A stretch of 32,379 nucleotides of DNA. Source: Clostridia bacterium. GTDB lineage: Bacteria > Bacillota > Clostridia > Oscillospirales > CAG-272. The translations under genes and the position numbers were made by a program. The stretch is from NCBI GenBank assembly GCA_017397175.1, contig JAFQKA010000037.1, positions 1 through 32,379 on the forward strand. The letters are read 5' to 3'. The notes beneath the pieces were generated by a model. The model saw only the letters and a program-made list of their open reading frames with translations, had not been told where the DNA came from and made no database searches. Shown here one piece after another: positions 1-32,379 of this stretch (positions are counted from its first letter, which is position 1; each line of letters starts with the position of its first letter).

Positions 1-1
1 C

Positions 2-1066
2 GTTGCCTGCGAGACCTGCTGCACAACGGGTCTGGTCATGGTAATGGGTGAGATCACCACCAACGCAAAGGTCGATATCCAGGAGATTGTTCGTGACACG
101 GTCCGCGAGATCGGATACGACAGAGCAAAGTATGGCTTTGACAGCGACAGCTGTGCCGTAATCAGCTCTATCCATCAGCAGTCCCCCGACATCGCCATGG
201 GCGTTGACCGCTCCCTCGAGGCGAAAAACGGCGAGATCACCGACGAGTTTGACACCGGCGCGGGCGACCAGGGACTTATGTTCGGATACGCCTGCGACGA
301 GACCCCCGAGCTTATGCCCTTGCCCATCTCACTTGCTCACAAGCTGGCAAAGAAGCTTACCGACGTGAGAAAGGACAAGACCCTGCCTTATCTCCGTCCC
401 GACGGAAAAACGCAGGTCACTATCGAATACGTTGACGGCGTGCCCACAAGAGTTGACACTATCGTGGTTTCCTCTCAGCACAGCGATGCCGTGACCTTGG
501 AGGAGATCAGAACCGATATCATTCAGTACGTCATCAACCCCGTTGTTCCCGCGTCTCTTATGGACGAGAACACCAAGATCCTGGTGAACCCCACAGGCAG
601 ATTCGTTGTGGGCGGTCCTATGGGCGACAGCGGTCTAACGGGCAGAAAGATCATCGTTGATACCTACGGCGGATATTCACGTCACGGCGGCGGTGCCTTT
701 TCGGGCAAGGACCCCACAAAGGTCGACCGTTCCGCATCCTATGCCGCAAGATATATTGCGAAGAACGTGGTTGCCGCAGGGCTGGCTAAGAAATGCGAGG
801 TTCAGATCGCATACGCTATCGGCGTTGCAAAGCCCGTTTCGGTCATGATCGACACATTCGGCACTGCAACTGTTGACGAGGAGAAGATCTCGGAGGCGGT
901 ATCCGAGCTGGTCGATCTTCGTCCCGCCGCTATCATCAAGCGTCTTGACCTTCGCCGTCCCATTTATCGTGAAACGGCGGCTTACGGTCACATGGGCCGT
1001 GAGGATCTGGGCGTTCTCTGGGAGAAGACGGATATCGCGGACAAGCTTCGCACGATGCTTCTGTAA
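2..1066 (+). CDS. metK: S-adenosylmethionine synthase (5' end cut by window)
   Basis: Makes S-adenosylmethionine from methionine and ATP in the cytoplasm. The reading frame is already open at base 2, where [20 protein letters not shown] matches the family well before the first ATG at 38, so the gene begins upstream of the window and about 354 residues are present. Diagnostic family segments are visible in order: [12 protein letters not shown], the [10 protein letters not shown] strand, the [21 protein letters not shown] phosphate-binding stretch (split here only by length), [19 protein letters not shown]-like [14 protein letters not shown], and the C-terminal [11 protein letters not shown]. 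No catalytic segment looks altered. It ends in TAA and is followed 9 bases later by a hairpin that separates it from recD2. Confidence 0.98.
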
Positions 1067-1075
1067 AAAACAACA

Positions 1076-1101
1076 GGGGATAGGATTGTCCTATCCCCTT
1101 T
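1076..1101 (+). terminator. Hairpin terminator after metK
   Basis: A perfect 10-bp stem (GGGGATAGGA / TCCTATCCCC) with a TTG loop begins 9 bases after the metK stop. The following T run is short (TTTA), so this may be a weak intrinsic terminator, allowing some read-through into recD2. Confidence 0.7.
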
Positions 1102-1136
1102 AGTCCCCCGAAAATCAAAGGAAGGAGGTTTCCCGA

Positions 1137-3368
1137 ATGAGCGAATTTGAAGAACAGGGATTTATGACCGAGGACGGTCTTGTTTGCCTTGAGGGCACCG
1201 TGGAGCGCGTTATCTACTATAACGAAGAAAACGCATACGGCATCTGCGAGTTTGCCATGGCAAAAGAGATGACCACCATTGTGGGAACACTTCCTTATGT
1301 GGGTGAGGGGGAACACCTTTCGGTTTTTGGACGATGGGTGCATAACCCCAAGTACGGAAGGCAGTTTCGGGTCGAGCGCTTTGAAAAGCAACTGCCTGCC
1401 GACGTGGATTCGATCCTGCGATATCTTGCATCTGGCGCGGTGAAGGGAATAGGTGTCAAGCGCGCCGCGAAGATCGTGGACGAGTTTGGCGAGGACACCT
1501 TTGACGTTATTGAAAACCACCCCGAGTGGCTTGCACAGATCCCCGGAATTTCACGCAAAAAAGCCGAGGAGATCTCTGAGAATTTTAAGGCCGAGAGCGG
1601 GATGCGCTCGACTATGCTTTTCTTCCGCGAATACTTTGGATCCGCGCTTTCGGTAAAGATTTACAAGACCTTCGGCCCCGATTCCGTAGCTATGACAAAG
1701 GAGAATCCCTACATTCTCTGCGACCATGTGGACGGAATTGATTTTGCTAAGGCGGACAACATCGCGTCGAAATATAATATCAGCCGCGACAGCGAAAACC
1801 GCGTTATGAGCGGTATTCTCTACGTACTGAATAAAAACTCTCACGGCAACGGTCACGTTTGCCTTCCCGTGGACGAGCTGACCCAAGCATCCGCTCAACT
1901 CCTCGGGGTGGAAAATGACGCTATTGTCAATGCTTACAAGAAATTGATCATTCGCGAAAAGCTCCGCATCATGAAATCTGACGGGCGGACCTATGCTTTC
2001 ACAAAGGAAGCCTATGATGCCGAGCAGTACATTGCAAAGAAGCTGGACAGTCTTGACAGACTGTGCTTTCGGATAGATTATTCGGATATTGAGCGCTTTA
2101 TTTTGCGCGAAGAATCGAAATTTTCCATCACCTATGCACCCCTCCAGAGAAAGGCTATTTCAATGGCTTTGGAGAACGGCGTCATGGTGCTGACGGGAGG
2201 TCCGGGAACGGGTAAGACAACCGTAGTCCGCGCTCTGCTCAACATATTTGAAAGTATGGATATGAGAGTCGCGCTGGCGGCACCCACGGGACGCGCCGCA
2301 AAGCGTCTTTCCGAATCTACTTCTAAAGAAGCCAAGACCATTCACCGCTTGCTTGAGATGGAATACGGCGAAGGAGACCGTGCGGTTTTTATGCGTGATG
2401 AGCACAATTTGCTTGACGAGAACGTCATCATCGTTGACGAGGCATCAATGATCGACAACGCGCTCATGTGCGCGCTCTTAAAAGCCGTAAAGCCGGGTGC
2501 GAGAATGGTAATAATCGGAGACTCGGATCAGCTTCCCTCCGTTGGCGCCGGCAACGTCCTCCGTGACATTATCGCATCACAGCGATTTGCCACCGTGACC
2601 TTGAACACGATTTTCCGACAGGCACAGGAAAGTCTGATAGTCACCAATTCCCATGCCATAAACGAGGGCAGAATGCCCGATCTGACGTCGAAAAACAAGG
2701 ACTTTTTCTTTCTGCACCGTTCAAGTGACGCGGAGATCGCTCATACTATCGCCGACCTTTACAAAAACCGCCTTCCCGCCTCCTACGGCGCGGAGACGGT
2801 CAATAAAATTCAAGTTATCACGCCCTCGCGCCGAGGTGAAGCGGGTACGGATAATCTGAACGTCCTGCTTCAGGGCAGTCTGAACCCAAAAGATAAATCA
2901 AAGCGCGAAAAAGTTTTCCGTGACAAGGTCTTTCGTGAGGGCGACCGCGTTATGCAGACCAAAAATAATTACGATATCGAGTGGGAAAATGCCAGCCGAA
3001 GCGGTGTTGGGATCTTCAACGGCGACATCGGAGTGATCTGCGAGATCGATCAGACAGAGCAGTATATGGAGATCCTTTTTGACGACCGCCGTGTGCTTTA
3101 TGACTTCTCCCTGCTTGAAGATCTGGAGCACGCTTATGCCGTCACGGTCCACAAGAGCCAGGGAAGTGAATACCCTATCGTCATTATCCCCATGTATTCC
3201 TGTCCGCCCATGCTCATGACGAGAAATTTGCTTTATACGGCAGTCACAAGGGCGCAGGAAATGGTCATTTTGGTGGGTCGTGAGGACTACGTGCAGAAAA
3301 TGGTGGAAAACGACCGCAAGGCGCAAAGATACACCTGTCTGCAACAACGACTGGCAGAGAAAAAATGA
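1137..3368 (+). CDS. recD2: ATP-dependent DNA helicase RecD2 (SF1B)
   Basis: A 743-residue RecD-like helicase of the RecD2 (YrrC) class, which moves 5'-3' on DNA and acts in repair independently of RecBC. The start at 1137 has a strong GGAGG site nine bases upstream. The N-terminal OB-like region and helix-hairpin-helix repeats (about residues 100-150, including GIGVKRAAKI and IPGISRKKAEEI) are typical of RecD2 and absent from RecD. Walker A GGPGTGKTT lies near residue 352-360, Walker B VIIVDEASM near 429-437, and the C-terminal UvrD-like motif VI is YTAVTRAQE. Length agrees with the family (about 740-800). No RecB or RecC partner lies nearby, as expected for RecD2. It ends in TGA, and no clear terminator follows before the next promoter. 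Confidence 0.95.
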   Translation: MSEFEEQGFMTEDGLVCLEGTVERVIYYNEENAYGICEFAMAKEMTTIVGTLPYVGEGEHLSVFGRWVHNPKYGRQFRVERFEKQLPADVDSILRYLASGAVKGIGVKRAAKIVDEFGEDTFDVIENHPEWLAQIPGISRKKAEEISENFKAESGMRSTMLFFREYFGSALSVKIYKTFGPDSVAMTKENPYILCDHVDGIDFAKADNIASKYNISRDSENRVMSGILYVLNKNSHGNGHVCLPVDELTQASAQLLGVENDAIVNAYKKLIIREKLRIMKSDGRTYAFTKEAYDAEQYIAKKLDSLDRLCFRIDYSDIERFILREESKFSITYAPLQRKAISMALENGVMVLTGGPGTGKTTVVRALLNIFESMDMRVALAAPTGRAAKRLSESTSKEAKTIHRLLEMEYGEGDRAVFMRDEHNLLDENVIIVDEASMIDNALMCALLKAVKPGARMVIIGDSDQLPSVGAGNVLRDIIASQRFATVTLNTIFRQAQESLIVTNSHAINEGRMPDLTSKNKDFFFLHRSSDAEIAHTIADLYKNRLPASYGAETVNKIQVITPSRRGEAGTDNLNVLLQGSLNPKDKSKREKVFRDKVFREGDRVMQTKNNYDIEWENASRSGVGIFNGDIGVICEIDQTEQYMEILFDDRRVLYDFSLLEDLEHAYAVTVHKSQGSEYPIVIIPMYSCPPMLMTRNLLYTAVTRAQEMVILVGREDYVQKMVENDRKAQRYTCLQQRLAEKK

Positions 3369-3416
3369 CAGGGAAGGGCAGTTTTATAAAAAAATCCGCG
3401 TTTTGACGAAAATATG

Positions 3417-3445
3417 TTGATTTTTTGAGTTTTATATAGTATAAT
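3417..3445 (+). promoter_or_regulatory. Consensus sigma-A promoter for the mreB-like gene
   Basis: TTGATT (3417-3422), a 17-base spacer and a perfect TATAAT (3440-3445) lie 43 bases before the mreB-like start codon, in an AT-rich gap after recD2. This implies the actin gene is transcribed independently of recD2. Confidence 0.85.
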
Positions 3446-3488
3446 AAAATAGATTATGCTGAAATACTGAAAAGAAAGGACGAAAGCT

Positions 3489-4514
3489 ATGCTGTTTTCA
3501 AAGGATATAGGAATAGATCTGGGTACTGCTTCGGTCCTTGTTTACGTTAAGGGAAAGGGGATCGTAATAAACGAGCCCTCTGTTGTTGCAATAGATAAGC
3601 AAACGGGAAAAATGATCAAGGTGGGAAGAGCCGCTCAGCAGATGCAGGGAAGAACTCCCGAAAACATTCTTGCTATCAGACCTTTGCGCGACGGCGTTAT
3701 CAGCCAGTACGAGGTCACCCTTCAGATGATAAAATATTTCATTCAGAAGGCCTGCGGAGGCTTTGTTTTCCAGCCCAGGGTCATGATATGTATCCCCAGC
3801 GGTATCACCGAGGTTGAGGAAAGAGCGGTAATCGACGCCGCAACTGCCGCAGGAGCGAGAACCGCACATCTTATAGAGGAGCCTGTTGCCGCCGCTATCG
3901 GCGCGGGAATCGACATCTCGGCCCCCAACGGAAACATGATCGTAGATATCGGTGGCGGAACTACCGATATTGCCATAATCTCACTTGGCGATATCGTCGT
4001 GTCCGATTCCATAAAGGTTGCGGGAGATAAATTTGATGAGGCGATCGTCAGATACGTGCGCCGCCGCTATAATTTACTTATCGGTGAGAGGACCGCAGAG
4101 GCGATCAAAAAAAATATCGGTTACGTGTTCCCTCATAACGAGCCTCAGTACATGGAGGTCAAGGGACGCAGTCTTGACACGGGACTTCCCGCAAAGATAA
4201 CCATGAATTCCCTCGAAATGCTTGAAGCATTGGCGGATCCTATTTCCTCGATCCTTGATGCTATCTGCGGCGTTATCGAGCGTACTCCCGAGGAGCTTTC
4301 GGGCGATATTCTGAAAAACGGTATCGTCATGACCGGCGGAGGCAGCCTTGTGCGCGGTCTTGACCGACTTATCGCTCACGTGACCAAGTGTCCCACGAGA
4401 ATAGCAAAAAATCCCATTCAGTGCGTGGCGATCGGCACGGGCAGATCACTTGATAATATTTCCGTGCTCCCCGAGGGCGCACTTAACCTGGCGAGACGTC
4501 AGCAAAAGTATTAA
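3489..4514 (+). CDS. mreB: MreB/Mbl-type bacterial actin, rod-shape determinant
   Basis: A 341-residue actin-fold ATPase that forms membrane-associated filaments guiding sidewall peptidoglycan synthesis. Phosphate-1 motif DIGIDLGT is at residues 6-13, phosphate-2 VDIGGGTTDIA around 152-162, the connecting segment LIEEPVAAAIGAG near 128-140, and adenosine motif MTGGGSLVRGLD near 280. The N-terminal MLFSKD is compatible with the short amphipathic membrane anchor of the family. A GAAAGGA site precedes the start. mreC and mreD do not follow, so this may be an Mbl or MreBH paralogue rather than the canonical mreBCD member; sequence reading alone does not settle which. It has its own promoter and terminator, so it appears monocistronic, with possible read-through to pepD. 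Confidence 0.93.
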   Translation: MLFSKDIGIDLGTASVLVYVKGKGIVINEPSVVAIDKQTGKMIKVGRAAQQMQGRTPENILAIRPLRDGVISQYEVTLQMIKYFIQKACGGFVFQPRVMICIPSGITEVEERAVIDAATAAGARTAHLIEEPVAAAIGAGIDISAPNGNMIVDIGGGTTDIAIISLGDIVVSDSIKVAGDKFDEAIVRYVRRRYNLLIGERTAEAIKKNIGYVFPHNEPQYMEVKGRSLDTGLPAKITMNSLEMLEALADPISSILDAICGVIERTPEELSGDILKNGIVMTGGGSLVRGLDRLIAHVTKCPTRIAKNPIQCVAIGTGRSLDNISVLPEGALNLARRQQKY

Positions 4515-4516
4515 CT

Positions 4517-4544
4517 CAAAAGGAGCCTGCACGGCTCCTTTTTA
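4517..4544 (+). terminator. Intrinsic terminator after the mreB-like gene
   Basis: AGGAGCC (4521-4527), loop TGCAC, GGCTCCT (4533-4539), then a T run. Flanking A and T residues extend the stem. It sits directly behind the TAA and only 25 bases before the pepD start, so pepD must depend on read-through or on a promoter I cannot identify. Confidence 0.88.
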
Positions 4545-4569
4545 TATCAGAGAAAGCGAGATTTTAACT

Positions 4570-6021
4570 ATGGAAAAAAGAGTTTTGGATGGCTATTCAC
4601 CAAAGGAGATTTTTTACTGGTTTGAAGAGATAACAAAGATTCCCCGCGGATCGGGAAAGGAAGAGAAGATCGCGTCATTTATTGAGAATTTCGCCCGAGA
4701 GAGAGGCCTTTACTGCTATCGGGATGAGTTGAATAACGTGCTTGTTCGCATGGAAGCGACCGAAGGTATGGAGGATCAGCCCTCGATCCTGCTTCAGGGA
4801 CACACGGATATGGTCTGCGAGAAGAACTCTGACGTGGAGTTCGATTTTGACAATGATCCCATCAATATTTACGTTGACAACGAAGGATTTTTGCGGGCAC
4901 AGGGCACTACCCTTGGTGCGGACGACGGCGTGGCAGTTGCTATAATGCTTGCTCTCCTTGACGGATATAACGTGCCTCACCCTCAGCTTGAATGTCTTTT
5001 CACTACAAGCGAGGAGATAGGTCTTGAGGGCGCGACCGCATTTGATTACAGCAATATCAAGTCTCGTTTGATGATAAATCTCGACTCGGAAAATGATGGC
5101 GAGGTGGTTGCAGGCTGTGCCGGCGGCGTAAGGACCGATATTGATTACGATTTCCCCAAGATCCCCTTTGCAGGGAAGGCGGTGACCCTTTCTGTGACGG
5201 GTCTTATGGGCGGTCACAGCGGAGAGAACATCAATTCGGGCAGAGCAAACGCAAATAAGCTCATGGGCAGAATCCTGACCGAGACCGCCCGCGAAATGAA
5301 GCTGAATATTATCGGCATTTGCGGCGGCAGCAAGGACAACGCCATTCCCCGTGAGTGCCATGCGGCGATTTCCGTTGAGGACGTTGAAAAGCTCAGGGAG
5401 TTGACTGAAAAGATCTCTTCCGAGATAAAAGGCGAGCTTTGGGAGGACGATCTGGGATTTGCCGTTTCCGTTGTTCCCTGCGAGACACCCGACACCATGG
5501 CGGACGATGAGGCCACAAGGAAAATAATTCTTTTCTTGGCAGGAGTAACAAACGGCGTTATGTCCTTCAGTCAGTATATTCGCGGTCTGGTGGAGTTCTC
5601 AAGAAATTTAGGCGTAGTATTTACCATGGACGGAGTAATGCGCTTTACGGTTTCGTCCCGATCTGCAAATAATTCTCAGGTCGAGTGGTCAAAGCACGAC
5701 CTGGAAGCCACGGCCGCCGCTATGGGCGCGAGCGTAAAACACCGCGGTCAGTATCCCGGCTGGGATTATACCAAGGATTCGGTGCTTCGTGACGACTATA
5801 TTGAGATCGCACGCGAAATTTACGGCAAAGAACCTCAGGTGAGAATAATCCACGCAGGTCTTGAATGTGGTCTTATGAGATCTGCCATTCCCGATCTTGA
5901 CATAATCTCTATCGGTCCGGATATGAAGGATATCCATTCCCCCTGCGAGGCACTTGATCTTGCTTCCTTTGCAAGATGCTTTGACATCGTTTGCCGGCTT
6001 ATCTCCAAAAAGAGAGTATAA
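4570..6021 (+). CDS. pepD: Aminoacyl-histidine dipeptidase (PepD-type, M20 family)
   Basis: A 483-residue cytoplasmic metallo-dipeptidase (beta-Ala-His dipeptidase / carnosinase type), a member of the di-zinc M20 family that hydrolyses Xaa-His and related dipeptides. I chose ATG 4570 (MEKRVLDG) because similarity starts there and because upstream in-frame codons would run back through the mreB end and terminator. Visible metal and catalytic residues are H78 and D80 in LQGHTDMV, D118 in [10 protein letters not shown]148/E149 in TTSEEIG, D172 in INLDSEND and the late IIHAGLECG histidine. The dimerisation-lid signature [11 protein letters not shown] is near residue 215. Length is that of PepD (about 485). 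The ribosome site is weak. Confidence 0.94.
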
Positions 6022-6043
6022 AAATCAAATATACGCAAATACT

Positions 6044-6091
6044 GTTCTTGAAACAGAGAACGTGGGCGGGACGTCAAAACACGTTTCGCCC
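6044..6091 (+). promoter_or_regulatory. Two stem-loops in the enolase leader
   Basis: Between pepD and eno an imperfect hairpin (GTTCT ... AGAAC, 6044-6061) is followed by a stronger one: GGGCGGGACGT (6064-6074), loop CAAAAC, ACGTTTCGCCC (6081-6091), an 11-bp stem with two G-U pairs. It ends 10 bases before the eno ribosome site and has no T run, so it is not a normal terminator. It may stabilise or regulate the mRNA, but I recognise no known riboswitch class. Confidence 0.4.
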
Positions 6092-6112
6092 ATACTAAAA
6101 TGGAGGAAAAAT

Positions 6113-7429
6113 ATGACGAAACCTCAGATCCAGCGCGTTTGCGCAAGAGAGATCCTTGACTCCCGCGGAAATCCCACGGTAGAGTCTACCGTGATCCTGA
6201 CGGACGGCACCGTAGGTGTAGCTTCAGTTCCTTCGGGAGCGTCCACCGGCATTTACGAGGCAAAGGAAAAACGGGACGGAGATGAAAAAAGATACGGCGG
6301 AAAGGGCGTGACCCAGGCTGTTTATAACGTTTGCCGCGTGATCTCGCCTGCTATTGCAGGTATCTGCGCCACAGAACAGGCAGAGATCGACCGTACTATG
6401 ATCGAGCTTGACGGCACTCCTGACAAGTCGGACCTGGGAGCAAATGCGATCCTGTCTGTGTCTTTGGCTGCCGCCAGAGCCGCCGCCAACAGCTATCATA
6501 TGCCTGTTTTCAGATATCTGGGCGGCGCGGACGCATACAGAATGCCCGTACCCATGATGAATATTTTAAACGGCGGCGCTCATGCGTCAAATAACGTGGA
6601 GATCCAGGAGTTTATGATAGTTCCCGTAGGTGCTGAAAACTTTGAGGAAGCTGTAAGAATGGGCAGTGAGATCTACCACAAGTTAGGGAAAAATCTTGCC
6701 ATGCGCGGGCTTGAAACGGCGGTCGGTGACGAGGGTGGGTTTGCCCCGAGCCTGAACAACGATGAGGAAGCTCTTGATTTCATTCTTGATGCTATCCATG
6801 ACGCGGGTTACGACGAGACGAAAATAAAACTTGCCCTTGATGTGGCGGCAAGTGAGTGGTGCCGCGACGGCGCATATAAAACTCCCAAGCGAAAGCTTGA
6901 GTATGACGCTCATCAGCTTGCAGATTACCTGTCCTCCCTTTGCGCAAAATACCCCATCATGTCGGTGGAGGACGGTCTTGATCAGAGGGATTACGACGGC
7001 TGGAAATACCTGACCGAAAAGCTCGGCGAGCGCGTTATGCTTGTTGGGGACGACTTGTTTGTGACCAACACGGAACGATTGAAAAAGGGAATAAGTCTCG
7101 GAATCGGAAATTCTATCCTTATAAAGCCCAATCAGATAGGCACGCTGACAGAGACTCTGAACGTGATCCACATGGCAGGTGAATCGGGATATAAGCACAT
7201 TTTGTCCCACCGCTCGGGCGAGACCGAGGACACTACCATTGCGGATATTGCTGTTGCCACCTCTGCACCCTTTATAAAATCGGGTGCGCCCTGCCGAAGC
7301 GAAAGGGTTGCCAAATATAACCGACTTCTCCGAATTGAATCCTCCTTTTCCTCCGGATCCTGCTTTGGCGGTATCAGTGCGGAAATGAAAAATAAGGATA
7401 TTCCCGCCTTTTCTGCCATACTTGAATAA
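6113..7429 (+). CDS. eno: Enolase (phosphopyruvate hydratase)
   Basis: Glycolytic enzyme that interconverts 2-phosphoglycerate and phosphoenolpyruvate. The start at 6113 has GGAGGA six bases upstream and gives [20 protein letters not shown], the normal N-terminus, so the longer frame running back into pepD is not used. Length is 438 residues, typical for the family. The flexible loop [10 protein letters not shown] is at 41-50, the GGAHASNN loop near 154-161, the GDEGGFAP segment with the proton-shuttling Glu at 205-212, followed by magnesium ligands in [18 protein letters not shown] and VGDDLFVTN. The catalytic Lys lies in LIKPNQIGT and the late substrate loop is SHRSGETED. It ends at a strong terminator shared with the convergent ABC operon. 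Confidence 0.98.
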
Positions 7430-7430
7430 A

Positions 7431-7466
7431 AAAACTCTGCAAGCTCAGGCTTGCAGAGTTTTTTTA
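7431..7466. terminator. Bidirectional terminator between eno and the ABC operon
   Basis: AACTCTGCAAGC (7433-7444), loop TCAG, GCTTGCAGAGTT (7449-7460). The stem is flanked by A on the left and T on the right, so each strand yields a hairpin plus U run. It begins just after the eno stop and overlaps the last codon of the convergent ATPase gene, so it serves both transcripts. Confidence 0.93.
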
Positions 7467-8261
7467 TTTTGAGAGAATCACTTTGTCGCTGGTGAATTTA
7501 CTTCCGCTGGATGATTCGAAAAGCTGAAGCAATTGTTCGATGGTAAGCTTTTGCTTTTCTTCGCCGCGAATATCAACCACCACGTTGCCCTCGTGCATCA
7601 TAATAAGGCGGTTGCCGTATTTGATGGCGTCGTGCATATTGTGAGTGATCATGAGAGTGGTGAGGTTGTTTTCGGATACGATCTTGTCGGTCAGCTCAAG
7701 CACTTTTGCGGCGGTCTTTGGGTCAAGGGCCGCAGTGTGCTCGTCCAAAAGCAGGAGCTTTGGACGGTTCAGGGTAGCCATAAGAAGGGTGATTGCCTGT
7801 CTCTGGCCTCCCGAGAGAAGTCCGACCTTTGTGGACAAACGGTCCTCAAGTCCCAATTCAAGAGAGGATAGAAGCTCCTTGTACTGACGGCGGTCGGATA
7901 TTTTGACACCCCATCTGAGTCTTCTCTTTAAACCTCTTTTTGAAGCAATTGCAAGATTTTCCGCTATTTCCATGTCGGGTGCGGTACCCTTCATGGGATC
8001 CTGGAATACTCGTCCCAAAAATTTTGCGCGCTTGTGCTCGGGCATACCCGTAATATCTACCCCGTCAAGCTCGATCCTGCCGTAATCCGGCTTCCAAACG
8101 CCCGAAATGGCGTTGAGCAGCGTTGATTTTCCCGCACCGTTTCCGCCGATGACGGTAACGAAATCTCCGTCGTCAAGGGTGAGATTCAGTCCGCGAAGAG
8201 CGGTCTTTGCGTTGACCGTGCCGGGGTTGAAGGTCTTTTGAAGATTGATTATCTCAAGCAT
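7464..8261 (-). CDS. ABC transporter ATP-binding protein (TrpZ-like, COG1101-type)
   Basis: A 265-residue ATPase of the three-part importer encoded here. I place the start at 8261 (MLEIINLQKTF) because GGAGGTGA lies eight bases upstream; the longer frame to 8282 has no such site. Walker A GGNGAGKST is at residues 39-47, the signature is LLSGGQRQAI, and Walker B is followed by HTAALDP (DEHTAALDP), where the His after Asp-Glu is characteristic of this subgroup. The start overlaps the permease stop by 8 bases, so translation is probably coupled. Family knowledge assigns such sets to uptake of small organic solutes, including tryptophan in the TrpXYZ systems. The leader here suggests phenylalanine. 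Confidence 0.9.
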   Translation of the reverse strand: MLEIINLQKTFNPGTVNAKTALRGLNLTLDDGDFVTVIGGNGAGKSTLLNAISGVWKPDYGRIELDGVDITGMPEHKRAKFLGRVFQDPMKGTAPDMEIAENLAIASKRGLKRRLRWGVKISDRRQYKELLSSLELGLEDRLSTKVGLLSGGQRQAITLLMATLNRPKLLLLDEHTAALDPKTAAKVLELTDKIVSENNLTTLMITHNMHDAIKYGNRLIMMHEGNVVVDIRGEEKQKLTIEQLLQLFESSSGSKFTSDKVILSK

Positions 8262-9177
8262 CTTCTTCACCTCCGTCTTCATTTACAATGGGTGGGATCA
8301 GCTTTTTATTTTTGAAATATTCGTTTTTGAGATAGGGTACAGCCAAGAAGATGGCAACGATAATTGCCGAGAGCATCTTGAGAAAATCCGTCTTGAGACC
8401 GAGAAGAATAACGAAGTTATAAACTATGTAATAGATAATTCCGCCGCCAACGACACCGATAAGGCTGACCACGAAATTGGGCTTGATCTTCAGGGAAACG
8501 GAAAGTCCGATGAAGATTGCCGCAAGACCGATAACGATAGCGCCGCGTCCGTCGTTTATGTTTGCCGAACCCTTGTACTGCGCCAAAAGCGCACCTGCCA
8601 GGGCAACTATTCCGTTTGAAATGCCAAGTCCCACTACCTTGTTGCGGCTGACGTTTACGCCCTGCGCGCGGCTCATGTCTGGATTGTCACCCGTTGATTT
8701 CAAGGTCAGACCCACCTCTGTGTAGAAGAAGAGCCAGAGGCAGATGATCACTGCCGCTATTGTGACGGCCATTACGATGATAGCACTTGTGTTGTCGCTC
8801 ATGTTAAGGAGCAGCTTATTCATGCGCGGATCAATGGTCGCCAGGCTTTTGCCCCCGAGAATGGTCAGGTTGACCGAATAGAGCATAAGCTGTGTCAGAA
8901 TACCTGCCAGAATAGAAGGAATGCCAAAGGCAGTGTGCAGCAGACCCGTTATAACGCCCGTCAATATGCCTGCCAGAAGCGCGGCAAGAACGGCGACAAT
9001 CACGGGACAGCCGGCACCGATCAGCACAGCGCATACACAGGCACCGGTGCATATAGAGCCGTCTACCGTAAGGTCGGCGATGTCAAGTACCTTGTAGGAA
9101 ATGTAAACGCCGATAGCCATGAGTCCCCAGATAAGCCCTTCGGCTACAGCTCCGGGAAGTGCGTAGAAAAATGCCAT
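8254..9177 (-). CDS. ABC transporter permease (TrpY-like, COG4120-type)
   Basis: A 307-residue, strongly hydrophobic protein with about eight membrane segments, resembling branched-chain-amino-acid-type permeases (BPD_transp_2 fold). The first segment (about 5-27) is followed by the conserved turn KVLDIADLTVDGS, and the region NPDMSRAQGVNVSRNKVVGLGISNG near 180-205 is a hallmark of this permease family and lies where the ATPase coupling helix is expected. An AGAGGT site precedes the ATG. It lies 11 bases downstream of the binding-protein gene and overlaps the ATPase gene, as a single operon. The C-terminus is acidic and cytoplasmic (GGEEDA). Confidence 0.92.
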   Translation of the reverse strand: MAFFYALPGAVAEGLIWGLMAIGVYISYKVLDIADLTVDGSICTGACVCAVLIGAGCPVIVAVLAALLAGILTGVITGLLHTAFGIPSILAGILTQLMLYSVNLTILGGKSLATIDPRMNKLLLNMSDNTSAIIVMAVTIAAVIICLWLFFYTEVGLTLKSTGDNPDMSRAQGVNVSRNKVVGLGISNGIVALAGALLAQYKGSANINDGRGAIVIGLAAIFIGLSVSLKIKPNFVVSLIGVVGGGIIYYIVYNFVILLGLKTDFLKMLSAIIVAIFLAVPYLKNEYFKNKKLIPPIVNEDGGEEDA

Positions 9178-9188
9178 TTGTTACCTCT

Positions 9189-10121
9189 TTATTCCTGGGG
9201 AACAGCGATTCCGAGCTGAGCGCAAAGCTCCTTGTTGTATGTGACGGAGGGGGTAAGTGTCTTGATCTCAAAGTCTGCGGGGGTCTTGTTGCCAAGAAGG
9301 ATCTGAGCTGCCATAATGCCTGTCTGACGTCCAAGCTCGTAATAGTCGATAGCAAGGCTTGCATAGCAGATAGCTCCGCCGTAGCTTGTGTAAACGGGGA
9401 CCTTCTTGTCGTTGCAGATAGTGCCAACTACTGTGTCACTGTCGGCTACCGTGTTGTCGGAGGGAACGTAAATAGCTTTGCTTTCATTTGCGGCGTTGGT
9501 TACGATACCCTGAAGCTCGGTGGTTTCGGAGAAGGTATAAGCCTTTACTACGATACCGTTCTTTTCAAACTCGGCCTTAACAGCCTCGTACTGGATCACG
9601 GAGTTGGACTCGTTTGTGCAGTAGATAACGCCTACCTGGTCGCCTTCAACAAGGCCGAGAGAAGTGATCATCATGTTAGCCTGCTCGTCGAAGGGAACAG
9701 CGTCGGAGGTGCCGCTTACGTTTGCGGGAATGTTATTTTTGAAGGTGTCGTTGTAGTCGGTCACGGATGTGCCCAAAACGGGAATGTTGTTTGATGCCGT
9801 TCCGTTTGCCGCCGCCAGAAGTGCGGGGGTTGCGTTAGCCATGATCAGGTCTACCTTCTTTGCGGTGAGGGTGTTGATTACCGTAGAGCAAAGAGTAGGC
9901 TCACCTGCTACCTGAGTATCAAACTTAACAGTCTTGCCTTCCTTTTTAAGCTCCTCTTTGAGAGCGTCGATAAAGCCGTCTGTGGCTTTGTCGAGAGATT
10001 CGTGCTCCATGAGCTGGCAGATACCGACGGTAAAATCCGTTTTTTCGCCACATGAAGTGGCACCCAGGCAAATGCCTGTGCACATAATAATTGCGAGAAT
10101 AAGAGATGTGATTCTTTTCAT
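9189..10121 (-). CDS. ABC transporter substrate-binding lipoprotein (TrpX-like, PF04392-type)
   Basis: A 310-residue extracellular solute receptor. Residues 1-24 form a lipoprotein signal peptide: KR, a hydrophobic stretch and the lipobox ATSC with the lipidated Cys24. The mature part starts FTVGICQLMEHESLDKATDG, characteristic of the ABC_sub_bind (PF04392) family, continues with LIMANATPALLAAAN and closes with LGRQTGIMAAQILLG. In characterised relatives this fold binds aromatic amino acids (the pneumococcal TrpX protein). AAAGGAGAC precedes the start. It is the first gene after the T-box leader, so expression should rise when the cognate tRNA is uncharged. Substrate is inferred from the leader (phenylalanine), not from binding residues. 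Confidence 0.93.
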   Translation of the reverse strand: MKRITSLILAIIMCTGICLGATSCGEKTDFTVGICQLMEHESLDKATDGFIDALKEELKKEGKTVKFDTQVAGEPTLCSTVINTLTAKKVDLIMANATPALLAAANGTASNNIPVLGTSVTDYNDTFKNNIPANVSGTSDAVPFDEQANMMITSLGLVEGDQVGVIYCTNESNSVIQYEAVKAEFEKNGIVVKAYTFSETTELQGIVTNAANESKAIYVPSDNTVADSDTVVGTICNDKKVPVYTSYGGAICYASLAIDYYELGRQTGIMAAQILLGNKTPADFEIKTLTPSVTYNKELCAQLGIAVPQE

Positions 10122-10177
10122 TTTTGAAAGTCTCCTTTAGAAATTTATTTCACACAGCATTGGCTGCGAAAACCAAA

Positions 10178-10216
10178 TAAAAAATCCCCGTTCGACCCCA
10201 ATAGGGTGAACAGGGA
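10178..10216 (-). terminator. T-box-controlled intrinsic terminator
   Basis: On the minus strand UCCCUGUUCACCC pairs with GGGGUCGAACGGGGA across a UAUU loop and is followed by UUUUUU. Its 5' arm contains CCCUGUU, which is also the 3' arm of antiterminator helix A1, so the two structures exclude each other. It lies 57 bases before the binding-protein start codon. Confidence 0.92.
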
Positions 10217-10474
10217 CAGTCAACATGACCGTGGTACCACTCTGCTTTGCGCTTCTCTTGCAAGAAGGGCCTCATAAGGTGTAAACGCACCTTTTCGATA
10301 TAACGGTCGAACCCGGAACGGCCTACACAGCAGAATAAGATCATGCCTTCAGCCAACAGCTCGCGAAATGAATTCGCCGTCTTTTCCGTCGCTGTCCTCT
10401 CACCTGCCGACAGCTCTCTTTGACAAAATACCAACGGTTACTGGTTTTCGCTCAAGCGCTTTTAAAAGTGAATA
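10178..10474 (-). promoter_or_regulatory. T-box riboswitch leader, specifier reads as UUC (Phe)
   Basis: A roughly 300-nt leader that senses uncharged tRNA. Reading the minus strand, Stem I opens with a GA-rich kink (GCUUGAGCGAAA against UUUCGCGAGC), then an AGUA S-turn (10439-10442), an AGAGAGCUGUC arm and a GGCAGGUGAGA apical loop. The descending strand has GAA-UUC-A, placing the specifier UUC at 10370-10372. A Stem III-like hairpin (AAGGUG / CACCUU) follows. The T-box sequence AGAGUGGUACCACGG is at 10229-10243. Its UGGU pairs with a discriminator A, as in tRNA-Phe, and would not suit the G73 of bacterial tRNA-Trp. The antiterminator A2 helix ACGGUCA/UGACUGU is perfect apart from one G-U pair; A1 carries one A-C mismatch. 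This leader occupies most of the gene-free stretch 10122-10517. Confidence 0.9.
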
Positions 10475-10480
10475 TACCGC

Positions 10481-10509
10481 ATTATATCACAAAACAGCAA
10501 AAAAGTCAA
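10481..10509 (-). promoter_or_regulatory. Consensus promoter of the T-box/ABC operon
   Basis: On the minus strand TTGACT, a 17-base spacer and TATAAT, with a TG-n extension just before the -10 element. The -35 box lies 8 bases beyond the stop codon of the upstream membrane-protein gene. Transcription should start near 10474. Confidence 0.9.
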
Positions 10510-10517
10510 TCATTATT

Positions 10518-11297
10518 TTAAATTTTTGTTTTTTCTTCCGAAAGCCAGATAAAAGTCAGACTTCCAAGATATATAAGCAACCCGAAAATAATGTCGCCGG
10601 AGTAATATGCTATCATCAGCGGAATATCGGCGGCGGTGGGTGCTACGCCCATTTCGGACAGGGAAATATCATAGATCATTCGGCTTCCAACTTTGGTCAG
10701 CGCTATCAGACAGGCAGAGAGGAAAAGAGACAGCTGAACGGGATTTGACAGACCGAAAACGCTTGTCCATTTCATATTGTTGTATTGCTCGGCACGGCTC
10801 TCGTCTCCGTGTTTTTTGGCCCATTTCAGCGCCGCCTCGTACCTTTTTTTGCTGTTTGAGACGAGCCACATGGTTACGACAAAGCAGAACACGGCCTGAA
10901 AAATATCAAACGCGGCTTGAAGCAGACCGTCTGTCGCGTCGCTCAAAATTCTGTCCGAGGAGGAAGGAATTCCGCCTTCAAACATATAAGAGCAGAAAAT
11001 ATTAAGAGCGTAACGCAAAAGTGTCAGTCCACCGAACGCAAAAAGGAACTTCAAGCTCTTTTTTGCACTCTCGCGCATAACCGACCGCGCAATGAACGAA
11101 AAGGTTACAACGTAGACAGCCAGATATACAAGCTGAAGGATCGTTTCAAGTGCGAAGGGCAGGTAAGATTCTTCGTATGCCACATCGCTGTTGAGCTTGA
11201 AGATTATTGGGCTGAGCACTGCCACGTGCAAAAGGAAAAGCACCAGGAGCAGGGCCGAAAAAAGTGCGATTGGAGGAATTTTCTTTAAAAATTTCAT
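10518..11297 (-). CDS. Unrecognised integral membrane protein with about six helices
   Basis: A 259-residue protein that I cannot assign to a family. The start at 11297 (MKFLKKIPPIALFSA) has GGAG eight bases upstream; the longer frame would add a poorly supported N-terminus. Six hydrophobic segments are visible, around residues 7-30, 50-72, 85-108, 128-150, 180-205 and 222-250. The loop between segments 4 and 5 is rich in charge (KKRYEAALKWAKKHGDESRAE) and looks cytoplasmic. There is no signal peptide or obvious catalytic motif. It runs away from the M14 gene over an 88-bp divergent gap and ends just before the T-box promoter, without a terminator of its own, so its transcript may run into the T-box terminator. 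Confidence 0.75.
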   Translation of the reverse strand: MKFLKKIPPIALFSALLLVLFLLHVAVLSPIIFKLNSDVAYEESYLPFALETILQLVYLAVYVVTFSFIARSVMRESAKKSLKFLFAFGGLTLLRYALNIFCSYMFEGGIPSSSDRILSDATDGLLQAAFDIFQAVFCFVVTMWLVSNSKKRYEAALKWAKKHGDESRAEQYNNMKWTSVFGLSNPVQLSLFLSACLIALTKVGSRMIYDISLSEMGVAPTAADIPLMIAYYSGDIIFGLLIYLGSLTFIWLSEEKTKI

Positions 11298-11385
11298 TTT
11301 TTTCTCCGAAAGAGTTGATTTTATGAATAATTGCCGCCGTTCTATCATATATATTAAGGAATCAATAGGAAAGGCGGTAAAAAAT

Positions 11386-12339
11386 ATGTCAAATGCTGTT
11401 GGAATTCCGTGCATCAAGTCGGACAGGTCGCTTCTTCGCTACGAGGAGCCTGTCACATACGAGCTGATGATGGAATACATAAAAATTTTTCAGTCCAGAT
11501 ACGACTGCATGCGTGTGAGTGAGCTTGGAAGGAGCGTGCTTGACCGTCCCATACCCATGATAACTCTTGGAAGGGGAAAGAAAAACGTTCTTTTTGTGGG
11601 TGCTCACCACGGCATGGAATGGATAACCACGGCAATATTGCTGAAATTCGTAAACGAATATTGCGAGCTTTATCTGAGCAACGGAAAGATAGGGCATACC
11701 TCGATCAGCTATCTCAATTCCGTCCGAACCCTGTGTATCGTACCCATGCTTAATCCCGACGGGGTCAATTATTCGATCTGCGGCCCGTCCGAGGATAATC
11801 CCATTTACGAGAGGGTCGTTGCCATGAACGGCGGAAATAAGGATTTTTCCTCCTGGCAGGCAAACGCCCGCGGAGTTGACCTTAACCACAATTACGATGC
11901 CGGCTTTTACGATTATAAAAAGACGAGTGAAGGTATGGAAAACTCGGGCGGATCGCCGTCAAAGTGTGCGGGTGAAAGTCCCGAATCCGAGCCTGAGACC
12001 TGCGCTCTTGCCAATTTTGTCCGAGCAAATCCCAACCTGAAGCTCTGCCTGTCACTCCATTCTCAAGGAGAGGAGATATACAGCGGCGAGCAGTTCGGTC
12101 AGACCAAAGAGGGACGGAGGATAGGGGACGTTCTTTCCATGCTCTCGGGTTACCGCCGCGGACGCGCGCAGGGAAGCGCCGCATACGGCGGCTTTACCGA
12201 TTGGGCGGTAAGCGAGCTTTCCCTGCCGTCATTTACCCTTGAATGCGGAAAGGGCACGAATCCTCTGCCCATCGACTCGCTGTTTGAGGTTTATTACAAG
12301 CTGCGCCGTCTTCTTTTCGAGGCGCCTATGATAATCTGA
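11386..12339 (+). CDS. M14 zinc carboxypeptidase-like protein, probable gamma-D-Glu-mDAP endopeptidase type
   Basis: A 317-residue metallopeptidase. The start at 11386 follows AAAGGCGGT; an alternative ATG at 11323 would add 21 residues with a weaker site. Zinc ligands H75 and E78 are in AHHGMEW, the third ligand is H225 in CLSLHSQGE, and the catalytic Glu is E286 in FTLECGKG. R162 in NARGVDLN is also present. The usual N-R pair that binds the substrate carboxylate is N167-H168 (GVDLNHNY), a change also seen in the family branch that cuts muropeptide stems. There is no signal peptide, so it probably acts in the cytoplasm on recycled peptidoglycan peptides. It is convergent with traX, and no terminator is visible in the 20-bp gap. 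Confidence 0.88.
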   Translation: MSNAVGIPCIKSDRSLLRYEEPVTYELMMEYIKIFQSRYDCMRVSELGRSVLDRPIPMITLGRGKKNVLFVGAHHGMEWITTAILLKFVNEYCELYLSNGKIGHTSISYLNSVRTLCIVPMLNPDGVNYSICGPSEDNPIYERVVAMNGGNKDFSSWQANARGVDLNHNYDAGFYDYKKTSEGMENSGGSPSKCAGESPESEPETCALANFVRANPNLKLCLSLHSQGEEIYSGEQFGQTKEGRRIGDVLSMLSGYRRGRAQGSAAYGGFTDWAVSELSLPSFTLECGKGTNPLPIDSLFEVYYKLRRLLFEAPMII

Positions 12340-12359
12340 AAAGAAATATAGTATTGGTG

Positions 12360-13133
12360 TCAGGCAAAGATCGAAACGACCTTGTCCCAATAGCGGAAAA
12401 TGAAATAAAGCACTGTCATATGAGCGGGGTAGAACAAATAAAAGCCGGATTTTTGCATGAATCTGCCAATCTTCGATTTTGGCGTGTACCCCTTTTTGCC
12501 GTTGTAAAGCAGAATGGGGATTATGCAGAATATCACGGAAAACTGGGCAGTCCCCCAAGGCAGGATCGCGCTGCCGTTCCAGTATGCCATCAAAACGTAT
12601 CGTGAGGCAAAGATAGCCAATGCGGGCAGATACCAGACTCTGTTCTCAAGACTTGACGAATCAAGAAAATAGAACAAAAGTATCAGCAGAACGCCGAAAA
12701 ATCCGTAATCCGTGGAAAGGCGGTGCGCTCCGTAGCATAGAAGCAAAACGGGGATAAAAGCATAGCATTTTAAGTGCTTAGATTTGGATTTTGCGGCGAG
12801 ATCCACCGTCCAGATCGCCAAAAGTCCAAGCAAAAGCGTGAACATGACGTTTTGTGAGCCGTGATTTGTCATTCTGCCCGAGGACATAAGGTCAAATGGG
12901 ATCTCGGACACAAGCGCCGCCAAAAAGAGCCTGAGCATATACAAAAAGACGTTGTGGGTCTTTTTGAAACCCTCGGCGATGAGAAAGGCGAAAAGAGGCA
13001 TTGCAAGTCTGCCGACCAAGCGCAAAATATCAGCCGTTTCGGTGTCACCTATGCGGTAAGCCTGCATGCAGTAGCCTATGTGGTCGATCAGCATGGTGAT
13101 GCAGGCAAAAAGTCTTATTGCGTGGGACGTCAT
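12360..13133 (-). CDS. TraX-family membrane acyltransferase-like protein
   Basis: A 257-residue multi-pass membrane protein of the TraX family (PF05857). The N-terminus (AIRLFACITMLIDHIGY) holds the family's conserved Asp-His, followed by GRLAMPLFAFLIAEGFKKT and SEIPFDLMSSGR, both diagnostic. Plasmid TraX N-acetylates pilin, but chromosomal copies in Firmicutes have no known pilus role, and none is suggested by this context. Its ATG overlaps the xpt stop (ATGA), so it is translationally coupled as the last gene of the seven-gene minus-strand operon. I see about eight hydrophobic segments. Confidence 0.9.
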   Translation of the reverse strand: MTSHAIRLFACITMLIDHIGYCMQAYRIGDTETADILRLVGRLAMPLFAFLIAEGFKKTHNVFLYMLRLFLAALVSEIPFDLMSSGRMTNHGSQNVMFTLLLGLLAIWTVDLAAKSKSKHLKCYAFIPVLLLCYGAHRLSTDYGFFGVLLILLFYFLDSSSLENRVWYLPALAIFASRYVLMAYWNGSAILPWGTAQFSVIFCIIPILLYNGKKGYTPKSKIGRFMQKSGFYLFYPAHMTVLYFIFRYWDKVVSIFA

Positions 13134-13714
13134 GATTCTTTAACAAATTCTATCTTGCTTCCGTCGTCGGTAAAGTTGACTATGGCAAGGGAGTGAAGCT
13201 CGATTCCCAGATCTCTTATGCGCTGTCCGCCGCCCTGGAAGCCCTTTTCGATACAGATTCCCACACCCGAAACCTCCGCTCCTGCCTGACGGCAGATGTC
13301 GATAAGTCCCAGAGATGCCTCACCCACCGCGAGAAAATCGTCGATGATCAGAATTTTATCATCGGGGGATATGTAATTCTTTGATACTCTGACCGTGAAA
13401 TCCTTGTCCTTTGTAAAGGAATGAACAACGGTAGAATAAACGTCCGCGTCAAGATTTTTCGCCTCGGATTTCTTGGCAAAAACTACGGGTACGTTTCCGA
13501 AATACTGTGCGGCAATGCAGGCAACGCCGATGCCCGACGCTTCGACCGTTAAAATCTTCGTTACGTTTTTGTGAGCAAAAAGACGGGCAAATTCTTGTCC
13601 CATTTGGCAGAAAAGCTCAATGTCCATCTGGTGGTTGAGGAAATTGTCAACCTTTAAAATTCCGCCGCCGGGCAGCTTTCCGTCTTTCAATATCTTTTCT
13701 TCAAGCAGTTTCAT
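13130..13714 (-). CDS. xpt: Xanthine phosphoribosyltransferase
   Basis: A 194-residue purine-salvage enzyme that joins xanthine to PRPP to make XMP. The N-terminus MKLLEEKILKDGKLPGGGIL and DNFLNHQMD are typical of Xpt. The PRPP-binding loop ILIIDDFLAVGEA is at residues 121-133, the 5' part of the site is TVEASGIGVA, and KKSEAKNL is the flexible lid region. GGAG lies eight bases upstream, overlapping the end of the dehydrogenase gene. Many Firmicute xpt genes sit behind a guanine riboswitch; here only 12 bases separate it from the preceding gene, so there is no such leader and it must be expressed from the operon. Confidence 0.95.
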   Translation of the reverse strand: MKLLEEKILKDGKLPGGGILKVDNFLNHQMDIELFCQMGQEFARLFAHKNVTKILTVEASGIGVACIAAQYFGNVPVVFAKKSEAKNLDADVYSTVVHSFTKDKDFTVRVSKNYISPDDKILIIDDFLAVGEASLGLIDICRQAGAEVSGVGICIEKGFQGGGQRIRDLGIELHSLAIVNFTDDGSKIEFVKES

Positions 13715-13726
13715 TTTTTTCTCCTT

Positions 13727-14683
13727 TTAGTCTACACGGTTGCGACGCTCGCCGCTAAAGAACGCCTTTGCGTTCTCTGTCATCTCGTTAAGAAGCCTTA
13801 CTCGGGTCTCGTAGCCGCCCCATGCTATGTGAGGGGTGAGACAGACGTTTGGCAGATCCTTGATGCGATCAATGGAGTGACCTTGTGGGAATGGCTCGGT
13901 TGAATACACGTCACAACCAAAGCCTGCCAGCTTGCCCGAGAGCAAAGCCTGTGCCACTGCCTCCTCGTCGGTGACTGCGCCCCGCGCCACGTTTACGAGG
14001 ATCGCGTTTTTCTTCATCATGTCAAGCTGAGCTTTTCCGATGAGACCGCGCGTGCCGTCGTTCAAGGGGGTGTGCAGGGAGATGATATCCGACTCACGGC
14101 AAAGTGTGTCGATGTCAACGCACCGTACACCTTCTTCGGGGGTGCGCTTGTGTACGATCACGTTGCAGCCGAAGGCCTGTGCGATCTTACCCACCTGCTT
14201 TCCGATATTTCCGTATCCCACGATACCCCAGGTCTTGCCGTAAAGCTCGCAGAATGCGGGGGAAAGTCTGTTTGCCACACCCGACGCCGTGTACTCGCCG
14301 CTTTGCACGAATTGCGTGTACTGCGGCAGGTGAGTTATAAGGGAGAGGGCGAGTGTAAATGTTATCTGCGCTACGCATTGAGTGGAATATCCGGGTACGT
14401 TTGTGACCGCGATTCCATGCTCGCGGCAGTATGCAACGTCGATGTTGTCAAAGCCTGTTGCCGCTTCGCAAATGACCTTTAGCTTCTTTGCTTTTGCGAG
14501 CAGGTCAGCTGTCAGCTTTGCCTTGTTCTGCATGAGAATATCCGCCTCTGCGATGCGAACGGCGATCTGTTCGGGTGTGCTTGTCTGATATACCTTCACC
14601 TCACCCAATACCTGCAGAGGGGACAGGTCAAGATCCTCGCCCAGAGTTGAGGCATCAAGAACTACTACTGTAAGTTTTTCCAT
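13727..14683 (-). CDS. D-2-hydroxyacid dehydrogenase, glycerate dehydrogenase/hydroxypyruvate reductase type
   Basis: A 318-residue NAD(P)-dependent oxidoreductase that reduces a 2-keto acid to the D-hydroxyacid. The nucleotide-binding motif GYGNIG is at 156-161. The catalytic triad is R234 (NVARGAV), E263 (YSTEPF) and H285 (TPHIAWGGYETR). The TPHIAW-x-x-YE-x-R form and the overall pattern fit hydroxypyruvate reductase (HprA/glycerate dehydrogenase) better than D-lactate dehydrogenase or SerA, but substrate cannot be fixed from sequence. There is no ACT domain, so it is not a regulated PGDH. AAAGGA lies just upstream, 12 bases after ruvB. Confidence 0.9.
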   Translation of the reverse strand: MEKLTVVVLDASTLGEDLDLSPLQVLGEVKVYQTSTPEQIAVRIAEADILMQNKAKLTADLLAKAKKLKVICEAATGFDNIDVAYCREHGIAVTNVPGYSTQCVAQITFTLALSLITHLPQYTQFVQSGEYTASGVANRLSPAFCELYGKTWGIVGYGNIGKQVGKIAQAFGCNVIVHKRTPEEGVRCVDIDTLCRESDIISLHTPLNDGTRGLIGKAQLDMMKKNAILVNVARGAVTDEEAVAQALLSGKLAGFGCDVYSTEPFPQGHSIDRIKDLPNVCLTPHIAWGGYETRVRLLNEMTENAKAFFSGERRNRVD

Positions 14684-14695
14684 ATGTTTTTCCTT

Positions 14696-15760
14696 TTATT
14701 TTTCTTCGAATAATCCTATCTGCGAACCGGTGGTGGGGGGATTGTAGGGGATCCCAAGATGCTCGTATGCAAGACGGGTCACGCAACGTCCTCGGGGAGT
14801 GCGGCTCAGATACCCTATCTGCATAAGATAAGGCTCGTAAACGTCCTCCAATGTGACCGCCTCCTCACCCACCGTTGCTGCCAAGGTCTCAAGTCCGACG
14901 GGACCGCCGTCGTAGAATTTAATGATTGTCTCAAGCATCCTGCGGTCGGTGTCGTCAAGTCCAAGCTCGTCGATCTCCAGTTTTCCAAGTGCGTAATTTG
15001 CAATGTCAGAGGTTATCTTTCCATCACCCTTTACCTGTGCGAAATCGCGCACACGCTTGAGCAGACGGTTGGCGATTCGGGGGGTTCCTCTTGAGCGGGA
15101 TGCGATCTCGTAGGCACCGTCGTTTTCGATGTCGAGTCCCAAAATCCCCGCAGAACGCTTAACTATGGTGGCAAGCTCCTCGGGGGTGTAAAGCTCAAGG
15201 CGCTGAATTACTCCGAATCGGTCGCGCAGAGGGGTAGAGAGCTGACCTGCGCGGGTGGTGGCGCCGATAAGAGTGAACTTGGGCAGATCGATCCTGATAG
15301 ACCGTGCCGCAGGACCCTTGCCGATGATGATGTCAAGGGCAAAGTCCTCCATTGCGGGGTAGAGGATCTCCTCAACGTTGCGGGAAAGACGGTGGATCTC
15401 GTCGATAAAGAGCACGTCTCCCTCACCCAAATTTGTGAGCAGAGCCGCAAGATCCCCCTGCTTTTCGATGGCCGGTCCCGAGGTGATGCGAATGTTTACC
15501 CCAAGCTCGTTTGCGATAATGTTTGAAAGGGTGGTCTTACCAAGACCGGGAGGGCCGTAGAGGAGCACGTGGTCAAGTGCGTCTCCTCGTTTTTTTGCCG
15601 CCTCAATGTATATTTTCAGATTTTCCTTGACCTTTTCCTGACCGATGTAGTCCTCTAAGTGCTTTGGTCGCAGAATGTTGTCGTTGTCGCCGTCTGCACT
15701 TGTGGCCTGAGTGGAGACCAGTCGGTTTTCAAAGTCAAATTCTTCGTTTGTATCGAACAT
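14696..15760 (-). CDS. ruvB: Holliday junction branch-migration helicase RuvB
   Basis: A 354-residue AAA+ motor that, with RuvA, drives branch migration at Holliday junctions. Walker [10 protein letters not shown] is at 69-77, Walker B LFIDEIH at 117-123, sensor-1 [10 protein letters not shown] follows, and the arginine-finger region PLRDRFG is intact. The C-terminal winged helix begins around [17 protein letters not shown] and includes [10 protein letters not shown]. The start is preceded by CGGAG. It is separated from ruvA by 108 bases that contain a palindromic element, which is unusual for this pair. ruvC is not in this operon but starts divergently at 19714. Confidence 0.97.
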
Positions 15761-15791
15761 AATTTACTCCGTTTTCATGGATTATTTGTTT

Positions 15792-15817
15792 CAAGGCTCC
15801 CTCCGGGAGGGAGGCTA
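15792..15817. repeat. GC-rich palindromic element between ruvA and ruvB
   Basis: CTCCCTCC (15797-15804), central G, GGAGGGAG (15806-15813), flanked by AAGG and GCT. It is a perfect 8-bp inverted repeat around one base, without a T run. It resembles short CTCCC/GGGAG palindromes that I recall as dispersed in gut Clostridia, but only one copy is present here, so repeat status is inferred. Confidence 0.45.
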
Positions 15818-15868
15818 TAGGTGATTCATGCTGTCGGGAAATAGCGGGAATAAGTTTTTTGTTTTTGA

Positions 15869-16489
15869 TCAATATCTCATGAGCTTTTTAAGGGAAAGTC
15901 GGATAAGCTCCTCCAAGGGAAGTGCGTCCACGTCAAGTCCGTTAAGCGCGGACATGGCCTCGGGACGGCTGTATCCCAGAACGGTAAGAGCGTCCACGGC
16001 TTCGGACAGCTTGCCGTTTGACTTGGCTGATGTTGCGGCAACCGCAGCAGTGCCCGACGACTGCATTACGGCAGGTGCTTCCTTTGTCATCTTGTCCTTT
16101 AATTCAAGGACTACGCGCGCCGCGGTCTTGGCTCCGATTCCGTTCGCTTTTGCTAAGGTCTTTGTGTCCTCGGAGCAAACGGCGAGAGCAAATTTTTCGG
16201 GGGTCAGCAGGGTCAGGATAGCCATTGCCGCCTTGGGACCCACCCCCGAAACGGTAATGAGGAGCTTGAAAGCGGAAAGCTCTTCCTCGGTGTAAAATCC
16301 GAAAAGCTCCACCTCATCCTCGCGCACCGCCATATAGGTGTAGAGCTTGACCGTCGGCTCGGACGACGTTCTCGGCAGAGCGGAATAGGTGGTTCCGCTG
16401 ACCGTCAGCTTGTAGCCGACACCGCCCACGTCAATGACTGCCGTGGTCAGGTCTGTGTATGCAAGTTTTCCTTGAAGATAGTAAAACAT
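15869..16489 (-). CDS. ruvA: Holliday junction DNA helicase subunit RuvA
   Basis: A 206-residue junction-binding protein that forms the tetramer on which RuvB assembles. Domain I (OB fold) begins MFYYLQGKLAYTD and includes VGGVGYKL. Domain II contains the two helix-hairpin-helix motifs, LITVSGVGPKAAMAIL (near 77-92) and KANGIGAKTAARVVLEL (near 113-130). The acidic pin and C-terminal RuvB-binding domain (EAVDALTVLGYSRPEA) are present. GGAG lies eight bases before ATG, 24 bases after yfhO. Confidence 0.97.
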   Translation of the reverse strand: MFYYLQGKLAYTDLTTAVIDVGGVGYKLTVSGTTYSALPRTSSEPTVKLYTYMAVREDEVELFGFYTEEELSAFKLLITVSGVGPKAAMAILTLLTPEKFALAVCSEDTKTLAKANGIGAKTAARVVLELKDKMTKEAPAVMQSSGTAAVAATSAKSNGKLSEAVDALTVLGYSRPEAMSALNGLDVDALPLEELIRLSLKKLMRY

Positions 16490-16513
16490 GGTTTTTCTCC
16501 AAATTGTGATAGA

Positions 16514-19351
16514 TTATTCTTCCTTTTTTTCGGGTTCTTCTTGTGAGATCTCGTCGTCGAGAATGATATTTTCGAACATATCAAATTCTTCCTTTGCTTC
16601 CTCTTTTGCATCATTTATACCGCCGATAAAGGGGAAGGGCTTGCCCGTCTTTTTTCTGGTGATAAGGTCGAGCAGACAGAGAAGCAGGAAAAGTACGGAG
16701 CAAACGGCGGTGCTCGTCATGCCGACCCTGTAGCTTTCGGGACGGTATTCCATTGTCACCTCGTGCTCTCCCGCGTCGATAACAAAGGTGATAAGCGCGT
16801 CAAGTGTTTCAAAATATTCGATCTCCTCGCCGTCAACGGTGATCTTCCAACCCTCGTCGTAAGGAATTGTGGTAAGAATGGTCTGTGTGTCCGTGGGCGC
16901 AAAAATCGTGCCGTAGAAGGAGTCCTCGGTATAGCTCTCAATGTTGAACTGCACTTCCTTCAAACGGGAAATTGCATATTCGTAGGTGGCGTAGTCAATA
17001 TAGTAGAGGCAAAAGCCCTCGTCCTTGATATAGGTTTCGGGTTTGACCAGCGAAAGTCCCACCTTGATGGTGTCACCTGCGGCAAAATCCGAGCCTACCG
17101 AGACGATTCTGGTGGTCTCGTTTCCGTAAAAAGTTCCGTTGTCGGCACCGTTCACTTTCAGCTTCATTTCACGGGGGTAGTCGGAGGGAATGTAAAGATA
17201 ATATTCCGCGCCGTTCATAGGGGCTGTGAATTCGTAATAGAGAGTAGCCTCGCGGTTTGAATTCACCGCCGTGTATTTGAGGTGGCTGGCGATATAAGTC
17301 TCCTCCATGTTCACCATGCTTGTGTCGAATGCTTCCACGGGGGTGTATATCTCAACGGTCTCGCCGATCATCGCCGAGACAAGCTCGTTGACGCGTGCAA
17401 AGGGTGTGTCGTGATCCTCCGTGTTAACGTCAACTATTGCAGGTGTGACGCCGTAAGCCAGGGACAGGGCATTTGCGTTCAGGTATACCGTGTAGTCACC
17501 CTCGGTGAACTGCGCCGTGTGATGGTGCGAAAGATCCTTATCCGAGATTATATACTTGATTCCCAGCAGGGAATCGGTGACGGGAGTACCGCCAAGATAT
17601 TTCGACCAGTGGGATTTTGAAGCGTATCCCAACTGTTTTAAGAACTTGATGGTGTCCGCGTTCAAAGTCGAGGTGGAATTTGAAAGACCTCTGATTCCAA
17701 GGGCCATGTTGTCGTTTGTCTTTCTGTGCTTTGTCTTTTCGAATCGATAGAAAGAGGTGTCCTCCGCTTTAAGACGTTCGACGACGGGGGTCAGCCTGCC
17801 GATAAAATTGTTGTAAGAGCTGTAACTTGAGTAGTAAACGTCGTCGTGTAGATCGAGACAGTTTGAAAGTCCGTTGCAGAAAAGCTCAAGACATACGAAG
17901 ATCACCATTATGGCAGATACCGTCTCTCTGTTCGCCTTTACACGGTGGAGACAGAGCATCACGAGGGTCAGACCCACAAAGGCAAGAGAGAGCCAGACGG
18001 TGTCGATGTCTTGCATGTGCTCGTAGTCGAATTTCTGTATTACGAACAGGAACGCAACAAGCACTGCCGCAGTAGCGGCAAAGGTTTTTGTTGGTACGCT
18101 GTCAATATGCTCGAATGCCCGACTTGCAAGGATCAGCAAAAAGAAGCAGAGCATGAAGCTGTAACGGTAATTTAACCAGTTGGGACGCTGGAATCCGTGC
18201 CACACAAGATCTGCCGTGCTCAGCGAAAAGCTGAGTACAAGGAAGACTATAAAGATTCCCGCAAATATCTTTTTTCTGTCCGGGATCTTCTTTGAAAGGA
18301 AATAGACGGGCACAAGGAATAGGGTCAGGACACCGCAGTAAACAAAGGGCAGTCCCTCGGGACGGACCGTATCGTAAGAGCCGGGGAAGAGCTTTGTGAG
18401 CAGATCCATAAAATCGAATCTTGATACGGGAGAAAAATCGGGATTTGAGAAATCGTTCTTTCCGAAGCTCAGCGAGTAATAAGCGGTGAGGATAATTCCC
18501 ATGGCCATGCCAAGGGCGATGACAGACCACATACCCATTCGGAAAAGAGATTTTATAAAGTGGAGCTTTTCGCCCAGAGGGTTGTTCTCTTTAGCCGTTG
18601 CAAAATAATAGCAGAAGAAGTAGACGGCACAATAGATGCACATCATGTAGCCGATGTAGAAGTTGCTCCAGACTGAGAGGGCAAGGAAGAAAACGAACAT
18701 TTTGAATTTGCCGTACTTTATAAGGCTTTCCATGCCCAAGGTCACAAGGGGCAGCCACATAACGCAGTCTATCCACATGGTGTTGTGCTGCTGAACTATG
18801 CAGTATGCGGACAGAGCATAGAGGCAGGAGAGCATCACCACCGAATATCTGTTCAGCCGACGGCTTGTCTTGTGCAGATAGTAGCCAAAGGTAAGTCCGC
18901 AAAGACCTGTTTTCAGCAGGAACAGGGTCAGAAGTGCTTCAAGTATCTTTGTTTTCGGGAAAAGGCAGACGATGTAGGACAGGGGGCTTGCCACGTAATA
19001 GGCGTAGATACCCATGAACTCGCCGCCAAGGGCACGGGAGAAGGAATAGAGCATGGAGCCACCCTCCATGACCTTGTTCCTCAACGCCTCAAAGAAGTAT
19101 ACGTACTGTCCGTTCAGGTCAAGCACCAGAACCGAGCCGTCGCCAAATGGATGTATCTCCATTGACAGATAGATGAGGTACATGAGAAAAACGGGCAGGA
19201 TAAAGGTCAGCGCCAGGTACGAGGACGGGTTGCAGCCGATCCGTACCGCCGTTTCTACGATAAGATCTTTTATTTTCGTCCAAACAGAGGGCTTTTTGGG
19301 CTGATCGACAGCTTCAGTTTCCTCCGTTAATATGATGTTTTCGTTGTCCAT
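16514..19351 (-). CDS. YfhO-family large membrane protein (GT-C-like)
   Basis: A 945-residue polytopic membrane protein of the YfhO family (PF09586). The N-terminal two thirds hold about a dozen helices; the first loop carries DLNGQYVYFFEAL, an acidic site typical of GT-C glycosyltransferase-like proteins, and MLYSFSRALGGEFMG follows as in YfhO. Residues from about 480 form a soluble beta-rich extracellular region, then a last membrane helix near 890-915 and an acidic cytoplasmic tail. Bacillus YfhO is linked to glycosylation of lipoteichoic acid; the substrate here is unknown. Its AAGGAG site lies inside the end of the DUF951 gene, which stops one base before the ATG, so the pair is tightly coupled. 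Confidence 0.92.
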   Translation of the reverse strand: MDNENIILTEETEAVDQPKKPSVWTKIKDLIVETAVRIGCNPSSYLALTFILPVFLMYLIYLSMEIHPFGDGSVLVLDLNGQYVYFFEALRNKVMEGGSMLYSFSRALGGEFMGIYAYYVASPLSYIVCLFPKTKILEALLTLFLLKTGLCGLTFGYYLHKTSRRLNRYSVVMLSCLYALSAYCIVQQHNTMWIDCVMWLPLVTLGMESLIKYGKFKMFVFFLALSVWSNFYIGYMMCIYCAVYFFCYYFATAKENNPLGEKLHFIKSLFRMGMWSVIALGMAMGIILTAYYSLSFGKNDFSNPDFSPVSRFDFMDLLTKLFPGSYDTVRPEGLPFVYCGVLTLFLVPVYFLSKKIPDRKKIFAGIFIVFLVLSFSLSTADLVWHGFQRPNWLNYRYSFMLCFFLLILASRAFEHIDSVPTKTFAATAAVLVAFLFVIQKFDYEHMQDIDTVWLSLAFVGLTLVMLCLHRVKANRETVSAIMVIFVCLELFCNGLSNCLDLHDDVYYSSYSSYNNFIGRLTPVVERLKAEDTSFYRFEKTKHRKTNDNMALGIRGLSNSTSTLNADTIKFLKQLGYASKSHWSKYLGGTPVTDSLLGIKYIISDKDLSHHHTAQFTEGDYTVYLNANALSLAYGVTPAIVDVNTEDHDTPFARVNELVSAMIGETVEIYTPVEAFDTSMVNMEETYIASHLKYTAVNSNREATLYYEFTAPMNGAEYYLYIPSDYPREMKLKVNGADNGTFYGNETTRIVSVGSDFAAGDTIKVGLSLVKPETYIKDEGFCLYYIDYATYEYAISRLKEVQFNIESYTEDSFYGTIFAPTDTQTILTTIPYDEGWKITVDGEEIEYFETLDALITFVIDAGEHEVTMEYRPESYRVGMTSTAVCSVLFLLLCLLDLITRKKTGKPFPFIGGINDAKEEAKEEFDMFENIILDDEISQEEPEKKEE

Positions 19352-19352
19352 T

Positions 19353-19556
19353 TCAGTTCTCCTTGTGCTCGGTCAGCCGTTTGACCGATTTTTCGAATTT
19401 TATGCGGTCGAGAGTCATGTCCCGTCCGCATTTTTCGCAAATAACGCGCACATCGCTTCCGACTCTCATAACGGTGAATATTTTCGAGCCGCAGGGGTGC
19501 GGCTTTTTCATTTCAAAGCGATCCCCCACGGAAATTTTCAGTATTTCAGGCTTCAT
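19353..19556 (-). CDS. DUF951 family small protein
   Basis: A 67-residue basic protein of the DUF951 (PF06107) family, widespread in Firmicutes and of unknown function. The family pattern is clear: KKPHPCGS with C22, then CEKCG with C40 and C43, and the closing RIKFEKSVKRL. The Cys and His residues could bind a metal, which is inference. An AAAGGAG site lies six bases before ATG. It is the first gene of the seven-gene minus-strand operon and directly precedes yfhO. Confidence 0.93.
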   Translation of the reverse strand: MKPEILKISVGDRFEMKKPHPCGSKIFTVMRVGSDVRVICEKCGRDMTLDRIKFEKSVKRLTEHKEN

Positions 19557-19604
19557 TTTGTCTCCTTTTGGGCAAAAATTGAAAATTTTACCCCATTCTA
19601 AAAT

Positions 19605-19633
19605 ATGATACCATAAAATTTCCGTTTTGTAAA
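19605..19633 (-). promoter_or_regulatory. Promoter of the DUF951-yfhO-ruvAB operon
   Basis: On the minus strand TTTACA (19628-19633), a 17-base spacer and TATCAT (19605-19610), preceded by TG-n as an extended -10. It lies about 50 bases before the DUF951 start and 24 bases from the -35 of the divergent ruvC promoter. Confidence 0.75.
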
Positions 19634-19657
19634 GATATAATATTTTATAAAAAACAT

Positions 19658-19686
19658 TTGACTTAATTATACAAATGTGCTATAAT
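19658..19686 (+). promoter_or_regulatory. Consensus promoter of the ruvC operon
   Basis: TTGACT (19658-19663), a 17-base spacer and a perfect TATAAT (19681-19686), 27 bases before the ruvC ATG. It is back to back with the DUF951 operon promoter, so one AT-rich region could control both arms of the Ruv system. Confidence 0.92.
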
Positions 19687-19713
19687 ATAAAGAACTATAA
19701 GATGGAGGCGTCT

Positions 19714-20211
19714 ATGATAATTCTCGGAATCGACCCCGGAATTGCCCTTGTGGGCTGGGGCGTGGTTGAATACAGCGGAACCAAATTCCGTCCAATAGCC
19801 TTCGGGTCTATCAGCACCCCCAAGGACCTGCCCACTCACAAGCGGCTTGAAATGATATACAGCGACCTGTGTCAGATAATCGACCGTTACCACCCCGAGC
19901 AGGCTGCGATCGAGGAGCTGTTTTTCAATACGAACATTACCACGGGTATTCGGGTCAGCGAAGCGAGAGGGGTCATTCTCTTGGCTTGCTCACATAAGGG
20001 ACTCGTACTTCAGGAGTACACCCCCCTGCAGGTAAAGCAGGCAGTGGTAGGCTACGGCCGCGCGGAGAAAAAGCAGGTCATTACGATGGTGACGAACATT
20101 TTGGGACTTTCAAAGCCTCCCAAACCCGACGATACGGCAGACGCTCTGGCAATCGCCATCTGCCACGGACACAGCGGGCTGTCCGCTTTGGCGGCATATT
20201 ACAACAACTAA
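19714..20211 (+). CDS. ruvC: Crossover junction endodeoxyribonuclease RuvC
   Basis: A 165-residue Holliday-junction resolvase. ATG 19714 (MIILGIDPGIALVGWG) is preferred because GGAGG lies six bases upstream; the longer frame would begin inside the -10 box. The four RNase H-like acidic residues are D7 (GIDPG), E67 (AIEELFF), D140 and D143 (DDTADALAIA). Length fits the family. It is transcribed away from ruvAB and followed 10 bases later by the methyltransferase gene with its own GGAG site. Confidence 0.96.
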   Translation: MIILGIDPGIALVGWGVVEYSGTKFRPIAFGSISTPKDLPTHKRLEMIYSDLCQIIDRYHPEQAAIEELFFNTNITTGIRVSEARGVILLACSHKGLVLQEYTPLQVKQAVVGYGRAEKKQVITMVTNILGLSKPPKPDDTADALAIAICHGHSGLSALAAYYNN

Positions 20212-20221
20212 GGAGAACACT

Positions 20222-21100
20222 ATGTGGTGTGCAGATAAATGGAAAGACTACGAGCTTCTCGATACCTCAAACGGAGAACGACTTGAAAAATGGGGGAAGT
20301 ACACTCTCATTCGTCCCGATCCTCAGATAATCTGGCGCGGCGACGAAAAGCACCCCCTGTGGAAAAAGGCAGACGGTATCTACCGCCGTTCATCTAAAGG
20401 CGGTGGCGGCTGGGTGAAGAACAACACCCCCGAAAGCTGGACCATCAGCTACGGCGACCTCCGCTTCCTGATCAAGCCCATGGGCTTTAAGCACACGGGA
20501 CTTTTTCCCGAGCAGGCGGCAAACTGGGATTGGTTCTCGGATCTGATAAAGAGAGCCAACAGACCTGTAAAGGTGCTGAATCTTTTTGCCTACACCGGCG
20601 GTGCCACGGTAGCCGCGGCAAAGGCGGGCGCGTCTGTCTGCCACGTTGACGCCTCAAAAGGAATGGTGGCGCAGGCAAAGGAAAATGCAAAGCTTTCGGG
20701 GCTTGAGGCCGCACCTATCCGCTATATCGTCGACGACTGTAAGAAGTTTATTGAACGAGAGATCCGCCGCGGAAACACCTACGACGGTATCATCATGGAC
20801 CCGCCGTCCTACGGCAGAGGTCCAAACGGCGAGGTCTGGAAGATAGAGGACAGCATAGACGAGTTTGTGACTTTGGCATCAAGAGTTCTTTCGGATAAGC
20901 CCCTGTTCTTCCTTATAAACTCCTATACAACGGGACTTTCGCCTTTGACTATGAGCTATATACTCAACCTCAGAGTTAAGGAAAAGTTCGGTGGTAAGAC
21001 CGAGGCGGGCGAGCTTGGATTGCCCGTAACAAGCACGAAGAATCCGCTGCCCTGCGGCGCAAGCGCCAGATGGCAGAGCGAGGCGGCAAGAGAAAACTGA
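20222..21100 (+). CDS. Class I SAM-dependent methyltransferase, probable 23S rRNA methylase (COG1092-like)
   Basis: A 292-residue Rossmann-fold methyltransferase. The N-terminal part (to about 90) ends in FKHTGLFPEQAANWDWF, typical of the RlmI/RlmK-like group. SAM-binding motif I is LNLFAYTGGATVAAAKAG (near 120-137), the acidic residue after strand 2 is in HVDASKG, and motif IV is MDPPSYGRG. Related proteins modify 23S rRNA. It lacks an N-terminal PUA domain and so is shorter than RlmI (about 390). The target base is not predictable here. The gene lies between ruvC and the ECF genes in one probable transcript. Confidence 0.85.
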   Translation: MWCADKWKDYELLDTSNGERLEKWGKYTLIRPDPQIIWRGDEKHPLWKKADGIYRRSSKGGGGWVKNNTPESWTISYGDLRFLIKPMGFKHTGLFPEQAANWDWFSDLIKRANRPVKVLNLFAYTGGATVAAAKAGASVCHVDASKGMVAQAKENAKLSGLEAAPIRYIVDDCKKFIEREIRRGNTYDGIIMDPPSYGRGPNGEVWKIEDSIDEFVTLASRVLSDKPLFFLINSYTTGLSPLTMSYILNLRVKEKFGGKTEAGELGLPVTSTKNPLPCGASARWQSEAAREN

Positions 21101-21120
21101 AAACGGAAAAAGATCAAAGA

Positions 21121-21990
21121 ATGGAAAACGAAGTATTTATAAAAGCCGAAAACCTTTCGTATGCATACGAGGAGGACGACGGCACACCCCAAAAGGCGGT
21201 TTTGCGCGGGGTCTCCCTTGAGATCAAAAAAGGCGAATACGTAGCGATCCTGGGCCATAACGGCTCGGGGAAATCTACCTTTGCAAAGCTGCTCAATATG
21301 ATCCTTGTGCCCGACAGCGGAAGGCTTTGGGTAGCAGGACACGAGCTGACCTCAGAGACCTTTGACGAAAAGGAACTGCTTGAGGTCCGCCGCAAGATCG
21401 GAATGGTCTTCCAGAACCCCGACAACCAGCTGGTGGCGACGGTGGTTGAGGAGGACGTGGCGTTCGGCCCCGAAAATATCGGCGTACCCTCAAAGGAAAT
21501 ACGTGAGAGGGTAGATAAAGCCCTTGAAACGGTAGGCATGACCGAGTATGCACGGCACAGCCCCGACCGCCTCTCGGGCGGACAGAAGCAGAGAGTTGCC
21601 ATTGCGGGTATCATCGCCATGATGCCCGAGTGCATGGTGCTGGACGAGGCTACGGCTATGCTCGATCCCGTGGGACGGCGCGAGGTCATGGACACGGTCG
21701 ACCGCCTGAGAGCCGAGAAGGGAATAACCGTTCTAAACATCACCCACCACATGAATGAAGCGGTGAGAGCGGACAGAGTTATCGTTATAAACGACGGTAA
21801 AATATATATGGACGGCACTCCCGATCAGGTGTTTGCGAGAGCAAAAGAGCTTGAAGCGGTGGGTCTTGAGGTTCCTCAGTGCACCGCTCTTATTGACGCG
21901 TTGCGTGAAAAGGGCGTGAGGATTGAGGGCAAGTCGACTACCCCCGAGGCTTGTGCCGACCTGCTTACCCGTTTTTTGAAAAAATCTTGA
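21121..21990 (+). CDS. ecfA1: Energy-coupling factor transporter ATPase EcfA1
   Basis: A 289-residue ATPase, one of the two of an ECF importer that powers interchangeable S-components for vitamins or metals. I use ATG 21121 (MENEVFIKAENLSY), 20 bases after the preceding stop. Walker A GHNGSGKST is at 45-53, the Q-loop is FQNPDNQ, the signature is LSGGQKQR and Walker B is MVLDEATAMLD; DEATAMLD is the form usual for EcfA1. The ribosome site is weak. The gene order ecfA1-ecfA2-ecfT-truA matches the Firmicute arrangement. Confidence 0.95.
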   Translation: MENEVFIKAENLSYAYEEDDGTPQKAVLRGVSLEIKKGEYVAILGHNGSGKSTFAKLLNMILVPDSGRLWVAGHELTSETFDEKELLEVRRKIGMVFQNPDNQLVATVVEEDVAFGPENIGVPSKEIRERVDKALETVGMTEYARHSPDRLSGGQKQRVAIAGIIAMMPECMVLDEATAMLDPVGRREVMDTVDRLRAEKGITVLNITHHMNEAVRADRVIVINDGKIYMDGTPDQVFARAKELEAVGLEVPQCTALIDALREKGVRIEGKSTTPEACADLLTRFLKKS

Positions 21991-22001
21991 AGGATCAAAC
22001 T

Positions 22002-22847
22002 ATGTCAGAAATAAAACTTGAAAACGTGTCCTACGTGTACAGCGAGGATACGCCATACGAAAAAAGAGCGCTGACCGACGTTACCGCCACTATAAAAAGC
22101 GGTGCCATAACGGGAATCATCGGCCACACGGGTTCGGGAAAATCCACCCTTGTTCAGATGCTCAACGGCCTGACCCGTCCAATGTCGGGCAGAGTTCTGC
22201 TTGACGGAAAGGACATCTGGGAGGACCCCAAAAAGATAAGTGACGTGCGCTTCCGAGTGGGACTTGTCATGCAGTATCCCGAATATCAGCTTTTCGACGA
22301 GACGATACGCGCCGATATCGCCTTTGGTCCCAAGAATATGGGACTTGATAAGGAAGAGATCGAGCGCCGCGTGCTTGAAGCGGCGGATTTTGCTGGAGTT
22401 GACCGCGAATGGCTTGATAAATCTCCCTTTGATCTGTCGGGCGGACAGAAAAGACGTGCGGCAATAGCGGGAATCATCGCCATGCGCCCCGAGATTCTCG
22501 TGCTTGACGAGCCTGCGGCAGGACTTGACCCTGCGGGCAGAAAAAATATTATGGAAGGTCTTTGCGCTTACCGCGACAAAACGGGGTCTTCCGTAGTCAT
22601 AGTCAGCCACAGCATGGAGGACATGGCGCAGTATTGCGACGACATAATCGTCATCAGCGACGGTCGCGTTATCGCTCAGGGAAAGAAGGAAGAAGTCTTC
22701 TCTCAGAGCGACCTGCTTCGCTCGGTGGGACTTGATATTCCCCAGATAACTCTTGTTATGCGGCTGCTTGCCGACAACGGGATCAACGTCAACACGGGAG
22801 TTTACACGGTGGAGGACGCCGTAAATGAAATTTACAAACTGATTTAA
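22002..22847 (+). CDS. ecfA2: Energy-coupling factor transporter ATPase EcfA2
   Basis: A 281-residue partner of EcfA1. ATG 22002 (MSEIKLENVSYVY) follows GAAGGA that overlaps the ecfA1 stop, so translation is probably coupled. Walker A GHTGSGKST is at 41-49, the Q-loop is MQYPEYQLF, the signature is LSGGQKRR and Walker B is LVLDEPAAGLDP, the EcfA2 form. Both ATPases look catalytically complete and are expected to form a heterodimer on EcfT. Confidence 0.95.
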   Translation: MSEIKLENVSYVYSEDTPYEKRALTDVTATIKSGAITGIIGHTGSGKSTLVQMLNGLTRPMSGRVLLDGKDIWEDPKKISDVRFRVGLVMQYPEYQLFDETIRADIAFGPKNMGLDKEEIERRVLEAADFAGVDREWLDKSPFDLSGGQKRRAAIAGIIAMRPEILVLDEPAAGLDPAGRKNIMEGLCAYRDKTGSSVVIVSHSMEDMAQYCDDIIVISDGRVIAQGKKEEVFSQSDLLRSVGLDIPQITLVMRLLADNGINVNTGVYTVEDAVNEIYKLI

Positions 22848-22855
22848 GGAAAACT

Positions 22856-23674
22856 ATGAAAAACATCGCATTGGGACAGTATTATCCTACCGGCTCGGTG
22901 ATCCACCGTGCCGATCCGAGAATGAAATTGATCTTGGCTGTCCTTTTCATCGTTTGCACTTTCCTGTGCAAAAATATTTACAGCTTCGGGGCGATACTCT
23001 TGGCGTCTGTCTTGCTGGTTTTAGTCAGCCGTATTCCGCTGAAAACCGTCCTGCGCTCGATTCGCGCGCTGCTGTTCATCATGATCTTTACCCTCGTCAT
23101 AAATGTTTTTATGACCAAGGGCGAGGTGCTTCTCTTTGAGTGGAAGTTTATCCATATCTACCGCGAGGGTATCGTCAACGCTTGCTTTATGCTGGTGAGG
23201 ATCTTCGCGCTGATCATCGGCACCAGCATTCTGTTGACCTATACAACCACGCCCATCGCACTGACCGACGCTATCGAGAGCTTGCTGTCTCCGTTGAAGA
23301 AGATAAAGCTCCCGATCCACGAGTTTGCCATGATGATGACTATCGCGCTCCGCTTTATCCCCACTCTCATGGAGGAGACCGAGAAGATAATGGCGGCGCA
23401 GAAGGCAAGAGGCGCGGATTTTACGAACGGAAGTCTTATAAAGCGCGCAAAAGCGCTGATACCTATTCTTATACCCCTTTTCGTGTCGGCATTCAGACGC
23501 GCCGACGAGCTTTCGGTGGCTATGGAATGCCGTTGCTACCACGGCGGAGAGGGACGAACTTCAATGAGAGTTTTAAAATACAGAGCAAGCGATTTTCTGC
23601 TTTTTCTTGCCTTTGCGGCACTGTGCGCGGGACTGATCGCTCTGAATCTGCTCAAAACGCCCTTTGCATTGTAA
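22856..23674 (+). CDS. ecfT: Energy-coupling factor transmembrane protein EcfT
   Basis: A 272-residue membrane scaffold that connects the two ATPases to an S-component. It begins with the family hallmark GQYYPTGSVIHRADPRMKL and has five to six hydrophobic segments. The two coupling-helix motifs are QKARGADF (near 182-188) and AMECRCYHGGEGRT (near 221-234). The second has Cys instead of the more usual Gly after Arg, a form that I believe is common in clostridial EcfT. No S-component gene is adjacent, indicating a shared (group II) module. It starts 8 bases after ecfA2 with AAGGA upstream. Confidence 0.94.
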   Translation: MKNIALGQYYPTGSVIHRADPRMKLILAVLFIVCTFLCKNIYSFGAILLASVLLVLVSRIPLKTVLRSIRALLFIMIFTLVINVFMTKGEVLLFEWKFIHIYREGIVNACFMLVRIFALIIGTSILLTYTTTPIALTDAIESLLSPLKKIKLPIHEFAMMMTIALRFIPTLMEETEKIMAAQKARGADFTNGSLIKRAKALIPILIPLFVSAFRRADELSVAMECRCYHGGEGRTSMRVLKYRASDFLLFLAFAALCAGLIALNLLKTPFAL

Positions 23675-23678
23675 GACC

Positions 23679-24428
23679 ATGAAGATATTGCTTAAAATTC
23701 GGTTCGTCGGCACAAATTATGCCGGCTACCAGGTACAAAATAACGCGCCCACCGTTCAGGGTGAGCTTTGCCGCGCGGCAGAGCAGCTTTTCGGGGGTCG
23801 GTGCGACGTGACGGGCTGCAGCCGGACCGACAGCGGAGTTCACGCAAATATGTTTTGCGCCGCCGTTACAAATCATGGTTCAAACATCCTTGAAACCACC
23901 GTTCCCACGGAAAAGATCCCTCGCGCCATGAACGCTTTTCTTCCACCCGACATCGCGGTGATTTCCGCCTCCGAGGTGGAGGACGGTTTTCACCCGCGCT
24001 ATGATGTGAAGTCGAAGGAATACGTTTATCTCATTCAAAACGGCGGCGAGCGGGACCCTTTTATGGCAGACAGATGCTTGTTTTATCCCAGAAGCCTTGA
24101 CACGGATAAAATGAACGAAGCGGCGAAAAAATTTGTGGGTGAGCATGATTTTGCCGCATATATGGCGGCAGGGTCAAAGGTGGAATCCACCGTCCGCACG
24201 ATCTATCGTGCATCGGTGACGCGCGATGGCGGTATGATCCGCTTTTCGGTTCGCGGAAACGGATTCCTTTACAACATGGTGCGGATAATGACGGGAACGC
24301 TCATAGCCGTGGGAGGGGGCAGAATATCTCCCGACCAGATACCGTCGATCACTCAAAGCCTTGACAGAAAAAGGGCAGGAAGTACGGCACCCGCGTGCGG
24401 GCTTTACTTAAACGATGTAGAATATTGA
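23679..24428 (+). CDS. truA: tRNA pseudouridine(38-40) synthase TruA
   Basis: A 249-residue enzyme that makes pseudouridine at positions 38-40 of the tRNA anticodon arm. The catalytic Asp is D51 in CSRTDSGVHA. The N-terminal FVGTNYAGYQVQ, the central FHPRYDVKSKEYVY and the C-terminal GNGFLYNMVRIMTG are all diagnostic. ATG 23679 lies 4 bases after the ecfT stop and has no strong ribosome site, so it probably relies on coupling. In Bacilli truA is followed by rplM-rpsI; here DUF5711 follows instead. Confidence 0.96.
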   Translation: MKILLKIRFVGTNYAGYQVQNNAPTVQGELCRAAEQLFGGRCDVTGCSRTDSGVHANMFCAAVTNHGSNILETTVPTEKIPRAMNAFLPPDIAVISASEVEDGFHPRYDVKSKEYVYLIQNGGERDPFMADRCLFYPRSLDTDKMNEAAKKFVGEHDFAAYMAAGSKVESTVRTIYRASVTRDGGMIRFSVRGNGFLYNMVRIMTGTLIAVGGGRISPDQIPSITQSLDRKRAGSTAPACGLYLNDVEY

Positions 24429-24449
24429 AAAAACGAGGAGGTGAGACAC

Positions 24450-25694
24450 GTGGCAGAAAAGAATACGAAAAAGCGCAATATGGGGCTGACAGATAAAAAT
24501 GACGTTCGCATGGAAGATGATGCCTTTGAGAGCGCCGCGCCGAAAAATAAATACTATCTGTCGGTGTCCCGCCGCTATAATTTCGCAAAATACGTGGTGC
24601 TTATAGCCTTCATGTGCTTTCTTCTCATATCCCTTATGGCAAACCGCGAGAATATTACCTACGAAAACTTTCTTCTGCTCATAAAGGACGTAAACTTGGC
24701 GGCGAGAACCGCAAATAAGTCCTACGAGACCATCAATTACAGCGAGGATTCGGAGCAGACAGTCACAAAATATAAAAACAACCTGGTGGTAACGGGAAGC
24801 TCGGGTGTAAAGATCTTCAGCGGCACGGGTGACCAGGTCTATTCGGGTAAGGAAAAATTTTCAAAGCCGCGAGCCGTCTCATCTGACAAGTATCTGTTGG
24901 TCTACGATTTTAGCGGTACGAAATTTTCTCTTTACAACACTTTCACCTCGGTTTTCAGCGACAGCTTTGAATACGGTATAACCGATGGCGCCATTTCCGA
25001 CAGCGGAACCTTTGCCCTCGTCAGCCGTACCAAGGAATATAATTATGCGGTGATGGTCTATTCGAAGAATTGCAATCTTATTAACCGCTACCGAGGCAAC
25101 GAGTACGTGATCGACGTTGCCATATCCGATGACGGAAAGCGCATAGCCATTGTAATGGTCGAGGCCGAGGGCGGATATTATAACACCACTCTCATGCTCT
25201 GCGAGCCTGGTTCGGAGGAGGTCATTCAGACCCTTACTCTCAGTCACGTTTTCCCTGTAAAATGTGCTTTTTCCGACGATTCAAACCTGGCGCTTGTGTG
25301 CGACAAGGAAGTATATTTATATGATAAAAACGGCAGCTTGAGAGGTAATTTCCCCATTTCCGGGGAGCTTGACCGAGTTTCCTGCCAAGGGGATCACGTT
25401 GCACTTGCTATGGCAGACAACGCCGTTCAGTCGGATAACACGGTTATAGTTCTTGACTATAAGGGCAACGTAAAATACGAGGGTGATATTCAGGCAAGAA
25501 TATCCGATATTGAGCTTCACGGGGGCAGTCTTTTCGTACTTACCGATACGGATGTACGAAGAATATCTCTGTCCGACGGAAAAGAACGCTCAGAGCAGGT
25601 ACAGGGATACTCGAAGGATCTTGTGGTATTCAGCCGTGACGACGTTATGCTCTGCACGAAAAGCAAGGCCGAGCATATTGACCTGAGAAACTAA
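24450..25694 (+). CDS. DUF5711 family protein: one membrane anchor plus beta-propeller-like domain
   Basis: A 414-residue protein of unknown function. I choose GTG 24450, since AGGAGGTGAG lies at the correct distance; the earlier in-frame GTG at 24441 is part of that ribosome site. A basic and acidic cytoplasmic tail of about 45 residues is followed by one helix (YVVLIAFMCFLLISLMA, near 47-63). The rest carries repeated short strands such as AISDSGTFALV, AISDDGKRIAIV and AFSDDSNLALV, spaced like blades of a WD40/PQQ-type propeller, presumably outside the cell. It is followed 10 bases later by cvpA. Confidence 0.85.
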   Translation: MAEKNTKKRNMGLTDKNDVRMEDDAFESAAPKNKYYLSVSRRYNFAKYVVLIAFMCFLLISLMANRENITYENFLLLIKDVNLAARTANKSYETINYSEDSEQTVTKYKNNLVVTGSSGVKIFSGTGDQVYSGKEKFSKPRAVSSDKYLLVYDFSGTKFSLYNTFTSVFSDSFEYGITDGAISDSGTFALVSRTKEYNYAVMVYSKNCNLINRYRGNEYVIDVAISDDGKRIAIVMVEAEGGYYNTTLMLCEPGSEEVIQTLTLSHVFPVKCAFSDDSNLALVCDKEVYLYDKNGSLRGNFPISGELDRVSCQGDHVALAMADNAVQSDNTVIVLDYKGNVKYEGDIQARISDIELHGGSLFVLTDTDVRRISLSDGKERSEQVQGYSKDLVVFSRDDVMLCTKSKAEHIDLRN

Positions 25695-25704
25695 AGGAGG
25701 ATAT

Positions 25705-26418
25705 ATGTTTTTAGCGCTTGATATAATCGTTGTAGTTATTTTCGGGGCAACGCTGATACACTGTATAAGAAAAGGCTTTGTGGTGTCGGTTTTGAACCTG
25801 CTAAAATCAATTTTGGCGGTAGTGGCGGCATATATTTTCTCGCCTGCGCTGGCTGATTTTTTCAAGACTTCCTTTCTTGACCGTGCTATTACGGCACCCG
25901 TAAAAAACAGACTTGAGGTCATGCTGGAGGAGACAGCCGGAAAATTTGACATTGAGAAGCTTTTTGAGGATAAGCCAAAGGAATTTCTCGATATTCTTGA
26001 CCGCTTCGGTGCGAAGATCGATGAATTTGCGCACAGCTACGGTGCAACCTCTCAAGCAAGCGAGGAATACGTTGCAAGCTTTGCGCAGGATATAACGTCA
26101 TCTGTAGTGGACACGGTGTCATACGTGCTTGCGTTTGTGGCAATTTTTATAGTGGCACTGATCGTTTTTACTATCGTTATTGCTATCGTTTCCGCGGTCG
26201 TAAAGCTGCCCATTATCAGAGGTGTCGACAAATTGCTCGGAACTGTGTTCGGACTTGCCTCGGGACTCGTTCTTGCCATAGTTCTTTCGGAACTTGCCGT
26301 GTGGGGCTTTGAGGCGCTGTCCTCCGTTGACCCCGAAACGTTCGGCGGTGTTGTTGAAAAGACGGTGGTAGTAAAATTTCTTGGCAGCCTTGAATACGGA
26401 CAGATCAAAATAAAATAA
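25705..26418 (+). CDS. CvpA family membrane protein
   Basis: A 237-residue protein of the CvpA (colicin V production) family. The family core is visible: an N-terminal helix, the RKGFVVSVLNLLKSILAVVAAYIF segment split by the conserved basic-glycine turn, and two later helices (near 140-165 and 188-205). Between them lies an extracellular, helix-rich region (about 50-135) longer than in the E. coli protein, as is common in Clostridia. The function is unclear; family members affect envelope integrity. AAAGGAGG precedes the ATG. Confidence 0.85.
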   Translation: MFLALDIIVVVIFGATLIHCIRKGFVVSVLNLLKSILAVVAAYIFSPALADFFKTSFLDRAITAPVKNRLEVMLEETAGKFDIEKLFEDKPKEFLDILDRFGAKIDEFAHSYGATSQASEEYVASFAQDITSSVVDTVSYVLAFVAIFIVALIVFTIVIAIVSAVVKLPIIRGVDKLLGTVFGLASGLVLAIVLSELAVWGFEALSSVDPETFGGVVEKTVVVKFLGSLEYGQIKIK

Positions 26419-26424
26419 CCAAAA

Positions 26425-26438
26425 GAGGCGTGTGCCTC
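26425..26438 (+). terminator. Weak hairpin between cvpA and the clpE-like gene
   Basis: GAGGC, loop GTGT, GCCTC, followed by ATCTTACTT without a proper T run. It could attenuate transcription from the ruvC operon into clpE. It is a short stem and may be incidental. Confidence 0.3.
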
Positions 26439-26484
26439 ATCTTACTTGACAGGTGCCGGGGACGGCAGAATGGAGAAATCAAAA

Positions 26485-28746
26485 ATGGTGAAATGTTCCA
26501 GATGCAAAAAAAGACTTGCGGTCATTTTTGCAAATGTAAATCATAACGGTGAGAATAAGAGCCAGGGATTTTGCATCAAGTGTGCAAAAGAGGTGGGAAT
26601 ACCCGTTGAAGGTATTCTCGGTGACTCTCTCGGAAAGCTGGGGATCGACCCCGAGCAGATGGAAGAAATGGAAGAGAGCATGAGCGAGCTGGTGGAAGGG
26701 AATATCGAGGGCGGTGCGCCCGCTATCGACTTTGCCAAGCTGATGGGAAACATGGGTGTTGGCGAGCCTCAGAAGGAGACTAAAAATTCCAAGGAAAAAA
26801 ATCAGCAGCCAAAGAAGAAAAAGTACCTTGATACCTATTGCCGCAATCTTACTCTGAGGGCGCAGAGAGGTCAGCTTGACAGGATCGTTGGACGTGAGCG
26901 TGAGCTTTCGAGAGTGATACAGATACTTTGCCGCCGTCAGAAGAATAACCCTTGCCTTATCGGTGAGCCGGGTGTCGGAAAGACAGCTATCGCTGAGGCA
27001 CTGGCGCAGAAGATAGCCTCCGACGACGTACCCTATAAGCTGAAAAACCATCAGGTCTACCTTGTGGATCTGACCGCGATCGTTGCGGGAACCCAGTTCA
27101 GAGGACAGTTTGAGCAGAGAATGCAGGGGCTTCTCAGCGAGGTAAGAGAAGCGGGCAACGTGATACTCGTTATCGACGAGGTCCACAACATTGTGGGCGC
27201 AGGTGAAGGCGAGGGAAGCATGAACGCTGCGAATATCCTGAAGCCCGCACTTTCCCGAGGCGAGATACAGGTTATCGGTGCAACGACCCTGCGTGAATAC
27301 AGAAAATATATTGAAAAGGATACGGCGCTTGAACGCCGCTTCCAGCCCGTCACCGTAAATGAGCCGTCGCTTGAAGAGAGCGTTGAGATGCTCCGCGGTA
27401 TCAAGCACTATTACGAGGAATTTCACAAGATAATCATTCCCGACAGCGTGCTCAATCGCGCGGTTATGATGTCCGAGAGATATATTACCGACAGATATTT
27501 GCCCGACAAGGCCATCGACCTGCTTGACGAAGCGGCGGCGAACCTGTCGCTGAGCTCCGCAGAGCTGAACGAATCCTTTGAAATAAAGGAAAAGCTCCTT
27601 AAAATAAAGGAAGAACGGGAAGCCTGCGAGGCGGAAGAAATAACCGATCCATCTCAGGAGTCGAAAAAGTTTGAAAAGCTGGCGAATTTCCGCGCGGATG
27701 AATTGAGGCTATCAAATCGTCTTGAAGAGATCCTTCCCGCCTGTGAAAAGATCGAAATGACACCCCCCGATCTTGCAAAGGTGGTTGAGATATGGACGGG
27801 TATTCCCGCTTCAAATATCACCGAAAATGAATTTGAAAAGATAGACAGACTTGAGGAGCGCATTTCAAAGCGCATAATCGGTCAGGATAAGGCGGTCAGC
27901 GCCGTGGCACGTGCAATCAAGCGAAACCGCGCGGGAATTTCCTATAAAAAGAAGCCTGTTTCCTTTATTTTTGCAGGGCCTACGGGCGTGGGCAAGACTG
28001 AGCTTGTAAAGACCCTTGCCGCAGACCTGTTCAATTCCCCCGAAACGCTGATCCGTCTCGACATGTCCGAGTTTATGGAGAAGCATTCGGTGTCCAGAAT
28101 TATCGGAGCGCCTCCCGGCTACGTGGGATACGACGAGGCGGGACAGCTGACTGAAAAGATCCGCCGCAAGCCATATTCTGTAATACTTTTCGACGAGATC
28201 GAAAAAGCGCACCCCGACGTGCTAAATATTCTCTTGCAGATACTTGACGACGGCAGAATTACCGACGCTCACGGAAAGACCGTGAACTTTGAGAACACCG
28301 TTATCGTCATGACCACAAACGCAGGCTCGGAGAACAATACGTCTTTGGCAGGCTTTGCCCAAAGCGGAGAAGCGCTGGCAGAGGCTAAGACCGAAAAGGC
28401 GCTGTCTGCATTCCTGCGCCCCGAGTTCATCAACCGTGTGGACGAAATAATCACCTTCCGCCGTCTTGACGAACAGGATTTTGCCAAGATCGCCGCAATT
28501 ATGCTGGACGAGCTTGCTTCGGTGCTGGCGGAAAAGGAGATAACTCTCACCTATTCCGACGATGCTTTGAAGCTCATTGCCGAAAAATCCTTCTCGGCAA
28601 AGTTCGGCGCGAGAAATATGCGCCGCTTTATCCAGACCGAGGTTGAGGATAAGCTGGCCGAGATAATTATTGCCGATTATAACCGTGCGTTCAGGAGCGC
28701 GGAAATATCCGCTGAGAATGGCGAGATAAAGGTTACTTGTAAATAA
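26485..28746 (+). CDS. ClpE-like AAA+ unfoldase with N-terminal zinc finger
   Basis: A 753-residue Hsp100 protein with two AAA+ modules. ATG 26485 is chosen since GGAG lies nine bases upstream; in-frame starts at 26446 (TTG) and 26470 lack a site. A four-Cys finger (C4, C7, C30, C33) opens the protein, as in ClpE, instead of the double Clp-N domain of ClpC. Walker A1 GEPGVGKT is at 160-167, Walker B1 LVIDEVHN near 227-234, a short charged M-domain follows near 385-430, Walker A2 GPTGVGKT is at 498-505, and Walker B2 is ILFDEIEKAHPD. The expected ClpP-docking tripeptide is AGF (622-624) rather than [LIV]GF. No mcsA, mcsB or ctsR is nearby. It precedes the P-type ATPase homologue by 20 bases. 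Confidence 0.9.
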   Translation: MVKCSRCKKRLAVIFANVNHNGENKSQGFCIKCAKEVGIPVEGILGDSLGKLGIDPEQMEEMEESMSELVEGNIEGGAPAIDFAKLMGNMGVGEPQKETKNSKEKNQQPKKKKYLDTYCRNLTLRAQRGQLDRIVGRERELSRVIQILCRRQKNNPCLIGEPGVGKTAIAEALAQKIASDDVPYKLKNHQVYLVDLTAIVAGTQFRGQFEQRMQGLLSEVREAGNVILVIDEVHNIVGAGEGEGSMNAANILKPALSRGEIQVIGATTLREYRKYIEKDTALERRFQPVTVNEPSLEESVEMLRGIKHYYEEFHKIIIPDSVLNRAVMMSERYITDRYLPDKAIDLLDEAAANLSLSSAELNESFEIKEKLLKIKEEREACEAEEITDPSQESKKFEKLANFRADELRLSNRLEEILPACEKIEMTPPDLAKVVEIWTGIPASNITENEFEKIDRLEERISKRIIGQDKAVSAVARAIKRNRAGISYKKKPVSFIFAGPTGVGKTELVKTLAADLFNSPETLIRLDMSEFMEKHSVSRIIGAPPGYVGYDEAGQLTEKIRRKPYSVILFDEIEKAHPDVLNILLQILDDGRITDAHGKTVNFENTVIVMTTNAGSENNTSLAGFAQSGEALAEAKTEKALSAFLRPEFINRVDEIITFRRLDEQDFAKIAAIMLDELASVLAEKEITLTYSDDALKLIAEKSFSAKFGARNMRRFIQTEVEDKLAEIIIADYNRAFRSAEISAENGEIKVTCK

Positions 28747-28766
28747 TTTTTTGAAAGGAGAACCCT

Positions 28767-31457
28767 ATGGAAGACTTGAAATGGTATGCCATGACGGCAC
28801 AGGAAGCCGCATCTGAACTGAAAAGTGATCTGTCCTCGGGGCTCTCCCGAAAAGAAGCGGGAAGAAGATGCCGCCGACTTGGTGAAAACAGAATATACAA
28901 GACGGGTGACGACAATCCTTTCCGTCCCATTGTAAAAATGGCGTCCGACGTTTCCCTTATCATCATGCTTGTGCTTTCGATCGTCGGCGCGTTCTTTGCG
29001 GACACAAAAATGTCGGTGCTTTGCATTTTCCTTACCCTGTGGGCATTTGCCTTCTCCTCGATCACTTACCTTTATACCAAACGGTATTTCGAGAGCGCGG
29101 CATCCTCCTCGCTTCCCACCGTGCGCGTGCGCCGCGACGGAAAGGTCTATTCCGTAAGCATAAAGCACGTGGTTGAGGGTGACGTGATAATATTGCGCCG
29201 AGGGGACATAGTCCCCTGCGACTGCCGGCTTATCAGTTCTGAGAACCTTAAAGCTCTTGAATTTACGGGCAGAATAGACGGTCGGGAGAAAAACGAGATA
29301 ACGCAGAAAAATGCGGACCGTGTTTTTCTGGCAGGTGAAAATCCGACGGTAGCCCAGCAGGAAAACATGATAGGCGCATCTGCCGCCATCGTTTCGGGTC
29401 ACGGAATCGCCATTGCCGTCAGATGCGGAAGCGATACCTTTATTTCGCAAATGAAGGGAGAGCTTGAACTTGCTCCCGACTCAAAAAAAGACCTTGCAAC
29501 GATCAAGCAGTTTTCTTCCTTTACATCAAAGGTTGCCCTGATAATGCTTATCTGCGCTCTGCCCGTGACTCTCCTGGTCTTCTTTGTGGGTAAGGACAGC
29601 TTCGGGCTTCTCGATACTCTCATGACCCTTGCCGCCATTGTCGTTACAAGCTCAAGCGAGGCGCTGACGGCAGTCATGTACATAATTCCCATGGTTGCCA
29701 TGATGCGGGCAAAAAATGCCGAAAACAGTGCACAGATAAAATTCCTGCACGCGTTGGGTGAACTGAATTATAACGATTCGGTTATCTTTTACGGTGACGA
29801 GGCTCTCGTGAATCGGGAAATGTCTGCCGAGCGTATATATGCCTCTAATCTTTTCTTCCCTGCGGACAAGCCAAGCGAGGATGCAGGTTTTGTAACCCTT
29901 GTTGAAAACGCTGTTCTGGGTACATTGGGTAATCTGACTACGGCCGAGCAGGACAAATCTCTTGGCGGCTCTGTTGCAAAGGCGGTTCTTGACCTGGCGC
30001 AAACTGTCGGAGTGGATCCCGATATGCTGAAAAAAGAAACTCCCGTGGTAGAATTCAAATCCGCCGCCGAATCCCAGTTTGATACGACTCTTCTGAAGAA
30101 CGGTGAGCACCATACGGTCATCTGTACCTCTATGTCTTCGGATATTCTCAGGATCTGCACTCACATGAGAACTCCTTCGGGAATACTTCCCATGACAAGT
30201 GATAAAAAGAACGACCTGATACGAGCGCATACGCAGCTCCAAAGACAGGCAAAGAACGTGCTTTTCGTGGCATCGTCCGACTGCCCCGCATCAAGCCTTG
30301 CCAGACTTGCTTTGGTTCAGAATCAGCTCATTTTTGACGGATACATAGAATTTGCCGAGCCATACGTTGAAAATTGCCGTGAGCTTGTTGAAGAGCTGCG
30401 CGAGGCGGATCAGAACGTGTATTTCTTCGGCCCCGAAAGCGGAAATTCCGTTATAAACGCCTTTAATTGCGGAATCGTTCAGCGAAAGAACGAAATTGCT
30501 TATGCATCCCATTTCAGAAAGAACGGTCACGGTGTTGACCACGGCTTTGGCGAATATAGGGCGTATCTTGGATTTGGAGGCGCGGAGCTTCGTGCGCTGA
30601 CTCAGCTTATCCGAGGAGATAACGGAACGGTCAGCATGATCTGCTCCGACGTGGGAGGTCTTTCTGCTTCGGCTAAGGCAAACGCTCTTATCTGTGTTTC
30701 GGGCGAGACGGAAAACCGTCGGACGCCTATAGACCAGCCTGCCTATTACTCCCAGATAATAAAGAAAAATTCTGACGTAATAATTCCTCCGGCAGACCGG
30801 GGAGGGCAGGGAATCAAGTCCTTTATGACTCTTTTTGCCTGTGCCAAGACCGCCTGTGCCGGACTTTGCGGATTTTTGAAATATTTGTTGTTCTCACAGA
30901 GCCTCAGACTTTCGGCAGCGGTGATCCCTCTTATTATAGGAAAGAAACTGCTTCTGCCCGTTCAGATACTTTTACTTGGATTTGTGCTTGATTTCCTTGC
31001 CGCTGTCTGTTTTGCCCTCTCGGGCAGCGAAAACGGCATAAAAACAAGACTTTGCGACATTGAAACCGTGTTCTCAAAGCCCTTGAGATCCTATTTCAAG
31101 TACCCCGTGGCAGGAATTATTCTGGGCGGTATTCTGATACTCTTGTCGGCGGTATTCGGTATTTCCGGTTCGACTGCAGACACCAATCTGTCAGTCCTTG
31201 CGTTCGGTGCTGTTGCCGCTTGCCAGATCTCCGCTGTCGTAATGATCGCAAGACCCCAAAAGGGAGATAAGCTATGCCGCGCCCTGATCGGAGCGTCGGT
31301 TATCCTTACCGTTGCCGTCTTTGCGCTCGGTGTGGCACTGCCTGCATTCGGTTCGATCCTCGGTATCTTTTCCCCCGGCTGGCAGGTTATAGCCGCAACA
31401 CCCATCGCGGCTGTGATCGGTGCGGTTATAATAAATGTAACCGATAGATATCTTTAA
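28767..31457 (+). CDS. Full-length P-type ATPase homologue lacking all catalytic motifs (pseudo-ATPase)
   Basis: An 896-residue protein with the layout of a P2-type cation pump: an N-terminal cation-ATPase-N helix (GLSRKEAGRRCRRLGENRIY), about ten membrane segments, an actuator domain between helices 2 and 3 (VRRDGKVYSV...VVEGDVIILRRGDIVPCDCRL) and a large domain of about 380 residues between helices 4 and 5. The catalytic motifs are replaced. TGE is TGR (167-169), PEGL in helix 4 is SEAL (297-300), and DKTGTLT is replaced by IFYGDEALVNREM (340-352). KGA is missing near 452-455, TGD is FGP (554-556) and GDGxND is CSDVGG (626-631). It cannot form the aspartyl phosphate by the known mechanism. 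The frame is intact, GAAAGGAG precedes the ATG, and codon use matches its neighbours, so it is not a decaying pseudogene. A regulatory or scaffold role is possible. Confidence 0.88.
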   Translation: MEDLKWYAMTAQEAASELKSDLSSGLSRKEAGRRCRRLGENRIYKTGDDNPFRPIVKMASDVSLIIMLVLSIVGAFFADTKMSVLCIFLTLWAFAFSSITYLYTKRYFESAASSSLPTVRVRRDGKVYSVSIKHVVEGDVIILRRGDIVPCDCRLISSENLKALEFTGRIDGREKNEITQKNADRVFLAGENPTVAQQENMIGASAAIVSGHGIAIAVRCGSDTFISQMKGELELAPDSKKDLATIKQFSSFTSKVALIMLICALPVTLLVFFVGKDSFGLLDTLMTLAAIVVTSSSEALTAVMYIIPMVAMMRAKNAENSAQIKFLHALGELNYNDSVIFYGDEALVNREMSAERIYASNLFFPADKPSEDAGFVTLVENAVLGTLGNLTTAEQDKSLGGSVAKAVLDLAQTVGVDPDMLKKETPVVEFKSAAESQFDTTLLKNGEHHTVICTSMSSDILRICTHMRTPSGILPMTSDKKNDLIRAHTQLQRQAKNVLFVASSDCPASSLARLALVQNQLIFDGYIEFAEPYVENCRELVEELREADQNVYFFGPESGNSVINAFNCGIVQRKNEIAYASHFRKNGHGVDHGFGEYRAYLGFGGAELRALTQLIRGDNGTVSMICSDVGGLSASAKANALICVSGETENRRTPIDQPAYYSQIIKKNSDVIIPPADRGGQGIKSFMTLFACAKTACAGLCGFLKYLLFSQSLRLSAAVIPLIIGKKLLLPVQILLLGFVLDFLAAVCFALSGSENGIKTRLCDIETVFSKPLRSYFKYPVAGIILGGILILLSAVFGISGSTADTNLSVLAFGAVAACQISAVVMIARPQKGDKLCRALIGASVILTVAVFALGVALPAFGSILGIFSPGWQVIAATPIAAVIGAVIINVTDRYL

Positions 31458-31474
31458 GTGAATAGTTTTTCTCA

Positions 31475-31505
31475 GCCCCTCATACGCTTGTGTGAGGGGC
31501 ATTTT
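31475..31505 (+). terminator. Intrinsic terminator after the P-type ATPase homologue
   Basis: GCCCCTCATAC (31475-31485), loop GCTT, GTGTGAGGGGC (31490-31500), then ATTTT. The 11-bp stem has one G-U pair. It ends the long ruvC transcript 20 bases before the PRC-barrel gene, although read-through is possible as no promoter is evident for that gene. Confidence 0.85.
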
Positions 31506-31525
31506 GCCGCTACGGGAGGAAAATC

Positions 31526-31816
31526 ATGCGACTTACAGACACTGAAAAGCTAAGCGAAAAATACGTTCTCAATCTTTGCGACGGAAGCGATCTCGGCTAT
31601 GTAACAGACGTTCAGTTCTGCACCGAAACGGGGCAGATAACTGCCTTTATCGTCACTCTTGACACGGGGTTATTCTCTTTCGGAAAATGTGACCGCGCAG
31701 TGATCCCCTGGGAGAAGATCGAGTGCATAGGAGAGGACGCGATTTTGGTCAAGCTCACGCCAAACGAGCTTCGTCGGGAGGAAAAGAGCAAAAAAGGGAA
31801 GAAATTCTGGAGATAA
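31526..31816 (+). CDS. YlmC/YmxH-family PRC-barrel protein
   Basis: A 96-residue protein of the YlmC/YmxH family, a single PRC-barrel associated with spore-forming Firmicutes. The barrel pattern is clear: MRLTDTEKLSEKYVLNLCDGSDLGYVTDV (read in two parts, with the conserved L..K.V.N...G..LG), then ITAFIV, the turn FSFGK and IPWEKIECIGEDAILV. The tail is basic (RREEKSKKGKKFWR). GGGAGG precedes the ATG. The molecular function is unknown. Its presence suggests, but does not prove, a sporulating ancestry. Confidence 0.88.
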   Translation: MRLTDTEKLSEKYVLNLCDGSDLGYVTDVQFCTETGQITAFIVTLDTGLFSFGKCDRAVIPWEKIECIGEDAILVKLTPNELRREEKSKKGKKFWR

Positions 31817-31849
31817 ATGTTAATATTTTGTAAAAAATGAAAGTGCGAC

Positions 31850-31878
31850 TTGACAAGTATTATATGTAGTGGTAAAAT
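31850..31878 (+). promoter_or_regulatory. Strong promoter of the rpsB transcript
   Basis: A perfect TTGACA (31850-31855), a 17-base spacer and TAAAAT (31873-31878) with a TG-n extended -10. It is the closest match to consensus in the window, as expected for a ribosomal-protein operon. Transcription should start near 31885. Confidence 0.9.
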
Positions 31879-31885
31879 ACTTAGG

Positions 31886-32013
31886 ATTGCGCGGCAAAGC
31901 GCAAAATAAAATACACACACAGCGCCGAAGATGCTATCGGTGAGTGCTTTTTCGGGCATTCTTTTGTGCATTATGAGCTGCTGTGGTGGAAAAACCGAAG
32001 GAGGACATTAGAA
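31886..32013 (+). promoter_or_regulatory. 5' leader of rpsB with short hairpins
   Basis: About 128 untranslated bases. Visible pairings are TTGCGC/GCGCAA (31887-31904, loop GGCAAA) and a weak CCGA/TCGG pair near 31925-31940. A T-rich stretch, CTTTTTCGGGCATTCTTTTG, lies in the middle, and AAGGAGG (31998-32004) precedes the ATG. Leaders of this kind can carry autogenous control by S2, but I do not recognise a named motif, so regulation is inferred only from length and position. Confidence 0.4.
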
Positions 32014-32379
32014 ATGTCTGTAATCACAGTAAAACAGCTTCTCGAAGCAGGTGTTCATTTCGGACACCACACAAGAAGATGGAACCCCAAAATGTCGGAG
32101 TACATCTTCACAGAAAGAAACGGCATCTACATCATCGACCTTCAGAAGACAGTTAAGAAGTTCGAGGAAGCGTACATGTTTGTACGTGACGTAGCTGCAC
32201 AGTAGGGCACAGTTCTTTTCGTTGGTACAAAGAAGCAGGCAGCCGAGGCCATCAAGGAAGAGGCTACAAGATGCGGAATGTACTACGTAAACGTTCGTTG
32301 GCCCGGCGGTATGATGACAAACTTCAAGACAATCAAGAAGTCCATCGCACGTCTCAACGACCTGAACAAGATGCAGGAA
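32014..32379 (+). CDS. rpsB: 30S ribosomal protein S2, 3' end cut by window; in-frame TAG at codon 64
   Basis: Essential small-subunit protein S2. The N-terminus [19 protein letters not shown] and [20 protein letters not shown] are canonical, with AAGGAGG upstream. The frame meets TAG at 32203-32205 and then continues without a break for the remaining 58 codons as clean S2 sequence ([29 protein letters not shown]). The stop falls in the variable turn before LFVGTKKQA, where relatives have Gly, Glu, Lys or Asn. Another oddity is [10 protein letters not shown], where RWLGG-T/M-LTN is usual. No frameshift is seen. Sequencing error, a true mutation and TAG decoding all remain possible; see findings. 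Confidence 0.92.

What the first reader, a model, noticed from the sequence alone, without database searches (positions are those of the whole stretch)
28767..31457. A full-length pseudo-P-type ATPase: pump architecture kept, every catalytic motif lost
Aligning by eye to P2-type pumps, the actuator, membrane and cytoplasmic regions fit throughout, but the residues for phosphorylation (DKTGT), dephosphorylation (TGE), nucleotide binding (KGA) and the hinge/Mg site (TGD, GDGxND) are all replaced while flanking residues still align. Helix 4 keeps the Glu of PEGL (SEAL, 297-300), and the helix-6 Asp is also kept in GFVLDF. A decaying gene would show frameshifts or stops; this one has none over 896 codons and a good ribosome site. 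It may be a conserved membrane pseudoenzyme: a sensor, a subunit partner of an active pump, or a passive ion or lipid pathway. It could found an undescribed family.
Basis: partly seen in the sequence, partly recalled or inferred. Interest (0 to 1): 0.85.

Follow-up and report, generated by a model that had tools for sequence, protein, structure and literature searches.

The report
Dead ion pump beside a chaperone
Some uncultured gut Clostridia carry, right after a protein-unfolding chaperone gene, a complete ion-pump-like membrane protein whose catalytic residues are gone but which natural selection still preserves, so a pump appears to have been turned into something that no longer pumps.

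Summary
Window 28767-31457 (+) is an intact 896-codon P-type-ATPase-like gene keeping 1 of 19 catalytic positions checked. Full-length DKTGT-less orthologues occur in 4 of 4 other genomes of the genus, in at least 134 of 246 genomes of its family (112 by profile, not all read; 22 more of 46 re-searched), and in two more families of the order (20 of 21 and 19 of 21 genomes). The pseudo proteins treed form one clade (71; 43 without motif columns, UFB 100). dN/dS is 0.03-0.21. In the window's family the M5 ion-site Glu has become Arg/Lys (65/65) with an M6 Asp/Glu kept (65/65). Two species deleted the ATP-binding domain yet keep the gene. Best reading: a P2A-derived, non-pumping membrane scaffold or receptor working with ClpE. 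The family is well supported; its function is inferred.

The parts
28767..31457 (+). Pseudo-P-type ATPase gene, 896 codons, ATG start; last gene of the operon
29778..29810 (+). Residues 338-348 SVIFYGDEALV, the place of SVIC(S/T)DKTGTL: phosphorylation motif lost
29658..29660 (+). Glu298 codon: M4 ion-site Glu kept (59 of 65 in the window's family)
30906..30908 (+). Arg714 codon: M5 ion-site Glu (SERCA E771) replaced by Arg/Lys in 65 of 65 family members
30990..30992 (+). Asp742 codon: M6 ion-site Asp (SERCA D800), Asp/Glu in 65 of 65
26446..28746 (+). ClpE-like AAA+ unfoldase: N-terminal CxxC...CxxC, both Walker A/B pairs and an xGF loop present; ends 20 bp before the pseudo-pump
25705..26418 (+). 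CvpA (Colicin_V, PF02674) family membrane protein
24441..25694 (+). DUF5711 (PF18975); relatives show one predicted transmembrane segment near the N-terminus; function unknown
23664..24428 (+). TruA tRNA pseudouridine synthase
22856..23674 (+). EcfT/CbiQ ECF-transporter membrane subunit
21951..22847 (+). EcfA ATPase subunit (second)
21070..21990 (+). EcfA ATPase subunit (first)
31476..31506 (+). Hairpin CCCCTCATAC-GCTT-GTGTGAGGGG followed by CATTTTG: possible end of the operon, seen by eye only; the terminator scan did not list it
   Evidence: Sequence; absent

Best explanation
SHOWN: a single-clade, purifying-selected family of full-length P2A-type P-ATPase descendants that lost the phosphorylation cycle, encoded directly after an intact ClpE-like AAA+ gene in one order of gut Clostridia. 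INFERRED: the protein cannot pump. It is a membrane-embedded scaffold or receptor made from a pump body, working with the ClpE-like unfoldase at the cytoplasmic membrane, for example by docking the hexamer or presenting damaged membrane proteins. The N-terminal and A regions, which among closer relatives are more conserved than in pumps, would be a contact surface. In the window's family the ten-helix core would be held without bound cations by an internal ion pair between M5 Arg/Lys and M6 Asp/Glu, with M4 Glu nearby.
For: Loss: 0 of 101 pseudo proteins keep both D351 and D703; T353 is kept in 1, E183 in 9, G626 in 1. One clade: 71 pseudo proteins; 43 pseudo against 23 catalytic proteins with catalytic and ion-site motif columns left out, UFB 100. 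Selection: dN/dS 0.03-0.21 in the 38 of 48 pairs with usable dS, 0.03-0.14 in the 5 pairs with dS under 1; under 0.2 in every domain of 8 pairs bar one unusable value. Nucleotide binding dispensable: genus g57 deleted the N domain in two species (689-residue frame, dN/dS 0.15). Partner: Clp directly upstream in 92 of 94 pseudo loci against 0 of 90 catalytic loci; 15 of 17 against 0 of 13; 16 of 16 against 0 of 4. Clp Walker motifs, both CxxC pairs and the GF of the xGF loop are intact in 38 of 38. Charge pair: M5 basic and M6 acidic 65 of 65 in f1, neither in 36 of 36 of f17 and f20. Constraint shifted: at 45-60% overall identity the stretch round DKTGT is 0.64 in pseudo against 0.78 in pumps, while N-term is 0.47 against 0.34, A 0.60 against 0.52, N 0.47 against 0.37.
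Against: No direct evidence of a protein contact: a shared operon place can simply be inherited. The operon ends in Clp with no P-ATPase seen in 19 loci of 18 other families and in 2 f1 loci (some of these stretches stop soon after Clp), so ClpE does not need the pseudo-pump there. The charge pair is a clade difference (one or two events) and is absent in f17 and f20. Structure could not be predicted, so the ion pair is placed by alignment alone. Erosion is uneven: 8 of 101 keep an Asp at the D351 column (6 of 12 in f17) and f17 keeps the M4 Pro in 9 of 12, so some residual function of those residues is not excluded there. In the most divergent band (25-35% identity) the A and N domains are no more conserved than in pumps.
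Confidence: 0.4

Rival explanations
1. Sensor: the pump body still changes shape with a ligand (proton, ion, lipid or nucleotide) and passes this to ClpE or another operon product, as a receptor rather than a scaffold. The M5 Arg / M6 Asp pair could respond to protons as is proposed for plasma-membrane H+-ATPases.
For: M4 acid, M5 base and M6 acid kept in f1 while catalysis is lost; M4 acid also in 11 of 12 f17 and 23 of 24 f20 proteins; review PMC10654040 (passage seen) describes Arg655/Asp684 in AHA2 as such a pair.
Against: M5/M6 pair absent in f17 and f20 although the operon position is the same; N domain deleted in g57.
Confidence: 0.2
2. Passive ion or lipid pathway: a pump that lost its motor and lets a substrate through.
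For: Membrane domain full length with M4 Glu and M6 Asp kept in f1; human TMEM94, in which no ATPase activity was found, holds a lipid in the membrane domain (PMC12134183, main text read).
Against: In f1 the M5 Glu is Arg/Lys 65/65, M6 Asn796 is Gly 61/65 and the M4 Pro is lost in 61/65: the cation site looks neutralised. Weaker for f17, which keeps the M4 Pro in 9 of 12.
Confidence: 0.12
3. Regulatory subunit of a catalytic P-type pump in the same cell (pseudo/active pair).
For: Own genome has two DKTGT pumps; in one locus (L188) a catalytic P2A pump is the convergent neighbour of the pseudo-pump.
Against: No catalytic pump lies in the operon place (0 of 90 follow Clp), and only one such neighbour was seen.
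Confidence: 0.1
4. Subunit or stabiliser for the ECF transporter, CvpA or DUF5711 rather than for ClpE.
For: Those genes share the operon in most loci with enough flank.
Against: Clp is the direct neighbour in 92 of 94 loci, whereas the genes between CvpA and Clp vary.
Confidence: 0.1
5. A decaying pseudogene or an assembly artefact.
For: Catalytic motifs eroded; fast divergence (window to other genera 22-25% identity).
Against: Open frames in over 100 genomes, dN/dS 0.03-0.21, same operon place.
Confidence: 0.02

Closest known systems
P2A Ca2+-ATPases (Listeria lmo0841/LMCA1, SERCA, SPCA)
   Same: Same order of A, P, N and membrane regions along the sequence; best solved matches; M4 Glu and M6 Asp columns kept in f1
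   Different: No phosphorylation, dephosphorylation, ATP-binding or hinge motif; M5 Glu is Arg/Lys and the M4 Pro is lost in 61 of 65 (f1); sits in a clp operon
TMEM94/ERMA (human)
   Same: P-type-ATPase-like A, P and N domains and ten helices, no TGES, no ATPase activity found in PMC12134183
   Different: Eukaryotic ER protein; that paper discusses a proposed site D417 and a helix-breaking M4 proline motif; its activity is disputed (PMC13322241, listing and start of abstract only, claims Mg2+ pumping). No sequence test of kinship was made here
Plasma-membrane H+-ATPases (P3A; AHA2 Arg655/Asp684)
   Same: An M5 Arg acting with an M6 Asp (PMC10654040 passage)
   Different: They are active pumps (recalled); whether Arg655 falls in the same column was not shown, and the one bacterial P3A homologue aligned here has no Arg at that column
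ClpE/ClpC-type AAA+ unfoldases and their adaptors
   Same: The neighbour has N-terminal CxxC pairs and two intact AAA+ rings; 'ClpE-like' rests on that and on recall of ClpE's zinc finger, no ClpE model was matched
   Different: I recall no adaptor with a P-type ATPase fold; the one search made on this (ClpE, P-type ATPase, CvpA, 8 of 24 papers listed) showed none

Membership tests
P-type ATPase (functional) | DKTGT phosphorylation motif | tested here: not met
   Window YGDEA; of 101 pseudo proteins (chosen by lacking DKTGT) D351 is kept in 8 and T353 in 1
P-type ATPase (functional) | TGES dephosphorylation Glu | tested here: not met
   Window Arg173; Glu kept in 9 of 101
P-type ATPase (functional) | GDGxND and TGD Mg2+/hinge motifs | tested here: not met
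   D703 in 5 of 101, G626 in 1 of 101; none has both D351 and D703
P-type ATPase (functional) | Nucleotide site (F487, K515) | tested here: not met
   F487 6 of 101, K515 12 of 101; window neither
P-type ATPase superfamily (homology) | Significant match over N-terminus, A domain and C-terminal membrane domain | tested here: met
   PF00122, PF00690, PF00689 over their cut-offs; profile to lmo0841 E 1e-121
P-type ATPase superfamily (homology) | Three-dimensional fold | not testable with these tools
   Structure prediction switched off
P2A Ca2+ pump | NCBIfam cut-off of a P-type ATPase model | tested here: not met
   Window: 12 models matched, none over its cut-off
P2A Ca2+ pump | Ca2+ site residues E309, N768, E771, N796, D800 | tested here: not met
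   Window E, Q, R, G, D
Pseudoenzyme family (conserved, non-catalytic) | Consistent loss with purifying selection and one clade | tested here: met
Pseudoenzyme family (conserved, non-catalytic) | Absence of catalytic activity by assay | not testable with these tools
   Needs bench work

The most novel reading that the evidence does not exclude
A bacterial lineage turned a calcium-type pump into a membrane-embedded controller of a AAA+ unfoldase: the ten-helix core, in the window's family with a built-in M5 Arg / M6 Asp pair in place of cations, reads a membrane signal (pH, ions, lipids or misfolded membrane proteins) and switches or recruits ClpE through the former A/N domains, with no ATP use of its own. 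This would be a new class of AAA+ adaptor and, as far as the searches here show, the first described bacterial family of P-type pseudo-ATPases.
Probability: 0.22. Interest if true: 0.92.

Novelty: new variant of a known kind. Interest (0 to 1): 0.78.

Why it matters
P-type ATPases are a textbook pump superfamily defined by one phosphorylated Asp. A bacterial family that shed the cycle, kept the body under strong selection, and stayed next to an unfoldase gene would show what the scaffold can do without pumping, and it offers bacterial material for the disputed question of non-pumping P-ATPase relatives such as TMEM94. It also gives a concrete handle on an operon with an unknown gene (DUF5711) that is widespread in the order (138 of 147 genomes sampled).

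Tried and rejected
Pseudogene or one-assembly artefact: rejected. Independent losses from catalytic genes at the same locus: I looked for a DKTGT pump after Clp and found none among 90, 13 and 4 catalytic loci. Spread beyond the order: 245 genomes of the class searched; the 19 best loci other than the window's own are all catalytic; 12 further listed matches were not read, and a very divergent member could have been missed. The first genome-contig scan with the single protein found nothing. Similarity to bacterial P3A: one homologue passed in 149 genomes; it has no Arg at the M5 column, so kinship to H+-ATPases is not claimed. The terminator scan did not list the hairpin that I see after the gene.

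Literature: PMC searches, 10 of 10 used. 'P-type ATPase' with 'pseudoenzyme', and the plural terms, gave no paper. 'DUF5711' gave one paper that names it once in a study of Acinetobacter genomes (listing only). Subscription papers and preprints are mostly not held, so 'undescribed' is limited to that library.

Rows dropped: proteins under 700 matched residues and exact duplicates before (139 left); three near-identical f20 rows and random subsampling (66 rows); 10 of 48 pairs had saturated dS, and only one pair (L005/L006, dS 2.2) is from the window's genus, 3 of 97 pseudo and 2 of 92 catalytic loci with under 400 nt upstream. The two one search misses are L081, where one search does show a Clp gene directly upstream, and L270, where none was found; the two misses are L285 and L289. 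Some of the 17 pseudo loci repeat genes. In some searches one locus (L047) gave no target gene.

Corrected on re-checking: usable dN/dS pairs are 38, not 39; the M4 Pro is lost in 61 of 65, not all; twenty further loci were fetched and read.

Full report
1. The observation. The ORF at 28767-31457 is open for 896 codons. Pfam recognises the N-terminal, actuator and C-terminal membrane domains, but no hydrolase/P-domain model and no N-domain model. No NCBIfam P-type ATPase model reaches its cut-off. Aligned with 68 catalytic P2 pumps, the window protein keeps 1 of 19 catalytic positions.

2. It is a family. All 4 other genomes of the genus carry a full-length copy at 39-41% identity, without DKTGT. 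In the window's family (f1), 112 of 246 genomes and 44 of 71 genera match the 30-sequence profile at E<=1e-115. Not every one of these was read by motif. In one search every fetched protein scoring over 419 bits lacks DKTGT and the highest catalytic one has 419; below that the two kinds overlap in score. A profile of divergent members, tried on 46 of the 134 f1 genomes without a match, led to 17 more and on re-reading 5 more (G006, G020, G051, G114, G132), all without DKTGT, so 22 of 46; the other 88 were not re-searched. Two other families of the order have it: 42 genomes were searched; the 30 best loci lack DKTGT and so do 9 more, together 20 of 21 f17 and 19 of 21 f20 genomes (G507 only as a 463-residue frame near a contig end; none found in G420, G303, G331). 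The 19 best other loci from 245 genomes of the class were all catalytic. The named records are MAGs, many from ruminant, rabbit or horse gut, titled Clostridia or Oscillospiraceae for the most part.

3. How complete is the loss. Over 101 pseudo proteins, D351 is kept in 8, T353 in 1, E183 in 9, F487 in 6, G626 in 1 and D703 in 5; no protein has both D351 and D703. Catalytic controls have these at 67-68 of 68. Against this, some positions are kept in many members (G516 in 89, G182 in 81, T181 in 54, K352 in 48, D627 in 43, D707 in 42), and f17 members keep an Asp at the D351 column in 6 of 12 and the M4 Pro in 9 of 12, so erosion is uneven and f17 looks less eroded at these places.

4. Selection and origin. 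dN/dS is 0.03-0.21 in the 38 of 48 close pairs where dS could be computed; only 5 of these have dS under 1 (0.03-0.14), and only one pair, with dS 2.2, is from the window's genus. By domain it is below 0.2 in 8 pairs except for one unusable value. FastTree put 71 pseudo proteins in one clade. IQ-TREE on 66 proteins without the catalytic and ion-site motif columns gave its 43 pseudo proteins UFB 100, with f17+f20 together (UFB 97) beside f1 (UFB only 68). Long branches could inflate this. In genus g57 two species have lost the N domain altogether, in an intact 689-residue frame with dN/dS 0.15.

5. The operon. The gene ends a run of same-strand genes with gaps under 30 bases: EcfA, EcfA, EcfT, TruA, DUF5711, CvpA, ClpE-like, pseudo-pump. 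A PgsA-like gene (PF01066 in the one scanned) lies between CvpA and Clp in several other loci. The same operon ending in Clp, with no P-ATPase seen after it in the stretch fetched, occurs in 19 loci of 18 other families and 2 loci of f1. So the pseudo-pump looks like an addition behind Clp. The Clp proteins keep both Walker A/B pairs, both CxxC pairs and the GF of the xGF loop in 38 of 38 pseudo-bearing loci, and the CxxC pairs and GF also in the 21 without. The own genome, about 72% complete, shows one other Clp homologue (54% identity) and one ClpP-family match.

6. The membrane core. In f1, M5 is Arg/Lys 65 of 65, M6 Asp/Glu 65 of 65, M4 Glu 59 of 65, M6 Asn796 has become Gly in 61 of 65, and the M4 Pro is lost in 61 of 65. 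In f17 and f20 the M5 base and the M6 acid are both absent, 36 of 36, while the M4 acid is kept in 11 of 12 and 23 of 24. Base and acid behave as a pair, though across clades and not as many independent events. The pair would neutralise the old cation site. H+-ATPases use an M5 Arg and an M6 Asp in this way according to a review passage (PMC10654040), but I did not establish the same column for them.

7. Constraint. For pairs of 45-60% overall identity, identity round DKTGT is 0.64 in pseudo against 0.78 in catalytic pumps, while the N-terminus (0.47 against 0.34), A domain (0.60 against 0.52) and N domain (0.47 against 0.37) are more conserved than in pumps. In the 25-35% band the A and N domains show no such gain (0.39 against 0.40; 0.25 against 0.25). 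This points to a new function at the cytoplasmic face; it is suggestive only.

8. Interpretation. Shown: a single-clade, selected, non-catalytic-looking family with a fixed place after clp. Inferred: no pumping; a scaffold or receptor at the membrane for ClpE. A sensor, a conduit, a pump subunit and a partner of other operon members remain open. A structure would help most and could not be made.

9. Known relatives. By sequence the body is P2A-like (lmo0841 best). By behaviour the nearest described protein is TMEM94, whose cryo-EM study found the P-ATPase architecture without TGES and without detectable ATPase activity (PMC12134183, main text), while another paper claims it pumps Mg2+ (PMC13322241, listing and start of abstract). 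Within the open PMC library my searches listed no bacterial P-type pseudo-ATPase family (one search listed 12 of 29 papers and one search listed 15 of 374).

Noticed in passing
L024, L034, L037, L040, L041, L056 (f1 members with frames of 1221-1338 aa): A C-terminal extension of about 300 residues, rich in charged residues; in the three read (L024, L034, L037) it ends in a shared stretch like DREFLGIGYLFSEEEYEAIMAEYNEDGT. Absent from the window protein.
   Followed up: no
L198/L294 and L295 (G060, G112): Pseudo-pump with the whole N domain deleted, 684-689 residues, in two species.
   Followed up: partly
L199/L280 (G010): A very divergent pseudo-pump of about 1120-1160 residues with several low-complexity inserts, still directly after Clp.
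   Followed up: partly
L188: A catalytic P2A pump gene lies convergent to the pseudo-pump, the only such neighbour seen.
   Followed up: no
L055 (JAGHTD010000169.1, 'Candidatus Colimorpha enterica'): The record's name is placed in Bacteroidales by NCBI taxonomy, but the contig carries the same operon as the Clostridia; the bin or the name may be mislabelled.
   Followed up: no
window 24441-25694: DUF5711 is present in 138 of 147 genomes of the order sampled and in 1 of 14 control genomes; function unknown.
   Followed up: partly
window 31526-31816: A YlmC/YmxH-family sporulation protein gene follows the pseudo-pump in the window.
   Followed up: no
f17 loci L269, L271-L275: These pseudo-pumps keep an Asp at the D351 column (DNSRYF, DDSRYF or DSSKYF in place of DKTGTL) and mostly the M4 Pro, so f17 may preserve an earlier stage of the loss.
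   Followed up: partly
G390:C1, G481:C29, G494:C26, G412:C34, G455:C160, G356:C20 and others (one search list): Some weaker P-ATPase hits in f17/f20 genomes are listed with one to three in-frame stops inside the match; not looked into.
   Followed up: no
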